Positions 1 to 48,378 of a DNA stretch of 48,378 bases are shown here, piece after piece (position 1 is the stretch's first letter; each line of letters starts with the position of its first letter). The translations under genes and the position numbers were made by a program. The stretch lies in the NCBI GenBank assembly GCA_019113265.1, contig DXHT01000024.1:1-48378 (forward strand), given 5' to 3'. The notes beneath the pieces were generated by a model, which saw only the letters and a program-made list of their open reading frames with translations, made no database searches and had not been told where the DNA came from. The DNA comes from Bacillota bacterium (GTDB lineage Bacteria; Bacillota; Clostridia; Christensenellales; Pumilibacteraceae).

Positions 1-747
1 GACGAGGAACACCGCCACGAATACGTTGACCGATTCGGGAGCGTGTAAAACGATAAGAGCGATATCCGCGGCTATCGTATATACGATAACGGGGATGCCG
101 AAATTGAGCAGTCCGCCGCTGCGGCAATACACCTCAACGAGATGAGTGAACGCGGCGACGAGCAAAAGAGCCGTAACTATTTCAAGCGTTACGAACGCCG
201 TCTGCACATTTGCAAGCGCCGTCGAATATACGACGGGAATCGCCATGGAAAAGCAAAGAAGATACGCGAAAGAAAGTACGAGTCGCATTACGCCGATATC
301 CGGTCTGCTCTTTGTCCCTGCCTCCGCCGCGCGGAACGCAAGCCCGATAAAGAACAGCCCGTAAGCGACGAACTGCAAAGCAAGCAACGTAAAATCGGTA
401 TGCGCCATGCCGCCGACGAGGACAAGCCCGCTCATCAGCGCCATGCGCCGCATGGAAATTCGCTTGCCGCACTCTGCGGAGCGCGTAAACAAGAATGCGA
501 ACGCTCTGCCGTTGACTATTGCCGCGATAAATGCGGCAACAAGAGACGCCAGCGTCACTATGTGCGCGTACCACCGGGCGGGATCGTCTTTCGTCCAGAA
601 AGGCTCGTCCGCGGTAAAGCCCATAACCACCGCCGCCGTCCGCTCTCCGAAAAGCAGCAAAAAATATAAAACCACAAGCAGGACAAACAGATAGCGGAAT
701 ACGCCCGCTTTTTCGTTCTGTTTTCTGCCGTTAGCTTCCACTGTCAA
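1..747 (-). CDS. hypothetical multi-pass membrane protein, 3' end cut by window edge
   Basis: Manual minus-strand translation from TTG at 747 with upstream GGAGG: MTVEANGRKQNEKAGVFRYLFVLLVVLYFLLLFGERTAAVVMGFTADEPFW... continues open to base 1; several hydrophobic segments. Not in the supplied ORF track. Confidence 0.7.
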   Translation of the reverse strand, partial: MTVEANGRKQNEKAGVFRYLFVLLVVLYFLLLFGERTAAVVMGFTADEPFWTKDDPARWYAHIVTLASLVAAFIAAIVNGRAFAFLFTRSAECGKRISMRRMALMSGLVLVGGMAHTDFTLLALQFVAYGLFFIGLAFRAAEAGTKSRPDIGVMRLVLSFAYLLCFSMAIPVVYSTALANVQTAFVTLEIVTALLLVAAFTHLVEVYCRSGGLLNFGIPVIVYTIAADIALIVLHAPESVNVFVAVFLV

Positions 748-811
748 AACAACCTCCGAAACCGATTATTCCCTTTTTCATATGTAAAGTACATATTTTC
801 GGTAAGTGTTA

Positions 812-2239
812 TCAGACGTTTATCGCCGTCTCTTCGTCGGAAATCTTTTCTGCGCGAAGAACGGGCATGATATGCTCGTTTATAAACTCCTCGGTCTGCG
901 CTTCCGCTCTTCCCGTAAAGTTTCGGGGATCCATTATGTCGTCGATGCGGTCGCGTATCGCGCCGAACGCGTCGTCGCTCTTAATGCGGGCGATAAGGTC
1001 GTTGTCGCCGCCCTCTTTCTTGACGACTGCCGCCGCGTCCATGGAGTGCTCGCGGATGAGTTCGTGCAAAGTCTGACGATTGCCTCCCGCTTTGACACAT
1101 TCCATAAGTATGGTCTCCGTCGCCATAAAAGGAAGCTCCGCCGCTATGTGCTTTGCTATGACTTTGTCGTATACGACCATTCCGCCCGTAACGTTCACGA
1201 GAAGATTGAGTATGCCGTCGGTTGCAAGGAACGCCTGCGGTATAGTTATACGCTTGTTCGCACTGTCGTCGAGAGTGCGCTCGAACCACTGAGTGGAAGC
1301 GGTTATAGCCTCGTTTTCGGGAAGAGTTATCACATAGCGTGCGAGGGCGCATATTCTCTCGCTGCGCATGGGGTTGCGCTTATACGCCATTGCGGACGAA
1401 CCTATCTGATTCTTTTCAAACGGCTCTTCCATTTCCTTCATGTTTTGAAGTATGCGGAGATCGTTTGCAAATTTATACGCGCTCTGCGCTATGCGCGAGA
1501 GGACGGAAAGTACGTTGTAATCGAGCTTACGCGTATAGGTTTGTCCGGACACGGCAAACGCCGCATCGAAGCCCATTTTTTTAACTACGTACTTTTCAAG
1601 CGCTTTCACCTTTTCTCCGTCACCGTCGAAAAGCGTCATGAAGCTCGCCTGCGTTCCCGTCGTGCCCTTGACTCCGCGCAGTTTAAGTCCCTTTATCACG
1701 GCGATAAGATCCTCGTAATCCATAAGAAGATCTTGCAGCCACAGGCAAGCGCGTTTTCCTACCGTCGTCAGCTGAGCGGGTTGAAGGTGCGTAAAGCCGA
1801 GGGTGGGCATTCCCTTATATTCGAGAGCGAACGCGGAAAGTTTCTTCATCGCTTGAAGGAGCTTGCCCTTCACGAGTTCGAGAGCTTCTCTCATGAGTAT
1901 TACTTCGGCGTTGTCGGTAACGTAACAGCTCGTCGCACCGAGGTGGATTATTGGTTCCGCCGCAGGCGCCTGCTTGCCGAACGCATAGACGTGCGCCATA
2001 ACGTCGTGGCGCACTTCCTTTTCGCGCGCCGCGGCGAGCGAGTAATTGATGTCGGAGACATGCGCTTTCATCTGCGCTATCTGTTCGTCCGTTATATTGA
2101 GTCCGAGCGACTTTTCCCCCTCAGCAAGGGCTATCCACAGCTTGCGCCAAGTAGTGAATCTGTTGTCGTCGGAGAATACGCGGCTCATCTCTTTGGAGGC
2201 GTATCTCGTTATAAGCGGATTTTCGTAAGTGTCTTTCAT
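812..2239 (-). CDS. purB: adenylosuccinate lyase
   Basis: 475 aa; MKDTYENPLITRYASKEMSRVFSDDNRFTTWRKLWIALAEGEKSLG, HLGATSCYVTDNA, GSSAMAYKRNPMRSE signature of the fumarase/ASL superfamily. Confidence 0.96.
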   Translation of the reverse strand: MKDTYENPLITRYASKEMSRVFSDDNRFTTWRKLWIALAEGEKSLGLNITDEQIAQMKAHVSDINYSLAAAREKEVRHDVMAHVYAFGKQAPAAEPIIHLGATSCYVTDNAEVILMREALELVKGKLLQAMKKLSAFALEYKGMPTLGFTHLQPAQLTTVGKRACLWLQDLLMDYEDLIAVIKGLKLRGVKGTTGTQASFMTLFDGDGEKVKALEKYVVKKMGFDAAFAVSGQTYTRKLDYNVLSVLSRIAQSAYKFANDLRILQNMKEMEEPFEKNQIGSSAMAYKRNPMRSERICALARYVITLPENEAITASTQWFERTLDDSANKRITIPQAFLATDGILNLLVNVTGGMVVYDKVIAKHIAAELPFMATETILMECVKAGGNRQTLHELIREHSMDAAAVVKKEGGDNDLIARIKSDDAFGAIRDRIDDIMDPRNFTGRAEAQTEEFINEHIMPVLRAEKISDEETAINV

Positions 2240-3066
2240 ATGTAACTCTCCGTTCGGAAAAATTTTTCTGCGTTTATGTGCATTACGGCGGCGGTTTCTT
2301 CCGCCGTAAGTCCCGCCGCGGCAAGATCGCCGTCAAGCGAAAGAAGATCGTATATATCTGTGAGTCCTTCCGGATAATACTCCGCACCGTACAAGTCGGA
2401 GCCGATACATACGTGATCCGCGCCCGCCACTTCGCAGAAGTGCAGGACGTGTTTTATGTAATCCTCTCTGCGGCAGTTTTCGCCGTATGAAAGTTTCGCA
2501 TCGAGAAACGCAGGTACTGCGGCAACGCCTATCACCCCGCCCGCATCCGCGATCAGCTTTGCCTGTTCGTCCGTTATAGAGCGCGGATGATCGGAAAGCG
2601 CGCGGGACGCGGTATGCGAACAAAGAATACGGCAACCCGTTTTTACGGCTTCGTCAAACGCGTCGTAAAACGACGTGTCCGAAAGGTGCGCCGTATCGAG
2701 TGCCACGCCCGCGTTTGCCATAATGCGTATCGCACGTCTGCCCGCACGCGTCAGAGGCAGTTCGGCTCCGACTCCGCCCGCCAGCCCGTTGCGTCCGTTC
2801 CACGTCAGTGACGCATATACGGGCGAGAGCTCCCTAAGCACACATTCTCTGTCCTGCGACAATACGCTTCCGAGATCCTCGATACCGGCGGCGCGTCCGC
2901 TACGGTACTTATGAAGTCCTTCTTTGCCGCGATCCGAGTCGGATAGCCCCGTCACCCATATAGCGAACACCGCTTTATAGCCGCACTCGTCATAGCCGCG
3001 CAATATCTCGCTTCTGTCCTTTTCGGGTAAAGCCGTCGCAATATCGTTATGAAGATCGAAAACCAT
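2236..3066 (-). CDS. membrane dipeptidase, peptidase family M19
   Basis: DLHNDI motif, LDTAHLSD, CSHTASRALSDHPRSITDEQ, CIGSDLYG typical of M19 renal-dipeptidase family; overlaps purB start by 4 nt. Confidence 0.88.
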   Translation of the reverse strand: MVFDLHNDIATALPEKDRSEILRGYDECGYKAVFAIWVTGLSDSDRGKEGLHKYRSGRAAGIEDLGSVLSQDRECVLRELSPVYASLTWNGRNGLAGGVGAELPLTRAGRRAIRIMANAGVALDTAHLSDTSFYDAFDEAVKTGCRILCSHTASRALSDHPRSITDEQAKLIADAGGVIGVAAVPAFLDAKLSYGENCRREDYIKHVLHFCEVAGADHVCIGSDLYGAEYYPEGLTDIYDLLSLDGDLAAAGLTAEETAAVMHINAEKFFRTESYI

Positions 3067-3077
3067 ACATTATGGTT

Positions 3078-4601
3078 TTATGCCATGGCTTTCAGATCGG
3101 TGTTAATGCAAGCGTATAACTCGGCAAGCCGCCTGAACTTGGGCACTTTTTCTATTTCTTCCAGTCTGTGCCCGAAAATGTACAACAGATCGTCCGCCGC
3201 CTGTTTGCCCGCTTTAAGCAGTCTTATCCGCCCGCCCTTGCGATGTCCCGTGTACGGCACTATTCGCGTAAGCGCGAAAGCGCTCGCGCTCACTATGCCG
3301 AAAAGCAGGTTGCGGTAATGAAAATACATTTTGTTCTTGCGGGCGCAGTCCTCGTCTATCTCACGTCTCATGCGCGGCTGTTCAGCGTTGTACGCAAGAC
3401 GCACCGAATCGCATATCTTTTCGTATATGTCTTCGAGAGACGCGTCAAGGCTTTGCTTGTCAAGCGCTTTAAGCTCTTCGGCGATCGCGCCGAACTTGCG
3501 CGAAAACGCGATGAGCGAATCGAAATCGGGCGCGGTCACCGTCAGTCCGTCCTGATCGGCATAAACGCGGGGCATAACTATCTGCTCGGCGAATATAAGC
3601 GCGTCGCAAAGCAGCGCTCTTTCGCTCTCGCCGCCCGCATTACCGCCCGGGCATACGAACACGGTATTATACACGTAATCGAAAGCGGACCTGGTGCGAT
3701 ACATCATATCGTCGAATTGCGCGCATGCGGTGCTAAGTCCTTTTCGCGCGTTCTGCTTGTTGATGCGATCGTATTCCGCTATCGAGCGGACGGCCTCTTC
3801 GTCGTACGCCGCATTCTCTGCATACACCGCGTCGCTCCCCGCAAGTGTAAAACCCGGTCGGAACGAGCGTACAAAATGGGAGAACACCCCGTATAAGGTC
3901 TTTGCCTCACTGCATATCTCCGCAGAAGGTTGCGAGAGAGCTTTGCCTACCGGTATAAACGACACGGCGCGCACGAGCGCTTTAACAACGGTCTCGCAAA
4001 TGGAAATGACGAGATTTCCTATCTCTTCATCGTCCAGCATGGCGATTCGCCTGTCTGCCACGGTTATGCGGCGACAGTCGTTGCCCATGGTTATATACTC
4101 CTGACGCGCCGAGTCCGCATCTTCGGGTTTACCGTATATCGCACCTATCGTATCGTACAGTGCGCTTAGTAGCGATGAAGTTTCGGAAAGCGCATTGAGC
4201 AGAAATCCGCGGCAGATCTCACGCGGCTGTCCGGAATAGCTCATCTTTGCCATGGGTTCGAGCAGAAGATCCATAATGAACTCCGCACCGCACAGCTTTC
4301 CCTCCTGCCGCTTACGCCGTATATCGGACAAACGATAGAAATACTCCGCGAAAAAGTTATTGGGATCGGCTTTTCTTACCTTGCCGAACCATATGCCTGC
4401 CATTTCATAGTCGCCCGCGTCGAAATAGCCGTGAGCGGTCGCATAATCCGATCTGGCCTTATCCGCATCCACTATCTTGCCCTGAGCCGTAAGCTCGGTC
4501 AAAGTAAAATTCTTTCCGCAATACGGGCAAGTCACTTCTTCGCCGCGTGCGGCAACAAAACTCTTTCCGCAATTAGCGCATATGATGTGTATCGACGGCA
4601 T
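3078..4601 (-). CDS. zinc-ribbon protein of unknown function with large helical C-terminal region
   Basis: N-terminal CxxC...CxxC (ICANCGKSF...VTCPYCGKNF). Start moved from 4631 to ATG at 4601: GGAGG lies just upstream of 4601, and the 4631 ATG sits next to a promoter -10 (TATAAT 4632-4637). Confidence 0.8.
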   Translation of the reverse strand: MPSIHIICANCGKSFVAARGEEVTCPYCGKNFTLTELTAQGKIVDADKARSDYATAHGYFDAGDYEMAGIWFGKVRKADPNNFFAEYFYRLSDIRRKRQEGKLCGAEFIMDLLLEPMAKMSYSGQPREICRGFLLNALSETSSLLSALYDTIGAIYGKPEDADSARQEYITMGNDCRRITVADRRIAMLDDEEIGNLVISICETVVKALVRAVSFIPVGKALSQPSAEICSEAKTLYGVFSHFVRSFRPGFTLAGSDAVYAENAAYDEEAVRSIAEYDRINKQNARKGLSTACAQFDDMMYRTRSAFDYVYNTVFVCPGGNAGGESERALLCDALIFAEQIVMPRVYADQDGLTVTAPDFDSLIAFSRKFGAIAEELKALDKQSLDASLEDIYEKICDSVRLAYNAEQPRMRREIDEDCARKNKMYFHYRNLLFGIVSASAFALTRIVPYTGHRKGGRIRLLKAGKQAADDLLYIFGHRLEEIEKVPKFRRLAELYACINTDLKAMA

Positions 4602-4631
4602 TTTGATGACCTCCCTATCGCATTTACGCAT

Positions 4632-4660
4632 ATTATACTACAACTATGCGCATTTGTAAA
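4632..4660 (-). promoter_or_regulatory. sigma-A type promoter for the zinc-ribbon gene
   Basis: Minus strand TTTACA (4655-4660) - 17 bp - TATAAT (4632-4637). Confidence 0.75.
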
Positions 4661-4795
4661 GAGTTTGACGAATAGCAACGAAAAGGCGGCTGTACTTGCA
4701 TCGGCAACGCTTGCCGACGCGTTCTTACCGAGAAACTTACGTTTGCGCTCAAGAACGATAGCCCGATAATCGATTATTCCCCGTTTCTGAGATTC

Positions 4796-4861
4796 TTACG
4801 CGGCAATAAAGCATGAATCTTACGCGACAATGAGATATAATCGGGATTTACGCGGCAATAA
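4796..4861. repeat. three direct copies of TTACGCGRCAATRA
   Basis: ttacgcggcaataa at 4796-4809, ttacgcgacaatga at 4820-4833, ttacgcggcaataa at 4848-4861. Confidence 0.7.
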
Positions 4862-4873
4862 GACAAAGAAAAA

Positions 4874-4896
4874 CGGACCCGCCGACGGCGGATCCG
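4874..4896 (-). terminator. intrinsic terminator downstream of ispH-rpsA
   Basis: Stem cggacccgcc/ggcggatccg (one mismatch), loop gac, followed on the minus strand by tttttcttt. Confidence 0.75.
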
Positions 4897-4912
4897 CTTT
4901 ACTTTATTCTCG

Positions 4913-6994
4913 TTACTGTTTAAGGTCTTTAAGAAGATCCGCAAACGGATTGTTGCCGGAATCTTCGCTCCACTCCGCATCGCCTGCGTCCTTTTCGCGG
5001 TCGCCCTTTCTCGCTGCGCGGGGTTTGGAATCCTTTCTGTCCGATCTCTGCGCTTTTTCCTCGGTGGAAAGCTCAGGCATGCAAGCCTTTGCGCTGAGAT
5101 TTATCTTCTTGTTCTCGGAATCTATTGCAAGAACCTTGACTTCTATTTCGTCGCCCACCTTGTAAATGTCGTTTATGTTCTTTACATAGGTGTTGCTCGC
5201 TTCGGATACGTGTACGAGACCCTCAACGCCCGGTTCCACTTCGACGAACGCGCCGAAAGGCATGATGGACGTGATCTTACCCTTGAATACCGATCCGACG
5301 GGATGGTTCTCGACTGCAACATCGAACGGGTGCTTCTGGAGCTGCTTGTATCCGAGGGATACTTTGCCCTTCTCGCGGTCGGCTTTGAGAACTACGAAAT
5401 CGTACTTCTTACCGACGGTGAGGATATCCGCTATGGACTTGAACTTCGTCCACGAAACGTCGCTTATGTGAACAAGGCAGTCATAACCGTCAACGCTTAC
5501 AAACGCGCCGAACTTGCTTATGCTCTTGACCTTGCCGTTGACGATAACACCGGGAACTACGTTCGCCCAGAATATTTCTTCTCTCTCCTTGCGCTCGCGT
5601 TCGAGGATCACTCTCTGGCTTGCGACGATACGCTTTTTCTCGTCGTTAATTTCAAGAGCGACAAGGCGCAGCGTCTTTCCCTCGTATGCCTTGGGATCGC
5701 TGACGTACTTTTCCTTTATCTGAGAGGCGGGAACGAATACGGTATAAGTGCCAAGCTTGCCGAGAAGTCCGCCGCCCTTGTTCTTTTCCTTATTGCGCTC
5801 GACGGCCTTGTTTACGACAAGTTCAAACTCTTCACCGTTTCTCACGGTGTCGACTATCTTGTCGCCCTCTTTGACCTCGTCCACCGCTTTCTTGGAAAAC
5901 GGGTACGCGCCGTCCGGCTTGGAGGGAAGCAGTTTAGCTTCGAGTTCTTTTCCTTCCGGGTAGTTGGCGGGATCGTATGCGGTACCTTCAAGCTCCGCAT
6001 CTTCCGCGGCTATAAAGCCGTCCATCTTCGTGCCGCAATCGACGGTGATTCCCTTCTCGTCGGCCGAAACGACTTTGACCGTATATACCCTGCCGCTGCT
6101 CAGTTTTTTGCCGCTTGTTTCATCGGCGCCGACCGCCTGCAAGAATTCCTCATTCGTTGCTTCGGTGAAGTTGTTGTCCATGTATTGAAGTACCTCCGTT
6201 ATCGACTCATCGGGAGCCGACGCGCCGGCGACTATGCCTATTTTGTCGTCGGCATTGAATTTTATTCTTTTCAGATCCTCTGCCGAACCGATAAGGAAAG
6301 CGCTACAAAAACTCTCGCATATATCCTTTAGTTTCAACGTGTTGGAACTGCGAACGTCTCCGATCACCAGAACCTTGTCACATAACTTCGACAATTCTTC
6401 CGCTTCTCTTTGCCGTTCTTGTGTAGTATAACAAATTGTGTCGAATATTTCAACTGTTTTTAATCTATCTTTCGTAAATTTATACGCTATATTTGCAAAT
6501 TTTTTCGCAGATGACGTCGTTTGTGCGACAAGACACAGCTTTTCGCACGTCAATAGCGAATCGGGTATCGCGTTCTCGTCTTCTATTATCACCGCATTGT
6601 ATCCGCATATCGAATTTATTCCGACTACTTCAGGGTGATCTTTCTTTCCGAATACGGCTATCGTATAGCCCTTTTTATACATATCGGCGACTATATCGCG
6701 CGTGCGCTTTACGAACGGACAGGTAGCATCCACGATATTCAGTCCGCGCGCTTTCGCTTCCGCGATCACTTCGAGCGGAGCGCCGTGCGAGCGTATGACG
6801 AGAGTGGAGCCCTCTTCCGCCTCGCTCACATCATCGATGGCGCGTATCCCCTTTTTTTCAAGCTCTTCCACTATGCGCGAGTTGTGTATGAGGTGCCCGT
6901 AGGTATACACTTTGCCGCTTGCGCTCTCGACGAGCGACAGCGATCGTCTTACGCCGTAACAAAAACCGAGATTTTTTGCTTTATATATCTTCAA
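4913..6994 (-). CDS. ispH: fused 4-hydroxy-3-methylbut-2-enyl diphosphate reductase / ribosomal protein S1-like protein
   Basis: 693 aa; N-terminal IspH (GFCYGVRRSL, GHLIHNSRIVEELEKKGI, DATCPFVKRT) followed by S1 domains (GKVKSISKFGAFVSVDGYDCLVHISDVSW; GKITSIMPFGAFVEVEPGVEGLVHVSE). Confidence 0.93.
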   Translation of the reverse strand: MKIYKAKNLGFCYGVRRSLSLVESASGKVYTYGHLIHNSRIVEELEKKGIRAIDDVSEAEEGSTLVIRSHGAPLEVIAEAKARGLNIVDATCPFVKRTRDIVADMYKKGYTIAVFGKKDHPEVVGINSICGYNAVIIEDENAIPDSLLTCEKLCLVAQTTSSAKKFANIAYKFTKDRLKTVEIFDTICYTTQERQREAEELSKLCDKVLVIGDVRSSNTLKLKDICESFCSAFLIGSAEDLKRIKFNADDKIGIVAGASAPDESITEVLQYMDNNFTEATNEEFLQAVGADETSGKKLSSGRVYTVKVVSADEKGITVDCGTKMDGFIAAEDAELEGTAYDPANYPEGKELEAKLLPSKPDGAYPFSKKAVDEVKEGDKIVDTVRNGEEFELVVNKAVERNKEKNKGGGLLGKLGTYTVFVPASQIKEKYVSDPKAYEGKTLRLVALEINDEKKRIVASQRVILERERKEREEIFWANVVPGVIVNGKVKSISKFGAFVSVDGYDCLVHISDVSWTKFKSIADILTVGKKYDFVVLKADREKGKVSLGYKQLQKHPFDVAVENHPVGSVFKGKITSIMPFGAFVEVEPGVEGLVHVSEASNTYVKNINDIYKVGDEIEVKVLAIDSENKKINLSAKACMPELSTEEKAQRSDRKDSKPRAARKGDREKDAGDAEWSEDSGNNPFADLLKDLKQ

Positions 6995-6997
6995 AAC

Positions 6998-7843
6998 TCA
7001 TTCACCGCCGTTTTCGCCTGCGTTGCCGCCAGCCGTGCGCCCGCCATTTCTCTTCATTTGTTTAATACGCAGTTTTTCCTCTTTGCGGCGGAGTTTTTCC
7101 TCTTTCTTGGCTGCTTTCGCGCGGGCTTTCATGCGCTTCTTTTCCGCACGCAGTTCCTTACGGTAACGTCTGCCGTCCATTATTTCGCGCAAGTGGTTCT
7201 TTGCGTCTTCCATTCCCGCCGAAACGGCTTCCGCAAGTTCGCCCAGTTTTTCCGCATTGAGCGGTCCGGAAACGCGGGAGACGAGATCTATCGGCTTGCC
7301 TATATACATATACGTCCTGCGGAAAAACCTCGGACGGCGGTATATATATACGGGTACGACGGGAGCTTTACCGCGTACGGCAAACATTGCCGCGCCCTTT
7401 TTTACGGCAAGCATGGATTCTTCGTCCGCATCTCGGTTGCGCGTTCCCTCAGGGAATATTCCGAGCACTTCGCCCTTTCCGAGAAGTGCGACGACGCGAC
7501 GAATGGTGGAAAGATCTATATTGCTCCTGTTTACGCCCACTACGCCCAGACGGGGCAACAGCCAGCGGAAGAACGCGTGGTTGTAAAACTCCTCTTTTGC
7601 AATGAAATGCCAGTACATGGGAATGGACGAAAAAGCGGCGGGAGCGTCGAGCATACTGCGATGATTGAACGCGAGGATATACCCGCCCTTTTCGGGAAGG
7701 TTTTCCAGACCGAGCGCCCTGCCGGGAAGCATCAGTTTGAGCAACGGATACAGCATGGTTTTGAGAAATCCGAACCACGCGCGGTAGTTGCACTTCTTGT
7801 CTATCGCCTTGCGATATTTCTCTTTTTTAAGCACTCCGCCCAT
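6998..7843 (-). CDS. plsC: 1-acyl-sn-glycerol-3-phosphate acyltransferase
   Basis: FNHRSMLDAPA (NHxxxxD) and FPEGTRNRD motifs; Lys/Arg-rich C-terminus; next to cmk and ispH as in many Clostridia. Confidence 0.9.
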   Translation of the reverse strand: MGGVLKKEKYRKAIDKKCNYRAWFGFLKTMLYPLLKLMLPGRALGLENLPEKGGYILAFNHRSMLDAPAAFSSIPMYWHFIAKEEFYNHAFFRWLLPRLGVVGVNRSNIDLSTIRRVVALLGKGEVLGIFPEGTRNRDADEESMLAVKKGAAMFAVRGKAPVVPVYIYRRPRFFRRTYMYIGKPIDLVSRVSGPLNAEKLGELAEAVSAGMEDAKNHLREIMDGRRYRKELRAEKKRMKARAKAAKKEEKLRRKEEKLRIKQMKRNGGRTAGGNAGENGGE

Positions 7844-8498
7844 TTTTTACGAACGATATCATCCTTTCCGCAACTTCTTCCGCGGTCATGTTATCCGAGT
7901 CTATCTCCACTGCGTCATCGGCCTTGCGCAGAGGAGATATTTCTCTCGTCATATCCCGCTTATCGCGCGCGGCTATATCCGCCTTTACCCTATCCAAATC
8001 CACGTCCTCGCCCTTTGCCCTCAATTCTTCGTATCTGCGGCGGGCGCGTTCTTCGACGGACGCGGTAAGGTAAAACTTATATTCCGCATTCGGCAGAACA
8101 CATGTCCCTATATCCCTGCCGTCGAGAACGGAAGTGTTCTCTGCGGCTATACGCCTCTGCAATCCGAGGAGAGCGGCGCGAACGCACGGGAGCGCACTGA
8201 AACGGCTACCGTAATCGGACACGTCGCCTAAGCGTATCGCGTCCGTGACGTCCTCGCCGTCAAGATACATTCTCTGCCGCCCGCCCGAAAATTCCGCTTT
8301 TATGTCCGTTGCCGATAGTAAGTCCGAAACGAGAGCATTATCTTCTTTCCAGCCGTCGCGCTTTGCTTTAAGCCCTACCGTGCGGTAAAGCGCGCCCGTA
8401 TCGAGATACATTATCCCCAACTTTTTGGCAAGCAGTTTTGCCACCGTGCTTTTGCCCGCTCCCGACGGCCCGTCTATCGCTATGTTATACTCCTTCAT
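7827..8498 (-). CDS. cmk: cytidylate kinase
   Basis: MKEYNIAIDGPSGAGKSTVAKLLAKKLGIMYLDTGALYRTVGLKA, DGRDIGTCVLPNAEYKFYLTAS; start placed at the ATG before KEYNIAI. Confidence 0.95.
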   Translation of the reverse strand: MKEYNIAIDGPSGAGKSTVAKLLAKKLGIMYLDTGALYRTVGLKAKRDGWKEDNALVSDLLSATDIKAEFSGGRQRMYLDGEDVTDAIRLGDVSDYGSRFSALPCVRAALLGLQRRIAAENTSVLDGRDIGTCVLPNAEYKFYLTASVEERARRRYEELRAKGEDVDLDRVKADIAARDKRDMTREISPLRKADDAVEIDSDNMTAEEVAERMISFVKNGRSA

Positions 8499-8850
8499 CG
8501 GCATACTCCCTGCGTAAAGCCGCCGCCTTGCCCATGTAGACATGAACGGCGTTAGCCGCGTCATCCGACGAACATACGGTGACCATGACGCGTATGCACA
8601 TCGGAAGCGCGCCGTCTATATCCGGCTCGACGCAAGAAAACAGCGGCGCGGGCAGTACTCCCGACTCTCTTATCGCCTTAGCGGGATAGGATGCGGTCAG
8701 ATCCTTAGTCGTTGATATCAATATGCTGACAACGCTGTCGAAAGAATTCTTCTCCGCTATCCTCTTTATGAGCGCGACCGACTTCGCGGAGATCTCCTCC
8801 TCGGTGTTCGCGTCTACGGTTATCGCGCCCCTTATGGCAAATACGTTCAT
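8485..8850 (-). CDS. aroH: chorismate mutase, AroH type
   Basis: MNVFAIRGAITVDANTEEEI...ILISTTKDLTASYPAKAIRE...CIRVMVTV, characteristic of AroH. Confidence 0.92.
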   Translation of the reverse strand: MNVFAIRGAITVDANTEEEISAKSVALIKRIAEKNSFDSVVSILISTTKDLTASYPAKAIRESGVLPAPLFSCVEPDIDGALPMCIRVMVTVCSSDDAANAVHVYMGKAAALRREYADEGV

Positions 8851-10058
8851 TTTTCTCTCCCCGCGGCAATTCCCGCGCTTCTCCCCATGGCAAACGCGCA
8901 TTGGAGGTTATAACCGCCCGTAAGCGCATCCACGTCAAGCACTTCTCCCGCAAAGTACAGTCCCTTTACGAGTTTGCTTTCCATTGTAGACGGATTTATC
9001 TCTTTAAGGTCCACTCCGCCCGACGTTATTATCGCCTTGTCTATGCTTGCAATGCCCGCCAGCGTAAACGCAAGATTCTTGACGCAGTAGCCGAGCGCGT
9101 ACCTCTGCTCCCGCGTTACGGAATTGCCCTTTACGTGCGCAGGCACTCCGCTCTCGGCGAGAACGTACGGTATTACCGCCTTTGGCAGCAGCGATGTAAG
9201 AATATTGGCAAGATCCTTATTTCTCATCTCGCCGAAATCGCTCGTCAGCCTGTCATCCAATGTTTCGGGCGAAAGCGCGGGCTTGAAATCCACTGTAAGG
9301 CGCGCTCCTTTGACGTTCGCTCTGTTCACCATGCTGGAAAGAGTGAGGATTATCGGACCGCTGACTCCGTCGGCGGTAAACAGCATTTCGCCGAACTCGG
9401 AGTATTCCTTTCCACCAGCCTTTACCGTCGCGCGGACGTTTTTAAGACTCAGCCCTTCAAGAGGCTTGACGTCTTCCTTGACTATAAGCGGGCAGAGCGC
9501 GGGCACGGGCGGAATTATCGTATGCCCGAACGAGCGCGCTATCTCATATCCGTCACCCGTACTTCCCGTCGACGGATAGCCCATACCGCCCGTAGCGACG
9601 ATAAGCCTGTCAAACGTGAATTCGCCGCCTGTCGTGCGGACGACGAATTTCTCATCCCGCTTTTCCGCGCCGAGTACGCGCGTATCAGTCAATATTTCCG
9701 CACCGTTATTCTCCGCCGCGCGAACGAGAGTCTTTATAACGTCGCTCGACTTATCGCTTTCGGGAAATACGCGCCCTCCTCGCTCCGTTTTGAGCCGCAG
9801 TCCGTTATCGCCCATAAATTCCATGAGCGCTTGCGGAGGAAATGCGGTAAGCGAGCTTATCATGAACTTTTCGCCGTGCACGATATTGGGAAAAAACTCG
9901 TACAGAGCGCGGTTATTGGTAAGATTACACCTACCCTTTCCCGTTATGTAGAGTTTCTTCCCTGCCTTTTCGTTACGCTCCAAAACCGTGACTTTACCGC
10001 CGCAGAACGCCGCGGCGGCAAGACCTGCGGCTCCGCAGCCTATTATACCCACTTTCAC
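8847..10058 (-). CDS. HI0933/YhiN-family NAD(P)/FAD-dependent oxidoreductase
   Basis: GIIGCGAAGLAAAAFCGGKVTVLERNEKAGKKLYITGKGRCNLTN; VATGGMGYPSTGSTGDGYEIARSFGH; FAGEVLDVDALTGGYNLQCAFAMGRSAG. Confidence 0.93.
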   Translation of the reverse strand: MKVGIIGCGAAGLAAAAFCGGKVTVLERNEKAGKKLYITGKGRCNLTNNRALYEFFPNIVHGEKFMISSLTAFPPQALMEFMGDNGLRLKTERGGRVFPESDKSSDVIKTLVRAAENNGAEILTDTRVLGAEKRDEKFVVRTTGGEFTFDRLIVATGGMGYPSTGSTGDGYEIARSFGHTIIPPVPALCPLIVKEDVKPLEGLSLKNVRATVKAGGKEYSEFGEMLFTADGVSGPIILTLSSMVNRANVKGARLTVDFKPALSPETLDDRLTSDFGEMRNKDLANILTSLLPKAVIPYVLAESGVPAHVKGNSVTREQRYALGYCVKNLAFTLAGIASIDKAIITSGGVDLKEINPSTMESKLVKGLYFAGEVLDVDALTGGYNLQCAFAMGRSAGIAAGREK

Positions 10059-10795
10059 AGCGGAAACTCCTCTTTAAGCCTTGCGAGAAGCGCATAGTCG
10101 TTCATGTCCAGCGTTACGGGCGACACCGTTATGTGTCCGCGCGCTATCTGGGAAACGTCCGTATTGTTATCCGTTTCTTCACCGAGCGGCTCGCCGCTTA
10201 TTTTCAGCATATTCTCGCCCACTTCGGCAAACATATCCGAGTACCTGTTTTTCCCGACGGGGACTACGGATACTCCCGTATGCTTGCAGGCGGGGTAATT
10301 GATGTTCAATGCGGTATAGTCGGGCATACGGACCGCCGTGAGCGCGTCGAGATTTTCGGCAATAAACTTTGCCGCAAGCGCATAGCCGTCCGTAAACGAA
10401 CGGTCACTGTTGCTCACCGCCATGGAGCGTATTCCCATATACGCGCCTTCGAGAGCCGCGCTTACGGTACCGCTGTATATGACGTCGCTACCCACGTTGG
10501 AGCCTTCGTTAATGCCCGATATTACCAAATCGGGCAGCCCGTTCTTCATAAAGTACAGGGCTGCCAATTTGACGCAGTCGGCGGGCGTACCGTCCACGGC
10601 TATGCGCAGACGGCAGCCGCCCGAATCGAGTTTGCGATAACGTAGCGGCGAATGCACGGATATGCCGTGACCCGTCGCGGATCTCTGCGATTCGGGCGCG
10701 ATAACGTACACATCGTGCTTTACGCACAGCGTATCCGCCGCCGTACGCAGTCCGACGGAGTTTATCCCGTCGTCGTTGGTTATGAGTATCCTCAT
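10055..10795 (-). CDS. surE: 5'/3'-nucleotidase SurE
   Basis: MRILITNDDGINSVGLRTAADTL...VIAPESQRSATGHGIS...DLVISGINEGSNVGSDVIYSGTVSAALEG. Confidence 0.96.
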   Translation of the reverse strand: MRILITNDDGINSVGLRTAADTLCVKHDVYVIAPESQRSATGHGISVHSPLRYRKLDSGGCRLRIAVDGTPADCVKLAALYFMKNGLPDLVISGINEGSNVGSDVIYSGTVSAALEGAYMGIRSMAVSNSDRSFTDGYALAAKFIAENLDALTAVRMPDYTALNINYPACKHTGVSVVPVGKNRYSDMFAEVGENMLKISGEPLGEETDNNTDVSQIARGHITVSPVTLDMNDYALLARLKEEFPL

Positions 10796-12192
10796 ACGGG
10801 ATGGACTTTATCCTTATCGTCGAACACCGACATATCCACGCCGTGCTTGCGGGCGTAACGCGCCTTGAAGAAAGGCATGGACACCTGCGGGAAGAGCGCG
10901 TAAGTAAGCACGTCTTCCTCCTGCTCGTAGTACATTCCGAGTTCGTCGCGCAGCTTGTCGAGTTCGGGAGGCAGATCATGAGGGCTGTACTTGATGGGTC
11001 TTTCGTTACCGAGGATCTTCTTGATGGTCTCTTCGGTGGGAGGTACGGGCAGTTTGCCGTACTCGCCGCGCACCATGCCCTTGGTCTCCTTCGTGACCAT
11101 CTTGTATCTCTCGCCCATGATGACGTTGAGCACCGCCTGCGTTCCCACTATCTGGCTGGAAGGCGTGACGAGAGGAGGATATCCGAGATCCGCTCTGACG
11201 CGCGGCACTTCTTGGAGCACTTCTTCAAGTTTCTCGCTCTTGCCCTGCTCTTTGAGCTGGTTGATGAGGTTGGAAAGCATTCCGCCGGGTACCTGATAGA
11301 TGAGCGCGTTGACGTCCACTTTGAGGACCTTGTCGCTGAGGAAGCCGTCTTTTTTAAGTCTGTCCGCAACGCCGCGGAAATAAACCGTCAGCTCGTTGAG
11401 CTTTCTAAGGTCGATGCCCGTGTCGTAATCCGTGCCTTTGAGCGTCGCCACAAGCGGCTCGGTCGCAGGCTGGCTGGTGCCGTTGCCGAGGGGCGAAAGC
11501 GCGGTATCCACGATGTCGCAACCCGCTTCTATCGCTTTGAGGTTGGTCATATCGCCTATGCCCGCGGTGTTGTGCGTGTGCAGGTGGATAGGCATGTCGA
11601 GCTCGTCTTTAAGTTTCTTTACGAGGTCGTAAGCGTCGTAAGGAAGGAGCAGGTTCGCCATATCCTTTATGCAGATGATATCCGCACCCATCGCCTTCAT
11701 CTCTTTTGCGAGCTTGACGTAATAGTCCATGGAGTACACCGGACCGGTGGTGTAAGATATAGCCGCCTCGACGGTACCGCCGAACTCCTTGGTCGCGGTT
11801 ATTGCCGTTTCAAGGTTGTGAACGTCGTTGAGAGCGTCGAATATACGCAGAACGTCGATACCGTTTTTAACGGTCAGTTCGCAGAACTTGCGTACTACAT
11901 CGTCGCTGTAATGGCGGTAGCCGAGCAGGTTCTGACCGCGCAGGAGCATTTGCAGTTTGGTGTGCGGTATCGCCTTACGCAGCGCGCGCAGTCTCTCCCA
12001 CGGGTCTTCGCCGAGGAATCTTATGCACGAGTCGAACGTCGCGCCGCCCCACGCTTCGAGAGCGTAGTAACCTATTTTATCGAGTTTGTCCGCAACGGGA
12101 AGCATCTCGTCCAGACGCATTCTCGTCGCCGCCTGCGACTGATGCGCGTCGCGGAGAATGGTTTCCATTATTTTTACGGGTCTTTTTGCCAT
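10792..12192 (-). CDS. oadA: oxaloacetate decarboxylase alpha / pyruvate carboxylase subunit B-type carboxyltransferase, no biotin domain
   Basis: ETILRDAHQSQAATRMRLDEMLP...LEAWGGATFDSCIRFL...MLLRGQNLLGYRHY...HLHTHNTAGIG; first 466 aa only, no EAMKM domain. Confidence 0.93.
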   Translation of the reverse strand: MAKRPVKIMETILRDAHQSQAATRMRLDEMLPVADKLDKIGYYALEAWGGATFDSCIRFLGEDPWERLRALRKAIPHTKLQMLLRGQNLLGYRHYSDDVVRKFCELTVKNGIDVLRIFDALNDVHNLETAITATKEFGGTVEAAISYTTGPVYSMDYYVKLAKEMKAMGADIICIKDMANLLLPYDAYDLVKKLKDELDMPIHLHTHNTAGIGDMTNLKAIEAGCDIVDTALSPLGNGTSQPATEPLVATLKGTDYDTGIDLRKLNELTVYFRGVADRLKKDGFLSDKVLKVDVNALIYQVPGGMLSNLINQLKEQGKSEKLEEVLQEVPRVRADLGYPPLVTPSSQIVGTQAVLNVIMGERYKMVTKETKGMVRGEYGKLPVPPTEETIKKILGNERPIKYSPHDLPPELDKLRDELGMYYEQEEDVLTYALFPQVSMPFFKARYARKHGVDMSVFDDKDKVHPV

Positions 12193-12210
12193 TTTAGTTT
12201 CTCCTTATAA

Positions 12211-13440
12211 TCACACCGGGAAGAAGGATATCAGTATTCCCGCGGCAACCGCCGATCCTATAACGCCCGCGACGTTAGGTCCCATCGCGTGCATGAGCAG
12301 ATAGTTGTCAGGCACATACTGCTGTCCCACTTTCTGGGATACGCGAGCCGCCATAGGCACTGCGGACACGCCCGCGCTGCCGATAAGCGGATTGATCTTG
12401 TCTTTGAGGAACAGGTTCATGAACTTCGCTATAAGCACACCGCCCGCCGTTCCGAACGCGAATGCCGCAAGTCCGAGCACGATGATTATCAGCGTTATCG
12501 GCTGCAGGAATACGCCCGCCGTTGCCTTGAATCCCACGCAAGTACCGAGGAGTATGGTAACGACGTTGCACAGTCCGTTGCTTGCCGTTTCCGCAAGACG
12601 TCCGGTAACTCCGCTCTCTTTGAGCAGGTTGCCGAGCATGAGCATGCCGAGAAGAGGAAGCGAAGACGGCAGGAACAGTCCGCACAGCACAACGACGATT
12701 ATCGGGAAGATTATCTTCTCGCGCTTGCTTACGTTGCGCATCTGCTTCATTCTTATGCAACGCTCTTTCTTCGTCGTCAGTAACTTCATTATCGGAGGCT
12801 GTATAGCGGGGATAAGAGCCATGTACGAATACGCCGCGATGGATATTGCGGGCAGATAGTCCATCTGTTGCAACGTCGTGGTGACGTATATGGCGGTAGG
12901 TCCGTCCGCGCCGCCTATTATGGCGACGGACGCCGCAAGGTGTACGCCCTCTCCGAAATAGGAAGTGCTGAAAATCATATATCCGAAGAACAGCGTCACG
13001 AATATACCGAGCTGTGCGCCCGCGCCCATTATTATGCTCTTCGGGTTGGCGATCATCGGGCCGAAGTCCGTCATCGCACCTATCGCAAGGAATATGAGCG
13101 GCGGGTATATGACGTAATTCACGCCCATGGACAGATAGTAGAACAGTCCGCCGGGCTGTGAATAATCGCCTACCTCAGTCGGTACTTTATTGAGTTCCGC
13201 ATATGCTCCGGGTATGTTGGCGAGCATCACTCCGAACGCTATCGGGACGAGCAGAAGCGGCTCGAACCCTCTTGCGATCGCAAGATAAAAGAGGATGAAC
13301 GCCACAAGAAGCATGACGTAGTTGGCGAACGGGAACGGCAAACCCTCATCCATCGAGTGAGCGAATCCCGTTGACATAACGAGATCTTTAAGGCTCTCGA
13401 CGAGGTTGGCCGCGCCGTCCGCGGCAGAAGGGATAACCAT
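12211..13440 (-). CDS. oadB: Na+-translocating decarboxylase beta subunit
   Basis: 409 aa polytopic protein; IGGADGPTAIYVTT, GNLLKESGVTGRLAETA, NYLLMHAMGPNVAGVIGSAVAAG. Confidence 0.94.
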   Translation of the reverse strand: MVIPSAADGAANLVESLKDLVMSTGFAHSMDEGLPFPFANYVMLLVAFILFYLAIARGFEPLLLVPIAFGVMLANIPGAYAELNKVPTEVGDYSQPGGLFYYLSMGVNYVIYPPLIFLAIGAMTDFGPMIANPKSIIMGAGAQLGIFVTLFFGYMIFSTSYFGEGVHLAASVAIIGGADGPTAIYVTTTLQQMDYLPAISIAAYSYMALIPAIQPPIMKLLTTKKERCIRMKQMRNVSKREKIIFPIIVVVLCGLFLPSSLPLLGMLMLGNLLKESGVTGRLAETASNGLCNVVTILLGTCVGFKATAGVFLQPITLIIIVLGLAAFAFGTAGGVLIAKFMNLFLKDKINPLIGSAGVSAVPMAARVSQKVGQQYVPDNYLLMHAMGPNVAGVIGSAVAAGILISFFPV

Positions 13441-13458
13441 TTGAGTATCCTCCCGAAC

Positions 13459-13827
13459 TTACTTTATATACGCCAGGACCGCGTCGGTTTCGACGTTTGC
13501 GCCTATTTCCACGGCATACGTTATAACGCCGTCCGCGGTAGCCACGATGTCGTTCATCATCTTCATGGCTTCGAGCACCACGACGGGCTGACCCGCCTTA
13601 ACGGTAGCGCCGTTTGCGAACGCGAACTTGCGAACTACGCCGGGCATGGGCGACTTTACGGGAGTTCCGCCGGCAGGAGCCGATACTGCGGGCGCGGCTG
13701 CGGGAGCCGCTGCGGGTGCTGCGGCAACGGGAGCTGCCGCGGGAGCCGATGCGGTAGCCGCCGCTCCTATTTCTTCCACTTCGACAATGTATGACTTACC
13801 GTTTACGGTAACGTTGAATTTACGCAT
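13459..13827 (-). CDS. biotin carboxyl carrier protein of the decarboxylase
   Basis: EAMKMMND biotinylation motif; Ala/Pro linker ATASAPAAAPVAAAPAAAPAAAPAVSAPAG; N-terminal MRKFNVTVNGKSYIVEVEEI. Confidence 0.95.
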   Translation of the reverse strand: MRKFNVTVNGKSYIVEVEEIGAAATASAPAAAPVAAAPAAAPAAAPAVSAPAGGTPVKSPMPGVVRKFAFANGATVKAGQPVVVLEAMKMMNDIVATADGVITYAVEIGANVETDAVLAYIK

Positions 13828-13843
13828 TTTATGGTTCCTCCGG

Positions 13844-14221
13844 TTAGATTTTTCTTATTGATCTTATTACGAACGGAACGGGAATCCTTTCCCCGTCATC
13901 CGCTATCGTTTTATTTTCCGACGCTCCGTAATACGCCATAAGCGCGGCGGTCACGGCAGCGACGACCTCTTCGTCTTCACTGTCGGCACCCGCCGATGCG
14001 GCAGGTGCGGACGCAGACTTCGACGCGACGGCAGTCTTACCCTTTTTCGAGACCGAACGAACGATCTTTGAAATTATGGCAAGCAGCACTATCAGCAGCA
14101 CGAGCACGACTATGACAAGCACAAAGCCTATAACGGCATAAAGTGCCATCCAGCCGAGTCCTATGCTGTCCGAGCCGGCAGACGTCGCAACGAGATCCGC
14201 AAGCTGTGTCACTCCGTTCAT
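13844..14221 (-). CDS. OadG-like small membrane subunit of the sodium pump
   Basis: Single TM (GWMALYAVIGFVLVIVVLVLLIVLLAIISKI), acidic/Ala linker, C-terminal EEVVAAVTAALMAYYG...FVIRSIRKI; operon context. Confidence 0.85.
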   Translation of the reverse strand: MNGVTQLADLVATSAGSDSIGLGWMALYAVIGFVLVIVVLVLLIVLLAIISKIVRSVSKKGKTAVASKSASAPAASAGADSEDEEVVAAVTAALMAYYGASENKTIADDGERIPVPFVIRSIRKI

Positions 14222-14225
14222 ACTC

Positions 14226-15584
14226 TCACCTCTTTACCATGGATCTTACGGTAGCAATGAGATACTGACGCGTGTGAGCGGGGTAGATCACCATATCCAC
14301 GCAACCGTCCTCCGCGGCGTCCATTGCGGTGTTTTCGTCGGCGTACACTTTCGCGAATTTTCTCTCCGCCGCCGATTTGTTCTTTGCCTTGGCGATCTCT
14401 TTGCCGTAAAGCATATATGCCGCAGACTTGCTCTCCATGGGAGAAACGCTCGCCTTCTCCCACGCCACGACATAGTCGCACGCGCTCTTGGAGGCGAATA
14501 TAGCATATCCCGAACCGGACGTCTTTCCGCAGATAAGCGTCACGCCGACGACTCCGAGATTGTCATAGGTATATATGAGGTCGCTTACGTTTCTTATAAG
14601 GCTTCCCGTCTCTTCGCCGGCGTCGGCAACGGTGCCCGTGCAGGCAACGAGATTTACGACGGGCATACCGGCGTTATCCGCGGTATTGAGGAAATCCGCT
14701 ATCTTCGCCGCGCCGCGGGAAGTGAGCTTGCCGCTTACGCCGACTACCGCAACGGGGATACCGTCGAGAGTGGCAAACGCCGTGACCGCCTCGGAAGCCA
14801 CGCCGCCCCTGAGTTCCGTCACACTGCCCGCGTCGAATGCCGCGGAAAGCACCGCGCGCACGCCCGACGCGTAATTAAGCTCGTCGCACGTTCTGTTGGG
14901 ATCGTCTTCCGTTTCGATAACGGAATCGCACATTGCCGAAAGAGCCTTAACTATAAGAGCGCGCAGTTCGGTGACGTCTTTTACGACGTTGGTGACCACG
15001 CCGCTCGTCTTATAGTGCGTGTTTGCGCCCGAAACGTCCTTTCCGCTCTCGCCGCTTATTATAAGAGGAGCGGCGGTGGAGATCTTTGCCTTCTCCACGG
15101 CGATGAACATATCCGAGCAACCGGACAAATACGTCAGCATTCCGTAGCACTTGCCGGTGACGGCAGTGATTACGGGCACGCTACCGTATGCGCGGCAGTA
15201 CGCCGAAAGAATGGCGCCGTAGCCGTCGAGCGCGTCCACGCCTTCCATGACTCTCGCTCCTGCGGAATCTATCAGCGATATAAGCGGAAGTCCCGCATCG
15301 CAAGCGCGCTTGGCAATGCCGGCGATCTTATCGGCACTGCGACGGGATATGCCGCCGGAGAACACTTCGGGATTTACGGCGAGTACGGCGACATCCCTGT
15401 CGTCTATCGTCGCAAGCCCGCAGTATACGCCTTCTCCCTTGTATTCTCCGAGTTCGTTAGCCCCGCCCATGAATGCGTTAAGCTCGACAAACGACTGTTC
15501 GTCCACTACCGCATCTACGACTTCGCGCACCTTTTTAGTGGCACGGGCGTATGAGGAGAGAGCGTTTTTCAATCCGGTACTCAT
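14226..15584 (-). CDS. acyl-CoA carboxyltransferase (MmdA-like)
   Basis: 452 aa with carboxyltransferase features (LISLIDSAGARVMEGVDALDGYGAIL; VNLVACTGTVADAGEETGSLIRNVSDLIYTY); GGAGG upstream of ATG. Confidence 0.85.
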   Translation of the reverse strand: MSTGLKNALSSYARATKKVREVVDAVVDEQSFVELNAFMGGANELGEYKGEGVYCGLATIDDRDVAVLAVNPEVFSGGISRRSADKIAGIAKRACDAGLPLISLIDSAGARVMEGVDALDGYGAILSAYCRAYGSVPVITAVTGKCYGMLTYLSGCSDMFIAVEKAKISTAAPLIISGESGKDVSGANTHYKTSGVVTNVVKDVTELRALIVKALSAMCDSVIETEDDPNRTCDELNYASGVRAVLSAAFDAGSVTELRGGVASEAVTAFATLDGIPVAVVGVSGKLTSRGAAKIADFLNTADNAGMPVVNLVACTGTVADAGEETGSLIRNVSDLIYTYDNLGVVGVTLICGKTSGSGYAIFASKSACDYVVAWEKASVSPMESKSAAYMLYGKEIAKAKNKSAAERKFAKVYADENTAMDAAEDGCVDMVIYPAHTRQYLIATVRSMVKR

Positions 15585-15676
15585 TTACACAACCTCCGAA
15601 AATATTTCGATTTTATATTACCACGCGTCATCTGTATCGTATGGTATATTATGGATTATACACCAACTTAAAGCGA

Positions 15677-15702
15677 AAAACAAGCGGATTACCGCTTGTT
15701 TT
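15677..15702 (-). terminator. intrinsic terminator downstream of rluB
   Basis: Perfect 11-bp stem aaaacaagcgg/ccgcttgtttt with atta loop, U-tract on the minus strand. Confidence 0.85.
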
Positions 15703-15716
15703 CGATATTTCGCAAT

Positions 15717-16436
15717 TTATACGTTTTTAAGATACTCCACTTCTTCCCTCGTAAGTTTGCGATAAGAGCCCCTGTCCACTCCGCGCAGGCGCAGATCGCC
15801 TATCGCTACGCGTTTGAGAAATACGACGTTTTTCCCGATAGCTTCAAACATCCGGCGCACCTCTCTGTTCATTCCCTCCTTTATCGCCACTTCCACTGTG
15901 GAAATATTGGTCTTGGAGTCGTAAGAGAGCAGATATGCGCGGCATTTCCCCGTCTTTTTCCCGTCGCCGAGGACCACTCCGCGCCTTAATTCGGCAAGGT
16001 CGTCTTCGGTGACTCGTCCTTCCGTCTTCGCGGTATACACTTTCTCTATCTCGCTGCTCGGATGAGTGAGCCTGTTGCAAAGATCCCCGTCCGTCGTGAG
16101 TATAAGCAACCCTTCGGTATCATAGTCCAGCCGTCCGACGGGAAACAGCCGCGTATCGGGATAGTCCGCGCGCACTATATCCATAACGGTCTTTCTGCCG
16201 CGGTCGTCGGAAACGGTGGTCACACAGCCCTTTGGCTTATTGAGCATTAAATAGACGTGCTTGGACACGGGCGAAACTCTTTTCCCGCCCACGGTCACCA
16301 CGTCGCCCGCCTCTATCTGCGTCGAAAGATCGGTGATTACCTTTCCGTTTACGGTCACCCGTCCTTCCGTTACGAATTCTTCGCATTTACGGCGGCTCGC
16401 AAGTCCGCATTCCGCTAGATACCTGTTGATCCTCAT
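15717..16436 (-). CDS. rluB: 23S rRNA pseudouridine synthase (RluB family)
   Basis: MRINRYLAECGLASRRKCEEFVTEGRVTVNG (S4), GRLDYDTEGLLILTTDGDL, NREVRRMFEAIG. Start at ATG 16436; the track start at 16454 lies upstream of the -10. Confidence 0.93.
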   Translation of the reverse strand: MRINRYLAECGLASRRKCEEFVTEGRVTVNGKVITDLSTQIEAGDVVTVGGKRVSPVSKHVYLMLNKPKGCVTTVSDDRGRKTVMDIVRADYPDTRLFPVGRLDYDTEGLLILTTDGDLCNRLTHPSSEIEKVYTAKTEGRVTEDDLAELRRGVVLGDGKKTGKCRAYLLSYDSKTNISTVEVAIKEGMNREVRRMFEAIGKNVVFLKRVAIGDLRLRGVDRGSYRKLTREEVEYLKNV

Positions 16437-16442
16437 ATGCGC

Positions 16443-16471
16443 ATTATAGCGCAAAACGTCGTAAAATGCAA
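16443..16471 (-). promoter_or_regulatory. promoter directly abutting rluB start (predicted leaderless)
   Basis: TTGCAT (16466-16471) - 17 bp - TATAAT (16443-16448) - 6 nt - ATG (16436). Confidence 0.8.
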
Positions 16472-16500
16472 GTCATTGAAGGGGGTATCGGCGGATGCCG

Positions 16501-17334
16501 TCAATTTTCAAACGCCTCGTTTATCATATCGCGGCTTTCCTCGAACATGGGACCGCACCCGAGTACGACGCAGATTATCTCTCGGTCTTCCCGCTTTGCC
16601 GACGATACCAGACAGCGTCCCGCCGCCTTAGTGTAACCCGTCTTTATCCCGTTCCCGCCGTCTAACATACCGAGTATCTTGTTTTTGTTGAGCATGGTTC
16701 GGTATCCGCCGTCCGGCGAAGGACACTCTTTATACACCTTTGCGGACACGATCTCGCGGAATGTATCGTTTCTCATCGCAAACGCGCTTATGAGCGCGAG
16801 ATCGCGCGCAGTGGAGTAGTGCTCGTCGTCGGGTAGCCCGTGCGGATTGACGAAATGCGACGAAGTTGCTCCCGCAAGCCGCGCCGTTTCGTTCATAAGG
16901 GCGGCAAACTCGTCCGTTCCGCCCGACGTCAGGCACGCGAGAGCGACGGCGCAATCGTTTCCGGAACGCAGCATAAGCCCGTATAACAGATCTCTTATAC
17001 GCAGTTTTTCGCCCTTTTTAAGATAAAGAGAACTCCCCTCGACGCCTATCGCCTCATCCGGAACGACGCGTTCTGCGTCAATGTCGTCCGTATTAAGTAT
17101 CACGGTTATGGCCGTAACTATCTTAGTGGTACTCGCTATCTCTCGCTTTTCGTCCGCATTCTTTTCGTAAAGCACCTCGCCTGCGCTCGCGTCTATCACT
17201 ATCGCGCTTGCCGCGGAAGTCGAGTATGCCTCGGCAGTGACCGCACGAGCGCAAAACGCGACGATAACGGCGATCACGGCAATTGCGGCGAGAGCGACTG
17301 TGGCGCGTTCAGTTCTTTTCGTAAGCTGCCGCAT
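16501..17334 (-). CDS. D-alanyl-D-alanine carboxypeptidase (peptidase S11)
   Basis: ASTTKIVTAI (SxxK), RSGNDCAVALA (SGN), GIKTGYTKAAGRC (KTG); N-terminal signal/anchor. Confidence 0.93.
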   Translation of the reverse strand: MRQLTKRTERATVALAAIAVIAVIVAFCARAVTAEAYSTSAASAIVIDASAGEVLYEKNADEKREIASTTKIVTAITVILNTDDIDAERVVPDEAIGVEGSSLYLKKGEKLRIRDLLYGLMLRSGNDCAVALACLTSGGTDEFAALMNETARLAGATSSHFVNPHGLPDDEHYSTARDLALISAFAMRNDTFREIVSAKVYKECPSPDGGYRTMLNKNKILGMLDGGNGIKTGYTKAAGRCLVSSAKREDREIICVVLGCGPMFEESRDMINEAFEN

Positions 17335-17692
17335 CCGCTATTGCCTCCGCAAGATCGGGTATGAGTGAAAGCGCCTTTTCCACAAGCGTGCTTTCCGAAA
17401 CTCTCAGCACTTTATATGAGCCGTTCTTTTTTATGAGAAACCCCATGGGCACGACGCTTGCGCCCACTCCGCTTCCTCCCGCAAACGGGTATGAGGAAAC
17501 TCCCGCTTCCCCGTACTCTCCGCCGCCCGTAAGCATACCGAGAGTCACTCTGCTTATAGGCACTATCGTAGTGCCGTCTTCCATGGTCATTGGTCTGCCG
17601 ATGACCGTATCCCCGTCCACAAGCGTCTTTATCCTTGCGAACGCGGTTTCCACTACCCGCTCTACGGGTTTTTGTTCGGTATTGAGTATCAA
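17309..17692 (-). CDS. ytfJ: GerW/YtfJ-family sporulation protein
   Basis: VERVVETAFARIKTLVDGDTVIGRPMTMEDGTTIVPISRVTLGMLTGGGEYG...FAGGSGVGASVVPMGFLI; start estimated at MILNTEQ/LILNTEQ region. Confidence 0.88.
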   Translation of the reverse strand: MILNTEQKPVERVVETAFARIKTLVDGDTVIGRPMTMEDGTTIVPISRVTLGMLTGGGEYGEAGVSSYPFAGGSGVGASVVPMGFLIKKNGSYKVLRVSESTLVEKALSLIPDLAEAIADAAAYEKN

Positions 17693-18312
17693 GTCCGATC
17701 CCCCTTTGCGCGTATGCGCTCTCCTCGCATTTTTGCCGCCGCCTTTCGTACGGCTGCCGCCGCGAAACCATATATAATATTTGCAGGACATGCGCCCATT
17801 ATCCCTTTCACGTATATGCGCAGGGTATTTTTTCCGAAATCGGCGCGTATCCGACCCGAAAAGTCCACGCGTTGCATGCCTTTAAGAACGGTTACTCCCG
17901 CTGCCGCCGCCATGCGCACCAGCTGAACGAGGAGAGCGGACTCCGCGTCGAAGCCCGCCGCGCCTATTCTTACGCCGAGCGACATACGGTGCACGTCCAG
18001 CGCGTCGGTGAGCGGGTTGCGCAGGTAGCGGATAATAGAGTCCTTATCGCTTTCGTCCGTCGTGAGCGAAATGCCCCGCCTTTTTCCGTTTACGCGCAGC
18101 CACACATAGCCGAGCGCGGGAGCGAATCCGTCCGGAGAGATGTCCAGCCGCAATATGCTTACCCCGAACACCATTACTTTGATAAGGTACTTTTTCCCCG
18201 TTATATCCGCCTCCGCAGTAAAAGACGCCCGCCACTCGCCGCACAGAACCGTTATGACAAGTATGGTCACGGTAAGAAAAATCGCCATACACGAAGTATG
18301 GCGGTTTTGCAT
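17689..18312 (-). CDS. DUF2953-like membrane protein
   Basis: N-terminal hydrophobic segment and position between scpB and ytfJ, where DUF2953 proteins are usual in Clostridia. Confidence 0.65.
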   Translation of the reverse strand: MQNRHTSCMAIFLTVTILVITVLCGEWRASFTAEADITGKKYLIKVMVFGVSILRLDISPDGFAPALGYVWLRVNGKRRGISLTTDESDKDSIIRYLRNPLTDALDVHRMSLGVRIGAAGFDAESALLVQLVRMAAAAGVTVLKGMQRVDFSGRIRADFGKNTLRIYVKGIMGACPANIIYGFAAAAVRKAAAKMRGERIRAKGDRT

Positions 18313-18420
18313 CCTTTTATTTATATTTATATCAATTTATTGCGTTTACGTATAATAGCGGCGACTTTGCATTCTATTATTTATACCGCATTAAACTTTA
18401 TTCTGTTTAACATTTTATAG
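18301..18420. repeat. diverged ~60-bp tandem duplication spanning the promoter/5' end of the 17689-18312 gene
   Basis: gcggttttgcatccttttatttata (18301-18325) vs gcgactttgcattctattatttata (18361-18385), offset exactly 60, with weaker similarity through the rest of the unit. Confidence 0.5.
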
Positions 18421-18436
18421 CGGAGCATATTGCGTC

Positions 18437-19141
18437 TCACGCTTTTTCGCCCGACTTTTCCTTTTCCGCGGCAGGAGTGAGAGTAGCCGCCGCGACGAGC
18501 GGCAGCTCCGCCTCGACTTTCTCCACCTTTTCGCCTTCGAGAAAGTCGGGGGTCTGTTCCTCGGGTATTTCAAAATCGTTGTAAAGGCTGTCGCTTTCCG
18601 CCTGCCTGTTTTTAAGTTCGTCTATACTGCGCAGAAGATCGTCGTAATCGGGCAACTGCGCTATGCTTTCAAGCCTGAACCGTTTGAGGAACTCGTCCGT
18701 CGTGCCGTACAACTTGGGGTTACCTATCGCGTCCTTTCTGCCCACTACCTCTATAAGTCCAAGACCGAGAAGCGTCTGCATCGTATAATCGCAGTTGACT
18801 CCGCGTATGGACTCCACTTCCAGCTTGGTAACGGGCTGTTTATATGCGATTATCGCAATGGTTTCGAGAGTGGCTTTGGAAAGTTCCTTTTCCCTTATGG
18901 GATTGAGCACCGTCGCAACCTCGTCCTTATAGTCGGGGTTTGTGCCGAACTGTAATTTGCCGTTGTATTCGAGAAGGTGTATGCCGCACTTCCCGCCGTA
19001 CTTGGCTTTGAGACGCTTTACCGCCGCACGCACCTCGCTGTTTTGAAGTTCGAGCGCAGAGGCTATCGTTTCCGTTTTAAGAGGCTCTCCGGAAAGGAAC
19101 AGAAGAGCTTCGAGGACGTTATCCGTTTTTTCTATATCCAT
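18437..19141 (-). CDS. scpB: segregation and condensation protein B
   Basis: LEALLFLSGEPLKTETIASALE...ETIAIIAYKQPVTKLEVESIRGVNCDYTMQTLLGLGLIEVVGRKDAIGNPKLYGTTDEFLKRF. Confidence 0.96.
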   Translation of the reverse strand: MDIEKTDNVLEALLFLSGEPLKTETIASALELQNSEVRAAVKRLKAKYGGKCGIHLLEYNGKLQFGTNPDYKDEVATVLNPIREKELSKATLETIAIIAYKQPVTKLEVESIRGVNCDYTMQTLLGLGLIEVVGRKDAIGNPKLYGTTDEFLKRFRLESIAQLPDYDDLLRSIDELKNRQAESDSLYNDFEIPEEQTPDFLEGEKVEKVEAELPLVAAATLTPAAEKEKSGEKA

Positions 19142-19164
19142 AAAGTATTTTCTCCGATGTCATG

Positions 19165-19992
19165 TCATTGCCGAGCGGCGGCGGGCGGAATTTCGGGTAC
19201 GGGCGCATCCGCAATGCGCACAAGGTATATGTCGCCGAATACTTCCGTTTGTTTAGCCGTAAGAAACTGCAATTTCATCAGTTCGAGCAGTGCCTGAAAA
19301 GTAGTTATTATTTCGCTGCGCGTCGCGTCCTCTCCGAAAAGTTCGTCGAAATGCACGGCGTTTTTTTGCCCGAGCGTGTGCACTATAAATTCCTGCTTTT
19401 CCTCCACGGTGAACGGGTCGCGCACTATCTCCTTGGGAGTGATATCCAGAGAGCGACGCTCCGCCCTCTCGAAGATCTTACGGAGCGCGGCGTAAAGTCC
19501 TTCCATATCCATGGATTTAAGAACGGTACGTTCGTCTCCCACGCTCATGTCGGGCGGACGCGAATATATGTCGACGGTCTCTCGCGCTTTCAGCTTTTCC
19601 GTTTCCGCCTTGTACAGTTCGTACTCTTCCAGACGACGCATCAGTTCGCTGCCGTCGTCCTCCTGCTCTCCCGCCTGTGCGGTTTCGGGTTTGGGAAGCA
19701 GCGATTTTGCCTTTATTTCAAGCAGATACGCCGCCATGCCGAGGAATTCGGACGCCTTGTCCAGATCCACGTCGTCGATGTCCCTCTCAATAAATTCAAG
19801 AAACTGCCCCGTGATGTCGGAAACGAATATGTCGCATATGCGTATTTTGGAACGCTTTATAAGGTGAAGAAGGAGATCGAGTGGTCCCTCAAAGGAATCC
19901 AGCTTGACGCGGTAACCGTCGCCTTCTTCGAGTGCGTCCTCGTCCAGTTCGTAATCTTTAACTTCGTCGTTTTCCATGTTGACGACACGCAC
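19165..19992 (-). CDS. scpA: segregation and condensation protein A
   Basis: YRVKLDSFEGPLDLLLHLIKRSKIRICDIFVSDITGQFLEFIE...AAYLLEIKAKSLLP. Confidence 0.96.
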   Translation of the reverse strand: MRVVNMENDEVKDYELDEDALEEGDGYRVKLDSFEGPLDLLLHLIKRSKIRICDIFVSDITGQFLEFIERDIDDVDLDKASEFLGMAAYLLEIKAKSLLPKPETAQAGEQEDDGSELMRRLEEYELYKAETEKLKARETVDIYSRPPDMSVGDERTVLKSMDMEGLYAALRKIFERAERRSLDITPKEIVRDPFTVEEKQEFIVHTLGQKNAVHFDELFGEDATRSEIITTFQALLELMKLQFLTAKQTEVFGDIYLVRIADAPVPEIPPAAARQ

Positions 19993-19993
19993 C

Positions 19994-20782
19994 TCACAAA
20001 TACAGATAGCCTATCGCGTCCCACCCGCTGACGGGCACGCCGAATATCAGGTTGAACAGCTGCTGTATGCTTCCCGCGATGCCCAGCGAGCCGTACTTGA
20101 TGTATAGTCCGAGAATGTCCACGTATTGCAACCACTGCGGCGCAGGCAGATACATACTTATATAGGCGACTAAAAAGTGCAGGGCAAACAGGAAAAACAG
20201 TATATAGTTTCCGTTTCTGCGCAAAAAGCCGATAAATGCATTGTCGCGCTCCGCAAAAGCCTCTATCACCTTGAACCCGTCCAACGGTCCGAGCGGAATG
20301 AGGTTTAACAAGAGCAGAGAAACATTGATGGACGCCCCCAGCCAGAAGAACCAATAAAAGAAATAATAGGAGTAAACGGCGAACGCCGTCTGCCCGAGAA
20401 TGCCCACCGCCATGACGATGGCAAGGAACAGACAGCAAACTATCATAGCCGCAAAGTTGTACGTTACGCCCGCTATCGCCGTCGTGAAAAGCCCGCGACG
20501 CGGCACTTTGAAATTATACGGATTAACGGGTACCGGCTTTGCGTAGCCGAACCCCATGAAAAGCAACATCAGAAATCCTATCGGATCGAAATGAGATACG
20601 GGATTAAGAGTAAGTCTGCCGTTCACCTTTGCCGTCAGATCGCCGTTCCATTTTGCAACGAGTCCGTGCGCGACTTCATGCGGGATTATGGCAAAATAAA
20701 CGGCGAGAATAAACGCTATAAACGCGATCACCGTCATCAGTACGTCGTCATAGGTATTAAAGATTTGAAGAACGAAGTACAT
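19994..20782 (-). CDS. site-2 protease family (M50) membrane metalloprotease
   Basis: IPHEVAHGLVAKWNGD (HExxH) and NLIPLGPLDGFKV; polytopic. Confidence 0.88.
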   Translation of the reverse strand: MYFVLQIFNTYDDVLMTVIAFIAFILAVYFAIIPHEVAHGLVAKWNGDLTAKVNGRLTLNPVSHFDPIGFLMLLFMGFGYAKPVPVNPYNFKVPRRGLFTTAIAGVTYNFAAMIVCCLFLAIVMAVGILGQTAFAVYSYYFFYWFFWLGASINVSLLLLNLIPLGPLDGFKVIEAFAERDNAFIGFLRRNGNYILFFLFALHFLVAYISMYLPAPQWLQYVDILGLYIKYGSLGIAGSIQQLFNLIFGVPVSGWDAIGYLYL

Positions 20783-20810
20783 CCCGTCACTCTCCCTGAT
20801 TTATTTTAAG

Positions 20811-20839
20811 AGTATACCACTTAATCGGGCGTTAGTCAA
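20811..20839 (-). promoter_or_regulatory. promoter of the M50-scpA-scpB operon
   Basis: TTGACT (20834-20839) - 17 bp - TATACT (20811-20816). Confidence 0.8.
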
Positions 20840-21129
20840 CCGCTTTTTATATGGCTCAAAAAGCTGCGAAAAAACGCATAAACGGCAAAATAAAGGCGGA
20901 TCGAGTTATATTTGCCACACGGCGCGATTAACGCATCGGATTGCATACAAACATGCGAAACGCGAAAACGGAACGATCCGCTCGGGCGACTTCGCTGAAA
21001 AATTTTCCGTTAAACTAACGGCACGGACGGAATATTGCATTTTGACGAAAGCCGAACGATCGCCACCCGCACGGAACGATAAATATACCCGCACGAGACT
21101 ATATTATATAATAAGGAAACGACGAAAGA

Positions 21130-21152
21130 GCGCGGAGCAAGAAGCCCCGCGC
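21130..21152 (-). terminator. intrinsic terminator after dacF and the 37-aa ORF
   Basis: Stem gcgcggagc/gccccgcgc with one mismatch, loop aagaa, followed on minus by tctttcgtcgttt. Confidence 0.65.
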
Positions 21153-21171
21153 CCGTTTCGCACCAGATCTT

Positions 21172-21285
21172 TCAGAACCATATGAACGGCCCTTTTCCGA
21201 TATACCCCGGAAGACGTACGTCGATCACATTATCGCTTTCGTCACGTTCGCCCGTGCCTCGTCCGCTATTTTTCTTTTTACTCAT
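21172..21285 (-). CDS. 37-aa small protein, start codon overlapping the dacF stop (ATGA)
   Basis: MSKKKNSGRGTGERDESDNVIDVRLPGYIGKGPFIWF*; ATG 21285 overlaps dacF TGA 21284-21282; terminator follows. Confidence 0.6.
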   Translation of the reverse strand: MSKKKNSGRGTGERDESDNVIDVRLPGYIGKGPFIWF

Positions 21286-22448
21286 CTTCCGCCTCTCAAA
21301 AGATCGCCTACAATGTCAAGATAACTCTTTTCGGTGAGATCGCTTGTCGTCACCAGATCGCTCTCCGCGACGATCTCTCCGCCGGCGGTAGCCGTGATCT
21401 TACCTACGACGCTTCCGCGCGGAAGCGGTAGTGCGCCGACTTCGTTAAGAGTATAGGAAAGCGTGACCTCTTCATCCTTTCCGCGCTCGGACAGATAGTA
21501 ACCGTCGGAAGCGGGCGCGACTCCCGTACTGCCCTCTTTCGACGACGGAACTTCCACTCGCCCGTCAATCTCCGCGCCCTTGAAGATCACCTGTTTGACC
21601 GACCAGTTGGCAAAGCCGTAGTCGAACAGCGAGCACATTTCGGCATTGCGCTTTTTGGCGGTAGGCGCTCCCGTGATAACGCCGATAAGTCGCATTCCGT
21701 TGCGCATGGCTGTGGCGCTGAGACAGTACATCGCTTCGTTTGTGAAACCCGTCTTTCCTCCGTCGCAACCTTCGTAAGCGCGTATCAGCTTATTCGTATT
21801 GGTGAGCACGGTATCACGCCCCGAAGGATGATGAAAGTCGAACATCCAAACGCCCGAATAGCCGAAGAACTCCTCGTGTTTTATCAGCTCTCGGAACATC
21901 ACGGCGGCGTCGCGCGCGCAGGAATACTGACCCTCTGCGGGCAGTCCCGTACAGTTGACGAAAACGGTGTCTTCCATTCCGAGTTCGCGTGCGCGCTCGT
22001 TCATCTCGGTGACGAATCCTTCCACGCTACCGCTTACCGTTTCCGCAAGCGCGACGCAAGAGTCGTTTGCCGACGCCACCACCGCGGACTTGACGAGCTC
22101 GCCCACACAGTAAGTTTCATGCGCATCGAGGAACGCCTGACTGCCGCCCATGGAAGCGGCGTTTTCGCTCACCGTGATCTCGTCGGAGAGCGACAGCTCC
22201 CCGCGCTGTATGTTTTCAAAAGTCAGAAGCAACGTCATGATCTTTACCATACTTGCTATGGGACGGTGCTCCCGCGCGTTTTTCTCGTAAAGTACTTTAC
22301 CCGTTCCCGTTTCGATGAGGATCGCCGAAGGAGATTGCGGTTCGACAGGTGCGGCGAGCGCGGTCACCGTGGGAAGAGTCCCCGCGACGATGATCAGAGC
22401 CGCAAGACAAAGTACGGATACATAGAGAAATGCCGGTCTTTTTTTCAA
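21282..22448 (-). CDS. dacF: D-alanyl-D-alanine carboxypeptidase (DacF-like)
   Basis: ASMVKIMTLLLTFENI (SxxK), SANDSCVALAE, GGKTGFTNEAMYCLSATA; TTG start. Confidence 0.92.
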   Translation of the reverse strand: MKKRPAFLYVSVLCLAALIIVAGTLPTVTALAAPVEPQSPSAILIETGTGKVLYEKNAREHRPIASMVKIMTLLLTFENIQRGELSLSDEITVSENAASMGGSQAFLDAHETYCVGELVKSAVVASANDSCVALAETVSGSVEGFVTEMNERARELGMEDTVFVNCTGLPAEGQYSCARDAAVMFRELIKHEEFFGYSGVWMFDFHHPSGRDTVLTNTNKLIRAYEGCDGGKTGFTNEAMYCLSATAMRNGMRLIGVITGAPTAKKRNAEMCSLFDYGFANWSVKQVIFKGAEIDGRVEVPSSKEGSTGVAPASDGYYLSERGKDEEVTLSYTLNEVGALPLPRGSVVGKITATAGGEIVAESDLVTTSDLTEKSYLDIVGDLLRGGR

Positions 22449-22454
22449 AGCAAA

Positions 22455-22476
22455 AATTCCTCCTTACAGAGGAATT
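22455..22476 (-). promoter_or_regulatory. hairpin sequestering the dacF Shine-Dalgarno
   Basis: Perfect 8-bp inverted repeat aattcctc-cttaca-gaggaatt overlapping the minus-strand SD aaggaggaatt, just before TTG 22448. Confidence 0.5.
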
Positions 22477-22508
22477 ATGCGTATCATATGTCGTTAATAT
22501 GTAAAATT

Positions 22509-23117
22509 TTACAGAAAGAAAGAAAACAATATCACGAGAACGGATTTTACCACGACGCTGACCACGCAAAAGACGAATATCACCACCGAACTTTTCAGCA
22601 CGGGCAGAAAGGGCGTTCCGCAACCGTATTTGCGTTTTTCCGCCGCTATTCGGGCAAGCCGCGCGAACAGTGCGAAGTAAATCAGATCGGTAATGATCGA
22701 CATTATAACATAAGCTATCGCAAGAGGCAATGCGAGAAGACCGAACGACCGCATTACGAGTACGAGAGTCGATCCCTGGAAAAATCCCACTGCGACTGTA
22801 AACGACACGGTCAAAATCACCGAATGGGAGAATCTTCCCACAAAACAGAATACGGTGACCGAAATCAGCGTAAAGATCAGCAGAGGAAATATGTATCCGG
22901 CAAACGACGCCTGTACTATGAGCGCATACATCCCCGCATTCACGCTCGCAAGAGCCTCCTGAGGGTCTATCGGTTTAAGTGAGGACAATACTCCCATGAC
23001 AAGACCGAACACCAAAAAGCAGGAAAACGCTATCAGCCATGCGAGATGCTCTTTGACGAATTTGAATATACCGTCTATTCTGGACGTGACGAAATATTTT
23101 AAGTTCAATCCCGACAT
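22509..23117 (-). CDS. polytopic membrane protein, possibly SpoIIM-like
   Basis: MSGLNLKYFVTSRIDGIFKFVKEHLAWLIAFSCFLVFGLVMGVLSSLKPIDPQEALASVNAG; position between spoIVB and dacF and SpoIIM-like topology; assignment tentative. Confidence 0.5.
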   Translation of the reverse strand: MSGLNLKYFVTSRIDGIFKFVKEHLAWLIAFSCFLVFGLVMGVLSSLKPIDPQEALASVNAGMYALIVQASFAGYIFPLLIFTLISVTVFCFVGRFSHSVILTVSFTVAVGFFQGSTLVLVMRSFGLLALPLAIAYVIMSIITDLIYFALFARLARIAAEKRKYGCGTPFLPVLKSSVVIFVFCVVSVVVKSVLVILFSFFL

Positions 23118-23181
23118 ACTGCAAAATATGCCATATTGTAAAGAAATATGCCGTAATTCGCCTATATTATGTCTGACATAG

Positions 23182-24138
23182 TTATAGCAACCACTCCGCA
23201 AACACACCATAGCCCCTTGTCGGATCGCCCGTAAATACGTGCGTCACCGCGCCTGCGAGTTTACCGTTCTGCACTATCGGACTTCCGCTCATGCCTTGAA
23301 GTATCCCGCCCGTCTTTTCAAGCAGAGCTTCATCCGTAACGCGTATAACCATGCTTTTCTCCCCTCTGCTGTCGCTCTTTTTTGCCTTTACTATTTCTAT
23401 CTCATACGCGCGCCGTTCACTGTCTACCGTGGAATAGATGAGAGCCTTACCAGGCCGAACTTCGTCGTGCGACATTACGATAAACTCTTCACCCCGCGCC
23501 TGCCCGAACATTTTGCCCGAAAGCCCGAAAGTATCGTTGGAAAGAATATTTCCTATCGGCTCGCTCCCGCGCCGTCTGCCAATAAGCCTACCGGCCGCGC
23601 CTCCGGACGGAAGTTTTGCACCGATTATCTCCGAATCGTAAATGTACCCGTATTCGGCGGAAACCGTCTTTCCTGCCGAGGTTATGGCGTGACCGAGTGC
23701 ACGGTAACTGCCGTCACTCTTTTCAAACGTCACCGTCCCCAGACCGGATATGCCCTCTCCGAACGTCACACCGTCTGCGTCGGGAACGTCTACGGCAAGC
23801 CGCTCACCGTTCCTGAAAACCTGAAACAGCGCGCTGTCGCCGCTTACGGACAGCACGCACTCCGCATCGCACGCACCCGAAACGCGCACGCCGTTTATAT
23901 GAGTCACAACATCGCCCTCTCGAAGTCCGCATCCGGCAGCTTCCGCGGTAACGGACGCCACCGCCGGGCCGCTCGTATATAATTCTATATTTACGGGGTA
24001 CCCGCCGAGATAGACTTCTACACCGCCGAAAGCCGCTTCCGCCGCATGCATACGGGGAATGAGCATCAACGCGAAAAGTATAATCATTGCGACAATCGCA
24101 ATATACCGCTTTTTCACACACGTATATTTCACACCCAT
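23182..24138 (-). CDS. spoIVB: SpoIVB peptidase (S55)
   Basis: PDZ segment GCGLREGDVVTHINGVRVSG; YRALGHAIT and GILQGMSGSPIVQNGKLAGAVTHVF, both S55 catalytic blocks present. Confidence 0.94.
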   Translation of the reverse strand: MGVKYTCVKKRYIAIVAMIILFALMLIPRMHAAEAAFGGVEVYLGGYPVNIELYTSGPAVASVTAEAAGCGLREGDVVTHINGVRVSGACDAECVLSVSGDSALFQVFRNGERLAVDVPDADGVTFGEGISGLGTVTFEKSDGSYRALGHAITSAGKTVSAEYGYIYDSEIIGAKLPSGGAAGRLIGRRRGSEPIGNILSNDTFGLSGKMFGQARGEEFIVMSHDEVRPGKALIYSTVDSERRAYEIEIVKAKKSDSRGEKSMVIRVTDEALLEKTGGILQGMSGSPIVQNGKLAGAVTHVFTGDPTRGYGVFAEWLL

Positions 24139-24525
24139 ACCGTTGATAGTAAGTGCCGTACTCTTTCACTCTATCCCGCCGCGCCGATGGAAATAATTTC
24201 AACGCGGCTTTAAGGATGCCGCACATGCGGAATACGAAAACGCCTGCCCCGTAGATACCGAATCAGACAAAGTACAAACAAACCTTACGGAAAAACAACG
24301 GTTCAAACGAACGGAACCGCGAAAAACGCGAACGACCGTACTTTTCCTCACGCGAACGATTCGCGCGCCATCCGTCGTCCGGAAAGACGTTTCCGATGCC
24401 GACGGCGTCAACGCACACGCATTTACCGCATTGAGACGGATCGGTTTTTTGCACGCGCTTCCCCCGTTTTTTATGTACGCGTTTTATATGCTACGGTGAA
24501 AGGCACATGCCGGAACTTCTGAATT

Positions 24526-24572
24526 TGCAATATTTATACCCCCCCCCCTGTGGAAAAAATGCAATATTATAC
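24526..24572. repeat. C10 homopolymer (24539-24548) flanked by direct repeats TGCAATATT(T)ATAC
   Basis: tgcaatatttatac 24526-24539 and tgcaatattatac 24560-24572 flank cccccccccc. Confidence 0.85.
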
Positions 24573-24641
24573 AGTAAAATCCGCTATTCCCATCATGCCG
24601 GAAATATGATATTATTTTATAAAATACAGGAGGGACAGAAA

Positions 24642-26852
24642 ATGAATAAACTCGGAAAAGCATGCATTCTGCTGCTCGTACTAGTGTTGTCATGCGTACT
24701 GTGTATAGCAACGATCACCGCCTGCGGCAGCCGTAACGATGCTCCGCCGACAAACCAGGATAATCCGGACGATTCGAATGACCCGGATGACGTAAAGCCT
24801 CCGGAAGAGGACGACGACATAATAGACATCGTACTGTTTACGGGACAGTCTAATATGGTCGGACGCGAGACATCGCGTTATACCGCGGACATTCCGGACG
24901 GATATGCATTCGAGTATAAGCAGAACGACGACGAGCTGACGGAAGTAAAAAATCCTGTCGGCGAAAAAATCGGATCGGCACTCGAAACATCATCGGGATC
25001 GAGCATCGTACCGGAATTCTGCAAAAATTACGTCGAACAGACAGGCAGAAAAATCATAGCGGTACATGCGGCATACGGCGGACGGCATATTTCGTATTTT
25101 GCGGAAGGCGGGTCAATGTATCGTCCGATAATAGACAAATACAACGACTGCCTCGAATTCGTAAAAAATTCGGGCGAATATGAAATAGGCAGAAAATTCT
25201 ATGTGATGTATCAGGGAGAATCGGACACCGGGTCTTCCGGCAAAGAGGACGGTACTTCAGCCGAGACGTACGAACAGCAATTCATGAGTTTCCATAACGG
25301 GCTCAAGGAAGAATGCGGAATCGAATTCGGCGCGCTGATATATAACGGACGGAACTCCGTTCTCAACGAAGAAGGCATATCGCGCATAAACGGAGTAAAA
25401 AAAGCTCTCGCGGAACAGCACGAAGACATAATCGTATGCGATAAAGCGCCCGCGACGTATTATACAGACCGGCTCGATTATATGCTGTCGGACAATATTC
25501 ATCTCAACGCGGAGGGGCTTAAAAAAGTCGCGTCCGATTCATGCAACAGCATAGTAGCTTACCTCGGTTACGGCAGCGACTCAAGCAAGAAAAACATCGA
25601 CCCCGTTGACTATCTGCCGGAACCTGAAATGCCGCTTCCGCCGATTGACCCGCCTTACTCATATGAATGGAACTTTGACGGAAACGTCGACGAAAAAGAC
25701 GAAAAAATTACGATTGAAAAAACCGGAAACGGCACATACTCTTTCGAAAACGGGAGCTATGTTCATAACGGATCAAAGGACAATCCGGAAAGCGACATAG
25801 TATATTGGAACTTCGCGCAAAAAATCAATCTTCCGGCATCCGAAGACTGGACAGTCGAATGGAAGGGATACAGCGGTCAGCCAATGTACGGAAACGCCAG
25901 CGTGCTTCTTGCCGACGGACAAACCGAATTTATCACATACCAGGAAGAAAACGGGATTTACGTCAGAAACAACAATGCAAGAGCTCAATTCAAAAGCGCA
26001 AAAGTCCTTTCATCAATGTACGATGAACACGAATGGAAACTCAGCTACGATTCGTCCGCAAAAGAAATAGAGCTGTCCATTGACGGCGTAAGCGAACAAA
26101 CTCTTTCCTGGTCTGCCGATCTGACATTCGGAACGATGCTCGGCTCTTCGTGGAACGGCAATATCGGCGACGGCAATAACGCAAATTACTCGTTTACCGG
26201 AAAGCTCGATTATTTCAGAATATCCGCAGGAAACGATCAGGAACAGCCTCTTCCCTCAGGCGCATCGTACGAATGGAATTTCGATAACGGCGACATCGGC
26301 GAAAAGGACGGCAAAATAACGGCAACAAAAGTCGGAAGCGGCAACGCGACGTTCGAAGACGGCAAATACAAAAATTCCGGAAACGACGTCGTTTATTACG
26401 AACTTTCTGAAAATATAGTCCTTCCGGCAAGCGTCGAATGGAGCGTAGAGTGGAAAGGCCGCAGCGACATAGAAATGAACGGACATGCGAGCGTTCTTCT
26501 GTCGAACGGGCAGAACACGTTCATAACGTTTCAGGAATCAAACGGAATATATGTCAGCAACGGAACGGATAACAACGTCAAGGCAAAGTTCAATGCTTCA
26601 TATATAAACCTCAAAGATCAATATTCGGAACACACATGGAAACTCTCATACGATCCGTCCGCGCAAAAACTGGCTCTCAGCATGGACGGCAGCAAAAAGG
26701 GAGAGCTTGCATGGAATTCCGACATAACGATCACACATCTGCTCGGATCGAATTACCACAATACTTCAGATGAAAATTACAATTATACCTTTACCGGCGA
26801 GCTTGACTATATAAAAATAATCACGGGAGATCAGACGACGGCTTCGGTCTGA
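24642..26852 (+). CDS. secreted lipoprotein: SGNH/SASA-type esterase domain plus two tandem ~170-aa LamG/concanavalin-like domains
   Basis: GGAGGG SD; lipobox ITAC in MNKLGKACILLLVLVLSCVLCIATITACGS; VLFTGQSNMVGR, YQGESD, DNIHLNAEGL esterase blocks; two internal repeats each starting SYEWNFD and ending YSFTGKLDYFRI / YTFTGELDYIKI. Confidence 0.88.
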   Translation: MNKLGKACILLLVLVLSCVLCIATITACGSRNDAPPTNQDNPDDSNDPDDVKPPEEDDDIIDIVLFTGQSNMVGRETSRYTADIPDGYAFEYKQNDDELTEVKNPVGEKIGSALETSSGSSIVPEFCKNYVEQTGRKIIAVHAAYGGRHISYFAEGGSMYRPIIDKYNDCLEFVKNSGEYEIGRKFYVMYQGESDTGSSGKEDGTSAETYEQQFMSFHNGLKEECGIEFGALIYNGRNSVLNEEGISRINGVKKALAEQHEDIIVCDKAPATYYTDRLDYMLSDNIHLNAEGLKKVASDSCNSIVAYLGYGSDSSKKNIDPVDYLPEPEMPLPPIDPPYSYEWNFDGNVDEKDEKITIEKTGNGTYSFENGSYVHNGSKDNPESDIVYWNFAQKINLPASEDWTVEWKGYSGQPMYGNASVLLADGQTEFITYQEENGIYVRNNNARAQFKSAKVLSSMYDEHEWKLSYDSSAKEIELSIDGVSEQTLSWSADLTFGTMLGSSWNGNIGDGNNANYSFTGKLDYFRISAGNDQEQPLPSGASYEWNFDNGDIGEKDGKITATKVGSGNATFEDGKYKNSGNDVVYYELSENIVLPASVEWSVEWKGRSDIEMNGHASVLLSNGQNTFITFQESNGIYVSNGTDNNVKAKFNASYINLKDQYSEHTWKLSYDPSAQKLALSMDGSKKGELAWNSDITITHLLGSNYHNTSDENYNYTFTGELDYIKIITGDQTTASV

Positions 26853-26861
26853 AAACAAACG

Positions 26862-26889
26862 ATCCGGCGGGAAAGTTTTCCCGCCGGAT
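26862..26889 (+). terminator. intrinsic terminator-like hairpin after the lipoprotein gene
   Basis: Perfect inverted repeat atccggcgggaaa-gt-tttcccgccggat. Confidence 0.75.
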
Positions 26890-26930
26890 TTCATATACAA
26901 CCTTTTTTACAAACAGTATGTCGGTTTTCA

Positions 26931-26958
26931 GGCGGCGGAGCATTATCGCTCCGCCGCC
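26931..26958. terminator. strong hairpin between convergent lipoprotein and recN genes
   Basis: ggcggcggagc-attatc-gctccgccgcc, perfect 11-bp stem; weak T-tract. Confidence 0.6.
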
Positions 26959-26987
26959 TTTACGGTTTTCTTGCAATCGCGGCTTGC

Positions 26988-28682
26988 TTACAGCCCTGCC
27001 TTATATTTGTCGCTCCACGTTTTCAGCTCTTCTGCAGCCCGCTTTGCGTTTGCGCTCACTCCGTCGGCGCCCGAAAGGCGCGATATTTCGCCTATCATTC
27101 CCTCTCTGTCGAGTTTTCTGACATTAGTGCTCGTGGTGAATCCGTCCGTAGTCTTTTCTATAAAGTACTGACAGTCTGCCATGGACGCGATCTGCGGCAA
27201 GTGAGTAACGCACAGCACCTGACCCGTACGCGATATGCAAGCAAGCTTTTCGGCAACTTCCAGACCGGTTTTACCGCTTATGCCTGTATCTATCTCGTCG
27301 AATATCATAGTATCGACGCCGCCGTATCTGCCCGTTATTACCTTTATGGCGAGCATGAAACGAGACATTTCACCGCCGGATATTATCTTTATAAGCGGAA
27401 GAAGCGGCTGCCCGGGGTTGGGAGAAAGCATAAATTCGACGTCGTCCGCTCCGCGCGCACCGAACGCTCCGTCGAAATCTTCCTCTGCGGGCAAAGGCGC
27501 AAACGATACGACAAACTCCGCATTTGCCATACCGAGATCGGAAAGTTCGGATTTGACGTCCTTTTCAAGGCGTTTCGCGCCCTCTCTGCGGACGTCCGAA
27601 AGCTCGGTGCAAAGCTTGTAGCACTCTTTAAGAAGACGTTTATCCTCTTGTAAAAGCCGCTCGTATTCCTCGTCGCCCGTCGAAAGCGCGGCATACTCGG
27701 AATTGAGCTTTTCAAGCAGTGCGGAAAAACCGTCGGGATCGCCGTATTTGCGTTTGAGCGATCTTATAAGTGAAAGTCTGTTTTCGGCTTCTTCCAAATC
27801 GCTCTCATTGAAATCAACTTCCGAAAGGCACTCTCCTATCGTCTGAGCTATGTCCTCGGCTTCCACGGCAATGCCGTCCAGCCGTTCGGCAAGTGAAGAA
27901 TACTTGTCCGACAGCGACGAAAGCGATGACAGCGCACGCGACGCGTCATATATGCCGTCGAGAGAACGTCCCTCTCCCGAAAGAGCGGACGCCGCCTCCG
28001 CAAGCGCGTTTCTTATCTTTTCCGCGTGCATGGCACGATTACGCAGGTCTATAAGCTCGTCTTCCTCGCCTTGCCGTACCGCCGCGCGCTCTATCTCGTT
28101 TATCTGATAGGACAACATGTCCATGCGCCTCAATCTGGTAGCCTGATCTCCGAGCTCGCGCGCCGCCTCTCTCACTTCGTTTCTTTCGGCGTACTTCTTG
28201 CCCAGTTTGTCAAGGAGCGCAAGCGCGGGTTCGCCTATATATGAGTCGAGTATCGAGCAATGCGCGCTTTTGTCGCCCAGCACCTGATATTCGTTCTGAC
28301 CGCATATATCCACAAAACGACTCATTACGGAGCGGAGCATTTTTACCGTCGCACTGCGCCCGTTTATGCGCACGTCGTTCTTGCCGTCTGCGGTAAATCT
28401 GCGCAATACGACTATTTCACTGTCCGCATCGAAGCCGTAATCCTCTAAAAATGCGGTTTTTTCGGGCGACGAAAAGACGAATACGCCCTCGACGTATCCG
28501 CCGTCTGCTCCGTAACTGAGCATGGTACGATCGTATTTGCCACCCATAAGGAGCATGAGCGCATCCACTATAATGGACTTGCCTGCGCCCGTTTCGCCGC
28601 TGAGAACGTTGAGCTTGTCCGAAAATTCAAGCTCCGCATCCCGTACGAGCGCAAGATTTTTTATCCTTATGCGTTCGAGCAT
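26988..28682 (-). CDS. recN: DNA repair protein RecN
   Basis: MLERIRIKNLALVRDAELEFSDKLNVLSGETGAGKSIIVDAL...ISGGEMSRFMLAIKVI...FDEIDTGISGKTGLEVAEKLACISRTGQVLCVTHLPQIASMAD. Confidence 0.97.
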   Translation of the reverse strand: MLERIRIKNLALVRDAELEFSDKLNVLSGETGAGKSIIVDALMLLMGGKYDRTMLSYGADGGYVEGVFVFSSPEKTAFLEDYGFDADSEIVVLRRFTADGKNDVRINGRSATVKMLRSVMSRFVDICGQNEYQVLGDKSAHCSILDSYIGEPALALLDKLGKKYAERNEVREAARELGDQATRLRRMDMLSYQINEIERAAVRQGEEDELIDLRNRAMHAEKIRNALAEAASALSGEGRSLDGIYDASRALSSLSSLSDKYSSLAERLDGIAVEAEDIAQTIGECLSEVDFNESDLEEAENRLSLIRSLKRKYGDPDGFSALLEKLNSEYAALSTGDEEYERLLQEDKRLLKECYKLCTELSDVRREGAKRLEKDVKSELSDLGMANAEFVVSFAPLPAEEDFDGAFGARGADDVEFMLSPNPGQPLLPLIKIISGGEMSRFMLAIKVITGRYGGVDTMIFDEIDTGISGKTGLEVAEKLACISRTGQVLCVTHLPQIASMADCQYFIEKTTDGFTTSTNVRKLDREGMIGEISRLSGADGVSANAKRAAEELKTWSDKYKAGL

Positions 28683-28684
28683 AC

Positions 28685-29137
28685 TTACAGCATCTCCCGC
28701 AGTTTATCCGCTATGCGTTCCGCATCTCTCAGCGTCGGCGTTACTGCAAGCACGGTATCGTCGCCGGCGACACAGCCGAGTATATCGGGATCTCCGAGCC
28801 TGTCTATATTCATGCCGACGGTAGACGCACCACCGGGTACGGTTTTGAGTATGACGAGATTCTGCGCCGATGTTATGGACAGTACTGCGTTACGATATAT
28901 GTTTGCAATGTTTGAAAGAAAGTTCTTTTCCTTTCCGCCCTCACGGACATACCTCTGCCGACCGCCGTCATTTATCTTTATAAGACCAAGCTCTTTTATG
29001 TCGCGTGAAACAGTCGCCTGAGTTACGTTGAATCCCTCTGCGACGAGTGCGGAAGCAAGTTCGTCCTGCGTTTCTATCGGTTTTTCCGCTATTATTTCAA
29101 GTATCTTGACATGTCTTCCGTTACGAGCCATATTCAC
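28685..29137 (-). CDS. argR: arginine repressor
   Basis: MNMARNGRHVKILEIIAEKPIETQDELASALVAEGFNVTQATVSRDIKELGLIKI...GCVAGDDTVLAVT. Confidence 0.95.
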   Translation of the reverse strand: MNMARNGRHVKILEIIAEKPIETQDELASALVAEGFNVTQATVSRDIKELGLIKINDGGRQRYVREGGKEKNFLSNIANIYRNAVLSITSAQNLVILKTVPGGASTVGMNIDRLGDPDILGCVAGDDTVLAVTPTLRDAERIADKLREML

Positions 29138-29143
29138 CTCTCC

Positions 29144-29965
29144 TTATTTCGCTAATCCGAGCTTACGGTTAAGTCTGCCGTAAAATCCGAAATCGTCGCA
29201 CGTTACGAGTTTAGCGTTAAACGGTGCTCTGACTACGGTCATTTCCTGCGCGTCGCCTGCGACTACGTTGCCGTCAGCTATTATACTGCCCGGCTCGCTC
29301 CCCGCCACTATGACGGGCTGCTTATCCGACGCTATCACGGGACGCGCCGAAAGCTGATGGCAGTTCATGGGAAGGAGCAGCAGACAAGGTATATCCGGAC
29401 ATACGATAGGTCCGCCTACACTGAGCGCCCAACCTGTCGAACCCGTGGGCGTGCCGACTATAAAACCGTCCGCCTTATAGTTTGCGACGTGAGAATCGCC
29501 CACTCTTACGGATACGTCTACCGTCTTGCCAAGACTGCGCTTGTAGAACACGACTTCGTTTATCGCAAAGAACTTTCTCCCCGCGGCGCGCGCTTCGAGC
29601 ATCGCGCGTTCACTCACGGTATAATTGCCGCTCATAATGGTACGCACCGTTTCCTTAGCCGCATTGTCGTCCGCCGTTACCGCAGTGAGAAATCCCATGC
29701 CGCCGAGATTAACGCCCATAACGGGTATTCCTTCGGGCGCGGCAAAGGCTATGGCGGAGAGTATGGTTCCGTCGCCGCCCAGCGATACGATCATATCGGG
29801 ACGGGGCTTACAATCGTCGCCGAAACCGCGCGCTTTGCCGAAAACGCCGAGAACGGAATCGTGAACGACGTATTCCGCGCCCGCCTTTTCAAGCTCGCCC
29901 GCCAGCTTACGGGCAAACACAAGTCCCACGTCCCTTTCGGGATTTGCATATATACCTATGAGCAT
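29144..29965 (-). CDS. nadK: NAD kinase
   Basis: MLIGIYANPERDVGLVFARKL...VSLGGDGTILSAIAFA...GVNLGGMGFLTAV...DGFIVGTPTGSTGWALSVGGPIV; start set at ATG 29965 because the track's TTG (29980) lies upstream of the -10. Confidence 0.94.
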   Translation of the reverse strand: MLIGIYANPERDVGLVFARKLAGELEKAGAEYVVHDSVLGVFGKARGFGDDCKPRPDMIVSLGGDGTILSAIAFAAPEGIPVMGVNLGGMGFLTAVTADDNAAKETVRTIMSGNYTVSERAMLEARAAGRKFFAINEVVFYKRSLGKTVDVSVRVGDSHVANYKADGFIVGTPTGSTGWALSVGGPIVCPDIPCLLLLPMNCHQLSARPVIASDKQPVIVAGSEPGSIIADGNVVAGDAQEMTVVRAPFNAKLVTCDDFGFYGRLNRKLGLAK

Positions 29966-29971
29966 ACTGAA

Positions 29972-30000
29972 ATTATACAATAAAATTTATATTTATGCAA
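29972..30000 (-). promoter_or_regulatory. promoter directly abutting nadK start (predicted leaderless)
   Basis: TTGCAT (29995-30000) - 17 bp - TATAAT (29972-29977) - 6 nt - ATG (29965). Confidence 0.8.
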
Positions 30001-30181
30001 GGTTTATACAACGGTTTTTTATAATTACTTTTTTTTTATCCCATCGGAACGACCGTTTGGCGCTTATTTTCTTTCATTCTTAAAAAGCCATTCGGTATTT
30101 TTGCTTTTTTCGGCACCTTACCGTTTACCCGAATTATATTCCGCAATAGGCTTCCGACGCAAGCATATACCGTTATGCGAA

Positions 30182-30223
30182 AATAAAAAAGAGTACAGGT
30201 TCGAATCCTTTACTCTTTTTATT
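30182..30223. terminator. hairpin downstream of dxs; on the plus strand resembles a tRNA acceptor stem stacked on a T-arm
   Basis: aataaaaaagagt(30182-30194) / actctttttatt(30212-30223) enclosing acagg-TTCGAAT-ccttt; contains GGTTCGAATCC. Confidence 0.65.
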
Positions 30224-30275
30224 GATTGTTTTGCCGCTATTTTTCTACATCGCGCGGCAACTCATACGGCGGATA

Positions 30276-30411
30276 ACGCAACGCTTTAATTGCGCGGTTA
30301 CCTGCCCGTTGCCTTTTGCCGCCATGCTATGCGGTAATAAACGCGGCGAGCTAACGCACGCTTTAATTTCAATTGCGCGGTTACCTGCCCGCTGTTTTTT
30401 GCCGCAATGCT
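30276..30411. repeat. imperfect direct repeat in dxs-nadK gap
   Basis: acgcaacgctttaattgcgcggttacctgcccgttgccttttgccgccatgct (30276-30328) vs aacgcacgctttaatttcaattgcgcggttacctgcccgctgttttttgccgcaatgct (30353-30411). Confidence 0.7.
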
Positions 30412-30447
30412 GATACGATCCGTATTGCTTGCCCGATCGCTTGCCGA

Positions 30448-32265
30448 TCAGCTACGGGAACGCGTAAACGCGGAGACTATCCTATTTAAGCGCGCCGCAG
30501 TCAATCCGTTGGCATCGAACGCCGCCGTAGCGGAGCGGTTATCGCAGAACCTGTCCTCAAAGCCGAGCGTTACCGTTTCGCACTCCGCGCCCATTCTGTT
30601 AAGTTCGTCAAGTACGCTTTCTCCGAAACCGCCGCGAACGACGTTTTCTTCCAGCGTTATGATTATATTGCCCTTTCCGCACACCGAATGAAGAAATTCG
30701 GTATCCAGCGGCTTTACGAAACGTGCGCTTACGAGAGTGCAATCCGTTCCGCGCGCAAGCTCTATCATATTCGGACCCACGGCAATTATGTAGACTCCGT
30801 TATCCGAATGAGACAGCACTTCCCACTTGCCGTAAACTATATCCTCCGGATCGTCGTCCGAAGATTGGGTGTAACCTTTGGGATACCTTATCGCAAGAGG
30901 CACTTTAACTCCTGCCGACCAATCGATCATCTTGGCAAGGTCCTTTCCGCAACGCGGCGCCATGACGCAGAATCCCGGTATCGTCGTAAGATATGAAAGA
31001 TCGAACAATCCCTGATGCGTGACTCCGTCCGATCCCGCCGCGCCCGCTCTGTCTATCAAAAAGCGCACGGGCAAAGAATTTATACCGACGTCGTGCAACA
31101 ACTGATCGAAGCCGCGCTGTAAAAACGTCGAATATACCGCGAAATACGGCTTATAGCCGGACGCCGCCAATCCGGCGCACATTGCTACGGCGTGCTGTTC
31201 GGCAATGCCGACGTCGAAACACCGTTCGGGGAAACATTCGCGGAAAGATTCCAGCCCCGTACTCGGAAGCATGGCGGCGCTGACGCACACCACTTTTTCA
31301 TCCCGCTTTCCCAGCTCTACGAGTTTTTCTGAAACTATGTCGGAAAATTTAAGGATATTTTCCTTTTCTCCCGTTACGCCGTGATACTTCACCGGGTCGT
31401 GTTCCGCCTCGTACATTCCGCTACCTTTGCGCGTTATGACATGTAGCAGCACGGGAACGTTATAAGACTTTGCCTGATTGAGGATATAGACGAGTTCGCC
31501 TATGTTGTGTCCGTCGAATGCGCCGTAGTATTTGATACCCAGCTGCTCAAACATTCTGACGGTCATTACCTGTTTTTTCACCGCATTTTTAATTCGTTCC
31601 GTCGCGCGCACGAGCACTCCGCCTATCAGCGGAACGCCGTTAATGCCGCGCTTGAACTTTGTTTTTAACACCTTATATCTGCGGCTGAGTCGCAGTTTTC
31701 CGAAATAGGACGATATTGCGCCGACGTTGCGCGTTATGGACATCTCATTGTCGTTGAGGATTATTATCATGCGTGTACCCGACGCGCCTATATCGTTTAA
31801 TGCCTCATACGTCATTCCGCCCGTAAATGCGCCGTCGCCTATGACTGAAACGACGTTATAGTTATCTCCCGAAAGGTCGCGCGCACGCGCCATACCGAGA
31901 CCGACTGACAGCGAAGTACTGCTATGCCCCGTAGTAAAGGCGTCGTACTCGCTTTCTTTCATATTCTCGAAACCGCCCAGTCCGCCTTCCGCGCGCAGTG
32001 TTACGAATGCATCGCGCCTGCCCGTTATTATCTTATGGGTATATGACTGATGACCGACGTCGAAGATAAATTTGTCTTTCGGGCAGTCGAAAACATAGTG
32101 CATGGCTATCGTAAGTTCGACAGCGCCGAGATTGGAGGCAAGATGCCCTCCACGCTTCTCGACTACACGCACTATATATTCCCGAACTTCTTCGGCGTAT
32201 TTTTCAAGCTCCGCCAACGTGAGTTTTTTAAGATCGGACGGAGAATTTACCTTTTCGAGATACAT
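30448..32265 (-). CDS. dxs: 1-deoxy-D-xylulose-5-phosphate synthase
   Basis: HLASNLGAVELTIAMHYVFDCPKDKFIFDVGHQSYTHKIITGR; GDGAFTGGMTYEALND; FDVGIAEQHAVAMCAGLAASGYKPYFAVYSTFLQRGFDQLLHDV. Confidence 0.97.
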   Translation of the reverse strand: MYLEKVNSPSDLKKLTLAELEKYAEEVREYIVRVVEKRGGHLASNLGAVELTIAMHYVFDCPKDKFIFDVGHQSYTHKIITGRRDAFVTLRAEGGLGGFENMKESEYDAFTTGHSSTSLSVGLGMARARDLSGDNYNVVSVIGDGAFTGGMTYEALNDIGASGTRMIIILNDNEMSITRNVGAISSYFGKLRLSRRYKVLKTKFKRGINGVPLIGGVLVRATERIKNAVKKQVMTVRMFEQLGIKYYGAFDGHNIGELVYILNQAKSYNVPVLLHVITRKGSGMYEAEHDPVKYHGVTGEKENILKFSDIVSEKLVELGKRDEKVVCVSAAMLPSTGLESFRECFPERCFDVGIAEQHAVAMCAGLAASGYKPYFAVYSTFLQRGFDQLLHDVGINSLPVRFLIDRAGAAGSDGVTHQGLFDLSYLTTIPGFCVMAPRCGKDLAKMIDWSAGVKVPLAIRYPKGYTQSSDDDPEDIVYGKWEVLSHSDNGVYIIAVGPNMIELARGTDCTLVSARFVKPLDTEFLHSVCGKGNIIITLEENVVRGGFGESVLDELNRMGAECETVTLGFEDRFCDNRSATAAFDANGLTAARLNRIVSAFTRSRS

Positions 32266-33104
32266 TACAAATTGTCGGAAGTGCGTGAGAGCACGGCTTT
32301 CGTCAGCTCCCGCAAAAATTCCGAATTGCCTCCGGTCTGTTTGAGTTTTTCATCCGCCTTACGTATAAGCGATTCAAGCTCCGCTTCCGCGCTCCTTCCG
32401 AGTGCAGACGCAAGAGAGCGTTCTCCCGTGTCCGCATCGAGCAGATCGTCGCGCAACTGAAAAGCTCTTCCCAGCGTTACCGCATAATCCTTCCATATTT
32501 CGTATTCGTCGTCACGACAAGCCGCTATGCATCCGCCGAGAATAGCCGCTTCCATGAGCTTGCCCGTTTTAAGCGCGTCTATCCTGCCGAAAGTTTCCGC
32601 ATCCGCCGACGCAAGATCGGTTTCAAATTCAAGTGCCTGACCGCCTATCATCCCGCACGCGCCGGCACAGTCCGCTATAAGTTTCATTATGCGCGTATAA
32701 TGTCCGTCCACGCAAGCGCAATCGGCAAGCAGCTGAAAAGCAAGACAGTGCAGAGCGTCACCCGCGAGAACGGCGGTAGCCTCTCCGAACATCTTGTGAT
32801 TAGACGGTCTTCCGCGACGGTAATCGTCGTCGTCCATTGCGGGAAGATCGTCGTGAATTAGCGAATAGGTATGCACGCATTCTATCGCCGCCGCCGTTTT
32901 AAGATCGGTTTCGGAAGGAGCTCTGCCGTACGAACCGAGAACGGCAAGGTACAGAACGGGGCGCAGTCTCTTTCCTCCTCCGAGAAGAGAATAACGCATG
33001 CTTTCTCTGAGCTTCGACGGGACGCAATCGGGAATTACTCCTTCCAGCGTCTTTTCACACATATTTTTAAGCGCTTCGTATCTTTCCTCGTAACCCGTTT
33101 TCAT
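32265..33104 (-). CDS. ispA: polyprenyl (farnesyl) diphosphate synthase
   Basis: MKTGYEERYEALKNMCEKTLEG...LLGGGKRLRPVLYLAV...SLIHDDLPAMDDDDYRRGRPSNHKMFGEATAVLAGDALHCLAF. Confidence 0.95.
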   Translation of the reverse strand: MKTGYEERYEALKNMCEKTLEGVIPDCVPSKLRESMRYSLLGGGKRLRPVLYLAVLGSYGRAPSETDLKTAAAIECVHTYSLIHDDLPAMDDDDYRRGRPSNHKMFGEATAVLAGDALHCLAFQLLADCACVDGHYTRIMKLIADCAGACGMIGGQALEFETDLASADAETFGRIDALKTGKLMEAAILGGCIAACRDDEYEIWKDYAVTLGRAFQLRDDLLDADTGERSLASALGRSAEAELESLIRKADEKLKQTGGNSEFLRELTKAVLSRTSDNL

Positions 33105-33340
33105 ACATCCTCTTCGCCGAGCGGAACTTCCGTCAGCTCGTCCATTTTTCTTTTGAGTTCGGTTATCCTGCCTTTGCCCCTCGAAAGCTCGGTGAAACAT
33201 TCGCGCGTAAGCGCAATGCCCTTTTCAAAAAGTTCTATGCCCTGCCCGAGCGTCGTATTTTCGTCTTCAAGCTCCGCAACTATACTTTCGAGAGCATCCA
33301 TCTTGCTTTCAAGATCTTCGATCTTCTTTTTCTCCGACAT
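33101..33340 (-). CDS. xseB: exodeoxyribonuclease VII small subunit
   Basis: [48 protein letters not shown]; 31-nt overlap with xseA, start overlap with ispA. Confidence 0.92.
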   Translation of the reverse strand: MSEKKKIEDLESKMDALESIVAELEDENTTLGQGIELFEKGIALTRECFTELSRGKGRITELKRKMDELTEVPLGEEDV

Positions 33341-34514
33341 AAGCCGTTTCCTCACTTTCGGTGACATCGGCGCCGAACTTGCCGTCCCGCATATACACCG
33401 TCACTTTATCGCCGCGCGACAGTTGCGACACTTTGCGCACTTCGCGTCCGTTACATTCCACTTTTGCGTATCCGATAGAGAGCAGACCGAGCGGACTCAG
33501 TTTTTCAAGAGCCGCGGCATCCTTCGCAAGACGCGCTTCCGCCGCACTCGCCTTAGATTCAACCGCGCCGCTTATTCGCGTAAGCAGTGACGACACATAT
33601 ATGCTTCTCCTCTCCAAAAGACGTTCACAAAGTGCTATGACACGCATAGCACCATACATTACACGGTGATTTTTGCCGTCATACAGTCTGTTTATTCCTT
33701 TTTTAAGCGCATCGGCAGCTCCAAGCACCCTTTCGCGCAAGGCTGCCGCAGGAGCGGAGATCATTGCCGCCGCAATGGACGGAGTTCCCGCCCGTGCCGA
33801 CGCGCACAGATCGCACAGCGTGTAATCTGTTTCGTGCCCTACCGCACTTATTACGGGAAGTCGGCTTTGAGCGACCGCCCGAGCAACGCATTCTTCGTTA
33901 TACGCCGCAAGATCGGACGCGGAGCCGCCGCCTCTGGCAAGAACGATCACGTCCGCATCCCGACAAAACGAGTTTACGTCGTTTATCGCGCGCGCTATCT
34001 CCGCCGCGCTTTCAGTCCCCTGCACGCGCACGTCGCACAGGCATATGTCCATGGACGGGTCGTTGGCGCAACAAACGGAAAGAATATCGTGGAGCACGGC
34101 TCCGTATTCGCTCGTTATCACTACCGCCTTTCGGACTACCTGCGGAAGAGGCGGTCTGTTATCGAACACACCCTCTTTGCGGAGTGTTTCTTTAAGCTGT
34201 CTCAGTTTTGCGAGAAGGTCGCCCTCGCCGACGGGAGAAACGTCCTCGGCGACAAACGACACCCTGCCGCTTTTTGCGTAAAACATTACGGTACCGGTCA
34301 CGTCCGCATTGTCGCCCACTTCCGCACGGATGTGCGCGAACGTCACGCAGTAAAGCGTGCTTCCGCCCTCTTTCAGCGTAAAAAACGTACGCGCGCCCAT
34401 CACTTTGAGTTCGTATATCTCGCCGCGGACAACGACGTCGTGCAGTACGAACTCGTCTTCGAAGACCCCCGCGATATATGCGTTAAGTTGAGATACCGTC
34501 AGCCTTTTCTGCAT
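33309..34514 (-). CDS. xseA: exodeoxyribonuclease VII large subunit
   Basis: [28 protein letters not shown]...[14 protein letters not shown]...[61 protein letters not shown]. Confidence 0.96.
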
Positions 34515-35350
34515 CTGAACGCGCTTTCTATCGTGTTTTTAAGGAGCATGGTCACGGTCATGGGACCGACTCCGCCCGGAACGGGAGTGATATACGACGC
34601 TACTTTTTCCGCTTCGCCGAAGTCCACGTCCCCGTACAGCTTGCCGTTATCCCTGTTCATGCCGACGTCTATGACTATCGCGCCCGGTTTTATCATATCG
34701 CCCTTTATAAGCTGTTTTATGCCGACGGCCGCCACGAGTATATCCGCCTGACGGGTATACGACGCAAGATCCACGGTACGCGAATGGCAAATCGTAACCG
34801 TCGCGTTCTCGGAAAGAAGGAGCATGGCGCAAGGCTTACCCACTATATTGCTCCTGCCCACGACGACGGCATGCTTGCCCGCTATTTTCGCGCCCGTCGA
34901 TTTGATGAGTTCTATTATTCCCGCGGGAGTGCACGGCTTGGTGCAGGGCAGACCGAGCATCAGTCCGCCCGCGTTTACGACGTGGAAACCGTCCGCGTCC
35001 TTTTCGGGGCGTATGCGCGCAAGCACCTTTTTCTCGTTGAGGTGCGCGGGCAACGGGAGCTGAACGAGTATGCCGTCCACTTCCTCGTCATCGTTGAGCT
35101 TGTCCACGAGCGCGAGAAGATCTTCTTCGCTCTCGTCCTCGGGCAGCTCATAAGCAAACGAACGGACTCCCACCTTTTCGCAGGCGGCTATCTTGTTGCG
35201 AACATACACTTCGCTCGCGCCGTCATGTCCCACTTTTACGACGGCAAGCCCTACTTTTCTGCCGTAACTTTCCTCGTACCTCTTCGCTTCCGCGGCAAGG
35301 TCCTCTTTTATGGACGCGGAAAGCGCTTTACCGTCAATGATCTCAGCCAT
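34499..35350 (-). CDS. folD: methylenetetrahydrofolate dehydrogenase/cyclohydrolase
   Basis: [43 protein letters not shown]...[17 protein letters not shown]...[18 protein letters not shown]. Confidence 0.97.
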
Positions 35351-35753
35351 TATCTTTCTCCTTTATTACGGACGCTATCACGCCGTTCACGAAAGCGCGG
35401 CTCTTGTCCGTCGAGTATTTTTCCGCGAGTTTTGTCGCTTCGTTTGCACTTACCGGGCAAGGAATGTCGCTCCGATAAAGTATCTCGTATGTCGCCACCA
35501 TAAGTATGGCAAGGTCTACCTTATATATCCTGTCAATGGCAAATCCGTCGCTTAGCGACGCTATCTTCCCTTTCAGTTCGTCTGCGCGCGAAAGTATGCC
35601 GCCATACGCGCTCTTAATGTATTCCGTGTCGTCATCGGTCATTCCGTGACAGAAAACGGAAAGCGTAAAATCGTCGCGCTCCCCTCTGACCGTGTATTCG
35701 TAAATCAACTTGAACAGCGTTTCTCTCGCCGCAGTTCTGCCTGTATTAAGCAT
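35343..35753 (-). CDS. nusB: transcription antitermination factor NusB
   Basis: [22 protein letters not shown]...[55 protein letters not shown]; start at 35753 with GGAG upstream. Confidence 0.93.
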
Positions 35754-35783
35754 ATAAACTCCGTAAGTATACTTTTGCGGAGC

Positions 35784-35822
35784 GAAAAAAGAAAAGATCC
35801 GCACTACCGCGCACGGATCTTT
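35784..35822 (-). terminator. intrinsic terminator/attenuator in the nusB 5' leader
   Basis: Minus strand AAAGATCCG-tgcgcggtagtg-CGGATCTTT followed by tcttttttc; lies between a promoter (35857-35885) and nusB ATG (35753). Confidence 0.75.
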
Positions 35823-35856
35823 CCGATCGTCCGCCGCATGCTGCTCCGCATATAAG

Positions 35857-35885
35857 AGTATAACACAGCGGCGAACTATTTTCAA
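35857..35885 (-). promoter_or_regulatory. nusB operon promoter
   Basis: TTGAAA (35880-35885) - 17 bp - TATACT (35857-35862). Confidence 0.8.
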
Positions 35886-35988
35886 TCTTTTTGACGCCAT
35901 TCGCGGGAATTATCCTGCCGCACTTGCCTACATTTGCGCGCGGCGAGGCGGTCATCCGTTTAAGGCGAGAATCGCGCCCGGCCTTCCG

Positions 35989-36468
35989 TCACTCCGTGGG
36001 AATGATGCGTATATTCAGCGCCGTCGAACCCGTTTCGGTCATTACGACTTCTTTTATCTGAGTCGCCTGCGTTCCCGTAAGCTCGGCGCATTTGACTATG
36101 ACGTTGATGTTTTCCGTCGTACTCGTGACTATGGCGTCCTCGAAACCCAGACCCTTGATGATGCCTTCGAGAGCGGTCTCGGTCTCCATGTCCTCCATGA
36201 GCTGCAATCTTGCCGCCTCCGCCTCTTCACGCGCCTGAGCGGAAAGATTGTCGGACGCAAGCAGTTCGTCATAGTACAGCAGCGTCTGCTCGCGCGATTC
36301 GGCACGATAGTCGCGGTAGGACGTAAAGAAATCCATGTAAACGTCCGTGCCGCTGACTTCAAGGGCATTGTCCGCAGTCAGATTAAGGACGATATTGAGA
36401 ACGCCCGTAAGCACCAACAGTGCGACCATACCCGTCAGAATGATGATCTTCTTTTTCTTACTTGTCAT
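35989..36468 (-). CDS. spoIIIAH: stage III sporulation protein AH
   Basis: MTSKKKKIIILTGMVALLVLTGVLNIVLN; C-terminal DAIVTSTTENINVIVKCAELTGTQATQIKEVVMTETG. Confidence 0.93.
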   Translation of the reverse strand: MTSKKKKIIILTGMVALLVLTGVLNIVLNLTADNALEVSGTDVYMDFFTSYRDYRAESREQTLLYYDELLASDNLSAQAREEAEAARLQLMEDMETETALEGIIKGLGFEDAIVTSTTENINVIVKCAELTGTQATQIKEVVMTETGSTALNIRIIPTE

Positions 36469-36493
36469 GATTATAACCCCCGAAAAAAATGTT

Positions 36494-36928
36494 TCAATCG
36501 CCTTTGGCAAGCACGTTGACTTTGTCTTCGTCGATACCCAGATACGCGGCTACGGACATTATCAGTCGCATTTTGACGGCTATATCGTTGCCGCCGTCGC
36601 ACACGATGATCACGCCCTCGGGTTCACGCACCGTTTCGCCGTCCTCCGTTACCACGTCTTTCCAGTATATCATTACGGAAACGTCTCCCACGCCCTCCGT
36701 ACCGGACAACTTTGCTTCCAGCTCTTTTACCACGCCTGCACAATAATCATACTCACCGTTTTCCTCGTTTATGCCTGCGTTTTCCGACGAAAAACAGGAA
36801 CTTCCGAAATAAATGAGGAGCATTACGGCGATCGCAAGCACGGCGACCGCAAGCCAGATGCGTTTTGCGCCGCCCAATTTTGCCGCGACGGCTGCGGCTT
36901 TACTCTTTATCTTTTCCCACATAGACAT
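36494..36928 (-). CDS. spoIIIAG: stage III sporulation protein AG
   Basis: Single TM then ELEAKLSGTEGVGDVSVMIYW...EPEGVIIVCDGGNDIAVKMRLIMSVAAYLGIDEDKVNVL; start at MWEKIKSK. Confidence 0.94.
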   Translation of the reverse strand: MSMWEKIKSKAAAVAAKLGGAKRIWLAVAVLAIAVMLLIYFGSSCFSSENAGINEENGEYDYCAGVVKELEAKLSGTEGVGDVSVMIYWKDVVTEDGETVREPEGVIIVCDGGNDIAVKMRLIMSVAAYLGIDEDKVNVLAKGD

Positions 36929-37376
36929 ATACCGCGGATATATCCGTTCCGAAATATTCCGAAACGAGCGCGCCCACCCGAACGATCTCGGACGAGCTGT
37001 CTGCAAATTCCCCGTATAACGTGACTACGACGCGCGTTACCGTCGCCTTGTCGGCATAAACCGTCCCTTCCACTACGCTTGACGTATCGTAGCCGTGCGC
37101 GGCGAGCTCCGCGTCGAGAGCTTCCGCGGCAAGCGCAAAGTACGCCTCGTCCGTTACGTCCGCTATATCTTCGTCGTATGCCGAGTCGCCATAATCGCAA
37201 CTCAGCGCGTCGTAATTTCCGGATATTATCATGGGTACGGGGAATATCACTGCAAGTACGAACGCGTACACGCACGCAGTCCGCACCGCGCCGTGCATGC
37301 GCGTTCCCGCCGTAAGGTGATTTATCACCGCGCCGAGTATGCCCGTACCCAGCACGCTCATAAGCCATACCGTCAT
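36900..37376 (-). CDS. spoIIIAF: stage III sporulation protein AF-like
   Basis: Two N-terminal TMs (MTVWLMSVLGTGILGAVINHLTAG; VYAFVLAVIFPVPMI) and position between AE and AG. Confidence 0.8.
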   Translation of the reverse strand: MTVWLMSVLGTGILGAVINHLTAGTRMHGAVRTACVYAFVLAVIFPVPMIISGNYDALSCDYGDSAYDEDIADVTDEAYFALAAEALDAELAAHGYDTSSVVEGTVYADKATVTRVVVTLYGEFADSSSEIVRVGALVSEYFGTDISAVYVYVGKDKE

Positions 37377-38464
37377 AAGAATATGTTCCCCGCAGCCATA
37401 AGTATGAGCATGAAAACGAAATACAGAAATCCCGCACCGAACATCATGCCGCCCGCAAGAGACACCGTCTTGCTTATTCCCTGCAACATATCGCCCATCT
37501 GCTTGTCCCCGAACGGTTCGGCTATCGCGGCGGACAGTTTCAGGCACAGCGACAGTACGGCGATCTGCATAACGGCGGGTAGTATCGTCAGAAGCAACAG
37601 CACGAGAGCAGTATAACCGAGCGCGTTTTTGATCGCTATCCCGCCGGACACTACGAGATTGAATCCCTCCGACATATACCCGCCTATGACGGGAACGTAT
37701 TTGCCTATTGCGAATTTCGCTCCGCGCACGCCGAGATTATCCATGACGTTCGCGGTAACGCCCTGTATGCTCATTACCGCCGTCAGCACGAAAAAGCCCG
37801 TACCGAACAGCCACTTTACCGCACTGCGCAAAAACGAAGACATCTTATTCGGTCCGCCCTCTCCCGAAATGCTGCCCACCACGCCGAAAACGAACGCGGC
37901 GGCGAGCATGGGCATCAGTACGGACGAAATGAGATTGAACATACCGCTCGTTATAACGGCGACTGCGGGACTGAACACTGCGGCAGTAGTTCCGCCGCCC
38001 ACTCCCGCAATAAGAGTAAGTATCACGGGTACGAGTACGTTTATCTGCGCCGCCATGGAGCTGAGCGTCTTTGCGCACATCGTGAACATTGCCGTGACCG
38101 ATACTCCCACCGTTATCACTATACAAGCGGTTGCGGCAACGTGCGCGGCTTTGCTTACGCTCTCGGTATGTCTTCCCCCCTTTAACGCACCGACAGCCGA
38201 ATATATCACCGACACTCCGACGACGGTCGCAAGCAGAACGGCAAGAGCGGACAGACTGCTCCCTATCACGCTGAAAATAAATTCCGTCACATTGGAAAAA
38301 TTCAGCCCTATCTCGCCCGACAGCACACCGCGCAGTACGGATATGAAATCCCTCCCGCCGAACAGCTCGCTCTGGTCACGCGTCAGCTCGGCAAGAAGTC
38401 CGTTCAGCTCGTCGCCGTCGAGCGCACCTATTATGTCATCGGTATAACTGCCGCCAGCCGCCAT
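37373..38464 (-). CDS. spoIIIAE: stage III sporulation protein AE
   Basis: 363 aa polytopic; VKWLFGTGFFVLTAVMSIQGVTANVMDNLGVRGAKFAIGKYVPVIGGYMSEGFNLVVSG. Confidence 0.94.
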   Translation of the reverse strand: MAAGGSYTDDIIGALDGDELNGLLAELTRDQSELFGGRDFISVLRGVLSGEIGLNFSNVTEFIFSVIGSSLSALAVLLATVVGVSVIYSAVGALKGGRHTESVSKAAHVAATACIVITVGVSVTAMFTMCAKTLSSMAAQINVLVPVILTLIAGVGGGTTAAVFSPAVAVITSGMFNLISSVLMPMLAAAFVFGVVGSISGEGGPNKMSSFLRSAVKWLFGTGFFVLTAVMSIQGVTANVMDNLGVRGAKFAIGKYVPVIGGYMSEGFNLVVSGGIAIKNALGYTALVLLLLTILPAVMQIAVLSLCLKLSAAIAEPFGDKQMGDMLQGISKTVSLAGGMMFGAGFLYFVFMLILMAAGNIFL

Positions 38465-38549
38465 GGGTCGTTCTCCTTATTGCGCCGCCCGCTTTTATAT
38501 CGGCGCGCTCCTCGCATGCTTTTTACGCCCGGCAGACGCGGACTTCCCG

Positions 38550-38939
38550 TCACGACTGCGCCAGAAGTTCTATAACTATATCGGCAAGTTTACCGAGCAG
38601 CGGTACTGTCATACACAGAAGGAGTATCTTTCCCGCAAGCGAGATACTGCTCGCAAGCGACGGCATTTTAGCTTCTTCCGCCGCACCGCAGGCAAATTCT
38701 ATGATATACCCCGCCCCCGCGACTTTCATCAGATACGCGACAAGTTCACCGCCCGCTCCCGTCTTTTCCGCAATGTCGGTAAGCATGTCCGTCAGTCCCG
38801 TGACGCCGTCCAGCACGCACATAAGAACCGCCGCACCGCCCGCAATGGCTATTACCGTGGCTATATCCTGTCTTTCGCTGCGTACGGTGAGCGCGGACAC
38901 AACGGTTATTATGCCTATTGCCGCAATTTTGATCGCCAT
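38550..38939 (-). CDS. spoIIIAD: stage III sporulation protein AD
   Basis: 129 aa, MAIKIAAIGIITVVSALTVRSERQDIATVIAIAGG...LMKVAGAGYIIEFACGAAEEAKMPSLASSISLAGKILLL. Confidence 0.93.
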   Translation of the reverse strand: MAIKIAAIGIITVVSALTVRSERQDIATVIAIAGGAAVLMCVLDGVTGLTDMLTDIAEKTGAGGELVAYLMKVAGAGYIIEFACGAAEEAKMPSLASSISLAGKILLLCMTVPLLGKLADIVIELLAQS

Positions 38940-39142
38940 CAGAAATCACCGAACACCGATTGCATGGTAGTAAACAGTTGCGAAAGCATATCCACGACAA
39001 GGAGCAGTACTATCACAAGACCGACGAGACCTACCAGCGTGGCTATTTCGTCCTTGCCCGATTTTTTGAGGATCGCGCCCACCATCGCGGTAATTAGTCC
39101 GACTGCCGCTATTTTGAAGATAACTTCTATACCCATATTCAC
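38939..39142 (-). CDS. spoIIIAC: stage III sporulation protein AC
   Basis: 67 aa, MNMGIEVIFKIAAVGLITAMVGAILKKSGKDEIATLVGLVGLVIVLLLVVDML. Confidence 0.95.
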   Translation of the reverse strand: MNMGIEVIFKIAAVGLITAMVGAILKKSGKDEIATLVGLVGLVIVLLLVVDMLSQLFTTMQSVFGDF

Positions 39143-39621
39143 CAGAAAATCACGGCGGCAAGCAGCCCCGCGAGAAAGCCCAGCTTGACCGCGGCTTTAC
39201 CCGTTTTAGCGTAACGCTCGGCGGCGCGTTTGCCGTACGCGCCGAGTTTAAGCCTGAAATTTTCCACCGCTCCTTTTTCTACGGAGGAAGAACGCGTTCC
39301 CAGCTCCGTAAGTCCTCCGATGACCGCGCTTTTTTCCTCACCGTTCAGCCAACCCGCCGCAGGCGCAGGCTTCGTCCCCGAACGTATCGCGGACGTGCAC
39401 TCGAAAAGCTGCCGCGACAACAGCGGCGAACGCGCCGGATACGCGCTCATAACTTCGGGCAACGTGTCCATAGAGAACGAAAGCGACTCCGCATACGTTC
39501 TTAAAAAACCGTCGAGATCGTCGTAATACTCCGCTTTACGCTTCATGCGCACACATACCGCATAGCCTATCAGCGCGCCCAAGCAACCCAGGCACACCGC
39601 CATGAGCAGTTTATCCGTCAT
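39139..39621 (-). CDS. spoIIIAB: stage III sporulation protein AB
   Basis: Order in operon; GAIGYAVCVRMKRKAEYYDDLDGFLRTYAESLSFSMDTLPEVM; C-terminal GFLAGLLAAVIFW. Confidence 0.88.
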   Translation of the reverse strand: MTDKLLMAVCLGCLGALIGYAVCVRMKRKAEYYDDLDGFLRTYAESLSFSMDTLPEVMSAYPARSPLLSRQLFECTSAIRSGTKPAPAAGWLNGEEKSAVIGGLTELGTRSSSVEKGAVENFRLKLGAYGKRAAERYAKTGKAAVKLGFLAGLLAAVIFW

Positions 39622-40528
39622 TTACTGCCGCCTCGCGCGCGTTGCGCACGTTTGCCTGCACGCCGCCCGCTCCGCGCGATAAAAACGCGTATTTATCCAT
39701 AACGCCGCCGAGAGAAGCAAAAAGCTCCCTCGCGGTAAACGATCTCATATCCGACGCGTGTGCGGAAGCTATCACGGCTATGCCGCACCCCGCAGCCTCT
39801 CGCACTATTCGCGCGTCGTCCTCTCCGAATAGCTCGTCCGTGATTATTACGTCCGGGCGTACGGAGCGCATCGCGCACTCGAAAGCGTGCCGTTTGTCGC
39901 ACCCCGTGATTATGTCCGTTCGCCGTCCGACGTCCATACCGGGCTCGCCCCTGCGGCAACAGGCTATTTCCGCGCGCTCGTCGGCAATGAGCACGTTATA
40001 TCCGCCCTCATCCGAAAGGCGGCGCGCAAGATCGCGCAATATAGTCGTTTTACCGCCTCCGGGCGGCGCAAGCACGAGAATATTGCACAATTTGCCAACT
40101 ATGTCAGGCATAATACATTGTGAAATTCCCAATATTTCATGCGGAATGCGAATATTGACGGAAGAATAGTTTTTTACGGTCAATATCTTTCCTCCGTCCG
40201 TGACGACCTCTCCGCATATGCCCATGCGCACGCCGCCGCCCAGCGTTATGTATCCCCTGTTTATATCGTCGCTGTAAGCATATACGGAGTGTTCGGCTGC
40301 GCCGAGTACGGATGCTCTGACGTCCTCCGCGCGGCACACCAGTGCCGGCGCACTCGACTCCGAAAGCCCCGAACGCGTCAGAAAATATTCCCTGCCGCCG
40401 TACCAGACGGAGACGGGCATTCCCGCGCGCAGTCTTACCTCCCACAGCTTATCGGGATCGAGATTTTCCTCTGCCGACGCGTATACCTCTGCGGGCAATA
40501 CGGATATTACTGAATGAAGATCGAACAT
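39611..40528 (-). CDS. spoIIIAA: stage III sporulation protein AA (ATPase)
   Basis: NILVLAPPGGGKTTILRDLARRLSDEGGYNVLIADERAEIACC; RPDVIITDELFGEDDARIVREAAGCGIAVIASAHA. Confidence 0.95.
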   Translation of the reverse strand: MFDLHSVISVLPAEVYASAEENLDPDKLWEVRLRAGMPVSVWYGGREYFLTRSGLSESSAPALVCRAEDVRASVLGAAEHSVYAYSDDINRGYITLGGGVRMGICGEVVTDGGKILTVKNYSSVNIRIPHEILGISQCIMPDIVGKLCNILVLAPPGGGKTTILRDLARRLSDEGGYNVLIADERAEIACCRRGEPGMDVGRRTDIITGCDKRHAFECAMRSVRPDVIITDELFGEDDARIVREAAGCGIAVIASAHASDMRSFTARELFASLGGVMDKYAFLSRGAGGVQANVRNAREAAVNDG

Positions 40529-40605
40529 ACCGTATTATATTTGCGCCGCTTTCGGTGTATGAACGAAACGTAACACATTGACAATTCACGACATAAAAAG
40601 TAACT

Positions 40606-41664
40606 ATGAGCAAAACCGGCAATTTTATCGGAGTGAACGACGAGCACGGACAGCAACCTCCCACCGCGGGAAAGCGTACTCCCGTTATGCCCTATCTCGG
40701 ACGGAATATATATGAGAACGAGTTTAACAGACCGGCTAAAATGTACTGCGCGATATCGCTGCTTCGCAGTGGCTTCCGAACGTTCGATCTGCACCCCGAA
40801 CTTAGCGACGTAAGCGTATCTACCCGCGTCGGAAGGGCAAATGCGGCGGGAATAGATCTTCTCGTCACAATGGCTTACAATGCGTTCGGTAGCGGGCGCA
40901 CGTTCAATTCCGTTTCCGGTCAGTACACATATTACTCCCCTAACTCCCGATATCCTTCGGCGTCCAGGCAGCTCGCGGAAGACGTTTATTCGGCGATAAC
41001 GGACGACTCTCTGCAAACGAACGGCAGGGGCGTCGGAACGCTTACCGACGTGGGCGTGCTCGGTTCGGTATATTGCCCGTCCGCGCTTGTAGAGGCGGGA
41101 TTCATGACAAACCTGCGTGAAGCAAGGCTGATGCTCGATCCCGATTGGCAACGCTCCATAGGAAGCGCGGCGGCACGCGGCGTATGCGAATACAAAGAAG
41201 CCGAATACGTCGGCGAGGGCAATCCGTCCACATATCCCGCCGTAATGCGGGGATCGGAAAACGCATACGTCGGCATTGCACAGTATTATCTGTCGCTCAG
41301 CGACTTCCCCACCGATCCCGACGGGATATTCGGAAGCGAAACGCGTGAACGAACAAAGGCATTTCAGCAGTTCAACGGACTCGATCCCGACGGCATAATA
41401 GGAAGACAAACGTGGAGCAAACTCGTTCTTCCGTCTCCGTCAGCGTACATTTTGCGCGCGGGCAGTACGGGAAATCCCGTATTGTACCTGCAAAGAAAAT
41501 TGCTGTCAAAGCTGTATCCGCTTGCGACTGACGGCATTTTCGGAGAAGAAACGGAAAACGCACTCATCCTCTTCCAAACGGAATCGGGATTACAGCCCGA
41601 CGGCATAGCCGGTCCGCTTACGTTCTCCGCACTTTCCTCACTCTCTTCCCCGCGCGATCCGTAA
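40606..41664 (+). CDS. Amidase_3-like N-acetylmuramoyl-L-alanine amidase domain plus two peptidoglycan-binding_1 repeats
   Basis: VNDEHGQQPPTAGKRTP, NIYENEFNR, STRVGRANAAG, LVEAGFMTN; C-terminal DPDGIFGSETRERTKAFQQFNGLDPDGIIGRQTW and ATDGIFGEETENALILFQTESGLQPDGIAGPLTF. No signal peptide visible. Confidence 0.85.
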   Translation: MSKTGNFIGVNDEHGQQPPTAGKRTPVMPYLGRNIYENEFNRPAKMYCAISLLRSGFRTFDLHPELSDVSVSTRVGRANAAGIDLLVTMAYNAFGSGRTFNSVSGQYTYYSPNSRYPSASRQLAEDVYSAITDDSLQTNGRGVGTLTDVGVLGSVYCPSALVEAGFMTNLREARLMLDPDWQRSIGSAAARGVCEYKEAEYVGEGNPSTYPAVMRGSENAYVGIAQYYLSLSDFPTDPDGIFGSETRERTKAFQQFNGLDPDGIIGRQTWSKLVLPSPSAYILRAGSTGNPVLYLQRKLLSKLYPLATDGIFGEETENALILFQTESGLQPDGIAGPLTFSALSSLSSPRDP

Positions 41665-41933
41665 AATTGCACTTTCGGGCGCATCGGCTCGGCATACGAA
41701 GCGCAATGACGCATCGGTCCGAAAATCAATGGTGCGAAACCAAAATAAATAACACAATGCAAACGATTTGTCGCTTAAAAGTGATATAAAATGCAATATA
41801 CAATATCATTATTTGCATTATATTTTGTCATGTACTAAATAAATGCATATCTGACGAGCGGTTGCAATGTTTGCAAAATATTAGTAAGTTTTTTTTCGGA
41901 CATTACGTAAATCAGAATAAAGAACGCTGAAAA

Positions 41934-42291
41934 CGAGCCGAGGACAATATGAAACGCTCCGCACGTGTAGTCGCTTGCGGAGCGAAAATTCCGCTTCATG
42001 TCACGACGTGGCAAAAATTCAAGGTCGCGGAAGATGAGCCGACGGCAGAAAAAGAAAAAACGCTTTATCAAGCCGAGGACAATATGAAACGCTCCGCGCG
42101 TGTAGTCGCTTGCGGAGCGAAAATGCCGCCTCATGTCACGACGCGGCAAAAACTCAATGTCGCGGAAGTTGAGCCGACGACAGAAAAAGAAAGAACGCTG
42201 TAAACGAGCCAAGGACAGAAAAAGAAAAAACGCTTTACCGAGCCGACGGCAATATAAAACGCTCCGCGCGTGTAGTCGCTTGCGGAGCGAA
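41934..42291. repeat. tandem ~135-bp repeat (two near-full copies plus a rearranged third) with conserved hairpin core
   Basis: Core aacgctccgc[ag]cgtgtagtcgcttgcggagcgaaaa in each copy; aggacaatatgaaac at 41941 and 42076, acggcaatataaaac at 42246; 8-bp stem cgctccgc/gcggagcg. Confidence 0.85.
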
Positions 42292-42301
42292 AAAACAACA
42301 T

Positions 42302-42329
42302 AAAAGCCGACGCATGTGCGTCGGCTTTT
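42302..42329. terminator. bidirectional-looking intrinsic terminator downstream of efp
   Basis: aaaagccgacgc-atgt-gcgtcggctttt, perfect 12-bp stem. Confidence 0.85.
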
Positions 42330-42334
42330 TAAGA

Positions 42335-42892
42335 TCACTTAACTCTCGACATATATTCGCCCGTTCTCGTATCGACGCGGATCTTGTCGCCGATGTTGAT
42401 GAACAGCGGAACCTGTATCGCCGCGCCCGTTTCGAGCGTCGCGGGCTTGTTGCCGGCCTTGGACGTATCACCCTGAATTCCGGGCTCCGTTTCCGCTATG
42501 GTAAGCTCCACGAAATTAGGGGGATCAACGCTGAAAGGAACATCCTTATAGGACTGGATGGAAACCATCATTTCGGGAATGATGTATTTAAGAGCGTCAC
42601 GGCAATCGTCTATATTGATGCTTATCTGATCGAACGTCTCGGGATCCATGAAATAGCAGAAATCGTCATCCGCATAGAGGAACTGATAGGACTTGGTGTC
42701 TATCCTTGCATCGAGAAATTTCTCCGTCGGGCTGAACGATTCTTCGAGAACCTGTCCAGTAACGACGTTCTTGTATTTCGTTCTGACGAACGCCGAACCC
42801 TTACCCGGCTTGACGTGCTGGAAGTCCACAACACGGAACACCTTGCCGTCCTTTTCAAACGTAGTGCCTTTTCTGAAATCGCCTGCTACCAT
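42335..42892 (-). CDS. efp: translation elongation factor P
   Basis: [65 protein letters not shown]. Confidence 0.97.
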
Positions 42893-42968
42893 AAAAATCT
42901 CCTTGTTAATTACTCTTTATATTGTCCGTTAGGACGGCACGCGCGCGGCGCGCTTATTTCGTCGCTTT

Positions 42969-44009
42969 TTATATGATAATACTTTTTGCAAAATTTGTCA
43001 AGTTCTCTATGCCGTCTTTTTTGACGACTACCATATCCTCTATGCGTACGCCGAACTTTTCAAGGTAAAGCCCCGGTTCGACGGTAATGACACAATTTTC
43101 GGGAAGCGGTTCGGTATTATTTGCGGAAAGACGAGGATTTTCGTGTATGTCTATTCCCACACCGTGACCGAGCGAATGCCCGAACTCGCGTTCAAAGCCG
43201 TTTGCACGGAAAATTTCGCGCGCAATGCTGTCCGCTTCCCTGCCGGTCATGCCCGCTTTGAGAAAATCAAGAACCGTCTGCTGTGCGGAAAGTACAAGAT
43301 CGAATACTTCGGAAATGCGCCGCACGGGTTCGCCGTAAACAAATGTACGCGTCATATCTGAGCAGTAGCCGTCCGCCTTTGCTCCTATGTCGAACAGCAC
43401 GACGTCTCCGCGTTCGAGTTTACGGTCGGATGCGGTGTGATGACAGTCGGACGCATTTTCGCCGAACGCGACAATGTTTTCAAACGCAAGCCCGTCAGCT
43501 CCGAGTTTGAGAAATCTGTACGTCAGTTCCGCACTTATGTCGCGCTCGCTGACTCCCGCTTTAAGATACGGCAATACCGCCGTCAGTGCGTGTTCCGTTA
43601 TATCCTGCGCCTTTTTGATCTTCTCTATCTCACTTTCCGTTTTAACGGAACGCATGTTTTCGAGCGCGTCGGATACGGATCGGAAGGTATAGCTCCCGAG
43701 AGCTTTTTTAAGAGCTTTGAACTGAGATACGGTAAGCTTATCATCCTCATATCCCACGAATTTCGCACCAGCCGCAGAGAGCTTGTCTGCAAGCAGTCCG
43801 TACAGCTTTTCGGACGTGGTTATGACTACGTCATACCCGTTTGCCGCCTTGCGCGCTGCCACCTCATACCTGAAATCGGTATAGAACGTGACTGAATCAG
43901 GCAAAAGCAGAACGCAACCGAAAGACGTTTCTATTCCCGTAAAATAAAATCTGTTTGAGCCGCCGAATATCAGAACGGCATCGTTTTTTTCGAACAGAGA
44001 TTCGTACAT
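42969..44009 (-). CDS. pepP: Xaa-Pro aminopeptidase (M24B)
   Basis: LFDIGAKADGYCSDMTRTF, GHSLGHGVGIDIHENPRLS, VITVEPGLYLEKFGVRIEDMV; start at MYESLFEKND (44009). Confidence 0.94.
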   Translation of the reverse strand: MYESLFEKNDAVLIFGGSNRFYFTGIETSFGCVLLLPDSVTFYTDFRYEVAARKAANGYDVVITTSEKLYGLLADKLSAAGAKFVGYEDDKLTVSQFKALKKALGSYTFRSVSDALENMRSVKTESEIEKIKKAQDITEHALTAVLPYLKAGVSERDISAELTYRFLKLGADGLAFENIVAFGENASDCHHTASDRKLERGDVVLFDIGAKADGYCSDMTRTFVYGEPVRRISEVFDLVLSAQQTVLDFLKAGMTGREADSIAREIFRANGFEREFGHSLGHGVGIDIHENPRLSANNTEPLPENCVITVEPGLYLEKFGVRIEDMVVVKKDGIENLTNFAKSIII

Positions 44010-44015
44010 AATCGA

Positions 44016-44044
44016 ATTATAACATAAAGCGGCGCGTATGTAAA
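44016..44044 (-). promoter_or_regulatory. promoter directly abutting pepP start (predicted leaderless)
   Basis: TTTACA (44039-44044) - 17 bp - TATAAT (44016-44021) - 6 nt - ATG (44009). Confidence 0.8.
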
Positions 44045-44439
44045 GCGGAATACGCCGCAGCTCGGCTCGCCTTATAAAAGCGAAGCGGCAAACGTAACGG
44101 CGGAAAAGCGCATTTTCGCACAATGCGTCGGTCGGGTTTGACCGACCCGTCATATCCGCATTTTCCGATCGCGCTTTGCTTGTCGGTTGCCGCACATCGG
44201 TCAAGGCTCGATCGATATGGCCGCGCCAATGAAACGCCCGTAAAACGACTTTTCCGCCGCCCGCGCTCGCGCCGCGACAGTCGCGTTCAGTGCCGCGCCA
44301 TATAGGCATTTAACTGTTTTAGGCACGTAAACGTCGGTAAGTTCATAACCTCTTCGACAGACGCCCGCACGGAGACGCAAGCGCGGAACATACTCCGAAC
44401 GGCACAGAACATACGCGCCGAACGAGCAAAGCCGATAGA

Positions 44440-45282
44440 TCAGACCGCCGAATGCATTCTCTTCATTGCAAGCGCGTCTTCCGCCTGAGTGCCGTCCGAC
44501 TCGCAAATTATGAACGGACGCAGTTTATACTCGTCTATAAGTTTTGCGAGTCCCTCGTAATTCGGACCGTATTTGTCATCCGCGAACGTGAGGTGTTTGA
44601 GTTCTCCCTTTTCCCCGTACATGATCTTGGAAAAATGAACGTGGAACTCCTGCGCGCGCTTGTCGCCCAGCTTTTCTGCGGTGTAATCTATGATGCGCTT
44701 ATAGTCGTCGTATCCCTTTATTCCTCCGCGTGTATAGCTGTTTATATGCCCGAAATCGAAACAGGGGTAAAGCCGTTTATCGGCGGTACAGAAGTCTACA
44801 ACCTCTTCCACCGTGCCTATCTGATTGAGCTTGCCCATCGTTTCGGGGCAAAGTATGAAATCGAAACCCACGTCCCCCAAAGAATCCATCATCGCCGCAA
44901 TATTGTACTTTGCACGGGCGACGGCGTCTTTTCTCTCCGATTTTCCGCACGACGCGGGGTGAAACACGGTGCGCTTACCACCGAACATATTTTCCGCAAT
45001 AAGCGTCTGCCTTATGTAACCCACGGACTTTTCTATCATGTCCGGATCGGGATTTGCAAAATTTGTATAATACGGAGCGTGAGAACTTATCTCAACGTCG
45101 CACTCGGCAAACGCCGCCGCAATTTCCGCCGCCGCTTCTTCGCTTATTCTTACGCCGCGTCCGAACGAATACTCATACGCATTGAGTCCCATTCCCGCGA
45201 GCCATGCCGCCGCTTCCTTGGTGCGCTTATGCCCTTGCTCGTAAAAGGAAAGCGAATTTCCGCTCGGTCCTATTCTCAGCAT
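44440..45282 (-). CDS. deoxyribonuclease IV / xylose isomerase-like TIM barrel
   Basis: ISSHAPYYTNFANPDPDMIEKSVGYIRQTL...VFHPASCGKSERKDA...FILCPETMGKLNQIGTVEEVVDF...CFDFGHINSY, endonuclease IV-like; start at MLRIGPSG. Confidence 0.85.
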   Translation of the reverse strand: MLRIGPSGNSLSFYEQGHKRTKEAAAWLAGMGLNAYEYSFGRGVRISEEAAAEIAAAFAECDVEISSHAPYYTNFANPDPDMIEKSVGYIRQTLIAENMFGGKRTVFHPASCGKSERKDAVARAKYNIAAMMDSLGDVGFDFILCPETMGKLNQIGTVEEVVDFCTADKRLYPCFDFGHINSYTRGGIKGYDDYKRIIDYTAEKLGDKRAQEFHVHFSKIMYGEKGELKHLTFADDKYGPNYEGLAKLIDEYKLRPFIICESDGTQAEDALAMKRMHSAV

Positions 45283-46160
45283 ATGTCCGTCCACTCCTTA
45301 TCCTTTTGTATTCTTGCGACAAGCTCTTCCGCGTTTGCAAACTTGCGCACGGGGCGCAGATAGCGGTAAAAATACACCGCCGCAAACTCGTGAAGCAGAC
45401 TGCCGCCGTCGTAATCTATAAGATTGGTCTCCACCGCGACTTTACTCTGCGAGAACGTCGGGCGAGGCCCCACATTCGTCACCGCACGGTAACGCTTCCC
45501 GTCTATCTCCGCATATGTACCGTAAACTCCCTGTTTGGGCGTAAGCACGCCCGCGGGTATGCGCTGATTTATGGTAGGCACTCCTATGTTATGCCCTCTT
45601 CCGTCGCCGCTCACCACATTACCGCGTATGTGATATGGCGTAACGAGCATTTTTCTCGCCGCATCGACGTCACCCGTCGTCAGGTAGTTTTTTATAAGCG
45701 TCGTGGATACGCAAACGCCGTGATATATGACGGTAGGCACTACCGTAAGTCCTATGCCCTTGCCGTCGCACAGCGCTTTAAGCGCATCCACGCCGAGAAG
45801 ATCGCAACCGAACGTGTAATTCTGCCCGCACACGAGGTGAAGCGGTTGATATTCCGCCGTCAGTTTTTCAAAAAATTCCGCGCCGCGCATATTGCGGATG
45901 GCGGAATAATAAAGCGTTAAGCAGAACTCCGCTCCGCACTCGGCGTAAAGCGGCTTTCTGTCGTGATAAGAATAAATGGGAGCTTTTTTAACGTCCGGAA
46001 TGTCCGCGAACGTGGAAATGGCGGGAACGCAACCAAGCTCCGCCGCCTTGGATACGGTCGCGGATATTATGGCGCGGTGCCCGATATGCACCCCGTCGAA
46101 ATAGCCGAGAGCAAGACAAAATTTTCCGTCGAACGGTTTACCGAATTCGGCAGTGATCAT
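45276..46160 (-). CDS. ribF: bifunctional riboflavin kinase/FAD synthetase
   Basis: LALGYFDGVHIGHRAII...VCGQNYTFGCDLLGVDAL...VSTTLIKNYLTTGDVDAARKMLVTPYHIRGNVVSGDGRGHNIGVPTINQ. Confidence 0.94.
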   Translation of the reverse strand: MITAEFGKPFDGKFCLALGYFDGVHIGHRAIISATVSKAAELGCVPAISTFADIPDVKKAPIYSYHDRKPLYAECGAEFCLTLYYSAIRNMRGAEFFEKLTAEYQPLHLVCGQNYTFGCDLLGVDALKALCDGKGIGLTVVPTVIYHGVCVSTTLIKNYLTTGDVDAARKMLVTPYHIRGNVVSGDGRGHNIGVPTINQRIPAGVLTPKQGVYGTYAEIDGKRYRAVTNVGPRPTFSQSKVAVETNLIDYDGGSLLHEFAAVYFYRYLRPVRKFANAEELVARIQKDKEWTDIC

Positions 46161-47017
46161 TTGCTATTACCGTCCTCTTTCAGATATACGCATATTTTTA
46201 CCCCGCCCGTTTCATCGGCGGCAATCCCGAAAAGCTCCCCGTCGCAGTATAGCGCGAACTCACCGCTCGGCGCGCCTTCTATTCTCACCGGCACTCCGTC
46301 GGATATCTTTCGGTACAACGCGCTCGGCGCGTCCACTCTCGGAAGCTCGGAAAGAACGCGCTCCGCGGGTATCACGTCAGAGGGAGTCATGTTTTCGGGA
46401 AGGATCGCATCGTCAGCAAAAAAGTTGCCGCATCTCGTGCGCTTTATGTAAGTCATCGTCGCAAGAGAACCGAGGGAATGCGCTATATCGCGGCAAAGCG
46501 AACGGATGTACGTTCCCGACGAACAGTCCACTTCAAACATATACTCGTTCTCACCCGTTTCACGGATGAGCCGCAGTTCGTTTATCGTCACAACGGACGG
46601 AGCAAGCTCCGCAATGATGCCCTTCCGCGCAAGCGCGTATGACCTTACGCCGCCTACCGATTTCGCACTGTAAGCGGGCGGATACTGCTCTTGACTGCCC
46701 AGAAAGGATGATAAGCCGCCTATTATGTCTGACATAGTAGGTATTTCCGACGTCTCTGCGGTTATTGTCCCCGTACTGTCAAGCGTGTCCGTTTCGTAGC
46801 CGAACTTAAAACTCGCCTCGTACGTCTTGGTCTTTGTTAAAAACCTGTCGAACAGGCGCGTACACTTTCCCACACCCATGAGAAGCACGCCCTCGCCCAT
46901 CGGGTCGAGCGTACCCATATGCCCGACGCGCCTTTCGCCGAGAGCGCGTCTTACGACGGATACCGCTTTTGAGCTGGATATACCTGCCGGTTTATATGCG
47001 TTTGCTATTCCGTTCAT
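46157..47017 (-). CDS. truB: tRNA pseudouridine(55) synthase
   Basis: MNGIANAYKPAGISSSKAVSVVRRALGERRVGHMGTLDPMGEGVLLMGVGKCTRLFDRF. Confidence 0.96.
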   Translation of the reverse strand: MNGIANAYKPAGISSSKAVSVVRRALGERRVGHMGTLDPMGEGVLLMGVGKCTRLFDRFLTKTKTYEASFKFGYETDTLDSTGTITAETSEIPTMSDIIGGLSSFLGSQEQYPPAYSAKSVGGVRSYALARKGIIAELAPSVVTINELRLIRETGENEYMFEVDCSSGTYIRSLCRDIAHSLGSLATMTYIKRTRCGNFFADDAILPENMTPSDVIPAERVLSELPRVDAPSALYRKISDGVPVRIEGAPSGEFALYCDGELFGIAADETGGVKICVYLKEDGNSK

Positions 47018-47958
47018 TCGACGTCGGTATCTCTTATGGCTTTAAGTATTTTGTCTATGACGTCTTCCGTTCTGCCGAAAATGCGGCAACCTGCGGCGTA
47101 AATATGCCCGCCGCCGCCGAAAACGGCCGCTATGTCGTTTACATGCCGACGACGCGAACGGAAACTCACTTTATATTCGTTTTCACGCTCCGCGCACATG
47201 CTCACTCCCACTTCCACGCCGTTTACGGAAATGGCATAGTCTATTATGCCCTCCGTGTCGTTGGAGCTTATACCGCACTCGTCGAGAAGTTGCTGAGTCA
47301 TTGGGATTATACAGATCTTGCCGTTCATGTAGAAACGCATAGCCTCTATCGACTTTGCAATAAGCATGGTCTTCGCACGGCTGCGGCTGCGGTACAATTT
47401 TGTGGCTATGCCGTGGCAATCCGCGCCGAGGCATGCGAGTCTGTAAGCGGTATAAAGCACCTTTTTATCCGTATTACTGTGCATAAAGTGCCCTGTGTCC
47501 GTTGACAGACCGACGTATAAACTGTCGGCTATGCCGCGCGTTATCTTCCCCGTCGGTTCGAGCAGATCGAACACTATTTCGCAGGTGCTGGACGCATTGC
47601 TCTTTACGAGATTGATATCGGCAAAGCCCTCATGCCCCTCGTGGTGGTCTATACAAACCGTCCTCTCAGCGGTGCGAAAATATCCTTCCATTCTTCCTAT
47701 ACGGTCGAAGGACGCGCAATCCACGGCAATGAACAGGTCGTAACTCTTGCGTGTCAGCACGTTAAATTCGTCGCTTCCCGCCATAAAGCGGTAGGACTCG
47801 GGTACGGGAGAAGGACTGCACGCGTCCGCGCTCTTTCCGAGTTCGCGGCAATAGTCGCGCAATGCGAAAGCAGACCCAAGGCAATCGCCGTCGGGCCTGA
47901 TATGTCCGCATATAAGCACCGTGCGAGCTTCGTTTATAGCTTCAAGAATGCTGTTCAT
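47014..47958 (-). CDS. nrnA: DHH-family oligoribonuclease/pAp phosphatase
   Basis: CGHIRPDGDCLGSAFALRDYCRELGK...FIAVDCASFDRIG...CIDHHEGHEGFADINLV; C-terminal DHHA1 FGGGGHIYAAGCRI. Confidence 0.93.
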   Translation of the reverse strand: MNSILEAINEARTVLICGHIRPDGDCLGSAFALRDYCRELGKSADACSPSPVPESYRFMAGSDEFNVLTRKSYDLFIAVDCASFDRIGRMEGYFRTAERTVCIDHHEGHEGFADINLVKSNASSTCEIVFDLLEPTGKITRGIADSLYVGLSTDTGHFMHSNTDKKVLYTAYRLACLGADCHGIATKLYRSRSRAKTMLIAKSIEAMRFYMNGKICIIPMTQQLLDECGISSNDTEGIIDYAISVNGVEVGVSMCAERENEYKVSFRSRRRHVNDIAAVFGGGGHIYAAGCRIFGRTEDVIDKILKAIRDTDVE

Positions 47959-48292
47959 GTTCGGATATTTCCTTTAATATCGAGTCTATTTTCCGCCCGT
48001 ACTCCTCGGACGTATCCGCTTTGAAAGTGAGAGCGGGTACGGTGCGCATCCCGCGCAGGCGCGCCGCAAGCTGTCTGCGGATAAATCCCGCAGACGAGTT
48101 CAGCGCGGCTATCGCCGATTCCGAGTCCCCCATAACGCTCACGTATATGCGCGCGTATTTGAGGTCTTTGGACACTTCCGCCGCCGTCACGGTGGTCATC
48201 AGAGGCACATTCGGATTTCTCAGTTCGTCGCGTATGATGCCCGATACCTCGCGCACTATCTCCCCCGCGACTCTGTCCGTCTTGTAGCTCAT
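47942..48292 (-). CDS. rbfA: ribosome-binding factor A
   Basis: YKTDRVAGEIVREVSGIIRDELRNPNVPLMTTVTAAEVSKDLKYARIYVSVMGD. Confidence 0.95.
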   Translation of the reverse strand: MSYKTDRVAGEIVREVSGIIRDELRNPNVPLMTTVTAAEVSKDLKYARIYVSVMGDSESAIAALNSSAGFIRRQLAARLRGMRTVPALTFKADTSEEYGRKIDSILKEISEHEQHS

Positions 48293-48378
48293 TTAACTCT
48301 CTCCGAAATGTACGCTTCGATCTCGTCGCCTTCCGCAAAATCGGAATACCCGTCTATCGATATACCGCACTCATAACC
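48289..48378 (-). CDS. infB: translation initiation factor IF-2, C-terminal end (cut by window edge)
   Basis: Manual translation GYECGISIDGYSDFAEGDEIEAYISERVK*, directly upstream of and overlapping rbfA (ATGA). Confidence 0.88.
   Translation of the reverse strand, partial: GYECGISIDGYSDFAEGDEIEAYISERVK

Follow-up and report, generated by a model that had tools for sequence, protein, structure and literature searches.

The nusB gene in the window (the whole 48,378-nt stretch of DNA that was analysed) lies on the minus strand, with spoIIIAH upstream and folD, xseA, xseB, ispA and dxs downstream. Pfam matches support SpoIIIAH, NusB, FolD, XseA, XseB, a polyprenyl synthetase and DXS at this locus. 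In the direction of nusB transcription, an extended −10 promoter is followed by an intrinsic terminator, the GGAG Shine-Dalgarno sequence and the nusB ATG (Table 1). A second NusB-domain match (G000:C96:16569-16904, L002) resides in a 431-codon open frame, probably that of an RsmB-type rRNA methyltransferase.

Table 1. Features of the nusB leader and its flanking genes in the window.
Feature	Position	Strand	Basis
spoIIIAH, final gene of upstream operon	35989..36468	-	Pfam PF12685, E 4.4e-25
nusB promoter, extended −10: TTGAAA-17-TATACT, TGT before −10	35857..35885	-	sequence and 13 same-genus loci
Predicted short leader RNA, ~67 nt	35785..35851	-	promoter and terminator positions; start placed ~6 nt past −10
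Enclosing pair TGCGGAGC (35850-35843) / GCTCCGCA (35783-35776), window species only	35776..35850	-	computed fold; unconserved, control p 0.56
Antiterminator P1, 5′ strand GCAGCATG	35837..35844	-	A1 columns 11-18; genus-wide covariation; 6/8 pairs in window
Antiterminator P2, 5′ strand CGGA, rival of CGGA in terminator 3′ arm	35830..35833	-	A1 columns 22-25, 88.5% of cells paired
Intrinsic terminator hairpin, 14 bp, 6-nt loop	35791..35824	-	core stem conserved and covarying, 13 genomes
UCCG common to antiterminator P2 and terminator stem, pairing with either	35814..35817	-	A1 columns 42-45, near-invariant
Antiterminator P1, 3′ strand TGCGCGGT, within terminator 5′ arm and loop	35806..35813	-	A1 columns 46-53
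Terminator U tract, TTTTTT	35785..35790	-	sequence
nusB Shine-Dalgarno, GGAG	35759..35762	-	sequence
nusB, 136 aa	35343..35753	-	Pfam PF01029, E 5.5e-25

The promoter consists of a TTGAAA box (35885-35880), a 17-nt spacer and a TATACT box (35862-35857) with the TG of an extended −10. As a match on its own it is at chance level, with 4 seen versus 3.9 ± 2.0 expected in 5.5 kb. We compared it across a sample of 14 genomes of the same genus, 13 of which have this nusB; nusB was not found in the 14th, an incomplete assembly. All 13 loci have the 17-nt spacer and the TGn, with TTGAAA in 12/13 and TATACT in 12/13, and share the consensus TTGAWA-17-TATAMT with TGn preceding the −10. The −35 box starts 9-11 nt past the spoIIIAH stop in 10 of the 13. 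A separate TTGAAA-16-TATAAT (11/12) near the spoIIIAH start (36497-36470, minus strand) may be a chance match.

The terminator hairpin pairs GGAAAGATCCGTGC with GTGCGGATCTTTTC. Stems of ≥12 bp followed by a T tract occur at 5 separate sites on the window's minus strand versus a total of 5 in 20 simulated 48-kb strands, well above chance, and the leader folds more stably than shuffled sequences (z −3.5, 100 nt). The core stem is retained in 13/13 genomes with compensatory changes in the alignment. This conservation in 13 genomes makes both promoter and terminator convincing. In the 13 genomes 14-43 nt separate the end of the hairpin from the nusB start codon (14-23 nt in 9 of them), leaving hardly any room for a promoter 3′ of the terminator, so that transcription of nusB, whether from its own promoter or from spoIIIA, must pass it. 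A preliminary description of this DNA had placed TTGAAA-17-TATACT, then a terminator, then the nusB ATG; that order was confirmed in the window and in all 13 same-genus genomes with nusB. The hairpin it described exists, with limits a few bases from those it gave.

The informative feature missed by that description is a rival helix. The RNA begins with ~25 nt that are complementary to the terminator's 5′ arm and loop, with letters that differ between species: P1 is GUUAUGC/GCAUAAC in L010, GUUGUGC/GCAUAGC in L006, GUCAUGU/GCAUGAC in L008, GAGGCAU/GUGUCUC in L005 and UAGUGGUGCGCG/CGCGCACCGCUA in L013. Cognate strands pair better than partners swapped between species (p 3e-5). Reversing the 3′ strand in the same swap still yielded p 0.013; part of the effect is therefore compositional, and for this reason we gave more weight to shuffle tests. 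Against dinucleotide-shuffled 5′ strands the antiterminator reached z −5.8 (0/1000) and P1 alone z −6.5 (0/2000); as a control, the 5′ strand was tested with the remaining half of the leader as its partner and gave z 0.15. In alignment A1, built from sequence alone, the helix formed by columns 11-18/46-53 and 22-25/42-45 is paired in 77.6% of cells and has 18 double-change cells, where shuffles have 9.1 ± 2.7; its covariation score is 0.384 (≤0.183 when slid). These figures come from few species (13, all related) and, as the register was picked after inspecting the sequences, carry the caveat that attaches to derived structures. The alignment of leaders from relatives that the preliminary description had proposed revealed covariation in the terminator and in the rival helix too.

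The UCCG at columns 42-45 pairs either with CGGA at 22-25, in the antiterminator, or with CGGA at 63-66, in the terminator. Because both folds use this near-invariant UCCG, they are mutually exclusive. When the RNA is cut 5′ of the terminator 3′ arm, the rival hairpin is the lowest-energy fold; in the full RNA the terminator is favoured by energy in 11 species and the rival hairpin in L004 and L013. In L010, L012 and L013 P1 lies mainly within the terminator loop, where it could form a loop-loop contact instead of an antiterminator.

The window's own antiterminator helix is weak, with 10/12 pairs. P2 keeps all of its pairs (35833-35830 with 35817-35814); of the six P1 pairs, three are G-U. In the window species P1 does not outscore shuffled sequence (z +0.96), so it is the relatives that carry the case for an attenuator in the window; L009, L014 and L007 likewise have a weak P1. 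The enclosing pair that the preliminary description proposed is present as an 8-bp helix in the minimum-energy fold of the window and was rejected as a genus-wide feature, being confined to the window species in the 13-genome comparison. It can form only once the polymerase is past the U tract. By inspection of the sequence at 35783-35759, CTCCG can pair with the nusB Shine-Dalgarno ACGGAG, a possible pairing with which the enclosing helix would compete.

The leader was absent from other genera of the family, in which nusB mostly lies behind an Asp23-family gene (identified by Pfam in two examples). A survey by a loose rule, with a background of 34/162, found a hairpin and U-rich tail immediately 5′ of nusB and no leader promoter in sister genera g2, g30, g31, g9 and g8, and no such hairpin in most of g29, among others. 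In g30 (L056, L058, L059, L062, L063, L081) a hairpin (ACCCTATAG...CTATAGGGT) lies directly before nusB, and its 5′ arm contains the Asp23-family stop codon; a terminating ribosome could possibly open the hairpin, which would be translation-coupled control. A covariance model of the leader (R1) has one strong match per genome, at nusB, and matches the window at 35852-35788 (E 3.4e-9, the window leader itself being part of the model alignment). None of eight weaker matches inspected was a second such leader, and several resemble plain gene-end terminators. No Rfam family, rimP-leader included, matched the window above its gathering score.

Comparison within the genus shows a conserved promoter, terminator and rival helix with predicted folds that exclude one another. 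We consider it probable, on these sequence patterns, that the element attenuates transcription of nusB and its downstream genes, with read-through set mainly by a folding race. Polymerase would start at ~35851, just past spoIIIAH, and the opening ~25 nt of RNA would act as an antiterminator by pairing with the terminator's 5′ arm and loop as these emerge. Once out, the terminator 3′ arm would compete for the same UCCG. If the terminator hairpin wins, transcription would stop at ~35785 and release the ~67-nt RNA; if it loses, polymerase would run on into nusB. Read-through would then be governed by elongation rate and by NusA/NusG at the terminator rather than by NusB binding, and we think that these factors decide the outcome. 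The leader would accordingly sit among terminator/antiterminator attenuators by its promoter-terminator-gene order in 13/13 genomes and its covarying, exclusive antiterminator, which is genus-wide with a weak copy in the window. That the switch works in the cell we infer. The preliminary description is partly supported: attenuation is backed by the genus-wide order and the covarying rival antiterminator, whereas the NusB feedback that it suggested is unsupported, boxA not being conserved.

A constitutive partial terminator could instead hold nusB at a low level and block spoIIIA read-through during sporulation without any switching. No other terminator-like site was found in the window sequence between spoIIIAH and the nusB leader, and the promoterless hairpins before nusB in several sister genera are in keeping with a fixed ratio. 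The conserved rival helix is not expected of a fixed terminator, although it would still be compatible with a kinetic tuner whose read-through is constant, and we regard the fixed-ratio explanation as unlikely.

Autoregulation, in which NusB and S10 would bind the leader or the polymerase and change terminator read-through, suits the identity of the gene, and Nus factors control their own genes elsewhere via boxA (suhB in E. coli; nusB, as inferred, in pseudomonads; PMC5725501). At the 13 same-genus loci, however, the boxA-like stretch of the genus (GGCTTTTTGAAGC, derived from two rRNA leaders) has no counterpart in the leader; the best matches have 3-7 mismatches and are scattered, and the B. 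subtilis and E. coli boxA forms are likewise unmatched. The boxA complex, moreover, is known to act on Rho-dependent rather than intrinsic termination. With boxA absent from the leader, we did not place it among boxA/NusB-dependent systems and hold such feedback to be improbable. Upstream of 16S rRNA, L099 and L100 have tandem rRNA promoters that share a CAAGCTGTC start region, together with a boxA-like stretch, GGCTTTT(T)GAAGC, that is conserved in this genus.

The good promoter and clean terminator would also suit a small RNA gene, whose ~67-nt product has its own function and leaves nusB to be transcribed mostly by leakage; a CUCGGA(AAA) stretch is common to about half of the species. Against this, the element is found only at nusB and near its start, it has no Rfam match, and most species lack room for another nusB promoter, all of which makes a separate RNA gene quite doubtful. 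The attenuator structure would in any case yield as by-products both alternatives that the preliminary description listed, a ~60-nt RNA and a stop to spoIIIA read-through. Translational attenuation, in which a ribosome on a short leader peptide (MRRTIGKIRAR, from 35839, in the window) would cover the antiterminator strand and favour termination, draws on a GGAG before an ATG in L003 and L004 and on IRA-like endings in several species, yet is highly improbable and was rejected for want of a conserved short ORF with a ribosome-binding site: L005, L009 and L014 have no start codon near the right place, GGAG-start spacing is only ~2 nt in L006, L008 and L010, and frame and length are not kept between species.

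The attenuator reading has parallels among known leaders. NusA of B. subtilis limits its own gene by stimulating intrinsic termination in the leader (PMC12288461), so that there too a leader terminator controls entry into the gene of a transcription elongation factor; the gene differs, and the nusB leader has a conserved rival antiterminator helix. The rimP-leader of rimP-nusA-infB operons, described by Naville and Gautheret 2010 (PMC2965389), is likewise very short, with a conserved terminator stem, no aptamer-like domain and a Nus-factor operon behind it. Its stem is GGGc/gCCC with no visible antiterminator, in contrast to UCCG/CGGA and an antiterminator at nusB. The boxA-mediated systems also place a Nus factor gene behind a regulatory leader and work via boxA and Rho or translation, whereas the nusB leader has an intrinsic terminator. 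The rpsJ motif of Peptostreptococcaceae (PMC11109978) is likewise a leader RNA from clostridia, lying before the gene for the NusB partner S10/NusE; both the gene and the bacterial family differ. Our literature search covered openly accessible papers, with most subscription papers outside its coverage, and found no described nusB attenuator and no description of how NusB levels are set outside proteobacteria. Within that literature the nusB leader is most likely a previously undescribed attenuator of an already known mechanism class.

The leader is too short to hold an aptamer, and we suggest, tentatively, that a switch at the 5′ end of the nusB transcript may read polymerase speed or a Nus factor without one. 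As a conserved, self-contained 67-nt switch it offers a small construct for testing whether termination controls the gene of an antitermination factor, and by which factor. The downstream folD, xseA, xseB, ispA and dxs would follow the control of nusB. If the suggestion is true, an aptamer-free switch would tie the supply of NusB, and hence the capacity for rRNA antitermination, to the state of the transcription machinery.
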